Source: Candidatus Cloacimonadota bacterium (GTDB taxonomy: Bacteria; Cloacimonadota; Cloacimonadia; Cloacimonadales; Cloacimonadaceae). Taken from it: 64,000 nt of DNA. A program made the translations under genes and the position numbers. Positions 1-64,000 of this stretch are shown piece by piece (the stretch's first letter is position 1; every line of letters begins with the position of its first letter). The notes beneath the pieces are model-generated. The model ran no database searches, was not told the origin of the DNA, and saw nothing but the letters and a program-made list of their open reading frames with translations. The stretch lies in NCBI GenBank assembly GCA_020532085.1, contig JAJBAV010000010.1, positions 1-64,000 of the forward strand. Direction: 5' to 3'.

Positions 1-5
1 TCACC

Positions 6-1349
6 ATGCGTAGAGAACTGATAGAACTCTTCGGGAAGAAGCCCTCCGTGGATCTGGACCTGGACAAAGTCCCGCTGCTGCTGCGTGACTACATCAAACT
101 AACCTCCAAAAGCACCGACTGCCATCCTGGCCTGTTGATCAGCGCCTGGCTGCCCCACATCGCCGTCAACCTCGGCAACCGGGTCTTCATGCTCTCCAAC
201 TCCAACCGCATCTATCCGAACATCTGGAGCTGCCTGCTTGGACCTTCCTCCATTTCGCGGAAAACCACGGCCATCACCTACGCCGGATACACCATCAGAC
301 CGCACGAGGAGCTCTACGAGGACATGCCCCTGGACGTGTACGAGGCGGAAACGCAGCTGCTCTCCAACGTCACCTACTCCAAGATGCTCTCAATGCTGTC
401 CCTGAACGGCACCCGGCTCTTCATCCACCACGAGCTATCCGCCTGGCTGGCCGAAATGAACAAACACTTCAATTCCGGCTATAAACAGACAATCACGGAG
501 CTCTACGACGGCGTTTCGAAGACCGTGAGCAACCAAACCAAGACCGAGAGGATCCGCAAACCCGCCCTGAGCATCTCCACCGCCACCACCGAAGCCTGGA
601 TGTACCGCAACATCCGCGAAAACTCCGACCAGCTCGGCGGCTTCCTCCAGCGCTTCATCTACTTCGTGGTGCGGGACATCAACCTCGAGGACATCGACCT
701 CGATACCAAGGAAGGCGAGGACCTGGAGGAACGTTTGGCCATTTACGAAGGCATGTTCAAACACTTCCGCGCCATCCCCGGCTCCCACAGGATCAGAATG
801 TCCGATGAGGCCGTCGCTTTGCGGGATTCGCTCTACAAGGCCCAGTACAAGACCTGGTTCGCCAAAAACAACGACGACCTTATGAGCTACTTCACCCGCA
901 TCTATGACGGCTATTTCTACAAGTTCTGCGCCATCTTCAGCCTGGTGGAAATCTGGGAGGAGCTAGGCGAGGCCATCCAGCGTGGCTGTTGCGAACGCTT
1001 CTTCGAAGGCCTCCGCGTCTCCGAGGAAACCGCCGCCCAATGCCTCTACCTCTGTGATTTCTACTTCGCCAACACCATCCCCTTCCTGGAGATCGTGAGT
1101 GAACAGGATAAGCTGTCCGGAGAACGGAAACTGGTCGAACTGCTGGTGAACAAGTACAACGGGAAAGTAAGCCATACAGCCCTGATGAACATGTCGCACA
1201 TGAAGAAGCGGGAGTTCAAAGAGTGCATAGAGTCATTAATTGAGAGAGAAGCCATAACCGTCGATACATTCCAGGCCAGAAACTACCATAATACCAAGTA
1301 CTACATCCTGGCCGAGGAGATCCTCAAGTCATTTCAGTCAACCGGCTGA
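6..1349 (+). CDS. DUF3987-family P-loop protein, possibly 5'-incomplete
   Basis: A 447-aa protein resembling DUF3987 (YfjI-like) proteins, found in mobile elements and often next to primase or helicase functions. A P-loop-like stretch GPSSISRKTT lies at residues 79-88, and a hydrophobic strand ending in an acidic residue (RLFIHHELSAWL, 137-148) could serve as Walker B. The C-terminal ~80 residues look like a small winged-helix or coiled region. The first ATG is only 5 bases from the window edge and the frame is open upstream, so the true start may lie outside. A rho-independent terminator follows at 1372. A broken homologue of residues ~320-383 lies at 52404-52592. The family assignment is by recognition; the biochemical role is unknown. 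Confidence 0.7.
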   Translation: MRRELIELFGKKPSVDLDLDKVPLLLRDYIKLTSKSTDCHPGLLISAWLPHIAVNLGNRVFMLSNSNRIYPNIWSCLLGPSSISRKTTAITYAGYTIRPHEELYEDMPLDVYEAETQLLSNVTYSKMLSMLSLNGTRLFIHHELSAWLAEMNKHFNSGYKQTITELYDGVSKTVSNQTKTERIRKPALSISTATTEAWMYRNIRENSDQLGGFLQRFIYFVVRDINLEDIDLDTKEGEDLEERLAIYEGMFKHFRAIPGSHRIRMSDEAVALRDSLYKAQYKTWFAKNNDDLMSYFTRIYDGYFYKFCAIFSLVEIWEELGEAIQRGCCERFFEGLRVSEETAAQCLYLCDFYFANTIPFLEIVSEQDKLSGERKLVELLVNKYNGKVSHTALMNMSHMKKREFKECIESLIEREAITVDTFQARNYHNTKYYILAEEILKSFQSTG

Positions 1350-1371
1350 AATCCATGAACATACCAGCATG

Positions 1372-1398
1372 AGGGCGGTTTCGGCCGCCCTTCTTTTT
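1372..1398 (+). terminator. Rho-independent terminator after the DUF3987 gene
   Basis: A 6-bp GC stem (gggcgg/ccgccc, loop tttcgg) at 1373-1390 is followed by ttcttttt. It sits 22 bases after the stop codon at 1349. Confidence 0.7.
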
Positions 1399-1778
1399 GG
1401 AGGCAAAAAAGCAGTGTGGTTTTAGTTCCCGCTTTTTTGCTTCTCGTTGAATGACAGCAGGTTAGGAGGCAAAAAAGCAAAAATCACCTCTCTTATATAT
1501 ATCCAGTTTCAGGCCCCCCCCCGTGCTGAAATCCCCGCATAGAGGTGTTGATGCTAATGTAGTTTTATATATTATATAATATATTACTATTATATATATA
1601 TTATATCTATATACATCTTATACATCATCTTAGCATATCCTTCTATCTGATCCAGCTCTAAAACTTCTCTATATGTATAAGAGACCCCTTTTTTGCTTTT
1701 TTGCCTCTTAACTCATTGTTATACAATCATAAGCAAACAAGCAAGCTACTAAACAGCTTTGCTTTTTTGCCTCTCGTT
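1398..1778. repeat. AT-rich core flanked by inverted 13-bp iterons (origin-like block)
   Basis: The 13-mer GAGGCAAAAAAGC occurs directly at 1400-1412 and 1466-1478, and inverted at 1695-1707 and 1761-1773. A degenerate inverted copy lies at 1431-1446. Between them, about 1491-1680 is extremely AT-rich (runs of tatata). No gene is visible. Inverted iterons around an easily melted tract are typical of replication origins or partition and recombination sites, but no function is shown here. A block with the same plan and different iterons lies at 52821-53160. Confidence 0.7.
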
Positions 1779-1786
1779 TCTTCTCA

Positions 1787-2262
1787 AAAGCCCCGCCAGG
1801 GGCGATATAACGATAGCGAGGGTGTGAAGTGACCGGGGTCCCCGCGGAGGAGCGAAGCGATGCCGTGGGGCGGGAACGCAACCCCTCGAACCAGTACCAA
1901 AACCAATATCTGAGCCCCTTGTGGGCGACATACCCCAAATCACCTGTTCTGTCGCCTCTGCGAGGCTTGGTGTTTGTATGGCCTCATACGAGGGGCTACG
2001 CTTCGCTCCGCGCCCTCGCTATCGTTCTGCCGCCTCTGCGAGGCTTGGTGTTTGTATGGCCTCGTACGAGGGGCTACGCTTCGCTCCGTGCCCTCGCTAT
2101 CGTTCTGCCGCCTCTGCGAGGCTTGTCTTTGCCAACCACCCGCCCCAAACTGTCATTCCGGGATGGGGGCTTCAGCCCCCGGGGCCCAGTCGGGGTCCTC
2201 GCCGGACAACTTGTTGGCCGGTGGGGTGATTCGAATCCAGGCCTTGCGGGAATAGCCCACAG
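1787..2262. repeat. GC-rich dispersed repeat cluster
   Basis: This noncoding DNA opens with agccccgccaggggcgata, close to the units at 53198-53409. It then carries the recurrent motif ctcgctatcgttctgccgcc, a 43-bp unit (2198-2241) repeated inverted at 13722-13764, and a gcgggaatagccca segment that recurs near 53815. Open frames here look like repeat by-products, with proline- and arginine-rich translations and no start signals. Confidence 0.7.
1951..2127. repeat. 78-bp tandem repeat, about 2.2 copies
   Basis: The segment starting gcctctgcgaggcttg recurs at 1954, 2032 and 2110, an exact 78-bp period (26 codons) with very few differences between the full units. Because the period is a multiple of three it creates spurious open frames. 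A diverged single unit lies near 53725-53757. Confidence 0.85.
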
Positions 2263-2446
2263 AGGGTGTCGATCCAGACTGCGTCTGCATCGACACCGCC
2301 TTTGTCTGACAGCAGTTTGTATTTGCCATCTGGATTCCGGGACCCCGGCGTTAAAACGCCACCCCGGAATGACAGTCCGGTTTGAACCCGTACAACCAAT
2401 CAGCGTGAACCCTTTTGTGTAAATTCGTGGAATTCGTGGATAAACT

Positions 2447-2770
2447 CCTCTGTCTCTCTGTGCCTCTGTTTTTATTGATCCGCGTAAATCATAATAATCC
2501 GCGTCATCTGCGTTCTATTCTTCTTTTTCCGTGACGAATCCCTCTTTTGTTACCCACTATATATAGGGGCTCTCTGTGCCGCTTCCCATCCACATCCCAT
2601 TCACTTCCCGCTGACTTCCCAACGCTTCAATGGGAACTGAACGGGAGGCGGGCAAGAGGTTGACACGCAAGCTGTAAGATGGAAAAAACAAACAGAAAAA
2701 ACAGAGGCACAGAGACACAGAGAAATGATCCGCGTAAATCATAATGATCCGCGTCATCAGCGTTCTATTC
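2447..2770. repeat. 44-bp direct repeats and inverted cacagagacacagag motifs upstream of the 148-aa gene
   Basis: A 44-bp segment beginning gatccgcgtaaatcataa is present at 2477-2520 and 2727-2770 with about two differences, 250 bp apart. Just outside or inside these lie ctctgtgcctctgttttt (about 2456-2473) and its inverted form (about 2694-2724). A TTGACA box lies at about 2660. The region leads into the ribosome-binding site of the gene at 2821. Confidence 0.75.
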
Positions 2771-2820
2771 AATTCGTGCGAATTCGTGCCATTCGTGGAC
2801 AAATACAAAGGAGGAAAAAC

Positions 2821-3267
2821 ATGAAAGTCTACTTCAAAAACATGCTGCAAGCCTATCACGGCGCCTGCGACGGACTGATCTACTACTACAATCCCCGGCT
2901 CAACCGCCTGCTGGTGAGGCCGCACGTGAAACCCCGGCTGAACGAGAACAACCGCCGCTTCGCCGCCATCGCCCGCAACCTGAAGCGGATCGCGCCTTCC
3001 CAGGCCTTCATCACGGACATGACGGTTTACACCGACATCCACAGCCGCCACGCCAGGGAAGGAGACCGTATCTACAGCACCTGGTACAGCGCCTTCCTCA
3101 AAATGATGTACGCGCTGCAGGCCTCGGATCCCGGCATCGACCTGGAATTTCTGGAGCGGGTCCACATCGAAGCCAACGACCTCCCCTGCCGCAGCGTCAA
3201 ACGCGCCGTGTCAGCGGGATTGCTTGAGCCTGTGCCAGGCTATGAGCTGCTCGACAAGCTGATGTGA
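2821..3267 (+). CDS. Conserved small protein of unknown function (148 aa)
   Basis: The ATG at 2821 is preceded by aaaggaggaaaaac, a near-ideal ribosome-binding site, so the longer open frame from 2725 is not used. The protein is basic and soluble, with no signal peptide or membrane segment. It is rich in Tyr, Arg and Asn near the N terminus (YYYNPRLNRLL) and I recognise no family. It is real rather than chance: a frameshifted remnant at 54140-54217 keeps both the ribosome-binding site and the start of the coding sequence, again about 1.5 kb beyond a DUF3987 fragment. A perfect 12-bp stem-loop follows the stop. A link to the DUF3987 gene is inferred from this co-occurrence only. Confidence 0.7.
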   Translation: MKVYFKNMLQAYHGACDGLIYYYNPRLNRLLVRPHVKPRLNENNRRFAAIARNLKRIAPSQAFITDMTVYTDIHSRHAREGDRIYSTWYSAFLKMMYALQASDPGIDLEFLERVHIEANDLPCRSVKRAVSAGLLEPVPGYELLDKLM

Positions 3268-3279
3268 GGAGGATAAAGA

Positions 3280-3310
3280 AATTAGCCGGAGTTATCTACT
3301 CCGGCTAATT
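3280..3310. terminator. Stem-loop between convergent genes
   Basis: A perfect 12-bp stem (aattagccggag/ctccggctaatt, loop ttatcta) lies between the 148-aa gene and the convergent protease gene. The T-tract is weak on both sides, so it may end transcription from either direction. Confidence 0.6.
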
Positions 3311-3375
3311 CTATATTTAGTCTGAATCCATCAATAAGTCATCAGGCTACGATTGACAGATAGGTAGCTGATATT

Positions 3376-4959
3376 CTAATACTCTGCCTCTATGATAAAT
3401 ACAGCTGATTTGAAATTCTCCACCATTGAAGATAAGTTCGTTGACGCCTGGCTTTTTTTCTCCATTACAATGTTTTCGTCCAACAATTCAACCAGATTTT
3501 TCAAGTATGATATCTTGACTGCGTATGAGACATTTTCTGCGTTCTCAATTTTTGCGTTGACGATCCCGATTACATTCCCACGAGAATTGAACAAAGGCCC
3601 CCCGCTGTTACCAGGTTGGGCGGGGGCGCTGATTTGATAGCTTGACACATCGCCCTGATATCCAGTTACTGAGCTTATGATCCCATTTGTAACCTTGATC
3701 TCATTCCCCATTACTTTTGTTAAGGGGTATCCCATGCAAAACACAGATTCACCCGTTTTGTTTGTTGTATCTTCAAATCCATATGGTATTCTCATTGTAT
3801 TCATAGTACCGGCCAATCCTGGAACTTTCAAAATACAAATATCGTTTCTCTCATCTGATAACTCAATAGTCGCAGATAACCGAGACTGACTACCATCGTT
3901 AGAAATCACATAAACATTCTTGGAATTTTTCACAACGTGCAGATTGGTGGCCACATAACCGCCACCGCTGATTAAGAATCCAGACCCCACGGATGTTTCA
4001 TAAACAGAAGAAGAGCCCATTTCTTCTGAGTTTGGATAGTCTTTAATATAAGTTGACGAGGTCATTTTTTTATGTTCTTCTTGCATACTGAGCTCAAGAA
4101 GCCCTTCCGGTGTTATAAATGCCGTAGAGGGCAATTCCAGTTTTGTATCAGTATAATAGACTATCGAATATACATTGGAGTTGGCTGTTTTTCTCAATTT
4201 AACACGTATTTCTCCTTTATACCAAACAAAGTTCTCATCCAAGACTATAGCGTAATAATCGTATTTATCATCTTCAACAGATATTATAGCTATTCTGGAT
4301 CTGTCAAATAGGGCTTCTCCGCCCATCGCCAGAGGAGACCAAATCCCTTCTATCTGATTTAATCTTAGTAGATTGTTATCCAAATAATCTTTAACTTGAT
4401 TTATATCCTTACTGTAAAACCTATATTTATCTGATTCAATTTTATCTATATAATTCCTTAGATATCCGATCATTAGATTTTCATCATATCCTTGATAGTA
4501 TCGTTTTAAGATTGATGTTGCTTGATTGTACATATCTGCCTCTCCATATACGTTGGCAGACACTTTAAACCTCATCACCTCACTAAAATCAGTAGTGCCT
4601 AATTGAACTGCTTCCAAGGTTATAAACAAGTTATAAAACTCATCTCCACCGTAGCGGTTGAGATAATAGTTATACGAGCATGTTAGTGTGGCTAGTTTAT
4701 CGTTCATCTCCATTTTTCCAAATTCATCAAGATCAATGGGAATTATGCCCGCGTTTCTGAAAGCATTCTCAACTTCCGAATTTGGACTAATAAACACCTT
4801 GTTATTGTTGTTGAAAACAACTACATATTTGAACCTATTAAGATTCTTGTATGTCATCGGTGGTTTTTCTACATACCCCTGCGATACTGCACATCCAGAT
4901 AAGAACATAGTCATCAGTACTGTAATGATTATTCCTAGGTAAATCACAATACTTTTCAT
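3376..4959 (-). CDS. Trypsin-like serine protease lipoprotein
   Basis: A 527-aa protein. The ATG at 4959 is chosen because AAGGAG lies 8 bases upstream and because it begins a lipoprotein signal (MKSIVIYLGIIITV...FLSGC). The C-terminal third is an S1 trypsin-like domain: His in TNLHVV (~339), Asp in NDICIL (~372) and Ser in GNSGGPL (~450), resembling HtrA/S1C enzymes without a visible PDZ domain. The N-terminal ~300 residues are not recognised. It lies 77 bp downstream of hsdR on the same strand and has low G+C like the inserted genes in that operon. It is likely anchored on the periplasmic side or in the outer membrane. A part in defence is speculative; a general envelope protease is the alternative. 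Confidence 0.75.
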   Translation of the reverse strand: MKSIVIYLGIIITVLMTMFLSGCAVSQGYVEKPPMTYKNLNRFKYVVVFNNNNKVFISPNSEVENAFRNAGIIPIDLDEFGKMEMNDKLATLTCSYNYYLNRYGGDEFYNLFITLEAVQLGTTDFSEVMRFKVSANVYGEADMYNQATSILKRYYQGYDENLMIGYLRNYIDKIESDKYRFYSKDINQVKDYLDNNLLRLNQIEGIWSPLAMGGEALFDRSRIAIISVEDDKYDYYAIVLDENFVWYKGEIRVKLRKTANSNVYSIVYYTDTKLELPSTAFITPEGLLELSMQEEHKKMTSSTYIKDYPNSEEMGSSSVYETSVGSGFLISGGGYVATNLHVVKNSKNVYVISNDGSQSRLSATIELSDERNDICILKVPGLAGTMNTMRIPYGFEDTTNKTGESVFCMGYPLTKVMGNEIKVTNGIISSVTGYQGDVSSYQISAPAQPGNSGGPLFNSRGNVIGIVNAKIENAENVSYAVKISYLKNLVELLDENIVMEKKSQASTNLSSMVENFKSAVFIIEAEY

Positions 4960-5036
4960 TGATATCACTCCTTGCGAAAGACAGTTTATGTATTGCTTAA
5001 ACAAGCATGTCGATCCTTAAACAAGCCTTCCGCAAA

Positions 5037-8000
5037 TCACGCCGCGAAATCTCCGCAGATAAGTTCGGCTTGTTCGATCACCAGGTCGGTGGCTTCCTCG
5101 GTTTTGTCCGGGGGATAGCCGTATTTCTTGAGGATGCGTTTCACCATCACGCGCATCTTGGCGCGGGCCTGTTCCCGCACCGCCCAGTCGATGGTGACGT
5201 TCCGGCGCACGCTGTCGATCAGCTCCAGGGCGATCTTTTTCAGGGTCTCGTCGCCGAGTTCCAGCACGGCGCTGTCGTTGTTGCCCAGGGCGTCGTAGAA
5301 GGCCAGTTCATCGTCGTTCATCTTCAGTTTTTCGCCCCGTTTTTCCGCATCCTTTACCTCTTTGGCGATCTTGATCAGTTCGGCAATGATGGCCGCGGCC
5401 TCGAGGGTGCGGTTCTGGTATTTGCGGATGGTTTCGGCCAGCATTTCGGCAAAGGAGCGGGAGAGAACGGCGTTTTTGCGGAAGCGGGCCTTGATCTCGT
5501 CGTTGAGAAGTTTTTTCAGCAGTTCCACGGCCAGGTTCTTGTGGGGCATGCGGCGCACCTCCTCCAAAAACTCGTCGGAAAGGATGGAGACGTCCGGTTT
5601 TTCCAGTCCGGCTGCGGCGAAAATATCCACCACGCGGTCGCTGGAAATGGCTTTGGAGACCAACTGGGCGATGGCGCTTTCCATTCCCAGGGGATCATGG
5701 TCCGCCCCGGAGCCGGAGGATTTGATGACGGCGGCCTTGACGGACTGGAAGAAGCCGATCTCCTCGCGAATTTCCAGGGCGCTGGGATGGGGGACGCTGA
5801 GGGCGAAGGCCTTGGTGAGTTTGGCCACCGTTTCCACCAGCCTGGTTTTACCGTTTTCCTGGGCCAGAATGAATTCCTGAGCCGGAGCGATCAGATCCAG
5901 CTTGTCCTTGGGTGTTCCCCGCAGCCAGGCGCTCCAGTCGAAACCGTGAAACAGCCGCTGGCATTGTTCGTATTGTTCCATCAGAACGGCCAGGGCTTCG
6001 TTCTGGTCGAGGGTGATGGTCCCTTTGCCCTTGGCCTGGGTGTAGGTGGCCAGGGCCCTCTTCAGTTCTTCCGCCAGGCCCAGATAATCCACCACCAGGC
6101 CGCCGGGTTTGTCCTTGTAAACCCTGTTTACGCGGGCTATGGCCTGCATCAGGCCGTGGCCGTGCATGGGCTTGTCCACATACATCGTGTGCAGGCAGGG
6201 AACGTCAAAGCCGGTGAGCCACATATCCCGCACAATAGCGATCCGGAGAGGATCGGCCGGATCCTTGAACCTCTCGGCGATCTTGTCGCGGCGGTCCTTG
6301 CTGCGGATGTGGCCCTGAAACTCGAGGGGATCGGCCGGATTTCCCGTCATGACAACCTTGATGGCGCCCGCGCGGTCATCCGGTGAATGCCAACCGGGAC
6401 GCAGTTTTGTAAGGGCCTGGTACAGCTCAACGCAGATGCGGCGGCTCATGCAGACGATCATGGCCTTGCCTTCCAGGGTCTCGCTGCGGGTTTCCCAGTG
6501 GGCAACGATATCCGCGGCGATGAGATCTATCCTCTTTTGCGAGCCGACCACCGCTTCCAGGGCGGCCCACTTGCTCTTCAGCTTTTCCTTCTCGTCCGGC
6601 TCCCGGTTTTCGGTGATCTCCTCAAACTCCGGGTCCAGCTTGGGTTTCTCGGCTTCGTCCAGTTCCAGCTTGGCCAACCGGCTTTCATAATAGATCGGCA
6701 CCGTGGCGTTGTCCAGCACCGCCTGTTGAATGTCGTAAACGCTGATGTAATCGCCGAACACGGCCCTGGTGTTGCGGTCGGTGAGTTCCACCGGGGTGCC
6801 GGTGAAAGCGATGAAACTGGCGTTGGGCAGGGCGTCGCGCATGTTTTTGGCGAAGCCGTCGATAAAATCGTACTGGCTGCGGTGGGCCTCATCGGCGATC
6901 ACCACGATGTTGCGCCGCTCGCTGAGCAGAGGGTAATCCACACCCACTTCATCGGGCATGAATTTCTGGATGGTGGTGAAGATCACACCGCCGGAAGCCA
7001 CTTTCAGCAGATTCCGCAGATCGGCGCGGTCATCCGCCTGTTTGGGCGTCTGGCGGATCAGGTCCCGGCAACTGCAAAAGGTGCGGAAGAGCTGATCGTC
7101 CAGGTCGTTGCGGTCCGTTATCACCACAATGGTGGGATTTTCCAAAGCCGGATGTTGAACCAGCCTGCCGGCGTAGAAGGCCATAGTGAGGCTCTTGCCG
7201 CTGCCCTGGGTGTGCCAGACCACGCCGCAGCGCCTGTCCCCCTGCCGGGATATGGCCTGGATGGTCTTGTCCACAGCCGCGTTCACCGCGTGGAACTGGT
7301 GGTAGCCGGCCAGCTTCTTGATGGTGCCGGAGCGGTTTTCCTCAAATACGATGAAATGGCGGATGATGCTAATCAGCCTGGATGGCTCGAAGATCCCCCG
7401 AAGCAGCACTTCCATTTTGGAGGTCTCGCTGTTCTCGATCTCCTCGCCGGAGATGGTGCGCCAGGGCATCATCCGCTCCCGGCCGGAACTGAGCGTTCCC
7501 ACCCGGGCGTCCAGGCCGTCGGTGATCACCAGCAGGGAATTGTAGGCAAAGAGCGAGGGGATCTGGCTGATGTAGGTCTGGATCTGATTGTAGGCGCTCC
7601 AGATAGTGGTGTTCGGGTCGGAAGGATTCTTCAGTTCCAGCACCGCGAGGGGCAGGCCGTTCAGGAAGAGCACGATGTCCGGGCGGCGGATGTGCTTGTC
7701 CTCGATCACCGTCATCTGGCTCACGGCCAGAAAGTCGTTGTTCTCCGGGAAAGCGAAATCCACCAGCCTGGCCGAGCTGTGAACCGTCTTGCCTTCCAGC
7801 CGGTAGGAGACTGGAACCCCCTCCACCAACAGCTTGTGAAAAGCCCGGTTCCTGTCCAGCAGCGAGGGCTGTTTGAGCCGCAAAACCTGATGCGCGGCCT
7901 CCGCCAGACAATCCACGGGTAACGTGGGATTGAAGCGGGCCAGCATGGCCTGGAGGGTCTCCAGACGGAGCAACTCAGGAATGTCGCTATCTTCCAGGAG

Positions 8001-8078
8001 ATGGGGATAGGACTTGATCTGATAGCCCAGATCTTCCAGGAGATGCAGGGCTATGGATTCAACGGATTTTTCGAGCAT
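5037..8078 (-). CDS. hsdR: Type I restriction enzyme, endonuclease/translocase subunit HsdR
   Basis: About 1013 aa, normal for HsdR. Counting from the in-frame TTG at 8090, the N-terminal nuclease shows PD (137-138) and ELK (152-154). The SF2 motor shows Walker A HTQGSGKS (293-300), DEAH (400-403) and TGTP (430-433), and a long helical C-terminal domain binds the rest of the complex. I place the start at the ATG (8078); the TTG four codons earlier is possible. It cleaves unmodified DNA at a distance after ATP-driven translocation, as part of the R-M-S complex. It is separated from hsdM-hsdS by two unrelated AT-rich genes. Confidence 0.93.
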
Positions 8079-8175
8079 TTTTCTATCCAATTATCACTTA
8101 ATCACAAACTGTAATCTGAACGACAAAGCACTAGTATCTCATAAACAAGTTTTTGGTGTTGGTTATATTTTGACA

Positions 8176-8994
8176 TCATTGTGTCATGTGTTTGTAATTC
8201 TTTTCAACATAATCTTCAGGGATAGGTTCGTTTATTGACCTGATATGGTAAACTATTCTATGACCGTACAAAGATGATTTGCAGCTTCTACTACATAACC
8301 TGCACATAAAATATACTGTCACTATTAAAGATAACGCGAAACCAATGTAAACGGCTAAAGGGAAGTTTAGCATCAACGGCTTCTTAATAATAGATACGAG
8401 TAAGAACCAGATGAATGTCCAAAAATTGATAATCCCCCATAACGTCATATTGAATAGACTTACAGTCAAATTGATTTTGGAAACCGAGGGAGGTTTTGTT
8501 TTACTTGTTATCATTTTCCTCAATTCCTTTTCAGAGTTTGTGCTTTTTAGTGTTTTTTTATTGACTTCGTCTATTGAAAACATGTGTAGCTTATAAGATG
8601 GACCCATTATCGAGTTTTCAAGGTAATCAATCTGATATTCCCAATTTTCTTGCCAGTATTTGCTTCCTTTGTTTACGAGGAACCATGCATATGAAAGAAA
8701 TAGACCCACACAAGAAACAAAGTATAAGACAGCAGTCTGCAATTCTTCCATTGGTTGTTCAATGTCCATTATTTTCATATCTAATGCTATTTTACCAAAA
8801 AGCGTCCATATCAAACTAATAAATACCCAAAAGTAGGCCGCCCTGCGCCAATATAGGTTTATTTCCAACTCACGGTTATCTTTAGCGTTTTTAAGAGCTT
8901 CTGGTGCTTTTTCTTTTGAAAACCCGATATCAATCATATAAGGTAAAGGATTCTCAAGTGGTACATCCCTTGATTCGCATATGTAATCTCGCAT
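8176..8994 (-). CDS. Four-helix membrane protein within the type I RM operon
   Basis: A 272-aa protein. The ATG at 8994 is preceded by TTGGAG 5 bases upstream and lies 23 bp after the DUF4209 gene. Four hydrophobic segments are visible in two pairs: ISLIWTLFGKIAL and AVLYFVSCVGLFLSYAWF, then IINFWTFIWFLLVSII and VYIGFALSLIVTVYFMC. A charged cytoplasmic-looking stretch of ~60 residues separates the pairs, and the C-terminal tail contains a CRLCSRSC cluster. No family is recognised. It is markedly AT-rich compared with hsdR. Its position between the DUF4209 gene and hsdR suggests it works with the DUF4209 protein, perhaps as a membrane effector or anchor; this is inference from context. Confidence 0.65.
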   Translation of the reverse strand: MRDYICESRDVPLENPLPYMIDIGFSKEKAPEALKNAKDNRELEINLYWRRAAYFWVFISLIWTLFGKIALDMKIMDIEQPMEELQTAVLYFVSCVGLFLSYAWFLVNKGSKYWQENWEYQIDYLENSIMGPSYKLHMFSIDEVNKKTLKSTNSEKELRKMITSKTKPPSVSKINLTVSLFNMTLWGIINFWTFIWFLLVSIIKKPLMLNFPLAVYIGFALSLIVTVYFMCRLCSRSCKSSLYGHRIVYHIRSINEPIPEDYVEKNYKHMTQ

Positions 8995-9017
8995 AACTAC
9001 TCCAATATAGAATACTA

Positions 9018-10835
9018 CTAATCTTGATTTAACGTCTGTTGTTGTCTGATATTTGACAATACAAGTCGCAGGCAAAAATACCATGTATACACTGAAGAGT
9101 AAGTAAATCCAACATAAGAATCCACCAGACCATGAGCTATTTCATTCCGCATGTTGAATCCTACAGGATCCGTAAACACAGCTTTCGTCTCGAATAATAG
9201 GTCATTATCGAGCACTTGACTTATGTCCTTGTCCTCTAACAACTTGCTTAGGCTTTTTTCTGTCTCAATACCATTCTCATCGGTGAATGTCGTTTTAATA
9301 CCATTCCTCTTCATCGAAATCCTTACATAGTTTTCAACTTGTGGTGTTAATAAGTGCACCGCAGTAAGAAAATCACTTTCGAATCCACAGTATATTCCTT
9401 TGGCCCACAATAACATTCTGTCTTTGGGCACAGCTATGGATAATGAGCACAGGTCTATCATAGTAGACAAAGAGATAAGATGTTCGGCATTCAGTATCTT
9501 CAAGGCCGGTAAAATCATGACACTTACAGAGAAAGAAATGTTGTGAGCAAAGTCTTCTAACATCTGAACCCATAAAGCCTTCTTGTTTTGTGGGCCGTCA
9601 GGATCGTTTAACGAGATGCCAGATGTTTTGCATACTACTCTTCCATCCCTTGAATAGTGTGTTTTAGAAACCAGGGCTGATAATATGCTATCTTTCATTC
9701 TTTCTATAGCTTTTTCACTGTATTCTTGCTCTTTCTGTTGTTCAATAAGGGAAACAAAGGCATAGATTGCATCTGGTAAATTATGTCCTTTAACATGACC
9801 TTCAACAGCGGTTAGTATTTCAGTCACGTTCATAGTCGGTGAGGTTATAAGATTCATTTCTGTTGTTGCTTGTTTGTTTGCCCCCTCAATCATTTCATAT
9901 AGCTCTTTTATTCTATCTTCGCTTACATATTGAATTCGAATTTTTCTTGGGATTTTTCGGTATGCTTCGATAGCTAAATGGTAATATTCTGCAGCAAACA
10001 TACTACTCGTTGCAGAAGTCCCCTGTTCAACATAAGACTCGGCAATTCTACATTTTATTTCAAACAATCTTGGGTCATTATAGTTTTTTTTCGCAATTAA
10101 ATCAAAGGCTCGATCCAACAGAGTACGCTCTGAATCTAGTTTGGTTGTATGTGATGATTCTAGAAGTATTTCAATAACTATATCTGTACTGCTTCCAAGA
10201 CCATTCCTTATCAATAAATCAGACACGATGTCGACAATTCTATGATTCTTAACATTATTTCGAAGTGTCTCAATTAGATAGTCGTGAATTTTGGTAACTC
10301 GATCTCTCGTTAAATCTCTATGGATATGACATAAATATATCGCACGTTTGTATGGATTCTCACATTCAAAATAATGTTCGTTTTCTTCAAATCTATAATT
10401 CAAATAAGCATCTATAGCTATTAATGCATAATCTGGATTTCTAGGATGCACAATGTACCAACATATATCTGCTATTCTAGACCTCAATCTATAATCGCTG
10501 ATTTTCGATACTATCTCTTGGAAGAAAGTTATATCCGTTAATAAAAAATCCTCTGGAAGTGCAGACCTCCTGCCCCCCATCGAACAAAAAGGTTTGTAAG
10601 GTTCATTAGGGCTCTCCGGTACTAACATCATTGAACTTGCATCTGCTAAAAGCCATAGGACCTTACCTTCCTTTAACTTTCCATTATCAATACATTCTTT
10701 GGCAGCATTGGAGAAGTGCTCATGAAAGGAACTAATGTCTTTCTCGTGTAGTCTTTCAATGATCGCGTCCACTCCAGCATTGATATAATCTTCTAAATGA
10801 ACATCTAGCTTCTCATCATATCTGTATTGTATCAT
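9018..10835 (-). CDS. DUF4209-domain protein with RNxxxHG motif
   Basis: A 605-aa soluble protein. The C-terminal part carries RNEIAHG at residues 563-569, matching the RNxxxHG signature of DUF4209 and also the R-x4-6-H catalytic pattern of HEPN ribonucleases. The upstream ~500 residues are helical and repeat-like, without transmembrane segments. The ATG at 10835 follows the hsdS stop by 8 bp, with GGAA as a weak ribosome-binding site, so it is translationally coupled to hsdS. The gene is strongly AT-rich. A toxin or abortive-infection role guarding the restriction system is plausible from the motif and location, but has not been shown. Confidence 0.75.
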   Translation of the reverse strand: MIQYRYDEKLDVHLEDYINAGVDAIIERLHEKDISSFHEHFSNAAKECIDNGKLKEGKVLWLLADASSMMLVPESPNEPYKPFCSMGGRRSALPEDFLLTDITFFQEIVSKISDYRLRSRIADICWYIVHPRNPDYALIAIDAYLNYRFEENEHYFECENPYKRAIYLCHIHRDLTRDRVTKIHDYLIETLRNNVKNHRIVDIVSDLLIRNGLGSSTDIVIEILLESSHTTKLDSERTLLDRAFDLIAKKNYNDPRLFEIKCRIAESYVEQGTSATSSMFAAEYYHLAIEAYRKIPRKIRIQYVSEDRIKELYEMIEGANKQATTEMNLITSPTMNVTEILTAVEGHVKGHNLPDAIYAFVSLIEQQKEQEYSEKAIERMKDSILSALVSKTHYSRDGRVVCKTSGISLNDPDGPQNKKALWVQMLEDFAHNISFSVSVMILPALKILNAEHLISLSTMIDLCSLSIAVPKDRMLLWAKGIYCGFESDFLTAVHLLTPQVENYVRISMKRNGIKTTFTDENGIETEKSLSKLLEDKDISQVLDNDLLFETKAVFTDPVGFNMRNEIAHGLVDSYVGFTYSSVYTWYFCLRLVLSNIRQQQTLNQD

Positions 10836-10843
10836 GGGCTTCC

Positions 10844-12043
10844 TCAGGAGTTATGGAAAAAATGCTCGAATAATAGCGTTCGATTGTTTGATAATATCGA
10901 CGATTGAGAAACGTTGGTATTCATATAGCATAGAAATGATTTCATTAAAGCGCCATATTTCAACATAGTATTTTTATCAGGAACTACTATATCCATACAC
11001 CCCATAATATTGTCCCATTTAGCGTATGGTATTGTGCTCCCTTCAGAATGATTAGTAGCATGCTCTATTGTTTTTTTCTGGTTTATAAGCATTAATGCAT
11101 ATCCAACTTCTTGAGGCCGGGCTCGTAGTACAAATGCAGTTGTTCTGGTTGTACCCTCAAATGGTGCTATACAAACTTTATGAAAATACGGCCGCATAGC
11201 TCCAAATAAAATGTCCCCTTGATCGAATATTATCAAACTGCTTTGAGCTTTTACACCTGGTAAGGAGTTCCATAAACACAACGTTTTAGGAGATATGCAT
11301 TCTATGGGGACGTATGGCATTGATTCCTTTCTCTCAGATACACTTACTCTGTTTACAACGTTGTCCACTAATTCTTTTAACTGCCCTAACCTCCATCCTT
11401 TTGGAACCAGTCCCAGTTCGGAATCAACCATTTCCCCGCCGGAGGTTTTGTATGGTTTGCCTTCCTCATTGGGGAATTCGAAATCTATGAACCAGTGTTT
11501 GAAAAGGGCCTGGGCAATCTCCTCCAGGGTTTTGTTCATCCTGCGGTTGAGTTCGATCTTGTCATCCAGGGTTCCCAGGACCTGGGCAATTTCTTTTTGG
11601 GTTTCTATGGGAGGAATATTGATTTCGATTTCCCCAATTACATCAAACGTTATTTGTGGAAATGTGCCTGAACGGCTTTCTGCTTGAGCCTGTAAATAAT
11701 CAATTGTGGTTTGAGATTTAAGGTATTGATATATATACCGTGTATCATATAATTGCCGGACCCTGAGAACCATTAGCTTTGTAGATACAACATATTTGCT
11801 ACATTCATCATTCACATAGGCGAATCTTTTGTTTTTTGGCCTTATTTCACTGTACAAGATATCATTTTTACGTATTCTTTTCTTAGCTTGACCGGGAAGA
11901 TTTTTGGCAGGCATACTTACTCTATTAATAACATAGCCGTCGTAGATATCTGATGTATTCAAAAAAATTGCTATCTCATCAGGACTAGTAAATTTGTAAG
12001 TGTCCGACACAGAATCAATTACTTCTCGTAGTTTTACTAACAT
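10844..12043 (-). CDS. hsdS: Type I restriction-modification specificity subunit HsdS
   Basis: A 399-aa protein with the usual two target-recognition halves. The first conserved helical spacer (PPIETQKEIAQVLGTLDDKI, ~140-160) ends in the ELGLVPKGWRLGQL boundary that opens the second recognition domain. A weaker second spacer lies at the C terminus. It sets the DNA sequence methylated and cut by the complex. The ATG at 12043 lies 4 bp from the hsdM stop. The two recognition domains are AT-rich while the central spacer is GC-rich like hsdM, the mosaic expected when recognition domains are swapped. Confidence 0.92.
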   Translation of the reverse strand: MLVKLREVIDSVSDTYKFTSPDEIAIFLNTSDIYDGYVINRVSMPAKNLPGQAKKRIRKNDILYSEIRPKNKRFAYVNDECSKYVVSTKLMVLRVRQLYDTRYIYQYLKSQTTIDYLQAQAESRSGTFPQITFDVIGEIEINIPPIETQKEIAQVLGTLDDKIELNRRMNKTLEEIAQALFKHWFIDFEFPNEEGKPYKTSGGEMVDSELGLVPKGWRLGQLKELVDNVVNRVSVSERKESMPYVPIECISPKTLCLWNSLPGVKAQSSLIIFDQGDILFGAMRPYFHKVCIAPFEGTTRTTAFVLRARPQEVGYALMLINQKKTIEHATNHSEGSTIPYAKWDNIMGCMDIVVPDKNTMLKYGALMKSFLCYMNTNVSQSSILSNNRTLLFEHFFHNS

Positions 12044-12047
12044 GTGT

Positions 12048-13598
12048 TTAGAAGCCCAACTTCTTCAGATTGGCTTTGATCTTTTTTTCCAGCCGGGCGG
12101 ATTCCTCGAACTGGGCATAAAGTTCCTCGGTCAAGCGCCGCATCTTAGCTTCGAAGGGTTCGCCGTCTTCATCATCCCTGAGCGCCATGCCCACATAGCG
12201 GCCGGGGGTGAGCACATGGTTTTGGCTGGCGATCTCCTCCGTGGAGACTGATTTGCAGAATCCGGGGATGTCCTGGTATTCACCCGCGTCTTTGTCTCCC
12301 CGCCAGGCGTGATAGGTCCCGGCGATCCTGTCCAGGTCATCTTCTGTGAGTTCCCGGTGGATCTTGTCTATCATCTGTCCCAGTTCGCGGGCGTCGATGA
12401 AAAGAGACTCTCCCCGGCGGTCCCGGAAGCGGCCGTTGTTTTTGCCGCGGGAGAGGAACCAGAGGCAGGCCGGTATTGAAGTTGAGTAGAACAGGTTCCC
12501 CGGCAGGGCGACCATGCAGTCCACCAGATCATCTTCAATGATGGCCTGGCGGATGGCGCCTTCGCCGGATTGCTGAGAACTCATCGAGCCGTTGGCCAGC
12601 ACGAATCCGGCCAGCCCCTCCGGGGCCAGATGCCAGAGGAAGTGTTGGATCCAAGCGTAGTTGGCATTTCCTTCGGGCGGAATTCCGTATTGCCAGCGGG
12701 GATCCTTGGCCAGTTGGTTTCCGCCCCAGTCCTTCATGTTGAAAGGAGGATTGGCGATCACGAAATCGAACTGGCGGTCCTTATGGAGGTCCTTGAGAAA
12801 GCTGTCCCCGTTTTCCGGACCCAGATCGGCCTCTATTCCCCGGATGGCGAGGTTCATCTTGGCCAGGCGCCAGGTGGTGGGGTTGGATTCCTGTCCATAG
12901 ATGGCAATGTCGCCGATGTGTCCGCCGTGGTCTTCGATGAATCTCTCGCTCTGGACGAACATTCCCCCGGAACCGCAGCAGGGGTCGAAGATCCTCTTAC
13001 CCGGCACCGGGGCCAGCATGGCCACCAGAAGCTGCACCACACAGCGGGGGGTGTAGAATTGGCCGCTCTTTTTCCCTTCGGCGCTGGCGAATTTGCCCAG
13101 AAAGTATTCATAGACCCGGCCCAGGATGTCTTTGGAGCGGTTTTCCTTTTCGCCCAGGCCGATTGTGCCGATCAGGTCCATCAGTTCGCCCAGTTTGGCC
13201 TGATCGAGGTCCTGGCGGGCGTAGTTTCCCGGCAGGATGTTCTTCAGGCTTTTGTTGTCCTTTTCTATGGCGGCCATGGCTTCATCGATCAGTTTGCCGA
13301 TCTCCGGGGTGTGGGCCTTGCCCTGGAGATAGTTCCAGCGGGCGGAGGACGGCACCCAGAAGATGTTGGCGGCGGTGTATTCATCCCGGTCCTCGGGATC
13401 GGCCAGGGGTTCCTTCAGCAGTTGATTGTGGTGTTCTTCGAAGGAATCGGAGATGTATTTAAGGAAGATCAGCCCCAACACCACATGCTTGTATTCAGCC
13501 GCGTCCATGAAGGGAAGCAGCTTGTTGGCGGTCTGCCAGAGAGTCTCTTCAAAGCCCAGATTGGCGCCGCTGGAATTGTTTGCTGCGCGTTTTGCCAT
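12048..13598 (-). CDS. hsdM: Type I restriction-modification N6-adenine methyltransferase HsdM
   Basis: A 516-aa protein; the ATG at 13598 has AGAGG 8 bases upstream, so the in-frame TTG two codons earlier is rejected. An HsdM N-terminal helical domain is followed by SAM-binding motif I ([11 protein letters not shown], ~204-214) and catalytic NPPF (283-286), typical of gamma-class N6-adenine methyltransferases. It is the first gene of the island, with a candidate promoter at 13641-13669. With HsdS it methylates the host; with HsdR it forms the restriction complex. Confidence 0.94.
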
Positions 13599-13640
13599 GT
13601 ACAAACCTCTTTACTTATCGTGTAAAAAAAGACTTATTTC

Positions 13641-13669
13641 AGACGATATGAACCGGGGATATCTGTCAA
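13641..13669 (-). promoter_or_regulatory. Candidate promoter of the hsd operon
   Basis: TTGACA (13664-13669 on the minus strand) is followed by a 17-bp spacer and TCGTCT (13641-13646), 43 bp before hsdM. The same TTGACA-N17-TCGTCT pair stands before the gene at 54319. The -35 is consensus; the -10 is unusual. Confidence 0.45.
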
Positions 13670-13721
13670 GCGGGATTTTTCTGGAGAGGATTATAGTGCG
13701 GAAAACAAGGGTCAGTTTGGT

Positions 13722-13764
13722 CTGGATTCGAATCCCCCCACCGGCCAACAAGTTGTCCGGCGAG
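13722..13764 (-). repeat. 43-bp dispersed repeat, inverted copy of 2198-2241
   Basis: Read on the minus strand this begins ctcgccggacaacttgttgg and ends gattcgaatcca; it matches 2198-2241 with about two differences. The end resembles a tRNA T-arm (ttcgaatcc), but no cloverleaf can be folded around it. Confidence 0.8.
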
Positions 13765-13789
13765 GGCTGGATTCCGGGGCCCCTGTCGC

Positions 13790-14063
13790 TGGCGCGACTT
13801 CCCCGGAATGACAGCAAGGCTGTGTCTTCAGAACAAACAGCGGAGCGGCAGCTTCCCCGGAATGACACAGCGGGGCTGGGCGTAATCGGAGTCGCGGGCG
13901 TCCCAGCCTGCGAAGGACCGGAGGGGCTTGTTGTTTTAACCAGGAAAGGTCCGTTGGACCTTGGCAGACGGGGACGTCTGCCGCTCCTGTATCTGTGTCT
14001 GCCGCTCCTGTATCTGTGTCTGCCGCTCCTGTTATCTGGCAGACGAGGACGTCTGCCGCTCCG
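13790..14063. repeat. Intergenic repeat cluster between hsdM and the ABC-F gene
   Basis: The 13605-14077 gap holds no gene. Two cttccccggaatgaca units lie at about 13799 and 13850. A 21-bp tandem repeat (ctgccgctcctg at 13978, 13999 and 14020) follows, bounded by the palindromes ggcagacggggacgtctgcc (13963-13982) and tggcagacgaggacgtctgc (from 14037). These could form strong hairpins downstream of the ABC-F gene, whose stop is at 14078. Confidence 0.7.
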
Positions 14064-14077
14064 ATCCGGCGCGGGGT

Positions 14078-15856
14078 TTAGCTTCCGGCTTTGTCGTCGA
14101 GTTCCAGCCAGCGCTGGAGCTTGTCCTGATGGAGGGCGTGGAGGCTTTGCAGATCGGCGCTGATGCGGGCGTAATCGAGGTGGGAGAGCTGTTCGCCGGG
14201 TGAATTGAGGGTGTCCTCGAGTTCCGCCACGCGTGCTTCGAGGCTGTCGATCTCCCGGGTAAGGAGGTCGAACTCGCGCTGTTCGTTGTAGGAAAGGCCT
14301 TTCCGGGCGCGTTTGGGACGCAGGAGCAGAGCTGGGGCAGCCTGTTCAGCGGCTTCCTCGCGCTGGAATTTCTTCACCAGCAAATAATCGGAGTAGTTGC
14401 CGGGGAATTTGCGGATGGAAGTGCCTTCGAAGATGAAGAGGTAATCCACGCAGCGGTCGAGGAAAAAGCGGTCGTGAGAAACCACGAGGAGGCAGCCGGC
14501 AAAGGCGTCCAGATAGTCCTCGAGGATCTCCAGGGTGCGGATGTCGAGGTCGTTGGTGGGTTCGTCCAGGATGATGAAATTCGCGCCGAACATGAGGGAT
14601 TTGAGCAGGTAGAGGCGCTTGAGCTCACCGCCGGAGAGGGAGGAGAGTTTCTGCTGCTGCATTTTGGCGTCGAAGAGAAAGCGCTTCAGCATTTCGGCGG
14701 CGGTCACCTTGCTGCCGTCGCGGGTCTTGATCACCTCGGCGTATTGGGCGATGTAGTCGTAAACGCTGAGGAGGGGATCGAAGCTTTCGTCCTCCTGCCG
14801 GTAGTAGGAAAAATGGGTGTTCACGCCCACTTTGACGCTGCCGAGGTCGGGCTCCACCTCGCCGGTGATGACCTTGAGCAAAGTGGTTTTGCCGCAGCCG
14901 TTGGGTCCCAGGACGCCGATCCGCTCGCGGGGCTGGAAATTGTGGTCGATATCGGTGAACAGCTCCTGGGAACCGTAACTTTTACTGAGTTTATGCAGCT
15001 CCAGGATGGTCTTGCCGAGGCGGTCCGTCTGAAAGGAGATATCGAGCTCGGCGTTGGAGATGAGGTAGCTCTTGGAAAGGAGTTCGCGCACGCGGTCAAC
15101 GTGGTTTTTGGGCTTGGTGGCGCGCGCTTTGGCGCCGCGGTTCAGCCAGTCGAGCTCTTTTTTGAGCTGGGCCTGGCGGCGGGTTTCCTTGCGCTGGGCC
15201 CCGGTGGCGCGGATGAGGTGGCCGCGCACGTAGGCGGAATAATTGCCCTCGTGGATGTGGCAGCGGCCGTGGGCGATCTCCAGAACCCGGGTGCAGACGG
15301 CATCCAGGAAATAGCGGTCGTGGGTTACGAAGATGACGGTCTTTTTGGTTTCGGCCAGCAGGTCCTGCAGCCATTCGATGGCTTCGAGGTCCAGGTGGTT
15401 GGTGGGTTCGTCGAGCACGAGGATGTCCGGTTCGGCCACCAGAACGCGGGCGAGGTCGGCCTTGCGGCGCTGTCCTCCGGAGAGGAGGGCGAGGGGTTTG
15501 GCAAAATCCGTGAGACCGAGTACGGTGAGCATGGCCTTGTAGCGGTGTTCCTCGTCGCTTTCGGCGGCAAAGGGGACGGGTGGCTGGATGTAGTCCAAAA
15601 CGCTCATATCCGCGGTTTGCGGAGCTTCCTGAGGCAGATATCCGAGCTTGAGGCCGCTGCGGATGACGAGGCTGCCTTCCGTGGGATCGATCTGGGAAGC
15701 GAGCACTTTGAGCAGGGTGGATTTGCCGCAGCCGTTCACGCCCACCAGGCCGATCTTGTCGCCGGAATGGATGCCGAGGTCGAGCCCGGAAAAGATCACC
15801 TTGCTGCCTATCTGCTTGGCCAGGTTGGCAAGGGTGATGACAACTTCGGAGGCCAC
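14078..15856 (-). CDS. ABC-F family ATPase (Uup/EttA-like)
   Basis: A 592-aa protein with two ABC ATPase domains and no membrane part: Walker A GVNGCGKST and GPNGCGKTT, signatures LSGGQRRKADLARVL and LSGGELKRLYLL, and two DEPTNHLD/DEPTNDLD Walker B motifs. A charged linker (TRRQAQLKKELDWLNRGAKA) joins the domains, and a coiled C-terminal domain resembles that of Uup. ABC-F proteins act on ribosomes in translation or antibiotic protection. The GTG start at 15856 is only 12 bases from the 3' CCA of tRNA-Arg, with no clear ribosome-binding site except the AGG formed at the tRNA end. The exact subfamily is uncertain. Confidence 0.88.
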   Translation of the reverse strand: MASEVVITLANLAKQIGSKVIFSGLDLGIHSGDKIGLVGVNGCGKSTLLKVLASQIDPTEGSLVIRSGLKLGYLPQEAPQTADMSVLDYIQPPVPFAAESDEEHRYKAMLTVLGLTDFAKPLALLSGGQRRKADLARVLVAEPDILVLDEPTNHLDLEAIEWLQDLLAETKKTVIFVTHDRYFLDAVCTRVLEIAHGRCHIHEGNYSAYVRGHLIRATGAQRKETRRQAQLKKELDWLNRGAKARATKPKNHVDRVRELLSKSYLISNAELDISFQTDRLGKTILELHKLSKSYGSQELFTDIDHNFQPRERIGVLGPNGCGKTTLLKVITGEVEPDLGSVKVGVNTHFSYYRQEDESFDPLLSVYDYIAQYAEVIKTRDGSKVTAAEMLKRFLFDAKMQQQKLSSLSGGELKRLYLLKSLMFGANFIILDEPTNDLDIRTLEILEDYLDAFAGCLLVVSHDRFFLDRCVDYLFIFEGTSIRKFPGNYSDYLLVKKFQREEAAEQAAPALLLRPKRARKGLSYNEQREFDLLTREIDSLEARVAELEDTLNSPGEQLSHLDYARISADLQSLHALHQDKLQRWLELDDKAGS

Positions 15857-15868
15857 GATCAGAAAACC

Positions 15869-15945
15869 TGGCGTCCCTGAGGCGATTCGAACGCCTGACC
15901 TTCACCTTCGGAGGGTGCCACTCTATCCAGCTGAGCTACAGGGAC
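15869..15945 (-). tRNA. tRNA-Arg (anticodon CCG), CCA encoded
   Basis: The minus-strand sequence folds as a standard cloverleaf: acceptor GTCCCTG/CAGGGAC, D-stem GCTC/GAGT, anticodon loop CTCCGAA giving anticodon CCG, T-arm AGGCG-TTCGAAT-CGCCT, discriminator G and an encoded CCA. It reads the Arg codon CGG. The first anticodon-stem pair is G-A. The ABC-F gene starts 12 bases beyond the CCA. Confidence 0.95.
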
Positions 15946-15961
15946 GCGGAAACTTGTTAAC

Positions 15962-15990
15962 ATCGATTTTGAAAGGGGCAAATCTGTCAA
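15962..15990 (-). promoter_or_regulatory. Candidate promoter for tRNA-Arg and the ABC-F gene
   Basis: TTGACA (15985-15990, minus strand) is followed by 17 bp and ATCGAT (15962-15967), ending 16 bases before the mature tRNA 5' end. The -35 overlaps the last codons of the upstream thyX gene. Confidence 0.45.
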
Positions 15991-17414
15991 TCGTTTTGGA
16001 AAGCGCGATCCGCCTTACAGGCGTCGAATTCGCTTTTCCCGCATAGGAATGCCGTGGCCTGGGGAGCCACGCCGCGAAGCTGTTCGGCAATGGCGTGGGC
16101 CAGGATGTTGATCTCCCACTGGGCGTGTTCGTCGCAGCGGAGGCGGATGAGGTGGTAGAGCTCGCGGAGGTTCATTTTCACCAGCACCTTCACGCGATCG
16201 GCGTTGAGGCGCGCGTAGCAGGCAAGCTCGTCCGAGATCGAGGCCAGAGCTTTCTTCAGGTCCATAACCCGGGGCAACAGATCATGCCATTGGGAGGAGC
16301 GGCCTGCCTCCCCGATCACCTCGGGCAGCACCCAGAGACGCGAACTGGGATGTTTCTGCCTGATCACGGATCCCACCCGGTGGCGTTTGAACTGGGCCCA
16401 GCAGCTTTCCGTCAGGCTGAGCTCAAAAGAGAAATCCACCAGTTCAAAGGCGCGGGGCATCTTTGTCCAAGGGCGGATATCCGCGAAGACCTGGTCCCAC
16501 ATGTCCTGTTTCACCTTGGCAGCAAAGCCGGACGTGGCGTCGAGGCATTGCTGCCAACTGCCCTGAGTTTGTTCATACAGCAGCGCCGCGAGGATCGTGT
16601 CATCGGCGTTCGGGGTATGTGTCAGCAGGCGCACGAGCTCCTCATCCTGAAAATCGTCGCGGGGAATTTTGGGGTTGAGGGCGCGGAAACTTCCCGTGAA
16701 AGGTTCCGCCTCCACGTGGCGGACCAAGGAGGGGCATACTTCTCTGGCCGGCTTCAGCAAAGCGGCGTGCAGTTCCCGGGCTTCCCTGAGCGGACTGGCG
16801 ATCAGGCGCCGGAGCAGGTTTTCCAGGCTGCGGGCGTTGAGGGTCATCCCCAGCTGGGTGGTGGTGGCCAGAGGCAGGATGTAGCGGGCGTCTTCCTTGG
16901 CCATGCCGTCCCGGGCCTGAGCGGCAAGCTCCGGAAAATCCGAGGCGTACAAGCTCTTCAGGGCTTTGTAACTGGCCTGGTATTCGGCGAACAGCGCGTC
17001 CATAACGCTGATGTATTCACGCCTAAGAGCGGAATGGGCCGGAAGTTCAAGCTCAGCCGGGATCACGTAGTCCCTGGCAAAGGTAACATAGCGCTGGGAT
17101 TTTTCGGTGAAAGAGGCGAAGCGCAGGGTTTCCAGGCTTTCGGTGAGGAGACGGGAAACTCCGATCACATCGAAGTTGAAGACGGCGTGTTCGGCCACGG
17201 AGGCGTGGCCCAGGTCAAAGACGATGGCCTGGTTCGATTTTCTCGCCTGGGCGACATCCGCCAGCGCCTCCGCGCGCAGTTCGGAAACGGATTTGGCGCT
17301 GCGGCTGATGCGGGCGTAAGCGGCTGAGATCACCTCCGGAGTGGCGGAAGCCTGGTCCAGAGAGCGGATCAGAGAGCTGTCGATATTGTAGCCGGCGAGG
17401 GTGACTTTCAGCAT
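15987..17414 (-). CDS. thyX: Double-length ThyX-like flavin-dependent thymidylate synthase
   Basis: About 475 aa, roughly twice the size of classical ThyX, which makes dTMP from dUMP with FAD and methylene-tetrahydrofolate. Numbering from the TTG at 17423, the N-terminal half has GHASVAEH (72-79) and SQRY (109-112), but TLR stands where RHR is expected. The C-terminal half has RHR (347-349) and the NLRELYHLIRLR...AQWEI region. The active-site pieces are thus spread over two diverged ThyX domains. I chose the ATG at 17414, since the TTG overlaps the deoC stop. The stop codon of deoC lies 5 bp upstream, and both genes belong to deoxynucleotide metabolism. Confidence 0.8.
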   Translation of the reverse strand: MLKVTLAGYNIDSSLIRSLDQASATPEVISAAYARISRSAKSVSELRAEALADVAQARKSNQAIVFDLGHASVAEHAVFNFDVIGVSRLLTESLETLRFASFTEKSQRYVTFARDYVIPAELELPAHSALRREYISVMDALFAEYQASYKALKSLYASDFPELAAQARDGMAKEDARYILPLATTTQLGMTLNARSLENLLRRLIASPLREARELHAALLKPAREVCPSLVRHVEAEPFTGSFRALNPKIPRDDFQDEELVRLLTHTPNADDTILAALLYEQTQGSWQQCLDATSGFAAKVKQDMWDQVFADIRPWTKMPRAFELVDFSFELSLTESCWAQFKRHRVGSVIRQKHPSSRLWVLPEVIGEAGRSSQWHDLLPRVMDLKKALASISDELACYARLNADRVKVLVKMNLRELYHLIRLRCDEHAQWEINILAHAIAEQLRGVAPQATAFLCGKSEFDACKADRAFQND

Positions 17415-17419
17415 ATCGC

Positions 17420-18193
17420 TCAAAGCAGGGCGGTGACGCTGCTGGCGCCGATGCGGTTGGCGCCGGATGCGATCATGGCCAAAGCTTGTTCGTGGGTGCG
17501 GATCCCGCCGGAGGCCTTCACGCCGATCTTGGGGCCCACCGTCTGCCTCATCAGGCTTACGTTGGCCACTGTGGCCCCGGCAGGGCCGAAACCGGTGGAG
17601 GTCTTCACGAATTCCGCGCCGGCTTTCTTGGCGTAGAGCGAGCAGGCGATGATCTCCTCTTCCGATAGGAAACAGGTTTCCAGGATCACCTTGAGCAGCA
17701 CCCTGTTGCTGCGGCAGAGTTCCGCGATGTTGCGGATGAGTTCAAAGGAATGCAGGATGTGGCCGCTTTTCACGGCACTGAGGTTCTGCACCATGTCCAG
17801 TTCCTCGATGCCGGTGTTGATCACGGCCAGGGCCTCCGCGGCCACAGCGTAGGTATAGCCGGCGCCGAGGGGGAAATTGATCACGGTGCAGGACTTGACG
17901 GCGGCGGAAAGGCGCAGTTGCAGGGGATGGGAAAAGTGGGAATTAACGCAGACGGAGGCGCATTTATGGTCGTTGGCGAGGTCGCAGAGGGCGTTCACCT
18001 CGGCCTGGGTGGCGTCGGCGCGGAGGAGGGTGGCGTCGATGATGGAGGCGATCCCGGCGGCGGGGTCGTAAAGCTGGTCCGGCTTGGCGGCACGGCAGAC
18101 GGCGCAGCCCAGGCAGATGGCGTGGGCGCCGCCGCATTTGCAGGGAGGATTGTCTCCAAAGAGACGCCGGGCGATGCTTTCGATCTGGTTCAT
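17420..18193 (-). CDS. deoC: Deoxyribose-phosphate aldolase with an N-terminal Cys cluster
   Basis: A 257-aa class I aldolase that cleaves 2-deoxyribose 5-phosphate to glyceraldehyde 3-phosphate and acetaldehyde. The Schiff-base lysine is K197 in EFVKTSTGFG, with LLKVILET upstream. Unlike ordinary DeoC, it begins with a ~45-residue extension holding five cysteines (18, 20, 27, 30 and 33; CKCGG...CLGCAVC), which could bind zinc or an iron-sulfur cluster. The start overlaps the rlmN stop by 4 bases (ATGA). Confidence 0.9.
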   Translation of the reverse strand: MNQIESIARRLFGDNPPCKCGGAHAICLGCAVCRAAKPDQLYDPAAGIASIIDATLLRADATQAEVNALCDLANDHKCASVCVNSHFSHPLQLRLSAAVKSCTVINFPLGAGYTYAVAAEALAVINTGIEELDMVQNLSAVKSGHILHSFELIRNIAELCRSNRVLLKVILETCFLSEEEIIACSLYAKKAGAEFVKTSTGFGPAGATVANVSLMRQTVGPKIGVKASGGIRTHEQALAMIASGANRIGASSVTALL

Positions 18194-19233
18194 GAGGAAA
18201 CTCCTGTGGGTTTGTTGATGGCCCCCGCGACCAACTGGCCGCAGGCCCCGCTGATATCCGCGCCTTTGCTGCGGCGGAGCATCACAGCCTGGGGCAGGTC
18301 GCGCGCGTGGCCCATGAAAGCCTCGATCTCGGCTTCCGTGGGGGCCCGGAACGGCAGGGAGGGCACGGGGTTGTAAGGAATGAAATTGAGCTTGCAGGAA
18401 AGGTCGCCGCAGAACTTGCGCAGGGCTTTGAGGTCCGGGGCGGCCATGTTCACATCCGGAATGATGATGTATTCCAGGGTGATCCGGAAGGGGCTGTGCT
18501 GCTGATAGTAGAGCAGGGCTTTTTTCAGCACCGGCAGGGGAAACTTGTGGTTCACCGGCATCAGTTGGCCGCGTACCTCATCCCGGGCGGAATTGAGCGA
18601 CACCGCCAGCTTCACCTTGAGGCCGGATTCGGCCAGACGCTGGATGCCGGGCACGATCCCGCAGGTGGATACGGTAACGCGGCGCGGGCTGAAGGCCAGG
18701 GCGCGGGCGTGCTGGATCAGTGAGACGGCGTCCAAAACGTTGTCCAGATTGTCCAGCGGCTCGCCCATGCCCATGAAGACAAGGTTGGTGAGGGCGGGAT
18801 CGGCCTCAGAGGCTGCCAAAAGGATCTGCTGCACGATCTCGTGACCGCCCAGGTCTCGCTTCCTGCCCATCCGGCCCGTGGCGCAGAAAGCGCAGGCACG
18901 GGCGCAGCCCACCTGGGTGGAAACGCAGAGGGTCTGTTTCCTGGCCTGGGGCATCAGCACCATCTCGATCTGGGCGCCATCAGCCAAAACCAGCCGATAT
19001 TTGGCGCTGCCATCCGCGGAGAGTTTTTTTTGGGCGACAAAGGGCATGGCAAGATCGAAAGCGCCAGTGAGGGCGGCGCGGAAATCCGGGGCCAGATCGG
19101 TCATCAGGGTGGGATCGAAGACGTATTTGCGGTAAACCCAGTTCAGCAGCTGGCGCACCCGGTAAGCCGGGAAAGCGGCGCTGAAAAAGCTCTCCAGCTC
19201 TTCCGGCCGGATCCCGTAGAGGCTGCTCAGCAT
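18190..19233 (-). CDS. rlmN: Dual-specificity rRNA/tRNA (adenine-C2) methyltransferase RlmN
   Basis: A 347-aa radical-SAM enzyme that methylates C2 of 23S rRNA A2503 and tRNA A37. The C-x3-C-x2-C cluster is at Cys 110, 114 and 117 (CARACAFC), and the conserved C-terminal cysteine is in ISGACGQL. The length is typical. The start overlaps the PSP1 gene by 7 bases and the stop overlaps deoC, consistent with one transcript. Confidence 0.95.
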   Translation of the reverse strand: MLSSLYGIRPEELESFFSAAFPAYRVRQLLNWVYRKYVFDPTLMTDLAPDFRAALTGAFDLAMPFVAQKKLSADGSAKYRLVLADGAQIEMVLMPQARKQTLCVSTQVGCARACAFCATGRMGRKRDLGGHEIVQQILLAASEADPALTNLVFMGMGEPLDNLDNVLDAVSLIQHARALAFSPRRVTVSTCGIVPGIQRLAESGLKVKLAVSLNSARDEVRGQLMPVNHKFPLPVLKKALLYYQQHSPFRITLEYIIIPDVNMAAPDLKALRKFCGDLSCKLNFIPYNPVPSLPFRAPTEAEIEAFMGHARDLPQAVMLRRSKGADISGACGQLVAGAINKPTGVSS

Positions 19234-20096
19234 GGCTCGATGTCCGGCACGGAGATGACTTTGAGTTTTTGGAAGCTCTCCAGATCCACCTCGGTGAGGC
19301 TTTGATCTTCGTCTGAAAGGTGGATCCGCTGGTTCAGGACATCGGTCTTGAACACGTACATCCGCTTGCCTTTGAGCTCCACGCAGGTGCCGGGGATGGG
19401 ATAGCCGCGGGATTCCTCCACGTAGAAATCCTCCTCGAAATTGAGGCAGCAGAGCAAACGCCCGCAGGGACCGGAGATCTTGGCCAGGTTGCCGGCCAGG
19501 TTCTGGTCCTTGGCCATCTTGATGGTGACCTGGTTAAAGCGTTTCAGAAAATTCCCGCAGCAGTACTGGAGTCCGCACATGCCATATCCGCCCAGGCGCT
19601 TGGCCTCGTCGCGCCCCGTGGTTTGATGCAGTTCGATGCGGGTGCGGAAAACGTTGGCCAGTTCACGCACGAAGACCCGGAAATCGATCCTGCCCTCGGC
19701 AGTGAAGAAAAAGGTGAGTTTGTTGCCATCGAACTGATAGATGGTCTCGATCAGCTTCATTTCGAAGGAATAGCGGGAGAGGATGTCGGCGTAGGTTTGG
19801 GCGGCTTTTTCCTCTTCCAGGGGCAGGCTGCGGAGCTTTTCTAGGTCGAGTTCGGTGGCGACGCGCCTGATCCTGTAAACCCGGCCGGTTTGTGGCAGTT
19901 GGGCGCCGATCTCGTCTCCGGACACGCTGAGGTGGGTAACCTGGGCGATGTCCTCACCGCGCTCCACTTCCACAATGATGAGGTCTTCCGGAGCGATGGG
20001 CAGATTTTGGGTGTTTTGGTAATAACCCAAACGGCCGGTCCGGAATTCCACTTCCATGTATTCCTGGATGGGCACTTCAAGGTTGCGCTCAGACAC
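19227..20096 (-). CDS. PSP1-domain protein, RicT/YaaT-like
   Basis: A 289-aa cytoplasmic protein with the PSP1 C-terminal domain. Conserved cysteines appear as MCGLQYCC and PCGRLLCC. In Bacillus the homologue RicT (YaaT) binds iron-sulfur clusters with RicA and RicF and affects mRNA processing; those partners are not seen here. The GTG start at 20096 overlaps the GlmU-like stop (GTGTCTGA), giving tight coupling. Confidence 0.85.
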   Translation of the reverse strand: MSERNLEVPIQEYMEVEFRTGRLGYYQNTQNLPIAPEDLIIVEVERGEDIAQVTHLSVSGDEIGAQLPQTGRVYRIRRVATELDLEKLRSLPLEEEKAAQTYADILSRYSFEMKLIETIYQFDGNKLTFFFTAEGRIDFRVFVRELANVFRTRIELHQTTGRDEAKRLGGYGMCGLQYCCGNFLKRFNQVTIKMAKDQNLAGNLAKISGPCGRLLCCLNFEEDFYVEESRGYPIPGTCVELKGKRMYVFKTDVLNQRIHLSDEDQSLTEVDLESFQKLKVISVPDIEPC

Positions 20097-21297
20097 CGGA
20101 CCTCCCGTGCAAAACGCGGAACACTTCAGTTTCGGCGGGGCTGAACTCCAGATCGCGGCGTGCTTTCACCAGGGTGGCGGTGGCGCAGAAACGATCGAAG
20201 CGATAGCTTTCAAGTTCAGAAGCCTGGCCCCAGGAAAAGTCCGGGATGAAGCCCGAGATCAGGTGCGGACCCCAGAGGTTGGAGCCAACGCCGATCACGC
20301 AGCCAGTGTTGATGCTGGTGTTGATGCCCAGTTTGGCGTGATCGCCAATGAGAGCGCCCAGGAACATGGAGCCGGAATCGACCCGGGAACCGCTGAGATA
20401 GGAGTAAAAACCCACGCTGCCGTAGGTGTTCTTGAGGTCGCTGTTGTTGGTGTCAGCACCGAGGTTGACCCATTCTCCGATGAAGCTGTGGCCCAGAAAA
20501 CCGTCGTGCTGCTTGTTCGAATAGGCCTGGAAGATGCTGCCCTCCACTTCTCCGCCGACCTTGCAGACAGGGCCGATGGAAGTGCCGCCGTAAACCTTGG
20601 CACCCACGCGGACCAGGGATCGTTTACCTATGTAGGCCGGGCCTGTGATCACGGCGTTGGCCAGCACCCGCGCGCCCTGATCGAGTACGATCGGCCCGTC
20701 GGAGGCGTCCAGCACCACACCCGGTTTCAGATCCACGTTCTCACCTATCCAGATGCTGTAGGGATTCAGGGCGGTGACGCCCAGTTCGGTTTCAAAGTAG
20801 TTGTCGTTATCGTAGAAAAGGTGCTCAAAATCGAAGCGCAGCAGGCGATCGTTGTCGTGAATGATGTCGCTGAGGTTGTGGTAGAGCTCCAGATCGGAGG
20901 GCAGCAGCGTGTAGCCTTGGCCGGCAAGACCGTCCAGGGTGGGCAGGGCCGGTGTCTCTTTCAGGGTGCGCAGGGCCAGGATGACCTCCCCCTGGTGAAG
21001 ACAGTGGCCCGCAGGCAGATTTTTCACGGCTTCGATCGAGGCCTGATCCACCCGCAGGCGCGAATTCACCAGCAGGGTATGGGCCGGGGCGGGTTGGTTC
21101 ACGCGCCACTCGGGTTTACGCTCCCGGTATAGCTCTGTCAGCAGGGGATCCGTCCAGACGGCGGTATCGTCGGAGTCTTCCAAAAACTGCTGCAGCCTCT
21201 GCCGCAGCTTGAGAATGCCGCAGCGCAGGTCGCCCACGCTCCGGTTTTCGGCCAGGGGAAAGAAAGCCGCCCGGTGCTGGTCGTCAAAAACTAACAT
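20089..21297 (-). CDS. GlmU-like sugar nucleotidyltransferase with left-handed beta-helix
   Basis: A 402-aa protein. The N-terminal part is a diverged nucleotidyltransferase-like domain. The C-terminal half is a hexapeptide-repeat beta-helix (GPAYIGKRSLVRVGAKVYGG, then TNNSDLKNTYGSV, LGALIGDHAKLGIN). This layout matches the alternative GlmU family described mostly from Bacteroidetes relatives, which makes UDP-N-acetylglucosamine. The N-terminal catalytic motifs are weaker than in standard GlmU. It lies 21 bp after the PBP1A gene, consistent with cell-wall precursor supply. Confidence 0.8.
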   Translation of the reverse strand: MLVFDDQHRAAFFPLAENRSVGDLRCGILKLRQRLQQFLEDSDDTAVWTDPLLTELYRERKPEWRVNQPAPAHTLLVNSRLRVDQASIEAVKNLPAGHCLHQGEVILALRTLKETPALPTLDGLAGQGYTLLPSDLELYHNLSDIIHDNDRLLRFDFEHLFYDNDNYFETELGVTALNPYSIWIGENVDLKPGVVLDASDGPIVLDQGARVLANAVITGPAYIGKRSLVRVGAKVYGGTSIGPVCKVGGEVEGSIFQAYSNKQHDGFLGHSFIGEWVNLGADTNNSDLKNTYGSVGFYSYLSGSRVDSGSMFLGALIGDHAKLGINTSINTGCVIGVGSNLWGPHLISGFIPDFSWGQASELESYRFDRFCATATLVKARRDLEFSPAETEVFRVLHGRSGV

Positions 21298-21318
21298 GGT
21301 TCACACTCCTCACGGGGT

Positions 21319-23385
21319 TCAAAGTTCCTGCTCAAACTGGTCCTGGAAATTGTAGCTGGGCGCGAAATTGTAGGACAGCGAATCGCGCGACACCACCGGT
21401 TCATAGCCTTCGATGAAGACTTCCGAGATGCCGCCGCCCCTCACTACGAAACCGGTGTAGGGATTGATGTTCAGATGCACGATCCGGGGCGGTTCCACAA
21501 AGGTGTAGCGGGAATCGTTGGCACTGGGGGTGCGGCCGTTGTTGTCGATCTGGATGGCCTTGGTCATGATCGGCCCCCAAATGCTGGCCGCGAGGGCGGA
21601 ACCCGATTTCAGGTTGCGGTTGTCGAATCCCGTCCAGATGCCCAGAGTGTAGGCCTTGTTGAAGCCGATGAACCAGGAATCGTTGTTTTGATTGCTGGTT
21701 CCTGTCTTGCCCGCATTATCCCAGTAATAGCCGTTCCGCGAGGAAGCCCCGGTGCCGGATTTGGCAACAGTTTGCAGCATGCTGGTCATCAGATAGGCCA
21801 CCTGAGGCGAACAAACGTTGTATTTCTGCGAGTTGATCCGCTCGATCAGCTTGCCGTTCATGTCCTCGATCTTGGTCACGAAGACGGGTGCCGCGCGCTT
21901 GCCGTCGTTGGGAAAGGCCGTGTAGGCGGCGATCAGGTTCAGCGGGGTTACTTCATAGGCCCCGAGAGCCGCGGTGAGATCTTTGGGATCGGCTTTGAGG
22001 CCAAACCGGCGAAAGGCGTCCCGCACCGCGGGCAGTCCGATATCCTCGGCGCACCGCACCGCCCAGGTGTTGTAAGACCACTGCAGAGCCACGCGCATAC
22101 GCGTGTTTCCGTGGTAGGAGCCGCCGGAGTTTTTGGGAGACCAGTTGCCGATGGTGATCGGGGCGTCGGGCAGGATCTTGGCAGGATGGTAGCCCTTTTC
22201 CACCGCGATGGTGTAATAAATGGGTTTGATGGATGATCCCGGCTGCCTCCTGGCCTGGGTCATGCGGTTGAATTTGCTGTGCTCGAAACTGCGTCCGCCG
22301 ATCAGCACGCGGACGTATCCGGTCTTGTTCTCGATCAGGGCCAATCCGCCCTGGATGTATTTGGTGTCGATATCCTGGGCGTCTTTGGGGACCGATGAAT
22401 AGCGGTTGGGAAAACCGCCGCTGTTTTCCACCCGTCTCAGGTAGGCGTTGAACAGGGAATCCGCGGCCGAAGACATCTCCGAATCCAGGGTGGTGTAGAT
22501 CTTCAGCCCGCCCTCGAAGAGGCGTTCGGTGCCATATTTGTTTTCCAGATAGGAGCGCACCTGCTCGATGAAATAGTCCGAGGCGAACCGGGCGTAGCTG
22601 CCTCCCCGCTGGGAATTGACAGGAGAGGCAAGGGCTTCCTGGTATTGTTCCTCCGTGATCTTGCGGGTTTTGAGCATGCGCCCCAAAACGAGGTCACGCC
22701 TGCTTTTAGCCCGCTCGGGATGCTTGAAGGGATCATAATAATTGGGGCGCTGGATCATGCCCACGATCAGGGCTGATTCCGGCAAGTTGAGATCGCGGGC
22801 GTGTTTGTTGAAATAATAGAGGGAGGCCGTCTCCACGCCGTGATTTTGGGAGCCCCAAAAGATCTTGTTCAGATATATCTCCAGGATCTCGTCCTTGGAG
22901 AAAGTGGCCTCGATCTTCAGGGACAGCACGATCTCGCGCATCTTGCGGGCGATGGTTTTATCCAAAGTGAGAAACATGTTGCGGGCCATCTGCTGGGTGA
23001 TGGTGCTGGCGCCTTCCGAGAAATCACCCGTTCTGATGTCGGTCATCAGAGCCCGCACCATGCGAATGGGGTCCACGCCCAGGTGATAATAGAAGCGTTT
23101 GTCTTCCGTGGCGATCAGAGCGTCGATCAGATGGGGAGGAAGTTCCTTGAGGGAAACCAGCTTCCGCTTCTCGAAGGCGAACAGGTAGATCATCCGGCCG
23201 CTGCGGTCGTAAACCTCGCTGCCGGTGCGCAGGGTGTAATTCTTCAGCTCCACCGTGGGCGGCAGATCGTCCTGATAATACCACAGGGCGCCGATGAACA
23301 CGCCGATCAAGACGCACGCGGCGATGCCTCCGATCAGGAGGATGCTGCGCCATTTCTGTTTATTCTCTTTCTTCATGATATCCAT
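21319..23385 (-). CDS. Penicillin-binding protein 1A, bifunctional glycosyltransferase/transpeptidase
   Basis: A 688-aa inner-membrane enzyme with one N-terminal helix (ILLIGGIAACVLIGVFIGAL). The GT51 domain shows ATEDKRFYYHLGVD and TITQQMARN. The transpeptidase domain shows the SxxK serine in PGSSIKP, SYN, and KTGTS. It polymerises and crosslinks peptidoglycan. The ATG at 23385 is used; a second ATG three codons later is equally possible. Its start lies inside the end of the upstream Gx transporter gene. Confidence 0.95.
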   Translation of the reverse strand: MDIMKKENKQKWRSILLIGGIAACVLIGVFIGALWYYQDDLPPTVELKNYTLRTGSEVYDRSGRMIYLFAFEKRKLVSLKELPPHLIDALIATEDKRFYYHLGVDPIRMVRALMTDIRTGDFSEGASTITQQMARNMFLTLDKTIARKMREIVLSLKIEATFSKDEILEIYLNKIFWGSQNHGVETASLYYFNKHARDLNLPESALIVGMIQRPNYYDPFKHPERAKSRRDLVLGRMLKTRKITEEQYQEALASPVNSQRGGSYARFASDYFIEQVRSYLENKYGTERLFEGGLKIYTTLDSEMSSAADSLFNAYLRRVENSGGFPNRYSSVPKDAQDIDTKYIQGGLALIENKTGYVRVLIGGRSFEHSKFNRMTQARRQPGSSIKPIYYTIAVEKGYHPAKILPDAPITIGNWSPKNSGGSYHGNTRMRVALQWSYNTWAVRCAEDIGLPAVRDAFRRFGLKADPKDLTAALGAYEVTPLNLIAAYTAFPNDGKRAAPVFVTKIEDMNGKLIERINSQKYNVCSPQVAYLMTSMLQTVAKSGTGASSRNGYYWDNAGKTGTSNQNNDSWFIGFNKAYTLGIWTGFDNRNLKSGSALAASIWGPIMTKAIQIDNNGRTPSANDSRYTFVEPPRIVHLNINPYTGFVVRGGGISEVFIEGYEPVVSRDSLSYNFAPSYNFQDQFEQEL

Positions 23386-23908
23386 TCTTATGTTTTGCGA
23401 ATCTTTCTTTTACCCTTAGCAGGACCCAAGCTGTGAGGATTCCGCTGAGCAAGCCTAAAAACAGCAGCAATGGTGTCAACACAAAAACTTGCGTGCCCGG
23501 CAAAACCACCGTTTGAACCAGCACGAGTTGCACAATGTTGTGCGCCACCGCCCCGCTGACACTCACCCCGTACTCCGTGAAGCCAAGGTTCGCGGCAAGG
23601 GCGGCCCACATGGCGAAAATGGCCGCGAGGCCTCCGCAGAGAGAGAGCAAGGTGGCCGGAGACAACAGGGTGAAGGTGACGGCTCCCGCGACCAGAGATT
23701 TGGTGATGGCCACCACGAACGCCTGCAGGGGTTTTCTTTCGAACAGCAGATGCATCACCACGATATTGGAAAGGCCCAGCCGGAGAAAAGGCAGCGGCAG
23801 CAAGCGCATGATCAGGTTTTCAAACACATGGATGCTGCAGGCTGTGGCTGTGAGAAAAGCCAGCATCAGCAAGGGATTGGGCTTGACGGTCCGCAGGGTT
23901 GAACTCAC
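23360..23908 (-). CDS. Gx transporter family protein (heptaprenyl diphosphate synthase component I type)
   Basis: A 182-aa protein with about five membrane helices, rich in Leu, Ala and Val, and a basic tail. It belongs to the family annotated as Gx transporter or heptaprenyl diphosphate synthase component I, which resembles the substrate-binding S components of ECF transporters. The substrate is unknown. The GTG start at 23908 follows the ABC ATPase stop by 9 bp, and the end overlaps the PBP1A start. Confidence 0.8.
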   Translation of the reverse strand: MSSTLRTVKPNPLLMLAFLTATACSIHVFENLIMRLLPLPFLRLGLSNIVVMHLLFERKPLQAFVVAITKSLVAGAVTFTLLSPATLLSLCGGLAAIFAMWAALAANLGFTEYGVSVSGAVAHNIVQLVLVQTVVLPGTQVFVLTPLLLFLGLLSGILTAWVLLRVKERFAKHKNGYHEERE

Positions 23909-23917
23909 GGCAGCATC

Positions 23918-24643
23918 TCACTCACCGATCCGCAGGAATTGCCTGATCAGGGGATCCCCGGTTTGCCACAATTGGGCCAGTGGCCCGTAATGGAGCACCC
24001 GGCCTTCGTCCAGAAACAGCACCTGGTCGCCGATGGCCTCCAGATCGCGGGTATCGTGGGTGATGGTGATCGTGGTGGCCCGACCGGAGGAGATGATCCG
24101 GGTGATGTAATAGATGATCTCAGCCGCCGTGATCGGGTCCAGGCCCGAAACCGGCTCGTCGAAGATTATGTAGCGCGGATCGTAAACCAGGGCCCTGGCG
24201 ATGCCCACGCGCTTGCGCATGCCACCGCTGAGTTCGGCGGGATGTTTGTCCATGATGTCTTCCAGGCCAACCACGGCCAGGCTTTGGGCCACCTTTTCCC
24301 TGATGGCGTCGTGTTCCAGTTCACCTCTTTCGTAGAGGGGCAGGGCTACGTTCTGGAACACAGTGTAAGAATCCAGCAGCGCCGAATTTTGAAAAACCAT
24401 GGCAAAATCCTGGCGAACATTGAAGCTGAGGTGGCTGGCAGCATCGAAAACATCCCCACCGTCAACCCTCACGGTTCCACCGTCTGGATGGAAAAGGCCC
24501 ATCAGGGTCTTGATCAGCACAGTTTTCCCCGAGCCGCTGCGCCCAACAATGATCAGGTTTTGGCCGTCTTCCAGCCTGAAACCAACATCTTGCAAGAGGA
24601 CCTGGCCGCCAAGGCTCAGACAGAGGTTATCAACTTCGATCAC
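23918..24643 (-). CDS. ABC transporter ATPase, MlaF-like
   Basis: A 241-aa single ABC ATPase: Walker A GRSGSGKT, Q-loop VFQNSALLDSYTV, signature LSGGMRKRVGIARAL, Walker B YIIFDEP, H-loop TITHD. LSGGMRKRVGIARA is typical of MlaF/Ttg2A ATPases that move phospholipids between the membranes. The permease (MlaE) and MCE protein (MlaD) are not next to it. The GTG at 24643 is chosen because upstream sequence in this frame overlaps vanZ and lacks similarity. Confidence 0.88.
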   Translation of the reverse strand: MIEVDNLCLSLGGQVLLQDVGFRLEDGQNLIIVGRSGSGKTVLIKTLMGLFHPDGGTVRVDGGDVFDAASHLSFNVRQDFAMVFQNSALLDSYTVFQNVALPLYERGELEHDAIREKVAQSLAVVGLEDIMDKHPAELSGGMRKRVGIARALVYDPRYIIFDEPVSGLDPITAAEIIYYITRIISSGRATTITITHDTRDLEAIGDQVLFLDEGRVLHYGPLAQLWQTGDPLIRQFLRIGE

Positions 24644-25034
24644 GGAAGATCCAGTATGCCCCGAACGCCAGGACCAAACCCGCGGCGTTGGCGGCAAAAT
24701 CCCAAACCGAGACCGACCTTTGGGGGATGAGATGCTGATGCCATTCATCCAGACCAGCTGACACCAGCAGCGCCAGGTAGATCCACCCGAGGTTCTGGGA
24801 ACCCCACTCCACCCGGATGACCGCCCGGTTGGTGAGCAATCCCAAGACCAGGTAAACGCCGATATGGGCGAGTTTATCCAGACTGAGGAGCTTGGGCGCG
24901 GGCAGGCTTTTACCCGGTAAAGAAGAGACCAGCCAAATCAGCGCCAGCCAGATCAGTGGCGGCCAAACAGTTCTTGCGAAGAGGTTTTTCCCCCTCGAGC
25001 CGTTCAGGCCCGGGGCGTTTTGGTGGTCAGGCAT
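24630..25034 (-). CDS. VanZ-like membrane protein
   Basis: A 134-aa protein with about four membrane helices and the VanZ-family signatures LDKLAHIGVY and DEWHQHLIPQRSVSVWDFAANA. The function outside teicoplanin resistance is not established. It lies in an envelope gene run, 3 bp from the CorC-like gene, and its end overlaps the ABC ATPase start. Confidence 0.85.
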   Translation of the reverse strand: MPDHQNAPGLNGSRGKNLFARTVWPPLIWLALIWLVSSLPGKSLPAPKLLSLDKLAHIGVYLVLGLLTNRAVIRVEWGSQNLGWIYLALLVSAGLDEWHQHLIPQRSVSVWDFAANAAGLVLAFGAYWIFRDRS

Positions 25035-25037
25035 GCG

Positions 25038-26315
25038 TCACTCGTTTTCTGCTTCCAGCAGAGTGATCTCCACCTGTTTTATGCTTCTTCCGTCACTCTC
25101 CAGGATCCTGAACATCAGGGCGTTGTCCAGCACGTGGGTCTCCCCTGCCGCGGGCACGTGATTGAACTGGGACAGCAGGTATTCCGCCACGTTGTCGTAC
25201 GCGTCGGTATCTATGGAGGAGTTGAATTCCTGGTTGAACTGGCGGATGTTGAACACACCTCTCACCCGGCAGGTTTTGGCATCGATCCGAACCAGTTCGG
25301 GCGATTCGTCCCGATCGTATTCGTCATGGATCTCGCCCACGATCTCTTCCAAAATGTCCTCGAGGGATATGATGCCCGAGGTTCCGCCGTATTCATCCAC
25401 CACCACGGCCATCTGCATCTTTCTGGTTTTGAACTGGTTGAGCAGGGTCTGGACTTTCATGTTTTCGGTAACGAACCAGGCGGGCCGCATCAGTTCGCTG
25501 AGATTGGTTTTTTCCGGAAACAGCAGCAGGTCCTTCACATAGATCACGCCCACGATGTCATCGATCGTTTCGCGATACACCGGGATGCGGGAGTGGCCGC
25601 TGGAGATGATCAGATCACGCAGATTATCCAGGCTCTGTTTCACCTCGATCGCCTTGACCCTCACCCGGGGCACATAGATCTCGGTGAGCTTGGCTTCCCT
25701 GAAGCGGAACAGGCCGACCAGCATCTGCTTTTCGTTTTCGTCGAGGCTGTGTTTCGAATGCTCGGATTGGATCAGATTGTGAAACTCCTCCGCCGTGAGC
25801 CTGGACATCATGTTTTTATCGGAACTCTGCCGGCTGGAGATCAGGAGGCTGAATTTATCTATCAGCCAAACGGGCAGATAGAGGATGTAACTGATGATCT
25901 GCAAAGGCAGGCTAACAACCCGGGCATAATTGTTCGCTGTGGCCAAAGCCACCAGTTTCGGAATGATCTCGCCGAAGGTGACGATCAGCAGAGTGGAGAC
26001 GATCACCTGCACCGTTACCGAAAGGGAGGTGTCAAAGCCCCGTTCTTGGGCGATCTTCAGGGCGAGAAGGGTGGTCAGGGACGTAAACCCCATGTTCACG
26101 AAAGTGTTACCCAGCAGGATCGTGATCAAAAGCTGCCGGGGCCTTCTCAACATGCCCAGGATCCTTTTCGCGCTCGCGTGTTTGCTGTTTTCCAGCTTCT
26201 TCAGATAAATGCGGGGCAAAGAGAAAAAGGCGGTCTCGGATCCCGAGAAATAGGCTGAGAGCAGCAAGAGAATGAATATGACCGGAATCAAAGGTAATAT
26301 ACTACCGTCATCCAC
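25038..26315 (-). CDS. HlyC/CorC (CNNM)-family transporter
   Basis: A 425-aa protein with an N-terminal DUF21/CNNM membrane domain of about four helices (SAYFSGSETAFFSLPR is characteristic). A paired CBS domain follows (PRVRVKAIE... DIVGVIYVKDLL... VVDEYGGTSGIISLEDILEEIVG), then a C-terminal CorC_HlyC domain (RVRGVFNIRQFNQEF). Such proteins are linked to Mg2+/Co2+ handling. The GTG start at 26315 overlaps the ybeY stop by 8 bases. Confidence 0.9.
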   Translation of the reverse strand: MDDGSILPLIPVIFILLLLSAYFSGSETAFFSLPRIYLKKLENSKHASAKRILGMLRRPRQLLITILLGNTFVNMGFTSLTTLLALKIAQERGFDTSLSVTVQVIVSTLLIVTFGEIIPKLVALATANNYARVVSLPLQIISYILYLPVWLIDKFSLLISSRQSSDKNMMSRLTAEEFHNLIQSEHSKHSLDENEKQMLVGLFRFREAKLTEIYVPRVRVKAIEVKQSLDNLRDLIISSGHSRIPVYRETIDDIVGVIYVKDLLLFPEKTNLSELMRPAWFVTENMKVQTLLNQFKTRKMQMAVVVDEYGGTSGIISLEDILEEIVGEIHDEYDRDESPELVRIDAKTCRVRGVFNIRQFNQEFNSSIDTDAYDNVAEYLLSQFNHVPAAGETHVLDNALMFRILESDGRSIKQVEITLLEAENE

Positions 26316-26769
26316 TTTGGTGTGTACCTTCCATTTTGCTAATGTAGTATGCTTCTTTTACTTTCATCTGTTTAAAGTCTCCCGCGCGAATGTGGTCATA
26401 GCCAAATCCGTGCAGCAGGCCATGGATAAATATCTCCATCAGTTCTTTGTTTATGCTTTTGGGACCCTTTTGCCGCTGGAGTTGTTTTATGTCAATCAGA
26501 ATATCGCAGATCACGGTCCCGAGCTCCAATGAAACCTCGCCGGGAAGGCCTTCCGCGCCGTTGAAGCAGAGCACGTCGGTCACCGCGTCATCACCCCGGT
26601 AAAGCAGGTTGTACCGGCGGATCTGTTCGTCAGTGCAGATCAGCACCCCGATCTCGCATTCACCCTTGGGCAATTCCTCGGCGCAGACCAGTTCTGCCGC
26701 GGCCCGCAGGGGTTCCGGATCCACCTGGATCCCGGTCTCGTTCTCAAAGGTGAAGGTCAGACAGCTCAA
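26308..26769 (-). CDS. ybeY: Endoribonuclease YbeY
   Basis: A 153-aa metal-dependent RNase in 16S rRNA maturation and ribosome quality control. The zinc site H-x3-H-x5-H is visible as HGLLHGFGYDH. The TTG start at 26769 is preferred because it makes a TTGA overlap with the upstream HD gene and gives a normal YbeY length; the open frame before it merely overlaps that gene. Confidence 0.9.
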   Translation of the reverse strand: MSCLTFTFENETGIQVDPEPLRAAAELVCAEELPKGECEIGVLICTDEQIRRYNLLYRGDDAVTDVLCFNGAEGLPGEVSLELGTVICDILIDIKQLQRQKGPKSINKELMEIFIHGLLHGFGYDHIRAGDFKQMKVKEAYYISKMEGTHQSG

Positions 26770-28880
26770 GATGGCTTTGCTTCCGGGTAATCCAGGCGTT
26801 TGCGGAAAACGCTTTCCAGCACGGGACACATGGCTTTCCGGGCCAGGGCCAGATCTTTGAGGGTGATGGGCGCTTCGTCGAACTGGCCCTCCCGGATCAG
26901 GCGCTGAATGGTGTCGTCAACCAGTTTGGCTATCTCAGCGTCGGTGGCGGCACTTTTGGATTTGCTGGTGGATTCCACCACGTCCGCCAGCATCACCAGG
27001 GCCGCTTCCTTACTTTGGGGCAGGGGCCCCGGATAGCGAAAGGCGTCCAAATCCGCAACCTCTCCCTGGCGCTGGGCAGCCTCCAGAAAATAGCGAATGT
27101 AGCTGGTGCCGTGATGCTGCCAGATGATGTCGACCACAGCTTTGGGGATGCGGTGTTTTTCGGCCAGCACCGCCCCTTCTTTCACGTGATCGCGAATAAT
27201 GTCCGCGCTCTCTTCCGGCGTGAATTTGGAGTAGAATTCCGCCGACTCTTCATTGTTCTCGGTGAAGATCTCCGGATTGACCGATTTGCCGATGTCGTGG
27301 AAATAGCTGCCCACCCTGGCCAGGGAGGAATTGGCACCGATGGCCGCGGCGGCACGTTCGGCCAGGTTGCCCACCATCAGGCTGTGGTGATAAGTGCCCA
27401 CGGCGTTGGTGGCCAGCCTTTTCAACAGGGGATGGTTGAACTCCTGCAGTTCCAGCAGCACTTGTTTGGTGGCGCGGTTCCATTTGTGCTCAAAAAAGTT
27501 TACCAAGGCCAGACAGCCCAAAACGGAGATGGTGGTGGAAACCAGCGAATACCCGGAGATCCGGAACAGGCTTTGCGTTTTTTCCACCAGGTTGTCACCT
27601 GTGTAAGAGATCAGGGATAGCGCGCTGTTGATCAAGTTCACGGCCAGATAGAGGAACAGCCAGATCTTGATGAACTTGTGCCGGGACTGGAATCTATGGA
27701 TCAGGGCCAGGGTTATCAGGGTGGATAACAGCAGCAAGGCCATGCCGGAAGCGTCCCAGTTAATGAATGGACCCAGCAGAAGAACGGCACTGGCAGTGTA
27801 AAAGTAGCCCAAAGTGTAACCCAACAGGATGGCTGCTGGAAGGATCACCAAGGCAAACGGCACCAGGCTGGCCTGCAGCCCCAGAACATCGTTTGTGAGC
27901 AAAGCGGCCAGTATGATCGCCAAAAAACCGGCGTTGAGCACCGCCGCGCCGGCAAGGCCGTGCTCTTCCCGCAGTGGTGACAGCCAATAATGCAGGTTGA
28001 AAGTGAAAACGACGATCAAAATGAAGAGCAGCAGCCCCATGAAGCCCAGCCACTGCAGCAGCGTGGATTTCCTTTCCCCCCGGGCCTGATATTCGCGGGC
28101 CAGGGAGTTCATCTTGTTGATGTCTTCCTGATTCAGCCTCTGATTGAGGCGGATGATCACCTCGTTCTGCCGGACCATGCCGCTTACCCGGTCGATGGAA
28201 TCCAGCAGCTGTTTTTGCAGCTCCGCGTAACTATCAGCGTCCACCACCAGATTTGCCAGGATCAGTTTCCCGGCATTATTGTCCACCAGCATCGCCAGGG
28301 AGGGCTCCAGTTTCTGCAGAATGAGGCGCTTGGCCTCGGCCAGTTCAAAATATCGGGTCAGACTGCGTTGCTGCGTGCCGCCGTCTGTTTTCACCCGGAT
28401 GCTGTCTCCGCTGATGCCCGCATAGATGCCGGCCCGGTACAACTGCTCCAGCGCTTCCTTGATCCTGGCATGGGAAGCGGCTATGCGCTGTTTGTCGCCT
28501 GTGAGCAGCAAGCCGGGATTGTCCAGCTGGAACCCCTGCTGCCTGCCACTGAGTGCCACTGCCCCGGGATCGGAGCTGTCGGCGGCTTCGTAGATGAGGT
28601 CAAACAGCCGGTCCAGGCTGCTGTAGGCCTCAAACTCCACATCCGGACTAAGCAGATACGGTTTTCCCGCCTGGGCCAGTTTGGCGGAATACTCTTCCTG
28701 AACCTGGTCCTCGGTCTTGAATACCGGAAAGTCGAAAGGCGCCAGGATGTCGTATTCGGCGATCTGGCCTTCGGAAAACTGAAACTCAGGATAGTCCTGC
28801 CTGCTGGCTTTGGTGAGCTGATACAGCCCCACCACGCTCAGAGTGATGATAACTGTCAGCAAAATGAACTTTGAACTCAT
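26766..28880 (-). CDS. 7TM-HD family phosphodiesterase, PgpH-like
   Basis: A 704-aa protein with an N-terminal helix, a ~260-residue extracytoplasmic 7TMR-HDED region, about seven membrane helices (~275-470) and a C-terminal cytoplasmic HD domain (TYHHSLMVGNLAERAA, HDIGKS, DHVKEG, WQHHG). PgpH of Listeria hydrolyses cyclic di-AMP; by family the same is likely here. It precedes ybeY as in many phyla. Its ATG lies 93 bp after radA. Confidence 0.9.
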   Translation of the reverse strand: MSSKFILLTVIITLSVVGLYQLTKASRQDYPEFQFSEGQIAEYDILAPFDFPVFKTEDQVQEEYSAKLAQAGKPYLLSPDVEFEAYSSLDRLFDLIYEAADSSDPGAVALSGRQQGFQLDNPGLLLTGDKQRIAASHARIKEALEQLYRAGIYAGISGDSIRVKTDGGTQQRSLTRYFELAEAKRLILQKLEPSLAMLVDNNAGKLILANLVVDADSYAELQKQLLDSIDRVSGMVRQNEVIIRLNQRLNQEDINKMNSLAREYQARGERKSTLLQWLGFMGLLLFILIVVFTFNLHYWLSPLREEHGLAGAAVLNAGFLAIILAALLTNDVLGLQASLVPFALVILPAAILLGYTLGYFYTASAVLLLGPFINWDASGMALLLLSTLITLALIHRFQSRHKFIKIWLFLYLAVNLINSALSLISYTGDNLVEKTQSLFRISGYSLVSTTISVLGCLALVNFFEHKWNRATKQVLLELQEFNHPLLKRLATNAVGTYHHSLMVGNLAERAAAAIGANSSLARVGSYFHDIGKSVNPEIFTENNEESAEFYSKFTPEESADIIRDHVKEGAVLAEKHRIPKAVVDIIWQHHGTSYIRYFLEAAQRQGEVADLDAFRYPGPLPQSKEAALVMLADVVESTSKSKSAATDAEIAKLVDDTIQRLIREGQFDEAPITLKDLALARKAMCPVLESVFRKRLDYPEAKPS

Positions 28881-28973
28881 GGGTTTAGCTTTCTTTCCCC
28901 GGTATTTCTGTCAAGGGGCTTCGCTGAAAGCGGGGCGATTTTTCAGACTCGCGGTAACTGCCTGGCTCCGCAA

Positions 28974-30314
28974 TCATTTGTCCAGCGCTCCATACAGCTC
29001 TTTGACATCACGGACCCGGAACATCTTCCCCTTTTGCCTCAGCTTCGCGTGAGCCGACACAAACACCTTCTCGTAGCCCAATTTGACTGCTTCGTTGACC
29101 CGGGAGTCGAGTTGGGACACCGGCCGCACTTCGCCGTTCAGGCCAACTTCCCCGATGAACACCGATTTTTCCGGCAAGGGCTTGTCCTTGAGGCTGGAAA
29201 TTATCGCTGCCAAAATGGCCAGATCAAGACCGGGATCGGAGGAGCGGATGCCCCCCGCGAGATTGATGAAGACGTCGCTGGAGCGCAGATACAGGGCCAG
29301 GTTTTTTTCCAGGATGGCCAGCAGGATGGCCAGCTTCTTCTGTTCCAGCCCCACCACCACCCTCTGGGGCGTGCCATAGTTGGAGGCGGTCGCCAGGGAT
29401 TGCACTTCCACGATGAATGACCGCGAACCCTCCATCACGCAACCGATGGCGGTACCGTTGTGCTCTCCGTCGTTGGAGAGAAAGATGTGATTGGGATTGG
29501 GCACTTCCACCAAGCCCAGATTGGTCATCTCAAAGATGCCGATCTCGTTGGTGGAGCCAAAGCGGTTCTTCACAGCCCGCAGGATCTTGTACTGGCCGCG
29601 CAGTTCGCCTTCGAAATAGAGCACCGTGTCCACCATGTGCTCGATGATCTTGGGCCCGGCCACAAAGCCTTCCTTGGTCACGTGGCCCACCATGAACACG
29701 GGCATCCGCAGGGTTTTGGCGCTACGCAGAATGCGGTTGCTGGTTTCGCGCAGCTGGGTGATGCTTCCCGGCAACGAATCCAGGCTGGGCAAGCTCACCG
29801 ATTGGATGGAATCCACGATCAGGATGTCCGGCTGGCTTTCCTCTGCCGCCTTGAGCATCAGCTCCGCGTCGTTGGTGCACAGCAGCCAGATGTTCTCGCT
29901 GCCCACGTTCAGCCGGGTGCTGCGCAGATGGATCTGCTCAGCGCTTTCCTCGCCCGAAACGTAGAGCACTTTCCTGCCCTGGTTTCCCATCCATTGCGAA
30001 AGCTGGAGCATGAGGGTCGATTTGCCGATGCCCGGCTCGCCGCCGATCAAAACCAACATTCCGCTCACGATGCCGCCTCCGATCACCAGATCGAATTCCC
30101 GCACTCCCGTGGCGGCGCGGGCATCCCCGGTATATTTAAGGTCCCGGATCCGCTCCGGTTTGGGCAACTGCAGGTCGGAAACACCACCCTTGCTGGCTTT
30201 CCCGGTTACCCTGGTACTCTCCTTGAGGGTTCCCCAGCTTCCGCAGGAAGGACATTTCCCGCTCCACTTGGTGGTTTCGAAGCCGCAATCCGCGCAAAAA
30301 AAGATGGTCGCCAT
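28974..30314 (-). CDS. radA: DNA repair protein RadA (Sms)
   Basis: A 446-aa hexameric ATPase that drives branch migration in recombination. It has an N-terminal zinc finger (CADCGF...CPSCGSWG), Walker A GGEPGIGKS, the RadA-specific KNRFGS motif and a C-terminal Lon-like domain (GGIRSSDPGLDLAILAAI). The ATG at 30314 has GGAG 6 bases upstream; the in-frame extension to 30401 overlaps the divergent promoter region and is rejected. Confidence 0.96.
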   Translation of the reverse strand: MATIFFCADCGFETTKWSGKCPSCGSWGTLKESTRVTGKASKGGVSDLQLPKPERIRDLKYTGDARAATGVREFDLVIGGGIVSGMLVLIGGEPGIGKSTLMLQLSQWMGNQGRKVLYVSGEESAEQIHLRSTRLNVGSENIWLLCTNDAELMLKAAEESQPDILIVDSIQSVSLPSLDSLPGSITQLRETSNRILRSAKTLRMPVFMVGHVTKEGFVAGPKIIEHMVDTVLYFEGELRGQYKILRAVKNRFGSTNEIGIFEMTNLGLVEVPNPNHIFLSNDGEHNGTAIGCVMEGSRSFIVEVQSLATASNYGTPQRVVVGLEQKKLAILLAILEKNLALYLRSSDVFINLAGGIRSSDPGLDLAILAAIISSLKDKPLPEKSVFIGEVGLNGEVRPVSQLDSRVNEAVKLGYEKVFVSAHAKLRQKGKMFRVRDVKELYGALDK

Positions 30315-30444
30315 TTTTTTCTCCTTGCTTTGTGGCATTTTTTCCACAACCCAAAATATGGCAAGTTTTTTTTCCAATCTGCGTTTGGGCATCCAGGCCA
30401 CCTTTTCAGTTCACCCGAAACCATCGCAGGCCGGAAAATTTTTC

Positions 30445-30472
30445 TTGCTTAATCTAATAGTCTCATTATTAT
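30445..30472 (+). promoter_or_regulatory. Candidate promoter of the redox operon
   Basis: TTGCTT (30445-30450), a 16-bp spacer and TATTAT (30467-30472) stand 24 bases before the glutaredoxin ATG, in an AT-rich stretch between divergent genes. Confidence 0.4.
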
Positions 30473-30495
30473 TGTATTCAGAGGTTCAGAACAGT

Positions 30496-30735
30496 ATGAA
30501 GGCTAAGATCATCGTTTTTGGAACACCAACTTGTTCTTGGTGCAGAAAAGTGAAAGATTACCTTTCCTCACATGGTTTTACCTATAAATACATCGATGTT
30601 TCAAAGAACGAACAGGCTCTGCGGGACATGCAGCGTAAAACTGGTCAGCTGGGTGTGCCTCAACTCTGGATAAACAATACCGCGGTGGTCGGTTTTGACA
30701 AGGACAAGATAAACCGTCTGCTGCAAATACAATAA
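30496..30735 (+). CDS. Glutaredoxin-like protein (NrdH/Grx type)
   Basis: A 79-aa single glutaredoxin fold with redox centre CSWC (13-16), the cis-proline GVPQLWI and a C-terminal GFDK segment. It reduces disulfides with glutathione or thioredoxin reductase, depending on the subclass. The open frame extends far upstream over the radA promoter, but the ATG at 30496 gives the natural N terminus (MKAKIIVFGTPTC). It begins a four-gene plus-strand group, 14 bp before the MarR gene. Confidence 0.9.
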   Translation: MKAKIIVFGTPTCSWCRKVKDYLSSHGFTYKYIDVSKNEQALRDMQRKTGQLGVPQLWINNTAVVGFDKDKINRLLQIQ

Positions 30736-30749
30736 CTAAGGAGAATGCC

Positions 30750-31205
30750 ATGAAAGTCAACGCTGAACATTTTCACGGAATGATCACCCGACTTCAGGTG
30801 GTTCTGAGCGAGATCGACTATGCTCAGAAAGCGTGTCTGCAGGCTGGAAAAATGGAATGCCAGCTGCTCAATCATCTCTTCGCGGTGAAGGAACCGGTCA
30901 ACATGAACGAGCTGGCCAAGGTCCTCAACGTTTCCCACAGCCGCATCACCAGGATCATGGACAACCTGGTAAGCAAAATGCTCGTGATGCGCAAACCCTC
31001 GGAAAAGGATCGCCGCTGCTGGTTCGCCATCATCACCGAAAAAGGCAAGAAGTTGGCTGAAAACAGCCGCCAGACGGTTGTTGACCATCAAAAGAAGATC
31101 ATCACCCAGATCCCCGAGAAAGACGTGGATGAGGTTTACAAAGCCCTTAAAACCTATGTAGAAAAGTACGAGGAAGTGCTGAAAGCTACCACAGTGGACA
31201 TTTGA
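30750..31205 (+). CDS. MarR-family transcriptional regulator
   Basis: A 151-aa winged-helix regulator: recognition helix around NVSHSRITRIMDNLVSKM, wing KPSEKDRRCWFAIITEKG. The start has a strong aaggag site 6 bases upstream. Cysteines at 29, 37 and 90 and neighbours that are all thiol enzymes suggest an OhrR-like thiol sensor that may autoregulate this operon; this is inference. No clear palindromic operator was identified. Confidence 0.9.
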   Translation: MKVNAEHFHGMITRLQVVLSEIDYAQKACLQAGKMECQLLNHLFAVKEPVNMNELAKVLNVSHSRITRIMDNLVSKMLVMRKPSEKDRRCWFAIITEKGKKLAENSRQTVVDHQKKIITQIPEKDVDEVYKALKTYVEKYEEVLKATTVDI

Positions 31206-31636
31206 TGAGCAGCAAAACAACCCTCACCTGGACCGGCGGCATGGCCTTTGACGCCGAAGCCAACGGCCACCACCTGACCTTGGATGCCGATGCCGAATGG
31301 GGCGGAAAGGATCTCGGTCCGCGCCCCAAACCCTTGTTACTGATCGCCCTGAGCGGTTGCTCGGGCATGGATGTGGTTTCCCTGCTGCAAAAAATGCGCG
31401 TGGAAAACTACAAGTTCCGCGTTGACGTGGAGGCCGACTCCACCACAGAACAACCCATCACCTACCACACCATCAGGGCTGATTTTCGCTTTTGGGGTGA
31501 AAACCTCCCCCCCGAAAAAGTCCTCAAAGCCGTCAGGCTTTCAGTGGAACGTTATTGCGGAGTGCATGCCATGCTCTCAAAAGCGGCCAACATCATGGTT
31601 CGAACTTTCATCAACGACGAAGAGGTAACATCGTGA
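31205..31636 (+). CDS. OsmC-family protein
   Basis: A 143-aa OsmC/Ohr-type protein. The two cysteines typical of peroxide reduction are seen in LSGCSGMD and VERYCGVHAM. Such proteins reduce organic hydroperoxides or handle reactive sulfur. The ATG overlaps the marR stop (TGATG) and the end overlaps the next gene (GTGA), so the four genes are translated as a unit. Confidence 0.88.
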   Translation: MSSKTTLTWTGGMAFDAEANGHHLTLDADAEWGGKDLGPRPKPLLLIALSGCSGMDVVSLLQKMRVENYKFRVDVEADSTTEQPITYHTIRADFRFWGENLPPEKVLKAVRLSVERYCGVHAMLSKAANIMVRTFINDEEVTS

Positions 31637-32154
31637 ATAAACTCATCATAATGCTGCTGTTAAGCATGGTCCTGATAGTAGGTTGCCAGGCCGAAGATAC
31701 TGAAATGAAGCCTGCCGAAGCTGAAGTACAAATGCCTGAAAGCGCTGAAATTACCTATGAACCTGGCACGTGGATCTCGGACTACCAGCTCGCCCTGAGC
31801 CTGTCTGAAGAACTCGGCCGTCCCGTTCTGATCAATTTCACCGGCTCCGACTGGTGCCAATGGTGCTTCAGACTTAGGGATGAGGTTTTTTCGCAGCAGG
31901 AATTCCTTGATTATGCCGGGTCAAACCTGATCCTGCTGACCATCGACTTCCCCAGCAAGAAAAAACTTCCTCCCGCGGAAGCCCAGGCCAATCAGGCCCT
32001 GGCTGAACAATTCGGCATCCAGGGCTTCCCCACCATCCTGTTGATCAACTCCCAGGAAGATGTCATTGCCCAGACGGGTTACCAGCAAGGCGGAGCGGGA
32101 GCCTACGTTCAGCATTTGCAGGATCTTCTGCCTGCAAACCAAAGCGACGAATAG
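31633..32154 (+). CDS. Thioredoxin-like lipoprotein
   Basis: A 173-aa protein with a lipoprotein signal (VNKLIIMLLLSMVLIVGC) and a thioredoxin_7-like domain: NFTGSDWCQWCFRL with a CQWC centre and cis-proline QGFPTILLI. It would act outside the cytoplasm, anchored to a membrane, reducing or isomerising disulfides. The GTG start at 31633 overlaps the osmC stop and is preceded by AGAGG. Confidence 0.88.
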   Translation: MNKLIIMLLLSMVLIVGCQAEDTEMKPAEAEVQMPESAEITYEPGTWISDYQLALSLSEELGRPVLINFTGSDWCQWCFRLRDEVFSQQEFLDYAGSNLILLTIDFPSKKKLPPAEAQANQALAEQFGIQGFPTILLINSQEDVIAQTGYQQGGAGAYVQHLQDLLPANQSDE

Positions 32155-32196
32155 CAGTCCAGCCTGTCACCGCGTTGTCCATCGCGGTTAAATGAA

Positions 32197-32232
32197 TTGC
32201 GTGGATCCAGCCTTGGATCCACGCGATTTTTA
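32197..32232. terminator. Terminator of the redox operon
   Basis: A perfect 11-bp stem (gcgtggatcca/tggatccacgc, 32199-32224, loop gcct) is followed by gattttta. It lies between convergent genes. Confidence 0.8.
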
Positions 32233-32271
32233 TCAGGTGGCAATGATCCCGATGAATGCCGGGAAATGCTG

Positions 32272-32838
32272 TCAGCGCCTTTGGAACAGCACCCGGGTGC
32301 CCAGGGCGTCAAACACAAAGCTGTCCGTCCGGTCTATCCTTTCATTGTAGAACAGGTAGCCTTCCTTCACCCCTCCGGGCAGGATGTCGCCGAAGCTGAA
32401 GTAGCCGTTCATTAGCTCGAAATATCGTTCCCGGGCTCTTTCCAGGGCCAAATCCTGCGTTTCCGCGGTCATCGGCGCGAAGGGATCCTCAGGCTCATTC
32501 AGAAATAATCCGCTCTGCAAACTCCCCAGCACCAGCGACAGGGGAACAGGGTCGTGCTGCTGCTGCGTGGAGATGCTAAAACCACCCCGGGGCAGGGAAA
32601 CCGTCCGCGGGGATTTGTTTTTCACCCGCAGATACAGGGTGAAGAAGTTTGCGGCAACTGGCTGAGCTTCACCGGAATAGGCCTGAGGCCGCGCAAACAG
32701 GATCAGGCTGTCGGCATCGATGATGGCCCAACCTTCCTCCACCGAGTATTCTGCCGCGGGCTGAGGCAGGTAAGGCTTTAGCAGACAGCCACCCAGGCTC
32801 AGCAATGCCAGCCCCAGAAACCAAAAATCTCTTTTCAT
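32272..32838 (-). CDS. Hypothetical lipoprotein
   Basis: A 188-aa protein with a lipobox (LALLSLGGC) at the N terminus and an all-beta look, including a likely immunoglobulin-like segment (FTLYLRVKNKSPRTVSL). No family is recognised. It lies 54 bp after gyrA, across a stem-loop, so it may or may not share its transcript. Confidence 0.7.
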   Translation of the reverse strand: MKRDFWFLGLALLSLGGCLLKPYLPQPAAEYSVEEGWAIIDADSLILFARPQAYSGEAQPVAANFFTLYLRVKNKSPRTVSLPRGGFSISTQQQHDPVPLSLVLGSLQSGLFLNEPEDPFAPMTAETQDLALERARERYFELMNGYFSFGDILPGGVKEGYLFYNERIDRTDSFVFDALGTRVLFQRR

Positions 32839-32848
32839 GGAAAACCTT

Positions 32849-32879
32849 GATCCCCCTCTCCGCGCGGGAAAGGGGGATC
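32849..32879 (-). terminator. Stem-loop between gyrA and the lipoprotein gene
   Basis: A 9-bp stem (gatccccct/agggggatc) around a GC-rich loop. There is no T-tract on the gyrA side, so it may attenuate or stabilise rather than terminate. Confidence 0.45.
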
Positions 32880-32892
32880 ACATGCTTGTTGA

Positions 32893-35502
32893 TTATTCTG
32901 TGTCTTCTTCGATGTCGACGTCAACTTCATCGTTGTCGTCATCCATTTCTTCTTCTTCGTCGTCAGCGGGTTCGTCATCGGCCGGCGCGGAAGGCAGCGG
33001 AGGCGCGTTTTTCAGCTTCTCTACCTCCACGTCCAGCTCTTCATCATCCAGATCCGGCGGGATGAGGGTGATGTCGCAGACCTTGTCGTTGTCGTAGAGA
33101 TTGATCAGTCTTACGCCCTGGGTGTTGCGGCTGATCGATTTGATCTCGCTGATCTTTTGCCGGATGATCTTGCCATCCTGGGTAATGATCATCAGGTCCT
33201 CGCTGTCGTCCACGATCATCAGCGCGGCCAGGTGGCCGTTGCGTTGGCTGGTTTTTAGCGTGATCACGCCTTTGCTGCCGCGCCGGGTGGTGGGATAGGC
33301 TGAGGTGAGGGTGCGTTTGCCATAGCCGTTTTCGCTGATGGCCAGGATGGTCTTGCCGCTGGGGTTGCCGTTCTCGATGATATCTTCCTGGGAGATGATG
33401 CCCATGGAGATCACGTAATCCTCGTCGCGCAGCCGGATGCCCCGCACGCCTTTGGTGAAGCGAGCCGTCTGGCGGAAGTCCTTTTCGTTGAAGCGGTTGC
33501 AATAACCGTTCTTGGTGGCCAGGATGATGTCGTCGTTCCCCTCGGTGATGCGGGCGTCGATCAGTTCGTCACCCGGCATCAGCCTGATCGCCAGGATGCC
33601 GCTGCTGCGCGGACGGCTGAAGGCCGCCAGGGCGGATTTCTTCACCGTTCCGTTCTTCGTGCACATCACCACGTTCTGCTCCGGACTGAAGTTCTTCAGG
33701 GTCACAAAGGCCCTGATCTTTTCCTTGTCCTCGAACTTCACCAGGTTCACCACCGCCTTGCCGCGGGCTGTTCTGCTCGCTTCCGGGATCTCGTAAACCT
33801 TCAGCCAGTAGCATCTGCCGTGGTCGGTGAAGAGCAGGATATAGGAATGAGTGGAGGCCACGAAGATATACTGGATGTTGTCCTCGTCCTTCAGATTGGT
33901 GCCCGTGAGGCCGCGTCCGCCGCGTCCCTGCACCCGGTAGGTATCCACGGGCAGGCGTTTCACATAGCCGTCGTGGGTGATGGTAACCACCACCAGTTCG
34001 TCGGCCACCATGTCCTCGGGATTCAGCATTCCGCTGTAGTTCTCCAGGATCCTGGAGCGGCGGGCATCACCAAACTTGTCGCGGATCTCCTGGGTTTCCC
34101 CTTTGATCAGTTGCATGCGCAGGTCCTTGTTTTCCACCAGATCGCGCAGCCTGGAGATAACTTTAAGCAGTTCGCGGTATTCTTCCTCGATCTTCTCGCG
34201 CTCCAGCCCGGTGAGGCGCTGCAAACGCATCTCCAAGATGGCTTTGGCCTGCACTTCAGAGAGGCCGAATTTCGCCTGCAACTGCTCGCTGGCCTCAGGC
34301 GGCGTCTGTGACGCGCGGATGGTGGCGATCACCTCGTCCAGGTTGTCTAGGGCGATCTTGAAACCTTCCAGGATGTGCAGCCGGTCCTCGGCGTTCCTCA
34401 GTTCGAACAGGGTGCGGCGCAGCACCACGTCGTGCCTGAACTGGATGAAATTGTTCAGCATGTCCTTCATGCTTACCACCTGGGGCACGCCGTCGATCAG
34501 GCAAAGGTTGATCACGCCGAAGGTTGTCTGCAGCTGGGTGTATTTGTAAAGATGGTTGAGCACGGTGTTGCCGTCCGCGTTTCTCTTCACCTGGATCACC
34601 AGGCGCATGCCGTCGCGGCCGGATTCGTCGCGCACATCGCTGATCCCATCTATGCGTTTGTCCTTCACCAGCTCCACGATCCGCTCGATCAGGGCGGTTT
34701 TCGTAACCTGATAGGGTATGGAGCGGATGATGATCGATTCCTGCTCATTCTTGCCGATCTCGATCTCGGCCTCGCCGCGGATCAGCAGGCGTCCCCGCCC
34801 GGTCTGGAAATAATCCCTGATCCCGTCGGAACCCAGGATGAATCCTCCCGTGGGGAAATCGGGGCCCTTGATGTATCTGCGCAGGTCCAGGATCTCGATC
34901 TCCGGATCGTCGATGAGGGCGATCATCGCGTCGCAAACCTCGGCGATGTTGTGTGGCGGCATGTTTGTGGCCATACCCACCGCGATCCCGGAGGAGCCGT
35001 TGATCAGCAGATTGGGTATGCGGGCGGGAAAAACCACCGGTTCCTTGCGCGTATCGTCATAGTTGCCTTTGAAATCCACCGTGTCTTTTTCCAGCTCGTC
35101 CAGCATTTCCATCGTCACTTTCTGCATCCGGGCCTCGGTGTAACGCATGGCCGCGGGCGGATCGCCGTCGATGGAGCCAAAGTTTCCCTGCCCGTCCACC
35201 AGCGGATAGCGCATGTTCCAGGGTTGGGCGAGGCGCACCAGGGTGGGATAGACCACCTGTTCGCCGTGGGGATGGTAGTTACCGGAGGTATCGCCGGCGA
35301 TCTTGGCGCATTTGCGGAAATGCCCGCCGGGAGAGAGGTTCAGCTCGCTCATCGCGAAAATGATGCGCCGCTGCGAAGGTTTCAGCCCGTCACGGATGTC
35401 GGGCAGCGCGCGGGCTACGATCACGCTCATGGAATAATCCAGATACGCCTGCCGCAGGTGGTCTTCTATCTGTACGTTCAGTATTTTTGTCTTATCGTCC
35501 AT
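32893..35502 (-). CDS. gyrA: DNA gyrase subunit A
   Basis: An 869-aa breakage-reunion subunit of gyrase. The catalytic tyrosine is Y121 in MRYTEARM. The C-terminal beta-pinwheel carries six-blade repeats with a GyrA box (QGRGGRG). The region equivalent to the quinolone pocket reads [11 protein letters not shown], with Gln and Pro where E. coli has Ser83 and Asp87. A highly acidic tail of ~45 residues ([15 protein letters not shown]) ends the protein. It lies 17 bp after gyrB; the two act as an A2B2 complex. Confidence 0.97.
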
Positions 35503-35519
35503 TCTTCACTCCAGCTTCT

Positions 35520-37421
<1,902 letters not shown>

Positions 37422-37511
37422 TTATTGTCTCCTAATATGTTGCACTGTACTAAAAATCTTGCTTCCACGCTTCCGCGCGCCATAACGGCACGCGCTTCCA
37501 TATATGGTTGC

Positions 37512-37540
37512 CAGAAAAACAGATATGCCATTTTTGTCAA
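37512..37540 (-). promoter_or_regulatory. Candidate gyrBA promoter
   Basis: TTGACA (37535-37540, minus strand), a 17-bp spacer and TTTCTG (37512-37517), about 94 bp before gyrB. The -35 is consensus, the -10 poor. Confidence 0.4.
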
Positions 37541-37837
37541 GCACAATCCTTATTATTTTCCATATTTTATCTGCCTATTTTCCAGCTACTTACAACAAGC
37601 GTTCCCAGGACCGGGAAATGTTTCCGCGCGCCCCTTACGGTCCGAGACCAAAAATCACGCCCATTCTGGCCTCATTTTAGCCAATTTTCAGCTTTGTCCC
37701 TACAGATATAGAGGCTTTGACCAAACTCAAACAATGACAGCGTGATCCGGCCAGACCTCCAAATTTTGCATTTCCGGCCCCTTTACAGCGATTGTTCGTC
37801 CACCACCTTCCCGCTCAGAATGGCCAAAATCCCCGGG

Positions 37838-37930
37838 TCGCCCCCAATATCAATACGGTATCAATACGGAATCAATACGGATTTTATCCGTAATGATTCC
37901 GTATTGATACCGTATTGATATTGGGGGCGA
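37838..37930. repeat. 45-bp-arm hairpin made of repeated decamers
   Basis: Arms 37838-37882 and 37886-37930 are complementary except for one A-A mismatch, around a 3-base ttt loop. Each arm contains three copies of atcaatacgg at 11- to 12-bp spacing (one degenerate in the right arm). No ORF of note lies here. Confidence 0.9.
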
Positions 37931-37948
37931 GGGCGGGCAAAAGTGAAA

Positions 37949-38248
37949 AAGGCTCTCTTTCAAACCAAGTGGGTGGAAGTGATCAACCAGCCAGCAGCCT
38001 GGAGGGCGACAGCTCATAGCGAGGGCGCGTAAGCCCCACGTTGCGCGACAGAACGATGATCAATGAAAATTGCCACCACCCCACCCCGAAACGCACCGCG
38101 TTTCGGAGTGGGGCGGTGGCCTTGAAAATCAGGTTTGAGATGCACGGTGTACGAGGGGTTCCGTCGCGGCTGAAGCCGCGCCTCCACACCCTCGCTATCA
38201 TTCCGCCGCCCTCACGGGTTGTACCCACTTGGTTTGAAAGAGAGCCTT
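37949..38248. mobile_element. MITE-like element with 26-bp terminal inverted repeats
   Basis: Perfect 26-bp inverted ends (37949-37974 and 38223-38248; core ctctttcaaaccaagtggg) bound a 300-bp segment with no coding capacity. Inside are further palindromes (cgaaacgc/gcgtttcg around 38088-38107 and cgcggctgaagccgcg near 38166) and the agcgagggcg motif shared with the other repeat clusters. No target-site duplication is evident. It may be a nonautonomous element or a large structured repeat. Confidence 0.6.
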
Positions 38249-38313
38249 GAATAATCATAAGCCAGGATCGGCAAACCCTGAGACGCACTCTTTGAGCGTT
38301 TGAGATCCGGCCG

Positions 38314-38348
38314 CAGAAATGCCGCGCCCTCAGGACGCGGCATTTCTG
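38314..38348 (-). terminator. Stem-loop after the PorE-like gene
   Basis: A perfect 13-bp stem (cagaaatgccgcg/cgcggcatttctg, 9-base loop) 24 bases beyond the PorE-like stop codon. There is no long T-tract. Confidence 0.6.
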
Positions 38349-38371
38349 TGAACGGGGGATGGCGCGCGAGC

Positions 38372-40336
38372 TTACATTTGCAGCAGGATCTCCACTCTGC
38401 GGCTCTTGCTGAGCGCGGAGGGTTCATACTGGGGATCCAGGGTGCGGGTGTTGCCGTAGGCTTTCCAGGAGATCCTTTTTTTGGCGATGCCTTTGTTGAT
38501 CAGATAATCGGCCACAGCCCGGGCGCGTCTTTCAGAAAGATCTTTGTTGTCGGCCGCGGAGCCAGGTTCCCAGGCATGCCCGAAGAGCTTGACCTTCAGG
38601 TCCTGATTGGTGAGCAGGCTCATCACCAGGAGGTCCAGTTCCGCGGTGGCCTTGGCTGCCAACTCGGCGCTGCCGTTTTCGAAGAGGATGTCAGGCAGGC
38701 TGAGGCTGCCCTTTTTCTCCATTTTTTGCAGCACGATGTCCAGCCTCAAAGCGGTTGAACCTTCTTCCGGCCTGATCTCCTGGCTGTGAACCAGGTAGCC
38801 GGGAGTGCTTACCAGCGCGGAATAAACCGCTGCGGGAGGCAGGGTGCCCAGGAAATTACCCAGGGAATTGGTGTTCAGCACCTCCAGATTGCGTTGGTTT
38901 TCAGTTTCGCTGTTGATCTGCACTTCGGCCGCCACAGGGTTGCCGAACTGATCGAGCACGGAACCTTCGATCCGCACCAAAACCGGCTGGACGGGTTCCG
39001 CGGGAAGTTCGAAGCTCTGGGGCTCCCGGCCCAGCGGGGCGGGCACAAAATCCGGTTTGGGCAGTCCCTGCCTGATGGTTTCCAGGCTCTCGTCGATGCG
39101 CGAAAAGATCGTTTCGGCGTCCGCGGGTTGCCTCTGGGCCGGCACCACGTATTCGATATCCACGTTGCGAACGGAACCGTCCGCTTCACGAAGGAGATAG
39201 CTGGTGGGCGTGGCGAGCGCGAAATTGATCTGGTAGATCTTTTCGAAACCGCTCACCTGGCGGTCGGAACTCATATAGCCTTCGTTGCTGCCGCGGGCGT
39301 GGTAGAAATAGCGGTCGTTGCGGGTGGAATTAACGGGCAGGCCCAGGTTTTCGGGCACAGACCAGTCCTGCCAGTTGGTGCCGATGCGGTAAGCCTTGAA
39401 GAGGTCGTATCCGCCGAAGCCGGGATGGCCGCGGGAAGAGAAATAGAGGGTCCTGCCATCCCAGTCCAGGAAAGGTGTTTGTTCGTTTTCCGCCGTGTTG
39501 ATCTGCGGTCCCAGGTTTTGGGGCTGGGTCCAGATGCCGCCGATCTTTTCGCTTACATAGATGTCAGTTCCGCCATAGCCGCCTTCGCGGGAAGAGGCGA
39601 AAAAGAGCAGCCGGTCGCGAAAGACCATGGGGTGCGTTTCCACCTGCGAGGAATTGAGCTGCGAGATGTTTTGGGGTTGAAACCATTTGTCGGTGCGGGG
39701 CACGAAATAGATATCGCCGTCACGTTTGTTGGCTTCATAATTGCCAAAGATCCAGGCTCCCTGGGGATCCGCGGAAAAGCTGCCAAAAGCTTCGTTCTTG
39801 TCAGTGGAAAGAGCTTCCACCAGCTCCGGCTGGCCAAATCCGGATCGGACGATCTCCACGCGCCAGACGTTTTCCTTGCCTTTCCTGGCCGGACGGAGGG
39901 ATGTGAAATAGAGATATTTTCCCTCGGGATCGAGGATGGCGCCGTAATCGGAATTGCGGCTGTTTACATAATCCGGCAGGGGGCGGATGTTCACCCGGCT
40001 GAAGATCTTTTTCTGGCGCTGCACGATGCGCAGGTAGCTGTCCACCTGGGCCTGATACTCCGAATCTCCGGAAGACCTGTATTGATCGAACCACCGCATC
40101 GCGCTGGCGGTATCGGCCACGGCGATGTGCAGCCTGCCCAGCCAGTAATGATACTCTGGCACCTTGCCGTCGGCGGAGCGGTCCGCGCTCAAAAATTCCC
40201 GGATGGCCCGGTCATATTCGCCGCGTTGGTAATACTCCAGGCCCTCCTGCGCGTAGCGCGAGCCCGGAGCCCTGATCTGGCCGAAGGCCAAGGCTGACAA
40301 GCCGATCAGCAGCAGACAGATCGCTGTTTTTTTCAT
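38372..40336 (-). CDS. PorE-like outer-membrane-associated protein (TPR, PD40, OmpA)
   Basis: A 654-aa protein: signal peptide (TAICLLLIGLSALAFGQ), TPR-like repeats (~25-110), PD40/TolB-like beta-propeller repeats (GKYLYFTSLRP, DRLLFFASSREGGYGGTDIY, GRTLYFSSRGHPGFGGYDLF), a carboxypeptidase regulatory-like domain (~460-540), and a C-terminal OmpA-like peptidoglycan-binding domain (LFGHAWEPGS...NKDLSERRARAVADYL). This domain order matches PorE of the type IX secretion system. The ATG at 40336 has GGAG at good spacing. It lies last in a likely operon with the PorV-like gene and the giant protein. Confidence 0.8.
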   Translation of the reverse strand: MKKTAICLLLIGLSALAFGQIRAPGSRYAQEGLEYYQRGEYDRAIREFLSADRSADGKVPEYHYWLGRLHIAVADTASAMRWFDQYRSSGDSEYQAQVDSYLRIVQRQKKIFSRVNIRPLPDYVNSRNSDYGAILDPEGKYLYFTSLRPARKGKENVWRVEIVRSGFGQPELVEALSTDKNEAFGSFSADPQGAWIFGNYEANKRDGDIYFVPRTDKWFQPQNISQLNSSQVETHPMVFRDRLLFFASSREGGYGGTDIYVSEKIGGIWTQPQNLGPQINTAENEQTPFLDWDGRTLYFSSRGHPGFGGYDLFKAYRIGTNWQDWSVPENLGLPVNSTRNDRYFYHARGSNEGYMSSDRQVSGFEKIYQINFALATPTSYLLREADGSVRNVDIEYVVPAQRQPADAETIFSRIDESLETIRQGLPKPDFVPAPLGREPQSFELPAEPVQPVLVRIEGSVLDQFGNPVAAEVQINSETENQRNLEVLNTNSLGNFLGTLPPAAVYSALVSTPGYLVHSQEIRPEEGSTALRLDIVLQKMEKKGSLSLPDILFENGSAELAAKATAELDLLVMSLLTNQDLKVKLFGHAWEPGSAADNKDLSERRARAVADYLINKGIAKKRISWKAYGNTRTLDPQYEPSALSKSRRVEILLQM

Positions 40337-40352
40337 CACCGCTCCCATGGGG

Positions 40353-41315
40353 TCAGAACCTCAGGATGAGGGACAGAATGTGGTCGTTGCCGAAAACCTC
40401 GTGGTTGTTGTAGCGGAACACATAGTCGAGCTGGAAATTGCGCAGCTTGATCCCGGTTCCGGCGGAAAGCCGGCCCCGGTTATAGCCCAGGCGCAATCCG
40501 GTTTGCAGGGTGGAAAGCGTTTCCTCCCAGGAACTCTGCTCGCTCACGGAGACCACGGACAGCTTGGAATCCGCCTCGGGATCGCTGCCTATTGAGGTCC
40601 AATACTCGGCCCCGAAACAGAAGTAGGGGTCTTCGTCCTTTTCCAGTTTGGCATCGGCCGCCAGGGTCAGGCCTTTCAGCGGATACGCCGCCAAGCCTGC
40701 CGAGATCTGATAAGGGATCGTGGCGTCGTCGAATTTGCCATACAGGTCGCGAGCCATCGCCCCCACCTCCAGATACTGGTTGATGTCAAGTTTCGCGCCG
40801 AGGTCCACTCCATATCCGGACAGCGTTTCGCCGTCCAGAGTGCTCAGATAGAATTTGGGGCTGAGGCCAAAGCTGAATATGCCCACGCTGTTGGCATAGC
40901 TAAGCGTGAAGTTGTTTTCGCTGTCGGAGAAAGTGCCGGTGGGGTTTCCGTTGTCGTCGTAGCCGTCGATGTCCAGAACGTTCGCGTTCACCCAGGACAG
41001 CCCCAGCGCGCCGAAACCGAAGCGGTTGCCGAAGGACGCGTAGTTGTGGCTGCGGTTGTAGCCCATGTTCACATTGATCATGGTGCCCACCTCGAAATCC
41101 TTCATCCGCGTCAACCCGGCCGGGTTCCAGTAGCCGGACACGATGTCGTTGGTTACGGTGGAGCCGGCCTCGCCCATGGCGATAACCCTGGCGCCGACTC
41201 CCATGCGGGAATAGGCCAGCAGCGAGTTGTTCATGCCCTGGGCGGAGAGGGATGTGGCGGCAAGCGCAAGCAAGACCACAGGCAGGATAAGGTTCATAAT
41301 GTTTCTCGTTTTCAT
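40353..41315 (-). CDS. PorV/PorQ-like outer-membrane beta-barrel protein
   Basis: A 320-aa protein with a signal peptide ending near SLSAQG and the family opening GVGARVIAMGEAGSTVTNDIVSGYWNPAGL (first 20 residues of that stretch diagnostic), followed by alternating beta-strands and a final aromatic residue (ILRF), as in FadL-like barrels. PorV carries type IX substrates to the surface in Bacteroidetes; the same is inferred here. It starts 10 bp after the giant gene. Confidence 0.82.
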   Translation of the reverse strand: MKTRNIMNLILPVVLLALAATSLSAQGMNNSLLAYSRMGVGARVIAMGEAGSTVTNDIVSGYWNPAGLTRMKDFEVGTMINVNMGYNRSHNYASFGNRFGFGALGLSWVNANVLDIDGYDDNGNPTGTFSDSENNFTLSYANSVGIFSFGLSPKFYLSTLDGETLSGYGVDLGAKLDINQYLEVGAMARDLYGKFDDATIPYQISAGLAAYPLKGLTLAADAKLEKDEDPYFCFGAEYWTSIGSDPEADSKLSVVSVSEQSSWEETLSTLQTGLRLGYNRGRLSAGTGIKLRNFQLDYVFRYNNHEVFGNDHILSLILRF

Positions 41316-41325
41316 CTTTGCCTCC

Positions 41326-44300
41326 TTATTTGACCGCGATCTTGATCACGCGTTCGGACCTGTTCACGCCGTCGTTGGCGACCACACGGGCAAAATAGGT
41401 TCCCCGGCCGACTTTGGCACCGGAGGTGTTTCTGAGATTCCAGGGAATCCTGATCTGATTTGAATTCTGGGGCGGTTCAGTGATGGTCCGGACCTTTTTG
41501 CCGGCAAAATCGTAGATCGAAACGGTGAGGGTGACGTTGTTGTTGCGGTTGAGGATCACCACGATCTCGGTCTGCTCCATGGCGGGATTCGGCCAGGCGT
41601 ATGAGGCGTCGCTGATATCCAGGTCCTGCGACTGGTAGTATTCCACGGTGGAAGCGCTGGCCGGGCTTTCAGCCCCGTCGTACACCGCGGTAACGTAATA
41701 CTCGTAGGAAACGTCCATTTCGATGCTGTAGTCGTCGAAGTAATAGTTACCGTCCACCTGGGTGTTCACCAGAGCGGTGTTGATCTGGGTGTAGGCCGTT
41801 TCCGCCAGTTTGCGGCGGTAAACGTTGAAGCCGTCCAGACCTTTGCCCGCCCCGGGCAGGTTCCACAACACGCGGATGTAACCGGCATAGCTGAAACCAC
41901 GCACATCCACCGGCGCGGAGAAGATGGTGTAAGTGGCGCTGGCCGCCGGGCTGGGGGTCCAGTCGGTTTTGAAGGCCCGGGCCGTGATCACGAAGTTCTG
42001 AGCGTAGTTGGGCACGATCACGGGATCGGTGTAGAGCTCGGATGCAGCCGTGGGATCGCTGCCGTCCGTGGTGTAGCGGATCTCGGCACCCTCGGTGGGA
42101 GACGAGACCACCACGAAGACCGGCGCGCCGTAAGTGCCTCCCGGAGGTGAGAATACTGGCGGGGAAACCGTTCCGGTTATGGTGTAAACAGCGGTTTGGG
42201 TTTCCGAGGGGATCCAGCCGTCGGCAAAGCCCCTGACCTTGAGGGTGGTAGTGGCATTTTGCGGCAGGGTGATCGGCGCTGTGTAAGCCGCCGAATAAAC
42301 CGTGGGCTCTGTTCCGTCCGTTGTGTAACGGACGGTGGCGTTCGCCGGCAGGGTGGCCGCGGCCAGGGTTACGCTTTGCGAGGTTTGGTAGGTTCCGGGT
42401 TCTGGACTGAACATGGCTTGCGGCAGCTGCACCTGGCCCGTCACGTTGTATACGCCGCTTTGTACCACGCTGGGCAGCCAGCCGGTTTTGTAAGCGCGGA
42501 GCTTGATCGTGTAACCGATGGAGTTCAGGCCAATGTTTACAGGAGCCGTGAACTCTGGCGAACTTTCGGTGGGATTGGTTCCGTCCGTGGTGTAGCGGAT
42601 CGTTCCGCCGGCAGGGTTGGTGCCGCCGGAGGGGCTTACGCTGATGGGTTCTGTGTAAGTTCCCGGAGCGGGATCCAGATAAGGCGGCAGCAGCTGCATC
42701 TGACCCGTGAGTTGATACAGCGCGGTATAGGTCGGGCTGGGAAGGTAGTCCTGTTTGGCCGCCTTGACCTTGAGGGTATAATCGCCGGGAGCGGTGAGTT
42801 GGATCGGTTGGGTGTAATGCGTTGATGACGATTCGGGCTCAGTGCCGTCCAGAGTATAGAGCAGCGTTGCTCCGGCGGGCACGGTCTGCGTGTTCAACAC
42901 CACCATGATATCCGAGGCATAGGTTCCGGCAACCGGGGTGAAGACAGGATCGGGAATGGTGGCTGTTCCAGTGAAGGTGTAATTGGCAACATACACAGGG
43001 CTGGGGGTCCAATTGGTGGCGTAGGCCCTTGCGCGCATTTCGATGTTGGTGAACAGCGGGAACTGCATCGGCGCGGTGTAGAGGTCTGAAGCCGGCGTGG
43101 GGTCAGTGCCGTCGATTGTGTAGCGAATCTGGGCTCCGGCGGGAACCACGTTGCTACTGATGCTTACTGTCTGCACAGTGGCATAGGTGCCGGGGATGGG
43201 ATCGAAGACCGGCGCCTGGATACTGGCCTGGCCGGTGATGGTGTAGGTCGCGGTATGGGTGGCGCTGGCGATCCAGTCTGTCTTGAAGGCTTTCACCTTA
43301 AAAGTGGTGTTGCTGTTCAAAGGCAGGCTGAGCGGGGCAGTGTACATTGTGGAAGAAGCCGTGGGTTCCGTGCCGTCGGTGGTGTAGCGGATGGTCGCGT
43401 CAGCCGGGATAGTTTCGGAGATCGTGATGATTTGTCCGGTCTGGTAGATCCCTTCGGGGGGGGTGAACACCGGAGTCTGGAACACGATCTGGCCGGTGAT
43501 CACGTAGGTGGCGGTGGCAGTCGCGCTGGGGGTCCAGTCGATCTTGAAGGCTTTCACGCTGATCGTGGTCGTGCTGTTCAGGGGCAGATTGATCGGCGCG
43601 GTGTAAGCCGGGGAATTCTCCGTGGGCACCGAGCCATCCAGAGTGTAGCGAAGGGTGGCGCCAGTGGGTGTGGTGTTCGTGTTCAGCGCTACCGTTTGCG
43701 CGGCTTGGTAAGTTCCAGCGGCGGGCGTGAAGACCTGGGCCGGCAATTGCACCTGGCCGGTGACGGTGTAAGTGGCGGAATAGACCTGGCTGGGGGCCCA
43801 GCCGGTGAGGAAGGCCATGGCTTTCACCGTCATTGTGGTGCTCAGCGAAACGATGATCGGAGTTGTGTAGATCGGCGAAGAGGCTGTTGGAGTGCTGCCG
43901 TCGGTGGTGTAACGCACCGTTCCTCCCGCCGGACTGGTGGTGGTGTTGATCACCACCGACTGGGCGGTTTGATAGGTCCCGGCAGCTGGCGTGAATACGG
44001 GTTCCAGGATGCTGAGCGCTCCCGTGATATTATAGGTGGCGCTGTAGGTGGGGCTGGGAGTCCAGTTGGTGAGATAGGCCTTCACCTTGACCGTGGTCTG
44101 CGAACCCAAGGCCAGTTGGATCGCGGTGGTGTAGATCGGCGAACTCGCAGTGGGCTCTGTTCCGTCCAGGGTAAAGCGCAAAGTCGCGCCGGCCGGGGTG
44201 GTGAGCGTGTTCAGGGTTACCACTTGCGCCGTTTGGTAGGTGCCCGCGGGAGGTGTGAAGACCGGTTCAGAGATCGAGACCTGGCCGGTGACGGTGAAGA

Positions 44301-47300
44301 CACCGGTGTGGATCTGGCTGGGTTGCCAGTTCGCGGCGTAGGCACGCACCCGGATGGTCACGCTCTGGCCGTTGCTCACCTGGATGGGGGTGCCGTAAAC
44401 CGGCGAACTTTCGTTCGGGTCGCTGCCGTCCAGGGTATAGCGCAAAGTCGCGCCCGCAGGGATGGTGGTGGTGTTGATCACCACAGCCTGCGGCGAAGTG
44501 TATAGTCCCGGGCTGGGAGTGAATACCGGCAGGGTGATGGTCACAGCGCCGGTGGTGGTGTAGTTTCCGGTCTGGATGGCGCTGGGCGTCCAGTTGGCTT
44601 TGAAGGCCCGCACTTTCAGGGTCAGTGAGGTTTCCAGGGGCAGGTTGATCGGGGCGGTGTACTGCGGGGAAAGCTCGGTGGGATCGCTACCGTCGGTGGT
44701 GTAGCGCACCACCGCGTCCGTCGGGATGGTGCCGTTCACCGTGATCTGCTGGGCCGTGGCGTAAACTCCTGGCGCGGGAGAAAACACCGGCGTCTGGAAG
44801 ACCACCTGGCCTGTGATCAGATATGTAGCGGTCGCCGTGGTGCTGGGGATCCAGTTATCGCGGAAACCTTTCACTTTTATCGTGGTGCTGCTGCCCAAAC
44901 CCAGCTGGATGGGAACCGTGTAAGCTGGTGAGAACTGGCTGGGCTCGCTGCCGTCCAGGGTATAGCGCAAAGTCGCGCCCGCGGGGGTGGTGTTGGTGTT
45001 CAGCGTTATCGCCTGGGCTGTCTGGTAGGTCCCGCCGGCAGGTGAGAAAACCTGGGACGGAAGCTGCACCTGGCCGGTTACTGTGTAGGTTGAGGAATAC
45101 ACCTGGCTGGGGGCCCAACCCGCCAGGAAAGCCACGGCTTTGATGGTGGTGGTGGTGTTCAGGGGAATGCCGATCGGGGTAAGATACTGCGGCGAGGAGG
45201 CTGTGGGGGTGCTTCCGTCAGTTGTGTAGCGCACCGTTCCCCCGGCAGGCATGGTGGCGGTGTTGATCACCACAGACTGAGCTGTCTGATAAGTTCCGCC
45301 AGCCGGAGTGAACACGGGCTCGACGATGCTGAGGGCGCCGGTGATGTTGTAGGTGGCGCTGTAAGTTTGGCTGGGCAGCCAGTTGGTGAGATAAGCCTTG
45401 ACCTTGATGGTGGTCATGGTGCCCAAAGCAAGTTGGATGGCGGTGCTGTAAACCGGAGAGCTGGCGCTGGGCTCGCTGCCGTCCAGGGTGTAGCGCAAAG
45501 TCGCTCCAGCCGGCATGGTGAGGGTGTTCAGCGTTACCACTTGCGCGGTCTGGTAGGTTCCTTCCGGCGGAGTGAACACCGGTTGGGCGATCGTCACCTG
45601 GCCGGTTACGGTGTAAACTCCGGTGTGGATCAGGCTCGGCTGCCAGTTGGCGGCATAGGCCCGCACCCGGATGGTGACCGTCTGGCCATTGCCGACCTGG
45701 ATGGGATCACTGTAAACTGGAGAGAATTCATTCGGGTCACTGCCGTCCAGCGTATAGTGCAAGGCCGCTCCGGTTGGGATGGTGGCGGTGTTGATCACCA
45801 CGGCCTGCGGCGATGTATAGAGCCCCGGAGCGGGCGTGAACACCGGCAGGGTGATGGTCACGGCGCCGGTGGTGGTGTAGTTTCCAGTGTGGATCTCGCT
45901 GGGTGTCCAGTTGGCTTTGAAAGCCCTCACTTTCAGGGTAAGCGAAGTTTCCAGGGGCAGATTGATCGGATCGGTGTACTGCGGGGAAAGCTCGGTGGGA
46001 TCGGTGCCGTCGATGGTGTAGCGGACAATGGCATCAGCAGGCAGGGTGTCGTTCACATGGATCTGCTGCGCTGTGGTATAGACTCCGGGGGCGGGTGTGA
46101 ACACCGGGGTGAGGAATGCCACCTGGCCGGTGATCACATAGGTCGCGGAAGCCGTTTCACTGGGCGTCCAGTCGGTCCGGAACCCTTTCACTTTGATGGT
46201 TGTGGTGCTGTTAGTTCCCAACTGGATGGGATTGGTGTAGGCTGGTGAGAACTGGCTGGGCTCGCTGCCGTCCAGGGTGTAGCGCAAAGTGGCGTCCGTG
46301 GGCAACAGAGGCGGGTTGATGCTGATCGCCTGGGCCGTCTGATAGGTCCCGGCGGGCGGAGCGAAGAGCACTGTGGGCAGGGTCACCTGTCCCGTCATCA
46401 CGTAGGTGGAGCTGTAAAGCGGACTGGGGATCCAGTTTTCCCTAAAAGCCCTGGCTTTAAGCGTGACCGTCTGATTCAGGCTCAGATCGATGGGACCGTC
46501 ATAAATCTCTGAAGTGCTGGTGGGATCGTTGCCGTCGGTGGTGTAGCGGATGATGGCATCCGCGGGGATGGGGGTGTTGATCGCCACGGTTTGCGGGCTG
46601 GTGTACACACCGGAGGTAAGGCTGAAGACCGGAGGCGTGATGATCACCTGGCCGGTAACGGTGTAGCTTTCGTGGGTGGTGGTGCTCGGTTGCCATCCGG
46701 CTTTGAAAGCCTTGGCATTGATGGTCACCGTGCTGTTCAGCTGCACAACTATCGCCGTGGTGTAAAGTTCGGAATCCTCATCCGGCTCGCTGCCGTCAGT
46801 TGTATAATGGATGGTCGCTCCGGCGGTGGCGGTGGTCAGGACCACGGGTGTGGCCTGCGTGTAGATGCCGCCGGCGGGGCTGAAGCTCACGTCAGCCACG
46901 GTGCCGGTCACGTTGTAGCTCGCGGATACCACCGGGCTGGGGTTCCAGCCGTCGCGGTAGGCAATGGCCTGGATGAAGAGGTTGGTGTCGGAAGGTATGT
47001 TGATCGGGGCCAGATACTCTGTCCCTTGCGTGGGAGTGGGCACCGAACCGTCTGTGGTGTAGCGGATCTGAGCGTTTTCCGTGGTGGTGGATATGCTCAG
47101 GTCGATGGGCTGGTAATAGGTTCCGGAGGGATGGGAAAACATCGGCGCCGCCACTTCCGGAACGATGATATTGATCACATAGCTGGCGTTGGAGATCAGC
47201 GAGGTGTTCATCCCCGTCTTGAAGGCGATGGCCTTGATCGTGGTGGTCTGGGAGATGTTAACCGGGCTCAGATAAAGGTTACCCACGGTCTCGGAAGGCT

Positions 47301-50300
47301 CGGTGCCGTCAAGGGTGTAGCGGATCGAGGCCTCCGGGGTCTGGGTGCTGATGGTCACCTGCACAGGTTCGCTGTAGATACCGGCGGGGGGCGCGAAAAC
47401 AGGCGTCTCCACCGTTTCGATCGGGATCACGATCACATACTGCACGGTGGTGATCGGCGAAGGATCGTAGCCGTCCTTGAAGCCGCGGGCCTTGATGATC
47501 ACGTTGTTGGACACCGTGAAACTGCCTGTGTAAACCGTGCCGTTGTCCAGCGCTGGATCCGTGCCGTTGGTGGTGTACACCAGCGTCGCTTCCGGTGTGG
47601 CGGTGGAGATGGTCACGGTCTGGACCGTGTTATACACTCCGCTGGGCGGCTGGATCACCGGCGTGGCCACATCCGGCAGCGGGATGTTGATGTCGAAGGT
47701 CGCGCTGGTGATGGCGGAGGGATACCAGTTGGTTTTGTCTGCCACGGCCTTCAGCTCCAGATCGTGGTCCACCAGCACCGGGATGAAGGGATTGTATGCC
47801 GGGCTGCTTCCCGGAACGGGATCGCTGCCGTCCAGGGTGTAATAGATCTGCGCGTCGGGGGTTATGGTGCTCAGGGTCACGTTCTGGTTGGAAGTGAAAG
47901 TGCCGCCGTTGGGAACGATGCTCACCGGGCTGGCGAAGAAATTGTAGGTCGCGCTGCTGATGTTGGACGGCAGCCAGTTGGCGCGGTAAGCCCGGGCTTT
48001 CAGAACCGTGTTTTGCTGGATCAGCAGAGGGCTGCCGTAAACCAGGCCATTCGTGTCGCTCGGATCAGTACCGTTGGTGGTGTAGTAGATGGTCGAGCTG
48101 GCCGGAAGGGTGGTGATGCTCACGCTGAAGGGAGCGGTGAAATCACCCGGGGCCACTGAGAAGAGGGGATCGGACACAGGCCCGTTGATCACGTAGCTTT
48201 GGGACACAATGTTCGAACTGATCCAGTCGCTGCGGTAGGCGATGGCTTTCACTGTCGCGCTGGCCGTCAGCTCAAACGGGGCCAGATATTGGTCTCCATA
48301 CTCCGGGGTGGGATTCGAGCCGTCCAGCGTATAGCGGATGCTGGCGCCGGCTGTGCCCACGCTCATCGAGATGGTTTGCGCCGCGGCGAAGCTGCCGCCG
48401 GAAGGCGTGATCACCGGATTGCTCACCACGAAGAAATACTCCGCGGTGGCCACGTCGGAATCCAGCCAGTTGTCCAGATAGGCATAGGCTTTCACCACTG
48501 TGTGGCCCTGGATAGGGAACGCCGCGGTGTAGGTGAAGCCATTCACCAGGCTGGGTTCGCTGTCGTCCAGGGTGTAGCGGATGGTGGCCGCGGCCGGGAT
48601 CACGCTGATGCTCACGGTCTGCGGGGCGTTGTAATAGCCCGCGGTGGGACTGATGATGGGCTGGCCCACCGGACCGTTGATCACATAGGAAGCCGTGGAA
48701 ACGGGGGAATCGTTCCAACCCTCCAGCCAGGCGAAAGCCCGGATGATGGTATTGGCTGAAACGGTGACCGGGCCGTCATAAACTGAACCGTTGCCTTGGG
48801 CGGGCGTGGTGCCGTCGAGGGTGTAGATGATCTGCGCTGTGGCCGGTACTGCCGACAGGGTAACGGTTTGCGCCGTGGCATACTGCCCGGAGGGCGGGTC
48901 AAAGACCGGAGCGCTCACCGTGCCGGTGATGTAGTATTGCGCGTCCGTGATCCCGCTGGGATTCCAGCCGCTTTTAAAGGCCTTGGCCCGCAGCAGCACG
49001 TCGGCAGCCACCAGCACCGGGTTCCCGGTCACGTAGGTGCTGCCGTTGCTCTGGCTGGGTTCCGTGCCGTTGGTGGTATAATAGATGGTGGCATCGGGCG
49101 GATTGACGGATATGTAAACATCCACAGGGCTGGTGTAGGTGCCGGCGCCGGGGGTGAACACCGGATTGGCGATGTTGCCGATGATGGTGTAGATGGCGCC
49201 GTAGATCTCGGAAGAACGCCAGTCCGTGCGGAAAGCCCTGGCCCGAAGGGTGGCGCTGCTGTTTATGAAGACTGGCCCTTCGTAGGTGGAGCCATAAGAC
49301 AAAGTTGGCTCCTCCCCGTCCAGAGTGTATCTGATCACGGCATCCGCGGTGGCGGAGGTGATGGTGACAGTGGTGGAAACCGAATAGGTGCCGCCGTCGG
49401 GTGTGAACACAGGCGTGGCCACTGTTCCGGTAACCTGGTAGCTGCGCTGGGCCACAGCGCTGTTGATCCAGCCGGCCTGCACGGCGATGGCTTTGATGGT
49501 GAAACTGGTCTGAAGGCCTATCTGGATGCCGGTTCCGGGGTCATAGAGGGTGGAGGCGTCCGTGGGTTCGCTGCCGTCGGTGGTATAGTGGATGGAGGCC
49601 TCAGGCGCGCCCGGAACGCTGAGGTGGACTACGATCGGATCGAAGTAGAGGCCTTCCGCGAGATCAAAGACCGGCGCGGGCAGGATGCCTATGCTGTAGG
49701 TTCCTTCCGTGATGGTGCTGGGATCCCAAAATTCCTTGAAGGCACGGGCCCGCACCTGGTGCAGTCCGTTGCCCAGGTCAACCGGTCCTTCATAGAGGAA
49801 GGACGCGCGCGTGTTCGGGGCCGGTTCGCTGCCGTCCAGGCTGTAGTAGATCACCGCGCCGTCGGTGCTGGAAGTCATCGTGAGCTGGAGCGCGGAGGAA
49901 AAGCTGCCCGGCTGGGGATCGAACACAGGCGCGGCCACGGTCCCCGTAATTGTGAAAAGGCCGGCTTGGATGTCGCTGGGATAGAGGCCGGGATACTGGG
50001 CCAGGGCCTTGATGGTGGTGGTCGCGTCGATCTGGATGGGCCCGGTGTAAAGCTGCGAAGTGCCGGGGTCCGGATCGCTGCCGTCCAGCGTGTAATAAAC
50101 CGACGCTCCGGAAGGCAGGGTGGAAGCGCTGATGCTCACAAAGATCGGAGTGGTGCTGTAGCCCGGGGCGGGATCGAACACGGTGCCATTGGCATAGGTA
50201 AGCATCACCGTCTTGCTGCGCACATCGTAGTAGTAGCTGTAGGTCTCGCTGGCCTGCCAGTCCGCAAGATAGGCCTTGAAGGTGATCCAGCTGGGGTTGG

Positions 50301-52119
50301 TGAGCTGGATCTGCTGTCCGCTGCCGTAAACTTGCGCGTTGGGATTGTCCGGGCCGGGCAGGCTGTTGTCCAGGGTGTAATAGACTGTCGCGCTGGACGG
50401 GGCCACGCTCAGTCCGGTGATCTCCACCCCCAGATACTGGCCCTGGTCGATGAGGTAAAAATCACCGTCCGGCAGCGGCGGCGGCGTCATGGTGTGGGAT
50501 ACGATCTGCACCGCGCCGGTAACGATGTAGGTTTGCGCAGCCACCGTGCTGTTCAGCCATCCTTCCCGGGTGGCCAAAGCCTTGATGGTGAGGGTGGTTT
50601 CCGCCCCCACCGTGATCGGCAGCACGTATTCCAGGGTTCCCGGAGCGCCCGGGCTGGGATCGCTGCCGTCCACCGTGTAGTGGATCACGGCCGCCGGATT
50701 GGCATTGCTCAGGGCAACCTCCACCGGCGCGTAATACAGCCCGCCCAGAGGCGCGAACACAGGCTCGGCCAAGGTTCCGGTGATCCGGTAGCTTTCACTC
50801 TCGATCTGCGAGGGTGGGAAACCCGGATAGCTGAAGAAAGCCTGGATGGTCACGTTGTTTTCCGCGTTCGGAAGGGCGTCCACCGCTATGGGAGCGGTAT
50901 AGACCGTGGATGCTTCCGTGGGCGTGCTGCCGTCCGTGGTGTAATGAATGACGGCGGTTTCAAATCCCGCCGGCGGTGCCAGCGTCACGCTGATCCCGCT
51001 GGTGTAGGTGCCGCCCTGGGGATCGAACAGCGGTCCGTTCGGGCGCACGATAATGCTCCAAACCACGCTGTCGGTGGCCTGGCCGTCCGAGACCTCGCAG
51101 CTGATGCTCTGCGTGCCGGGAATGTCAAATTGCAGGTCCAGACCGGCTGTGGTGGAAACCACATCGGAGAAAGGCACGCCGTTGAGGCTGCCGCTGTGGG
51201 TCCAGGCGTATGTAAGCGCGTCGTTATCCACGTCGTCCGCGGTCACGGAAAAAGCCAGTAAACTTCCCTGGTCGATGTTTTGGGTAAGTTCCTCAGGTTG
51301 CCAGAGGCTTATCTCCGGGGGATCGTTGACCCCCAAAACGTTGATGTAAATGGTCTGCGAGCTGAACGCGTTTGACTGCCGGTCCACTGCCGTGAGTTCG
51401 TAGGTCGCCATGCCGTTGTAATCCAGCTGGGGCGTGAAAGTAACCAAAGAACCTGTGGAGGGCGGTTCCTGGGTCACGTCGATGGGATATTCGGCAAACA
51501 GCACATTGAGGTCAAAGTTGGTGGGATCGGCCGAGTCGATGCAGCTCACGTAGTTCTGAAACTCTATCTGCAGCGCCGTTTCTTCGTTGGTTACAAAGAT
51601 GTTCCCATCCGGCAAACCGCTCCAGACGGGGGGGTCTGGCACGGAGGTCACATTCACGCGGAAAATGCCATAGGCGTAATCGCCTGTCAAATTGTCTATT
51701 GCCTTAAGAATCAGAACTTCCGATCCAAACCAGTTCTCTTCTATGGGTTGGAACTGAAGTTTCAGGGTATTGCCAGGGTCCGGAACGGTTAATGTGAAAT
51801 ACTCGGACGGATACAGAAGATCCAAGGTCAGGGCGATGTTCTCCGGATTGTTGATGTGCCGGGTGAAATCTTTGGTCCAGGCCAGATCTTCGTAAAAGAG
51901 GCCTGTCTCGGGATCGTCAACATCGGTCAAATCTGGAATGTTGTATTCTTCCAAGCCGGTGTTGAAGGAAAAGCTCGTCCGCTGGGAATCATGACCGGCG
52001 ATCAGCTCCAGGATTTCCGGAGGAATTTCCGGATTGGCCTCAGCGGCCAGTTCGCTTGTTTGCGCGAAGAGAGCGATTGCGCTCAGCAACACGACCAAAA
52101 CCAACAAAAATCTATTCAT
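41326..52119 (-). CDS. Giant secreted protein with ~35 CHB_HEX_C-type repeats and a C-terminal sorting domain
   Basis: A 3597-aa protein. It starts with a signal peptide (MNRFLLVLVVLLSAIALFAQ) and a ribosome-binding site (aaggagat). Residues ~30-360 hold cadherin/Ig-like segments (GVNDPPEI). About 35 repeats of ~85 residues follow (~365-3380), each with the chitobiase C-terminal-like core xxYTLDGSxPT...IKAxAFxxxWxPS. Next come an Fn3-like domain (~3390-3490) and a FlgD/type IX-like sorting domain (WPNPAMEQTEIVV...GTYFARVV). It is likely a surface adhesin or carbohydrate-binding fibre. Repeats 19-23 and 24-28 are a segmental duplication. Long open frames on the other strand are by-products of the repeats. 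Confidence 0.88.
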   Translation of the reverse strand: MNRFLLVLVVLLSAIALFAQTSELAAEANPEIPPEILELIAGHDSQRTSFSFNTGLEEYNIPDLTDVDDPETGLFYEDLAWTKDFTRHINNPENIALTLDLLYPSEYFTLTVPDPGNTLKLQFQPIEENWFGSEVLILKAIDNLTGDYAYGIFRVNVTSVPDPPVWSGLPDGNIFVTNEETALQIEFQNYVSCIDSADPTNFDLNVLFAEYPIDVTQEPPSTGSLVTFTPQLDYNGMATYELTAVDRQSNAFSSQTIYINVLGVNDPPEISLWQPEELTQNIDQGSLLAFSVTADDVDNDALTYAWTHSGSLNGVPFSDVVSTTAGLDLQFDIPGTQSISCEVSDGQATDSVVWSIIVRPNGPLFDPQGGTYTSGISVTLAPPAGFETAVIHYTTDGSTPTEASTVYTAPIAVDALPNAENNVTIQAFFSYPGFPPSQIESESYRITGTLAEPVFAPLGGLYYAPVEVALSNANPAAVIHYTVDGSDPSPGAPGTLEYVLPITVGAETTLTIKALATREGWLNSTVAAQTYIVTGAVQIVSHTMTPPPLPDGDFYLIDQGQYLGVEITGLSVAPSSATVYYTLDNSLPGPDNPNAQVYGSGQQIQLTNPSWITFKAYLADWQASETYSYYYDVRSKTVMLTYANGTVFDPAPGYSTTPIFVSISASTLPSGASVYYTLDGSDPDPGTSQLYTGPIQIDATTTIKALAQYPGLYPSDIQAGLFTITGTVAAPVFDPQPGSFSSALQLTMTSSTDGAVIYYSLDGSEPAPNTRASFLYEGPVDLGNGLHQVRARAFKEFWDPSTITEGTYSIGILPAPVFDLAEGLYFDPIVVHLSVPGAPEASIHYTTDGSEPTDASTLYDPGTGIQIGLQTSFTIKAIAVQAGWINSAVAQRSYQVTGTVATPVFTPDGGTYSVSTTVTITSATADAVIRYTLDGEEPTLSYGSTYEGPVFINSSATLRARAFRTDWRSSEIYGAIYTIIGNIANPVFTPGAGTYTSPVDVYISVNPPDATIYYTTNGTEPSQSNGSTYVTGNPVLVAADVLLRAKAFKSGWNPSGITDAQYYITGTVSAPVFDPPSGQYATAQTVTLSAVPATAQIIYTLDGTTPAQGNGSVYDGPVTVSANTIIRAFAWLEGWNDSPVSTASYVINGPVGQPIISPTAGYYNAPQTVSISVIPAAATIRYTLDDSEPSLVNGFTYTAAFPIQGHTVVKAYAYLDNWLDSDVATAEYFFVVSNPVITPSGGSFAAAQTISMSVGTAGASIRYTLDGSNPTPEYGDQYLAPFELTASATVKAIAYRSDWISSNIVSQSYVINGPVSDPLFSVAPGDFTAPFSVSITTLPASSTIYYTTNGTDPSDTNGLVYGSPLLIQQNTVLKARAYRANWLPSNISSATYNFFASPVSIVPNGGTFTSNQNVTLSTITPDAQIYYTLDGSDPVPGSSPAYNPFIPVLVDHDLELKAVADKTNWYPSAITSATFDINIPLPDVATPVIQPPSGVYNTVQTVTISTATPEATLVYTTNGTDPALDNGTVYTGSFTVSNNVIIKARGFKDGYDPSPITTVQYVIVIPIETVETPVFAPPAGIYSEPVQVTISTQTPEASIRYTLDGTEPSETVGNLYLSPVNISQTTTIKAIAFKTGMNTSLISNASYVINIIVPEVAAPMFSHPSGTYYQPIDLSISTTTENAQIRYTTDGSVPTPTQGTEYLAPINIPSDTNLFIQAIAYRDGWNPSPVVSASYNVTGTVADVSFSPAGGIYTQATPVVLTTATAGATIHYTTDGSEPDEDSELYTTAIVVQLNSTVTINAKAFKAGWQPSTTTHESYTVTGQVIITPPVFSLTSGVYTSPQTVAINTPIPADAIIRYTTDGNDPTSTSEIYDGPIDLSLNQTVTLKARAFRENWIPSPLYSSTYVMTGQVTLPTVLFAPPAGTYQTAQAISINPPLLPTDATLRYTLDGSEPSQFSPAYTNPIQLGTNSTTTIKVKGFRTDWTPSETASATYVITGQVAFLTPVFTPAPGVYTTAQQIHVNDTLPADAIVRYTIDGTDPTELSPQYTDPINLPLETSLTLKVRAFKANWTPSEIHTGNYTTTGAVTITLPVFTPAPGLYTSPQAVVINTATIPTGAALHYTLDGSDPNEFSPVYSDPIQVGNGQTVTIRVRAYAANWQPSLIHTGVYTVTGQVTIAQPVFTPPEGTYQTAQVVTLNTLTMPAGATLRYTLDGSEPSASSPVYSTAIQLALGTMTTIKVKAYLTNWLPSQTYSATYNITGALSIVEPVFTPAGGTYQTAQSVVINTATMPAGGTVRYTTDGSTPTASSPQYLTPIGIPLNTTTTIKAVAFLAGWAPSQVYSSTYTVTGQVQLPSQVFSPAGGTYQTAQAITLNTNTTPAGATLRYTLDGSEPSQFSPAYTVPIQLGLGSSTTIKVKGFRDNWIPSTTATATYLITGQVVFQTPVFSPAPGVYATAQQITVNGTIPTDAVVRYTTDGSDPTELSPQYTAPINLPLETSLTLKVRAFKANWTPSAIQTGNYTTTGAVTITLPVFTPSPGLYTSPQAVVINTTTIPAGATLRYTLDGSDPNESSPVYGTPIQVSNGQSVTIRVRAYAANWQPSQIHTGVFTVTGQVSISEPVFTPPAGTYQTAQVVTLNTLTTPAGATLRFTLDGTEPTASSPIYTTAIQLALGSQTTVKVKAYLTNWTPSPTYSATYNITGALSILEPVFTPAAGTYQTAQSVVINTTTSPAGGTVRYTTDGSTPTASSPIYTTPIIVSLSTTMTVKAMAFLTGWAPSQVYSATYTVTGQVQLPAQVFTPAAGTYQAAQTVALNTNTTPTGATLRYTLDGSVPTENSPAYTAPINLPLNSTTTISVKAFKIDWTPSATATATYVITGQIVFQTPVFTPPEGIYQTGQIITISETIPADATIRYTTDGTEPTASSTMYTAPLSLPLNSNTTFKVKAFKTDWIASATHTATYTITGQASIQAPVFDPIPGTYATVQTVSISSNVVPAGAQIRYTIDGTDPTPASDLYTAPMQFPLFTNIEMRARAYATNWTPSPVYVANYTFTGTATIPDPVFTPVAGTYASDIMVVLNTQTVPAGATLLYTLDGTEPESSSTHYTQPIQLTAPGDYTLKVKAAKQDYLPSPTYTALYQLTGQMQLLPPYLDPAPGTYTEPISVSPSGGTNPAGGTIRYTTDGTNPTESSPEFTAPVNIGLNSIGYTIKLRAYKTGWLPSVVQSGVYNVTGQVQLPQAMFSPEPGTYQTSQSVTLAAATLPANATVRYTTDGTEPTVYSAAYTAPITLPQNATTTLKVRGFADGWIPSETQTAVYTITGTVSPPVFSPPGGTYGAPVFVVVSSPTEGAEIRYTTDGSDPTAASELYTDPVIVPNYAQNFVITARAFKTDWTPSPAASATYTIFSAPVDVRGFSYAGYIRVLWNLPGAGKGLDGFNVYRRKLAETAYTQINTALVNTQVDGNYYFDDYSIEMDVSYEYYVTAVYDGAESPASASTVEYYQSQDLDISDASYAWPNPAMEQTEIVVILNRNNNVTLTVSIYDFAGKKVRTITEPPQNSNQIRIPWNLRNTSGAKVGRGTYFARVVANDGVNRSERVIKIAVK
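43740..46390. repeat. Higher-order duplication inside the giant gene
   Basis: Two five-repeat blocks, each about 1.32 kb, lie head to tail (about 46390-45060 and 45060-43740). Repeats in matching positions share distinctive tips, for example SQFSP, TELSP and NEFSP/NESSP in the same order, and the next repeat begins QLP(S/A)QVF in both. The near-identity points to recent unequal exchange. Confidence 0.8.
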
Positions 52120-52222
52120 GCTCTATCTCCTTCCAAGACTGCGCGGGGCAGTGGTTGACAATGTATGCGCTCCGTGGCGCCGGGCAAAACGCCGGTTCCA
52201 CGGAGCCTGACAAAATGTTGTG

Positions 52223-52251
52223 CAAATACGGACTTTTAGTCATAATGTCAA
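52223..52251 (-). promoter_or_regulatory. Candidate promoter of the giant-protein operon
   Basis: TTGACA (52246-52251, minus strand), a 17-bp spacer and TATTTG (52223-52228), leaving a leader of about 100 bases before the ATG at 52119. Confidence 0.4.
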
Positions 52252-52403
52252 GTTATCGCCCCTTTTGATGCTGTCAATGAATATTTTGTCCGCTTCGCCC
52301 CCTTTTGTAGAAATAATTCCAGCCTCCCGTCATCCCGCGGCTGGGGCAGACCGGGTAACCACCCACGGCATATGGCCTGCCAGGCTACTCTGGATATGGC
52401 TTT

Positions 52404-52592
52404 GAGGCCATCCAGCGTGGCTGCTGCGAACGCTTCTTCGATGACTTCCGCGTATCCGAGGAAACCGCCGCCCAAGCCCTCTACCTCTGCGACTTCTACT
52501 TCAACACCACCATCCCCTTCCTGGAGATCGTGAGCGAACAGGACCGCCTCGCCGGAGAACGCAAACTGGTGGACCTGCTGGTTAGCAAATAC
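52404..52592 (+). pseudogene. Truncated DUF3987 gene fragment
   Basis: About 63 codons that translate closely to residues ~320-383 of the protein at 6-1349 (EAIQRGCCERFF, SEETAAQ, LYLCDFYF, IPFLEIVSEQD). There is no start, P-loop or C terminus. On the 5' side the match stops at about 52404; on the 3' side it stops exactly where an inverted-repeat element begins (52594). Confidence 0.85.
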
Positions 52593-52593
52593 G

Positions 52594-52720
52594 GAACACC
52601 AGTTTCAACTGGTCGGACCGCCGGATTCATCCGGAAATCTTCTGCTGCGTACCAGGCCTGTCAGTCCATCGGCAAAAACCGGATGAATCCGGTGGACCGA
52701 CCGGATAAATCCGGTGTTCC
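52594..52720. repeat. Inverted-repeat element that truncates the DUF3987 fragment
   Basis: Arms of about 41 bp (52594-52634 and 52679-52720) match at about 34 positions, around a 44-base spacer. Motifs are ggattcatccgg and its complement ccggatgaatcc. It replaces the 3' end of the gene fragment. Confidence 0.7.
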
Positions 52721-52820
52721 GGTTCCCACGGAATTCGCTGACTGTCCTCTCCTGACGGCTTCGAGAGTTTGATTGACATATTTACCGCCATCAGTTCGTC
52801 AGATTTCTGTTCCATGAACC

Positions 52821-53160
52821 ATTCTTTCACAACCCTTCACAAATGGCTGTGAATAGTTCTAACCCTTTATAGAAAAGGGTTTGAAGCCATTCTTTCACAA
52901 AATATCGGTACTCCTCTCTCTCCGGGATAGAGTCCTTGTGCATTATGCTAATCTTTATATTATATATTAAACTATGATACATATATTATCTATATCTATA
53001 TATATGACATATGGTTATACATCTGCATCAGGGATTCCTGCATCATTGCTGCGGCGGGAGGGGAGTAGCGAATTTTTGTGAATGGTTAGCCTGTAACGCT
53101 GATCAGTAAAGGATTAGAACTATTCACAACCGTTTGTGAAGGGTTGTGAAGAGTGTGAAT
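52821..53160. repeat. AT-rich core flanked by inverted TTCACAA arms (second origin-like block)
   Basis: Left arm 52821-52902 contains ttcacaacccttcacaaa and gtgaatagttctaa; right arm 53080-53160 is its inverted counterpart (ttagaactattcacaacc, tttgtgaagggttgtgaa). About 40 of 45 bases match in the outer part. Between them 52930-53030 is almost purely A+T. It parallels the 1398-1778 block in plan but not in iteron sequence. Confidence 0.75.
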
Positions 53161-53197
53161 TTGCCCATTGTGATTCTTGATCCCTTCCCTCCCCTAA

Positions 53198-53409
53198 AGC
53201 CCCGCAGGGGCGATACATCTTAGCCCGGGGTGGAAACCCCGGGTCACCAATACAAATGAGGCAGATCAGCCCCGCAGGGGCGACACATCTTAGCCCGGGG
53301 TGGAAACCCCGGGTCAAGGGGACATAAATAGGTTACGAAGCCCCGCAGGGGCGACACACTAACCTAATCTGTTATTTTGCAATCATTTGTGCCGCCCCTC
53401 CGGGGCTTG
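53198..53409. repeat. 70-bp GC-rich tandem repeats
   Basis: Units starting agccccgcaggggcga occur at 53198, 53268 and 53339, with the palindromic companion gcccggggtggaaaccccgg in the first two and an inverted copy at 53391-53409. The unit start also opens the repeat cluster at 1789. The spacing DNA is not unique spacer-like, so this is not CRISPR. Confidence 0.85.
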
Positions 53410-54139
53410 CATTCATCCTATGTCTCCACACCCCAGGGTTCCGCTGCGCTTCACCCTGGGCTAAGTTGTTACGCCCTCTGGGCTCAACCCCTTCCCGCCC
53501 CTCGATCCCCCACCCATGTCCAAGCAACGTCCAAGCCATGCCCGAAACCGGAGATCGGCGGGACGTCAGCAGCGCGTGGGGAGGGCGGACAGAAGCGAGG
53601 GAGGCCAGACAGAGCCCCTTGTGGGCGACAGAATCCCCCGTAAATTATATCGCTCGCGAGGGGCTTATGTTTTCTTTGGGCTACGATCCCGAGGGGCTTG
53701 CCTCGCTGCGCTCGTCCGCATCCTCGCTATCGTTCTGCCGCCTCTGCGAGGCTTGTCATTGCCAACCAACGCCCCGAACCCGCGTCATTCCGGAACGCAG
53801 TGACGGAATCCAGCCCTGGCGGGAATAGCCCAACCCAGACTCAGGCCACCTCGGGGTCCGAAATCATCGGCGTAACGCAAAACAGCATAATCACAACACG
53901 GAGGCACGGAGACACGGAGAAAAGAGGAAAAGGTGGTGGTTGGTCGGCTTAGCCTGGCGAACGGCGAACGCAGAGAGCATGGGCGAAAGGATATTTTGGC
54001 GGTAACATGCTTTGTTGCCGGCGATGCTCGTGACTCACTCGAAGCCAGCCCCCACGCTCCCTCCCTTCCACCCCCTCTTTTTCTCTGAGCCTCTGAGCCT
54101 CTGAGCCTCTGTGTTAAAAAATTCCATGGGAGGAACCAC
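53410..54139. repeat. Noncoding dispersed-repeat tract before the small-gene remnant
   Basis: This tract holds no convincing gene. It contains the ctcgctatcgttctgccgcc block (about 53728-53757), a gtcattccgg motif (~53784), gcgggaatagccca (~53819), and cggaggcacggagacacgg (~53900). These appear in the same order as in 1787-2720. Near 54085-54112 there is a triple gcctctga repeat. Confidence 0.7.
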
Positions 54140-54217
54140 ATGAAAGTCTGCTCAAGAACATGCTCAAAGCCTACCGCGGCGCATGTGACGGATCGACCTA
54201 TTACTACAATCCCCGCG
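54140..54217 (+). pseudogene. Frameshifted remnant of the 148-aa gene
   Basis: It keeps ggaggaaccac-ATGAAAGTC, i.e. the ribosome-binding site and start of the gene at 2821. It has lost bases after codon 3, shifting the frame, and matches again through ATTACTACAATCCCCG before ending. Only about 26 codons remain. Confidence 0.85.
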
Positions 54218-54283
54218 GAACTTCCCGGCCCACCCCGACGCTGGGATGACGGCGTGGGCGCCCCCCCCTTCGTCCCGATTTTG

Positions 54284-54312
54284 ATTGACAAACCGGCCCT
54301 TTCTTTTCGTCT
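54284..54312 (+). promoter_or_regulatory. Candidate promoter of the RNA methyltransferase gene
   Basis: TTGACA (54284-54289), a 17-bp spacer and TCGTCT (54307-54312), very near the ATG at 54319. The element is the same pair seen before hsdM; transcription would start close to or at the start codon. Confidence 0.4.
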
Positions 54313-54318
54313 GGAGTG

Positions 54319-55467
54319 ATGAAAACAATTGAGTATCAAGAAAAGGGAAGCTATTTCGCGATAGTGGCGGGAAGTTTGGAGCGCCACGCGGCGGCGGAAC
54401 TGGGCGAACTCGGCGCCGGGGTGGGCCGGGAAGTTCCGCGGGGACTGCATTTCAGTTGCGATCAGGAAACGCTGTACCGGGTGCTTTACACATCCAGGCT
54501 GGTCCAGAGGGTGCTGGCGCCGCTGGCCACCTTTGCCTGTCCAGACGAAAAACTGCTTTACCGCAAAGCGCGGGACCTGATCGATTGGGCCTCGTTGTTT
54601 CCGGTGGACACCAGTTTTGGGATCCAGGCCAACGTGAGTTCCAGCAGGATCCGGCACTCGCTTTACGCGGGCCAAGTGCTCAAAGACGCCATTTGCGACA
54701 GCTTTCGCGACAAAACCGGGCAGCGTCCGGATTTCAGCACCAGGCAGGCACCGGTGAATTTCAACCTCCACCTCCACGCCGACCGGGCCACCATTTCGCT
54801 GGACCTCTCCGGCGTGAGCATGCACAAACGCGGCTACCGCAAGGCTGGCGGCGCCGCCCCGCTGCAGGAAACCCTGGCCGCCGCGATGATCAGATTGTCG
54901 GGTTGGGATGGCTCCAGAAAACTGCTGGACCCCATGTGCGGCAGCGGGACCATTCTGGCGGAGGCTTTGATGCATTTCTGCCGTGTCCCGGCGGCCTGGC
55001 TGAGGCAGGACAGCGGTTACCAGTTTTTGCCAGACCACTCCCCGGACCTCTTCAAGAAAGTGAAAGCAGCCGCCGACGCGGAGATCCGCCCCCTGCCGGA
55101 AGGCCTGATCCAAGGTTCAGACATGCACGCGGGCAATGTTCAGACCGCCAGGGAAAACCTGGCCCTGCTGCCGGGCGGGGACAGAGTCGAGCTGCAAGCC
55201 TCCCGGTTTCAGGACCTGGGGCGGGAAAGCGGCCGCTGCGTGATCTCCAACCCGCCTTACGGGGTGAGGCTGGAGGACAGCAGCAGCGCGGAACGGCTCT
55301 ACAACGAACTGGGGGATTTCCTCAAGCAAAAGTGCCCGGACAGCGAATCCTACATCCTTTGCGGCAACAAAAACCTGGTGCCGCAACTGCGGCTGCGGGC
55401 GCACTGGAAGAAGAATCTGAAGAACGCGGATCTGGAAGTGGTGCTGGCGAAGATCGTGGTGCGCTAG
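54319..55467 (+). CDS. THUMP-domain class I RNA methyltransferase (RlmL N-terminal-type)
   Basis: A 382-aa protein with an N-terminal THUMP-like RNA-binding region (~50-160) and a UPF0020 methyltransferase domain: SAM motif LDPMCGSGTILAEAL (~200) and catalytic NPPYGVRL (~313). It resembles the family that includes the m2G-forming half of RlmL and YpsC-like proteins, methylating guanine N2 in 23S rRNA or tRNA; the target is not certain. The ATG at 54319 is used; a GTG one codon earlier is possible. It converges on the WalJ-like gene with 4 bp between stops. Confidence 0.87.
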   Translation: MKTIEYQEKGSYFAIVAGSLERHAAAELGELGAGVGREVPRGLHFSCDQETLYRVLYTSRLVQRVLAPLATFACPDEKLLYRKARDLIDWASLFPVDTSFGIQANVSSSRIRHSLYAGQVLKDAICDSFRDKTGQRPDFSTRQAPVNFNLHLHADRATISLDLSGVSMHKRGYRKAGGAAPLQETLAAAMIRLSGWDGSRKLLDPMCGSGTILAEALMHFCRVPAAWLRQDSGYQFLPDHSPDLFKKVKAAADAEIRPLPEGLIQGSDMHAGNVQTARENLALLPGGDRVELQASRFQDLGRESGRCVISNPPYGVRLEDSSSAERLYNELGDFLKQKCPDSESYILCGNKNLVPQLRLRAHWKKNLKNADLEVVLAKIVVR

Positions 55468-55471
55468 GCAC

Positions 55472-56257
55472 TCAGATATTCAGCAGGGGGGTGTGCCGAT
55501 ACTGGTCCGCCACCAGCAGTTGAATGTCGCTGCGGATGGTTTGCAAATAGGCGCGCATGGTTTGCAGGGCCAGCTGCGGATCGTTGTTGATCTCACTGAG
55601 GTGGGCCAGGACAAGGTTTTGCAGTCCGTGATGCATCACCTGGCTCACCACACCCACCGCCTGGAGGTTGGAAAGGTGGCCGTTGATGCTTTTGATGCGC
55701 TGTTTCAGGGCCCAATCGTAGGGTCCGTTCATCAGCATGCGCTCATCGTGGTTACTCTCCAAAACCAGGGTGGTGCAATGTTTCAGCTTGTTCACAGCCA
55801 GCGCGGTGGGAAAGCCCAGATCGGTGGCCACGCCCAGCTTGCGTTCATCGTCACCGTTCCGGGTGAAAGTGAAGTTGCAGCTGTCCGCGGCGTCGTGGGA
55901 GGAGGCAAAAGGATGGATCTCCAGATCGCGGATGCTGAAGCCGCGGCCGGTTTCGAAGTATCTGACGCCGGCGGGAAGATCGCCGAGGCGGTGGGCGCAC
56001 TGGTCCAGCGTGCCTGCATTGATGTAGAGCGGAATTTTGAGCTTGCGGGCCAGGACCCCCACCCCGCGGGTGTGGTCCGAATGCTCGTGGCTCACCAGCA
56101 CGGCCTTCAGCTCGTTGTAGCCAACGCCCAAGGCGTCCAGGGCCGCCAGGATGGTTTTGGCCGCCACTCCAGCATCCAGCAGCAGCGCCACTTCGCCGGT
56201 GCGCACAAGGACGGCGTTGCCCTTGGAACCGCTCACCAGCACCGAGGTTTGGAACAT
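55472..56257 (-). CDS. MBL-fold metallohydrolase, WalJ/YycJ-like
   Basis: A 261-aa metallo-beta-lactamase-fold protein. GSKGNAVLV and the metal motif SHEHSDHTRGV are typical of YycJ/WalJ, a nuclease-like protein linked to DNA metabolism and cell-wall signalling. The ATG at 56257 lies 4 bp after the YhaM-like stop codon. Confidence 0.88.
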   Translation of the reverse strand: MFQTSVLVSGSKGNAVLVRTGEVALLLDAGVAAKTILAALDALGVGYNELKAVLVSHEHSDHTRGVGVLARKLKIPLYINAGTLDQCAHRLGDLPAGVRYFETGRGFSIRDLEIHPFASSHDAADSCNFTFTRNGDDERKLGVATDLGFPTALAVNKLKHCTTLVLESNHDERMLMNGPYDWALKQRIKSINGHLSNLQAVGVVSQVMHHGLQNLVLAHLSEINNDPQLALQTMRAYLQTIRSDIQLLVADQYRHTPLLNI

Positions 56258-56261
56258 CCGC

Positions 56262-57212
56262 TCAGATCTTGGTGAGGTGGTAATAGCGGTTGTTCAGCTT
56301 GTCGTATTCGCTCCAGACAGCGTTTTCCGGTGCCGCTTCCAGCATCTGGGCCACGCCCACGCTCTGGGCGTCCAGGTTGTCGCAGAGGTGCAGAACCAGC
56401 GCCTCGAGGGTCTGGGGCAAGCGCACGGAGGCTTTTTCATATTCGCCGTGGTGGGCCAGGATCATGTGGCGCAAATTGAGCAGGATGTCGTCAGGAAAAC
56501 CGGTGATCAGCCTGGCCTGTTCGCAGATGTACTGGTCGCTGAGGCTGAGATGGCCGATCAAGCGCCCCACTTCGGTGAAATCGATCGCGGGTTTGGCGTT
56601 GTATTCGAAGATCTTGCCAAAGTCGTGCAACAACGCTCCGGAGAGCAGCAGGTCCCGGTTCACGGGATACATCACCGAAACGAAATCGCAGAGGGTGGCC
56701 ACGGACACAGTGTGTTCGATGAGCCCGTGCATGTAGTTGTGATGCCAGCCTTTGGCCGCGGGGGCCTGCAGAAAACGGGCGAAGACCTCCTTGTCGTCAA
56801 AGACGGCGCGCAGCAGCTTGTGCAGCCAAACGTTCTCCACCTTGTCTACAAAGGCAAAGAACTGCTCCGCCAGGGCGTCCGGATCCTTCTTGCTGCGGGT
56901 GACGAAATCCTCGATCCTGTATTCGGAGTGGTCGGCAAAGCGGACCTGGGAAACATTCAGCTGGATCTGTTCCTTATAGCTGTTCACCAGGGCTTTCAGG
57001 TGCACCACGTCACCCGCGGCGAAAGTTTCGCTGATGTTTTTGGCGTCTTTCCAAACATTGCCGGCGATGGTGCCGCTGCGGTCCTGCAAACGCAGGCGCA
57101 GATACTGGTCGTTCTTGCCGTCGCGCAGTTCCTTTTCCGCCACCAGATAGAAGCCGTTGATCTCTTTGCCGAGGTGGTCCTTGAATTCCGAAATGTCGAT
57201 GTGGTCAGTCAT
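56262..57212 (-). CDS. 3'-5' exoribonuclease, YhaM-like (OB fold + HD)
   Basis: A 316-aa protein. The N-terminal OB fold (~15-95; YLRLRLQDRSGTIAGNVW) is followed by an HD domain (GLIEHTVSV, ALLHDFGKIFEY, LAHHGEYEKAS). This arrangement is that of YhaM, which degrades RNA and single-stranded DNA. It begins 6 bp after the secreted-protein gene. Confidence 0.88.
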   Translation of the reverse strand: MTDHIDISEFKDHLGKEINGFYLVAEKELRDGKNDQYLRLRLQDRSGTIAGNVWKDAKNISETFAAGDVVHLKALVNSYKEQIQLNVSQVRFADHSEYRIEDFVTRSKKDPDALAEQFFAFVDKVENVWLHKLLRAVFDDKEVFARFLQAPAAKGWHHNYMHGLIEHTVSVATLCDFVSVMYPVNRDLLLSGALLHDFGKIFEYNAKPAIDFTEVGRLIGHLSLSDQYICEQARLITGFPDDILLNLRHMILAHHGEYEKASVRLPQTLEALVLHLCDNLDAQSVGVAQMLEAAPENAVWSEYDKLNNRYYHLTKI

Positions 57213-57218
57213 GATGGC

Positions 57219-59120
57219 TCACTTTATGATGTTTATTTTTTTGAAAACCGTGGTGGTCCCGCCACGGGGCAGGGCGATCTGAACGCGAAGCAGATAGATC
57301 CCGGAAGCGGGAAATTCGCTGGCGGCCAAAGTGATCTCCGGCTGGCCTGCCTCCAGGTCCATGATCTTCTGTCCGCGGAGGTTGTAGATCTGCAGCGGGC
57401 CCAGTTTTTGCCCCTTGTCCAGGCAGATCCGCAAACAGCCGCCGCCCCGGAGCGGGTTGGGGCTGATCCGTAGTTCCGGAACTGGCTGGACCTCGTCCTG
57501 CGCGGCAACTACATCCACGATATCGCTGTAGGCGGAATAGAGGATCCTGCCGCCGCCCGCAAGCTGCAGCCAGTAATAGAGGCGGTAGTTTTGGGCCAGC
57601 TCGGCCAGGGAAAGGTCGCTTAGCGACAGGTTGAAGTTCAGCCTTATCTCCTCGCCCGCGCCCAGAGGGCCGTTCAGCGGGGCGCCGTGCGTGATCCAGC
57701 GGTCGATGACGAAGCGTTCCGCGCCGTCGAAAAAAACTTTTTTGAAGAGCCCCACACTCAGGCGGGAGGAGTTGATCAGGTTATATTCGGTGGCGGAATT
57801 GTAGAGCAGGGTGTTGGCGTTGGACAAGGTCAGTTCGGCGCTGAGCAGATCGTTCTGGGCGATGTGCTCGAAACGGCAGTTCGAGGACGAAACGAAGCTT
57901 TTCAGGTCCTGGGCGGTCAGGCAATGCTGCTCATACTGCGTGCCGTAAGCGGGCGAAAACCCGTTCAGGCGCAGATCTCCGTTCACGGCCGTGCGGGGCA
58001 GGGAGTTGAAGCTGTACCAGTTGAATCTGATCTGCGCGGCCACATTGGCCAGGGAATCGCTGAGGATGGGAAAATAGTTCAGGACATGAACGTCCGGAAA
58101 AGCGTAGGGATCCTGGATGGTGGTGATCTGGGCGGAACTGCCGTTGCGCAGGAAATTTTCCACCAGCCAGACAGGATAGGCCTCGGCCAGGCTGAAACGG
58201 TGGATCACGCTGCTGTTGTTCGCAGTGGGCTCGCCAACCGCCTGGGCGCTGCTGAGGGTTGCCCGCAGTTTCAGCTGCAGAGGCTGGTCCGGCAGGATGA
58301 ACTGGTGATCGGCGAAATTGGGGCTTTGGGCGTTGAAAGCATACTCCGAGCGCGGCGGGATGGGATCCACAACCAGCAGGGAATCCGCAAAGGCGAATCC
58401 CGCCAAGGGCGATGAGTAGTTGATCAGGACCACGGCGTCGCTGATGGGGAGGTCGGAATGATTGAAGATGGTGAAGCTTGGCCCCACCATTTGCCTGGGC
58501 TGCAGCACGCCCTCCAGCTCCAGATCCGCCAATTGCAGATCCGGGGCATTGAGCACGAAATTCCCGGCCAGGCCGAAGAGCAGCTCAGCGCCAAAACCGG
58601 CCGTGGCCAGGCTTTGGAAATAAGGGTTGATGCTGTTTGTATTCCAGTAATAGCTGTGCTCACCCCCACCCGCGGACGCGGCCACAAAGCGGTTGGCAAA
58701 ATTCGTGGCGTAGGTGACCACCAGCCAGAGGGAATCGCCCTGCACTGGGTTCGCGAAAGGGATCTCCACCTGATTGGCCATTACCGGCACTTTGGCCCAG
58801 GCCAGGCTGGCACCAGGCCCTCCGTAGGAATCCGCAAACAATTCCACCCGCACCGAATCACCCGTCTGCGGCAGCCAGAGAAGAGCTTTGTCAACTGCAA
58901 ACTCGCTGGCGAATGTTTCCGGATAGACCTCCGCGAAATTGAAGCGCACCGCCCAGATGTCAGCGCCGTAAAAATGATAGTCGTCGCTGCCGTTGTGGTA
59001 GGCAAAATTGTATTCCCTGTCTTCAGCGGGCCAGACGTTTTGGCCGCTGCCGGGAAGCGTGCCCAGGGCAAAGGATAGGCCGCAAAGCAAGCTCAGCGCC
59101 AGGATCAGGCAGAGTTTCAC
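57219..59120 (-). CDS. Secreted protein with type IX-like sorting domain
   Basis: A 633-aa protein with a signal peptide (LILALSLLCGLSFALG) and a C-terminal sorting domain of ~75 residues (RISPNPLRGGGCLRICL, QIYNLRGQKIMDLE, SGIYLLRVQ). The middle is beta-rich with CARDB-like segments (GPSFTIFNHSDLPISDAVV) and an Omp28-like region (~310-430; NFLRNGSSAQITTI). The GTG start at 59120 overlaps the ribF stop (GTGA). Its place in a housekeeping operon is odd. The function is unknown. Confidence 0.8.
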   Translation of the reverse strand: MKLCLILALSLLCGLSFALGTLPGSGQNVWPAEDREYNFAYHNGSDDYHFYGADIWAVRFNFAEVYPETFASEFAVDKALLWLPQTGDSVRVELFADSYGGPGASLAWAKVPVMANQVEIPFANPVQGDSLWLVVTYATNFANRFVAASAGGGEHSYYWNTNSINPYFQSLATAGFGAELLFGLAGNFVLNAPDLQLADLELEGVLQPRQMVGPSFTIFNHSDLPISDAVVLINYSSPLAGFAFADSLLVVDPIPPRSEYAFNAQSPNFADHQFILPDQPLQLKLRATLSSAQAVGEPTANNSSVIHRFSLAEAYPVWLVENFLRNGSSAQITTIQDPYAFPDVHVLNYFPILSDSLANVAAQIRFNWYSFNSLPRTAVNGDLRLNGFSPAYGTQYEQHCLTAQDLKSFVSSSNCRFEHIAQNDLLSAELTLSNANTLLYNSATEYNLINSSRLSVGLFKKVFFDGAERFVIDRWITHGAPLNGPLGAGEEIRLNFNLSLSDLSLAELAQNYRLYYWLQLAGGGRILYSAYSDIVDVVAAQDEVQPVPELRISPNPLRGGGCLRICLDKGQKLGPLQIYNLRGQKIMDLEAGQPEITLAASEFPASGIYLLRVQIALPRGGTTTVFKKINIIK

Positions 59121-60019
59121 AGCTTCCCCTTCGCGATCAGTTCCCGCGCCCGCTGCAGATCATGCAGCATGGCCTCGCGCAAAGCGTTGATTCCGCTGAA
59201 CATCTTTTCCTCCCTGAAATACTGCAGCAGTTCCACGGCCAGCGGAACGCCGTAGATCTGCCGGTCAAAATCCAGAATATGGGTCTCCACAACAACATTT
59301 CCGCTGTGTTTCAACGTTGGGCTGAAGCCGATATTTGTCAATCCAAAAAAACTGTCTTCGCCCAGACGCACCCGGCTGAGGTAAACCCCGGCTTGGGGCA
59401 GCAATTGCCGGGCGTCCTCCAAACGCAGGTTGGCAGTGGGAAATCCCAGGTCGCGGCCCAGGGCGGAACCGCCCGCTACTTCGCCAAACAGGGTGTAGGG
59501 CGCGCCAAGCAGCCGGTTGGCCTCCGCCAGATCGCCCAGAGTGAGCATTTCCCGGATCAGGGTGCTGCTCACCACCCGGTTGCCGTGCTGCAGCGGCTCC
59601 ACAAAATGAAGCTGGTAGCCGTAACGGGCCTGGTGTTCCTGCAAAAAGGCGTAGTCGCCCCGCCGCTGGTGACCGAACTGGGAATCGTAACCCAGCACCA
59701 TGGCCGCGGGTGCGAAACGGCCAATGATCTGCCCCTGCAGAAAGTCTTCCGCGGAAACGCGGGCCAGCTCCTCATCAAAATGGAGCAGCGCTACTTCATC
59801 GACCCCCAGTTCCTGCAGCAGTCTTGCCTTCTGCAACGGAGGCAGCAGCAGGCGGGGATGCAAGCGGCGCTGAAGAACCTCGGCGGGATGGTTGTCGTAG
59901 GTGATGACCACGCTTTTTAGCTGGAGCTGCAGCGCCACAGCGATGAGTTCGCCAATGAGTTTGCGATGGCCCAGATGCAGGCCGTCGAAATTGCCTATGC
60001 TTAAAACACTGTTTCGCAT
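59117..60019 (-). CDS. ribF: Bifunctional riboflavin kinase/FAD synthetase RibF
   Basis: A 300-aa protein: the N-terminal nucleotidyltransferase shows GNFDGLHLGHRKL and the C-terminal flavokinase shows GRDLGFPTANL and TNIGFSPT. It makes FMN and FAD. The ATG at 60019 lies 4 bp after the truB stop codon; the upstream TTG would overlap truB. The truB-ribF pair is a common bacterial arrangement. Confidence 0.95.
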   Translation of the reverse strand: MRNSVLSIGNFDGLHLGHRKLIGELIAVALQLQLKSVVITYDNHPAEVLQRRLHPRLLLPPLQKARLLQELGVDEVALLHFDEELARVSAEDFLQGQIIGRFAPAAMVLGYDSQFGHQRRGDYAFLQEHQARYGYQLHFVEPLQHGNRVVSSTLIREMLTLGDLAEANRLLGAPYTLFGEVAGGSALGRDLGFPTANLRLEDARQLLPQAGVYLSRVRLGEDSFFGLTNIGFSPTLKHSGNVVVETHILDFDRQIYGVPLAVELLQYFREEKMFSGINALREAMLHDLQRARELIAKGKL

Positions 60020-60023
60020 TTTG

Positions 60024-60887
60024 TTACACAAGGTTGATCACGGGCTGGACGAGGTTTGAAGCCCGTCTGGCCACACCGAGGATGGCGTCGCTAGAGTCCA
60101 GAAGCAGGATGCGTTCCGCGTCCGCGCCTTCGCTGCCAAAAGCCTGGCCGTTTCTCAGCGCGGCCAATTCGGCTGCCTGTGGCTGGAAAAACTCAAAGCC
60201 CGTGAACAGCTGCCGGGGCGGATGGAAAGCGGACTGGAAATTCTCGGGGGTCAGCGCGTCAAGTTGCCAGGCTTCATCCAGCCCCACCGCGCCGATGGCC
60301 TCACGCCGCAGGGCAACAGTGTGTCCCACCGTGTTCAGGCAGCCGGCGAGGTATTCGCTTAAGCTGCGGATGTAGGTGCCCTTGGAAACACGGCAAACAT
60401 AGCGCAGATCGGGAGGAGAGTAGCTCAAGACCTTGAATTCGCTGATCATTACAGGGCGCGGGGCAAGTTCCAACAGCTCACCCTGGCGGGCGTAGGCATA
60501 GGCCGGGCGGCCGTTCACTTTCAGGGCTGAATGCTGAGGAGGACGCAGTTCCCGCAGCCGGGTCACCTGCTGCAGAAGGCAAGCCTCATCCACCTGGTCC
60601 GGAACCGGGCCATCCAAGCGCACAAACTCGCCCTCGGTGTCGCCGGTATTGGTCTGGCTGCCCAAGCGCAGGGTGGCGCTGTAGCTTTTATCCTCCGCCT
60701 CCAGATATTTGCACAGCCGGGTGGCAGGCCCGAGCGCGCAGATCAGCAGTCCGGTGGCAAAGGGATCGAGGGTGCCGGTGTGGCCAATCTTCCTGATCCC
60801 AGTGATTTTTCGCAGCCTGCGCACCATATCGAAGGAGCTGCAGCCCGCGGGCTTGTCGATCAGCAGGAATCCGCTTGGTTCAGGCAT
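60024..60887 (-). CDS. truB: tRNA pseudouridine(55) synthase TruB
   Basis: A 287-aa protein. The catalytic aspartate is D41 in GHTGTLDPFATGLL, and KSYSATLRLG and RVSKGTYIRSL are conserved. It forms pseudouridine 55 in the tRNA T-loop. The start overlaps the nrnA stop by 8 bases. Confidence 0.95.
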   Translation of the reverse strand: MPEPSGFLLIDKPAGCSSFDMVRRLRKITGIRKIGHTGTLDPFATGLLICALGPATRLCKYLEAEDKSYSATLRLGSQTNTGDTEGEFVRLDGPVPDQVDEACLLQQVTRLRELRPPQHSALKVNGRPAYAYARQGELLELAPRPVMISEFKVLSYSPPDLRYVCRVSKGTYIRSLSEYLAGCLNTVGHTVALRREAIGAVGLDEAWQLDALTPENFQSAFHPPRQLFTGFEFFQPQAAELAALRNGQAFGSEGADAERILLLDSSDAILGVARRASNLVQPVINLV

Positions 60888-61887
60888 TCGCCGGGAGATC
60901 GCGCAAAGTTCGGTCCAGCTTGTTCAGAATATCGGCCTTGAGCGTGTCCAGATCGCCGCGCAGGTTGGCCCCGGAAGCGCTTACATGGCCGCCTCCGCCG
61001 TAGGAGGAGGCCACCGAATTCACGTCGAATCTGGGCGAGCGCAGGCTGAGCTTGTACTCGCCGGGCTTTTCTTCCCTCAGGTAGGCCACGATGTCGATGT
61101 CCCGAACGCCCTGCACCCAGCGGGTGATGTTCATGATGGAATCGGCCGTGAGCTTGTTGCGGGTCTGCATGTCCAGGGTGGAATACATGTAGAGAACGCG
61201 GTCTCCGTTGTGCAGCTCGATGGTGGAGAGCACTTCACCGATGTAGCGCATCTCCAGGGCTTCGTGATTGAGGAAATACTGCTTGTACAGCTTTGCCGGC
61301 GAAATGCCCAGTTCGCCAAGCTCCGAGGCGATGCGGAAGACCTCGGCGTCGGTGTTGGCATTGATGAAATTGTTGGTGTCGTTGATGATGGTCACATAGA
61401 TGCAGTTGGCCACGGCGATCCTCACGTCCTCCGGCAAAGCGGCTATCTCGCTCTGCAGGGCCCTGTGGATGATGGCCCCGGCCGAAACGGCGGAGGTGTC
61501 CACAAAGCTGAAATCGGTTTTGATGACGCCGTTTTCCGGAACGTGATGATCGATCAGGATCACGTGGCGGGAAGACCGGATCAGGGCTTCACGCTGGGCC
61601 ACCCGGCTGTAGCTGTTGCAATCCAGCACGATCAGCAGATCGTAGCTCATGCCCTCTTCGTGGGTGAGCACCGCTGCTCCCTCCATCAGGAAGGCAAAGC
61701 GTTCCAGATGCGAATCCGGGTCCACGACAATCTCGCTGGACAGGCCCCGGGCCTTAAGAATCTTTTGCAGGGCCAGGCTGGCCGCGAAGCCGTCACCGTC
61801 GGGTTCCACGTGGGACATGATGCCCACCGTCCGGCCCGGAAGCAGTTCGGCCAGAAGTTTATCGTGCAGTTCCTGTGTGTTTTTCAT
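60880..61887 (-). CDS. nrnA: DHH-family NanoRNase/pAp phosphatase NrnA
   Basis: A 335-aa DHH/DHHA1 phosphoesterase: SHVEPDGDGFAASL, LDCNSYSRV, LIDHHVPENG, and the C-terminal YGGGGHVSASGANL. It degrades nano-RNA and pAp. The ATG at 61887 is preceded by GGGGGA; 13 codons upstream in frame lack support. Its location between rbfA and truB is classical. Confidence 0.93.
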   Translation of the reverse strand: MKNTQELHDKLLAELLPGRTVGIMSHVEPDGDGFAASLALQKILKARGLSSEIVVDPDSHLERFAFLMEGAAVLTHEEGMSYDLLIVLDCNSYSRVAQREALIRSSRHVILIDHHVPENGVIKTDFSFVDTSAVSAGAIIHRALQSEIAALPEDVRIAVANCIYVTIINDTNNFINANTDAEVFRIASELGELGISPAKLYKQYFLNHEALEMRYIGEVLSTIELHNGDRVLYMYSTLDMQTRNKLTADSIMNITRWVQGVRDIDIVAYLREEKPGEYKLSLRSPRFDVNSVASSYGGGGHVSASGANLRGDLDTLKADILNKLDRTLRDLPANA

Positions 61888-61956
61888 GTTGATTTCCCCC
61901 ACCTTGGCCCGCGCCCGGGTTGGCACAGCCAGAAACGGGTTCAGGGGCGGACGGGC

Positions 61957-62445
61957 CTATTTGTCCTCGTCTTCTTCCTCTTCCTCTTCCTCGATGAACT
62001 CGTTGTAGAGCTCTTCGTCTTCGTCCACGTCGTAAACGTCGTCTTCGTCCAGATAGTCGTCCAGGTCGATATCCGGGTCATAATCGTCATCTTCGTCACC
62101 GTACCTGTCTTTGAGCGAGGCCAGCAAGACGTCAACCGCCTCGGCCCGGTCCTCGGTCTCGTCATAGAAGAAGGTCAGTTCGGGAATGGTTCTCATGATG
62201 TGTGCTCCTGCGATTTGTTTTTTGAGGAACCCCGACGTTTTGATCAGGTGTTCCCTGATGCTGGCGTGGGTGGCGGGGTTGTTGTAATGCGAAAAATAGA
62301 GCTTGGCGTATCTAAGGTCCTTGGAAATGACCACGTCCGTGATCGTCACCCAATCCAGCGCGGGATCCCGCAGTTTCTGGCTGAGGGCGATGTTGAAGAG
62401 CTTTTTGAGCTCTTCCTGCAAACGGGGTATGCGGTGCGATTTCAT
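61957..62445 (-). CDS. rbfA: Ribosome-binding factor A with acidic C-terminal tail
   Basis: A 162-aa protein. Residues 1-115 form the RbfA KH-like fold that helps mature 16S rRNA (KSHRIPRLQEELKKLFN... VLLASLKD). The last ~45 residues are almost all Asp and Glu with a few Tyr, an extension not found in typical RbfA. The ATG overlaps the infB stop (TGATG). Confidence 0.93.
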   Translation of the reverse strand: MKSHRIPRLQEELKKLFNIALSQKLRDPALDWVTITDVVISKDLRYAKLYFSHYNNPATHASIREHLIKTSGFLKKQIAGAHIMRTIPELTFFYDETEDRAEAVDVLLASLKDRYGDEDDDYDPDIDLDDYLDEDDVYDVDEDEELYNEFIEEEEEEEDEDK

Positions 62446-64000
62446 CAGAGTTTCTTGGCCACCTCTTCAAGCACATAGCATTCCAATACGTCGCCTTCCT
62501 TGATGTCGGAGAAATTCGCCAGGGAAAGGCCACACTCTGTTCCCGCCTTCACTTCGGCCACATCGTTGGCATAGTGCTTCAGCGAGGAAAGGTCGTCTTC
62601 CGCCACCAACACGTCGTTGCGGTAGAGGCGAACCTTGCAGACCCTTCTGATTACGCCGCGGTCCACCTGGCAGCCGGCGATGGTGCCCACTTTCTTGATC
62701 TTGAAGACCTGGCGGATGGTTGCGGAGCCGATCACGGTTTCCTCGATGCTGGGCTTGAGCATGCCTTCCAGCGATTGGCGCACGTCGTCGATGGCGTCGT
62801 AGATCACCTGATAGAGCTTGATCTCCACGCCCTCATCCTCTGCGAGTTTGCGCGCGAGCTGGCTGGCCCGCACGTGGAAGCCAATGATCACGGCGTTGGA
62901 AGCCGAGGCCAGGCTTACGTCAGCTTCGTTGATCCCGCCCACGCTTTTGTGGATGATGCTCACCTGCACCTCATCGTTGGCGATCTTCTCCAGGGAATCG
63001 GCCAAAGCTTCAGCGGAGCCGTCGGTATCGGTTTTGATGATGATGTTGAGCTCGTTGATCGCCTCTTCCTTGATGCGGGCGAAGATGTTCTGCAGCGAGG
63101 ACTTGTTCTGGAATTTTTCGCGTTCCAGGCGGATGTGGGTCCGCTCGGAGCTGATGCTGCGGGCGGTTTTTTCGCTTTCCACCTGGTTGAGGACGTCGCC
63201 GGCCTTGGGGGTGTCGTTCAGGCCGTAGATCCTGCCCACGTCCGAGGGATGGAGTATCTTCACATCCAGGCCGCGTTCGTTCTCGATCTTGCGGATCCTG
63301 CCGTGGGTTGCGCCGCAAACAATAATGTCGCCCTTGCTGAGGGTGCCTTCCTGCAAGAGCACTGTGGCCACCGAACCCATGCGCGTGTCTTTGGCGGATT
63401 CGATCACCACGGCCAGCCCGGGTACTTCCCGGCGGGCTTTGAGTTCCATCATTTCAGATGTCAGCAGGATCAGCTCGATCAGGTTCAGCACCCCTTCCCC
63501 GGTCACCACCGAGGTTTTGCACCAGGGCACCTCTCCCCCGTATTGTTCCAGCAGCACCCCGTAATCCAGCAATTGCGCGACCACCCGGTCCACATTGGCA
63601 TCCGGCAGGTCGATCTTGTTGATGGCGATGATCAGATGCACCCCGGCGGCTTTGGCGTGGTCGATGGCTTCACGGGTTTGGGGTTTCATGCCTTCGTTGG
63701 CCGCCACCACGATCACGGCGATGTCCGTAACGTTGGCGCCGCGCGCCCGCATGGCGGTGAAAGCTTCGTGGCCGGGTGTATCCAGGAAAGTGATCTTGTT
63801 CTTGTTGATCTCGATCTGGTAGGCGCCGATATGCTGGGTGATGCCTCCGGATTCGCCCGCCACGATGTTCGTGTTGCGGATGTAATCCAGGATCGAGGTC
63901 TTGCCGTGATCAACGTGGCCCATGATGGTCACCACAGGCGCCCGGGGCTCTTCCGCGACATCGCTGTACTGCTCTTTTTCCCGGTCCAGAACGTCTGTTC
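62445..64000 (-). CDS. infB: Translation initiation factor IF-2, C-terminal part (cut by window edge)
   Basis: The frame stays open to the right window edge. The visible ~518 residues include the GTPase: [33 protein letters not shown] and NKIDLPDA, then domains II to IV. The GTG at 63935 lies inside the conserved [11 protein letters not shown] stretch and is not the start; the N-terminal part lies beyond 64000. IF-2 places initiator tRNA on the ribosome. Confidence 0.96.

Follow-up and report, generated by a model that had tools for sequence, protein, structure and literature searches.

In iteron plasmids and secondary chromosomes, the repeats usually form a direct array that flanks the AT-rich element on one side, and the initiator is of the Rep or DnaA type. 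In the SaPI and SCCmec elements, the C-terminal domain of the helicase binds repeats that directly follow the gene encoding the helicase (PMC7581432). DUF3987 proteins were predicted to be helicases of mobile elements, and their winged-helix domains might recognise origins (Kazlauskas and colleagues, PMC5862659). In the literature that we searched, there was no mention of DUF3987 together with iterons.

Here we describe a block of mirrored repeats adjoining a DUF3987 gene in the first 64,000 nt of contig C10 (JAJBAV010000010.1) of the 2.81-Mb Candidatus Cloacimonadota assembly GCA_020532085.1. This stretch is referred to as the window. Judged from sequence comparisons, the block is probably (at odds of roughly three in four) the replication origin of a chromosome-resident primase-helicase replicon, for which the DUF3987 protein would act as the initiator. 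By analogy, the best reading is that the block and gene belong to a module of a mobile replicon working like the replicons of SaPI and SCCmec.

Architecture of the repeat block

The block begins 50 bp past the stop codon of the DUF3987 gene, beyond a terminator-like hairpin (Table 1). It is an imperfect inverted repeat with 103-nt arms, which are 73% complementary and hold all six repeat sites in the order forward, reversed, forward, AT core, reversed, forward, reversed. The inverted-repeat score of the block was 70, compared to a maximum of 21 among 100 shuffles. An earlier note on this DNA had listed four 13-mers, two direct and then two inverted, and a degenerate fifth. The four are exact copies of GAGGCAAAAAAGC, and the fifth is the reversed GAAGCAAAAAAGC, which has one mismatch; the sixth site, which mirrors the fifth in the other arm, had been missed. 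Exact GAGGCAAAAAAGC recurs only once elsewhere in the genome, as a single copy at C16:35923. Therefore, the presence of four copies within 374 bp is not due to chance, and the scattering of the 13-mer through the genome, for which the earlier note had proposed a count, was not seen.

The AT-rich core matched our core model R1 with an E-value of 1.5e-8, which has to be read knowing that the same sequence is among the 20 from which R1 was built. The best 90 nt of the core are 84% AT. The description of the region as about 190 bp of nearly pure AT was overstated, since positions 1501–1700 contain 32.5% GC and a C-rich tract at approximately 1514–1522. Iteron-type origins combine multiple initiator-specific repeats near the initiator gene with an AT-rich region. 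Both are present here, with initiator specificity suggested by the co-variation described below and the AT-rich region being a candidate for unwinding. A structured RNA was rejected, because positions 1000–3400 gave no Rfam match. Farther downstream, positions 1946–2125 contain a 78-nt tandem repeat with two full copies, a partial third, and CGCCTCTGCGAGGC hairpins.

Table 1 Positions of the repeat block, the adjoining genes, and the second module in the window
Feature	Position	Strand	Remark
DUF3987 gene for a predicted AAA+ type initiator helicase of 447 aa	6..1349	+	Pfam PF13148
Winged-helix DNA-binding domain (predicted), codons 371–445	1116..1340	+	AlphaFold2 model, pLDDT about 70–84
Hypervariable wing, proposed specificity determinant, codons 419–437	1260..1316	+	Similarity break, partial Mantel
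Hairpin and T run, intrinsic-terminator-like, separating gene from block	1371..1397	+	
Whole block, arms 1400–1502 and 1671–1773 around core	1400..1773	.	Imperfect inverted repeat
Iteron GAGGCAAAAAAGC, outer left	1400..1412	+	Exact match
Reversed iteron GAAGCAAAAAAGC, one mismatch to GAGGCAAAAAAGC	1431..1443	-	49 bp to inner site, 3' end to 3' end
Iteron GAGGCAAAAAAGC, inner left	1466..1478	+	Exact match
AT-rich core, candidate DNA-unwinding element	about 1541..1641	.	Core model R1
Iteron GAGGCAAAAAAGC, inner right	1695..1707	-	Exact match
Degenerate reversed iteron, sixth site	1732..1743	+	Mirrors 1431–1443, 49 bp to inner site
Iteron GAGGCAAAAAAGC, outer right	1761..1773	-	Exact match
148-aa protein gene accompanying module	2821..3267	+	12 matches in genome
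Decayed DUF3987 C-terminal fragment, second module	52404..52616	+	Broken by a repeat
Second origin-like block, TTCACAA-type iterons, core 52929–53026	52822..53165		
Remnant of 148-aa gene, second module	54141..54219	+	

The DUF3987 protein

The adjoining ATPase gene reported in the earlier note encodes a DUF3987 protein, which matched Pfam PF13148 with an E-value of 3.6e-12 and 46.6 bits, above the curated cut-off of 27. Its Walker A motif is degenerate (GPSSISRKTT), and residues G79, S81, R85, K86, E143, and R216 are invariant in the alignment of DUF3987 proteins. The relatives retrieved with the protein in a homologue search were Candidatus Cloacimonadota metagenome-assembled genomes. The profile of eleven DUF3987 sequences found no PDB chain up to an E-value of 10, and homology of the helicase to SaPI Rep or Cch/Cch2 was not detected, as Pfam gave DUF3987 only and the PDB sequence search was empty. 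Because the helicase is without a detectable sequence relative among solved proteins, we say that the module works like a SaPI or SCC replicon and not that it is one.

The helicase domain was poorly modelled by AlphaFold2. Residues 371–445 were predicted to fold in the order helix, strand, helix, helix, and two-stranded wing. The PDB matches of this winged-helix model were mostly winged-helix regulators and DNA-binding proteins, with a probability of 1.0 and an E-value of only about 0.04. The predicted C-terminal DNA-binding domain, together with the position of the block directly downstream of the helicase gene, reproduces the arrangement of SaPI and SCC.

Genes of the module and its surroundings

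Only 5 nt of the contig lie before the DUF3987 gene, and therefore a primase gene such as that upstream of other copies would fall outside the contig. In C20, C13, and G6C3, the DUF3987 gene lies downstream of a gene encoding a BT4734-like primase N-terminus and PriCT_2, and in C27 the primase and DUF3987 are fused in one 903-aa ORF. The N-terminal part of the primase at L058:8380-9489 resembles the NCBIfam CRISPR-associated primase-polymerase type B, with 68 bits, which is below the cut-off. The family of the 148-aa protein (MKVYFKNML...) occurs beside modules across genera, for example, at L094:12081-13001. Family searches assigned the 148-aa protein to no known family, and a function based on its fold was rejected because no known fold matched. 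A family of 172–185-aa proteins recurs upstream of the primase gene (L058:12640-13197, L069:732-1283, L094:11250-11768). Genes for the 148-aa and approximately 185-aa proteins also recur beside modules in the one-contig genome G021.

Many DUF3987 copies adjoin ordinary chromosomal genes. The small contigs with a DUF3987 gene that were checked lacked the terminal overlap of circular ends. A plasmid was rejected, since there were no circular contigs among those checked and no match in the plasmid collection; a known phage or viral relative was rejected after none was found in phage or IMG/VR collections. The 25 families listed for 50 proteins neighbouring the modules included no integrase, as would be expected of a phage-inducible satellite (PICI/PLE/P4), and no recombinase or transposase was consistently linked to the modules among the families listed for neighbouring proteins.

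Positions 3376–13604 of the window, which follow the module, contain defence-type genes. These encode a trypsin-like protease that resembles RT-protease and Avs1b proteases, a DUF7380/DUF4209 protein, and the HsdS and HsdM proteins of a type I restriction system. Defence genes also adjoin other modules (L061:3948-7874, L069:2857-6801, L089:7656-10763, L094:13542-17235) and include an McrBC-like pair, a PD-Lambda-4-like protein, a type IIG/ISP restriction enzyme directly behind a block, and CRISPR Cas6/Cas10. Dispersed repeats flank or interrupt many modules, even within the primase gene.

Block copies share a layout and differ in letters

The DUF3987 protein is multicopy, with 13 matches in the genome of the window and further ones in the genus. 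Only 14 of 125 Cloacimonadota genomes had a Pfam DUF3987 match above the cut-off. Within the genus, 31 DUF3987 copies had a testable downstream core, and downstream of 29 of these the inverted arms beat all 100 shuffles. As a control, 197 regions that follow ORFs of 200 aa or more were taken from the same loci; a core with arms was present in only 11 of them, and all eleven belong by position to the same block family, gene-linked or orphan. Outside the genus, the block was not seen beside the DUF3987 genes of G031, G124, G098, G103, and G044. Beside the G021 copy there is an AT core accompanied by repeats of TAAATTCACA, and inverted arms were not significant there. Short TTCGCA-like repeats just past the gene were noticed, by eye only, in the f9 copies (G044, G098, G103).

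The letters of the repeats differ between copies while the layout of the block stays constant. In both arms, the reversed site is located 49–51 bp from the inner site, measured from 3' end to 3' end, and the forward sites are 55–58, 64–68, and 73–77 bp away from it (about 56, 66, and 76 bp), mirrored in the two arms. This layout is common to blocks with the repeats GAGGCAAAAAAGCA, AAATAAGCA, GGTCTTCGCA, CCTCTTCACA, and CCTATTCACA; GGCAAAAAAGCA is a further one of the differing repeats in the constant layout. The distances of the outer sites form classes separated by approximately one turn of the helix. Nominally, the statistic for this periodicity is strong, but the mirroring of the arms and the kinship of the copies inflate it. 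The retention of the spacing without retention of the sequence points to the assembly of protein on the DNA, and not to descent alone. The earlier note had regarded free variation of the block beside a conserved gene as an argument against an origin. The repeat letters do vary, but the layout does not, and the letter changes track the protein.

The arms of the C19 and C11 blocks differ by two mirrored complementary changes and by no unpaired change in 95 arm positions, which suggests arm-to-arm homogenisation in this pair. The mirrored changes between L173 (C11:47858) and L179 (C19) are TTCGCA to TTCTCA and GGGGG to GGAGG. Concerted evolution between arms was rejected as a general rule, since C38/C29 and C27/C22 differ on one arm only.

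Orphan and decayed copies

The core model search identified approximately 21 core loci in the genome of the window. Of the blocks, a dozen lie next to a DUF3987 gene, either full or broken, and about ten have no such neighbour. Two of these orphans closely match blocks that do adjoin the gene, C1:171289 being a near copy of that in C59 and C11:47858 of that in C19. The duplicated C59 block has its edge within a dispersed repeat and not at the arms. The locus L080 (C1:139260-139964) contains three origin-like cores within about 700 bp and no DUF3987 gene. A second, decayed module is present in the window itself (52404–54219; Table 1).

The block might be a relic, that is, the origin of a once-mobile replicon that has become fixed in the chromosome and is inert today, its structure persisting by descent. 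Such a relic would agree with the replication-origin reading on what the block was, and differ from it on present function. Many copies are truncated, several blocks are orphaned, and the decay of the second module is plainly visible, all of which fit a relic. However, there are intact genes, such as those of C10, C36, C20, and C13, and arms next to full-length DUF3987 genes are less degraded than those next to truncated ones (p 0.012). Furthermore, keeping the layout while the letters change needs selection. We consider it unlikely that the blocks are merely relics.

The wing and the iterons change together

The DUF3987 proteins of C10, C36, and C20 have 14–16 differences in the first 416 residues and then diverge abruptly. 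The nucleotide similarity of the three pairs ends at codons 416–421, in the wing, and that of the pair G6C3/G6C4 from another genome at codon 420. Each of these pairs broken at the wing also differs in its iterons, and C36 and C5 have both wing and iterons in common. Among C10, C36, and C5, the similarity resumes about 50 bp before the start of the 148-aa gene, which suggests that the entire intervening segment was exchanged.

Iteron distance correlated with the distance of the helix-turn-helix (rho 0.42), the wing (0.38), and the preceding helices (0.25) in Mantel tests of 29 copies. With the preceding helices controlled, the partial Mantel correlation between iterons and wing for the 29 copies was 0.295 (p 0.001). 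At the sequence level, the correlation between wing and repeat similarity thus goes beyond the kinship of the preceding helices. The co-variation could be partly linkage, because the wing codons and the iterons adjoin. One wing position is R in 6 of 7 copies whose repeats end in GCA and K in 11 of 12 whose repeats end in ACA, the exceptions being C10 and G10C114. The association has a Fisher p of 0.0017, or 0.026 once relatives are merged; since the repeats were classified by eye, it is a lead and not a code.

We tentatively propose, at slightly less than even odds, that an origin-specificity cassette begins at codon ~420, ends shortly before the 148-aa gene, and comprises the codons of the wing, the terminator, the iterons, and the AT core. 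The cassette would be the evolutionary unit that is swapped between near-identical helicase genes, many replicons with different specificities would be present per genome, and the wing would follow a readable iteron code.

Discussion

The replication-origin reading is based on the anatomy of the block, its fixed layout, its multiplicity, its association with the gene, the co-variation, and the abrupt change at the wing. Based on these properties, a mechanism of initiation can be proposed. The C-terminal winged helix of the DUF3987 protein would bind the iterons, as the co-variation supports. With their mirrored arrangement, the arms may position two helicase assemblies, one to the left and one to the right of the AT core, and the core would melt so that the helicases can then load. 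Homology indicates that the BT4734-like primase encoded upstream probably performs priming. Since the iterons of each copy appear to be matched to its own wing, many related replicons could share a cell without cross-recognition. The idea of the earlier note that the block is origin-like and bound by the DUF3987 protein has become the best-supported reading, given the layout kept beside the copies and the co-variation of the predicted winged helix.

Alternatively, the block could be a centromere-like partition site or a regulatory site, where the winged helix binds the repeats for its own expression, tethering, or segregation, and where no initiation occurs. A winged helix acting on repeats beside its own gene would also fit a parS-like site or an operator, and some of the PDB matches of the model are TubR proteins of plasmid segregation. 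Nevertheless, the repeats are located downstream of a terminator and not at a promoter, each block contains an AT core that a centromere does not need, and the partner ATPase belongs to a family associated with primases, with a primase gene upstream. A partition or regulatory role is improbable. It is very improbable that the arms are the ends of an element or an attachment or resolution site for recombination or transposition. Such a site would explain the ten or so gene-less blocks, including the two near copies, and the switches at the wing, where the stretch from codon 420 to the 148-aa gene was apparently exchanged. However, the neighbour families listed included no recombinase or transposase with a consistent linkage to the modules, the duplicated C59 block ends in a dispersed repeat instead of at its arms, and the inner iterons and core do not look like an element boundary.

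If the blocks are replication origins, about 20 natural candidate origins are present in one genome, about a dozen of them with matched initiators or their remnants. The interest lies mainly in these many matched initiator-origin pairs within a single genome. The constant layout, in which wing and DNA site change together, comes near to a ready-made experiment on evolving initiator-origin recognition, and the same natural set bears on how compatible replicons arise. Through the defence genes beside its modules, the replicon family is connected with defence islands, in a phylum that has received little study.

The SaPI pri-rep-ori, as far as Ubeda 2007 is cited in PMC7581432, has an initiator helicase with a C-terminal origin-binding domain, which is predicted for the present module. 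According to the same citation, SaPI also has, like the present module, iterons directly downstream of the helicase gene, an AEP primase in the module, and residence in the chromosome, and its initiator is thought to bind as two hexamers, to which the two assemblies proposed here would correspond. The SaPI helicases are of the DUF927 or D5/Primase_Cterm types, whereas that of the present module is DUF3987. Unlike in SaPI, the modules described here are from Cloacimonadota, many different ones occur per genome, and an integrase or helper phage was not identified. SCCmec with Cch2/CCPol-MP is likewise a chromosomal island with repeats immediately downstream of the helicase gene (PMC7581432). SCC has an A-family polymerase primase, Ccr recombinases, and only three 5-bp iterons (PMC7581432), whereas the present block has mirrored arms around an AT core, and its primase is a BT4734-like AEP. 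The PrimPol-associated DUF3987 helicases combine, as here, a DUF3987 ATPase with a primase, PriCT-2, and a winged-helix domain; they were predicted at the domain level only, with no origin described for DUF3987 (PMC5862659). Here, in contrast, the primase is BT4734-like, and several copies encode the primase and the helicase in two distinct genes. The combination of repeats and an AT-rich unwinding element, the initiator-specific repeats, and the logic of incompatibility are common to the present block and to iteron plasmids and secondary chromosomes. The present block differs from those of iteron plasmids and secondary chromosomes in its mirrored arms and its self-encoded helicase.
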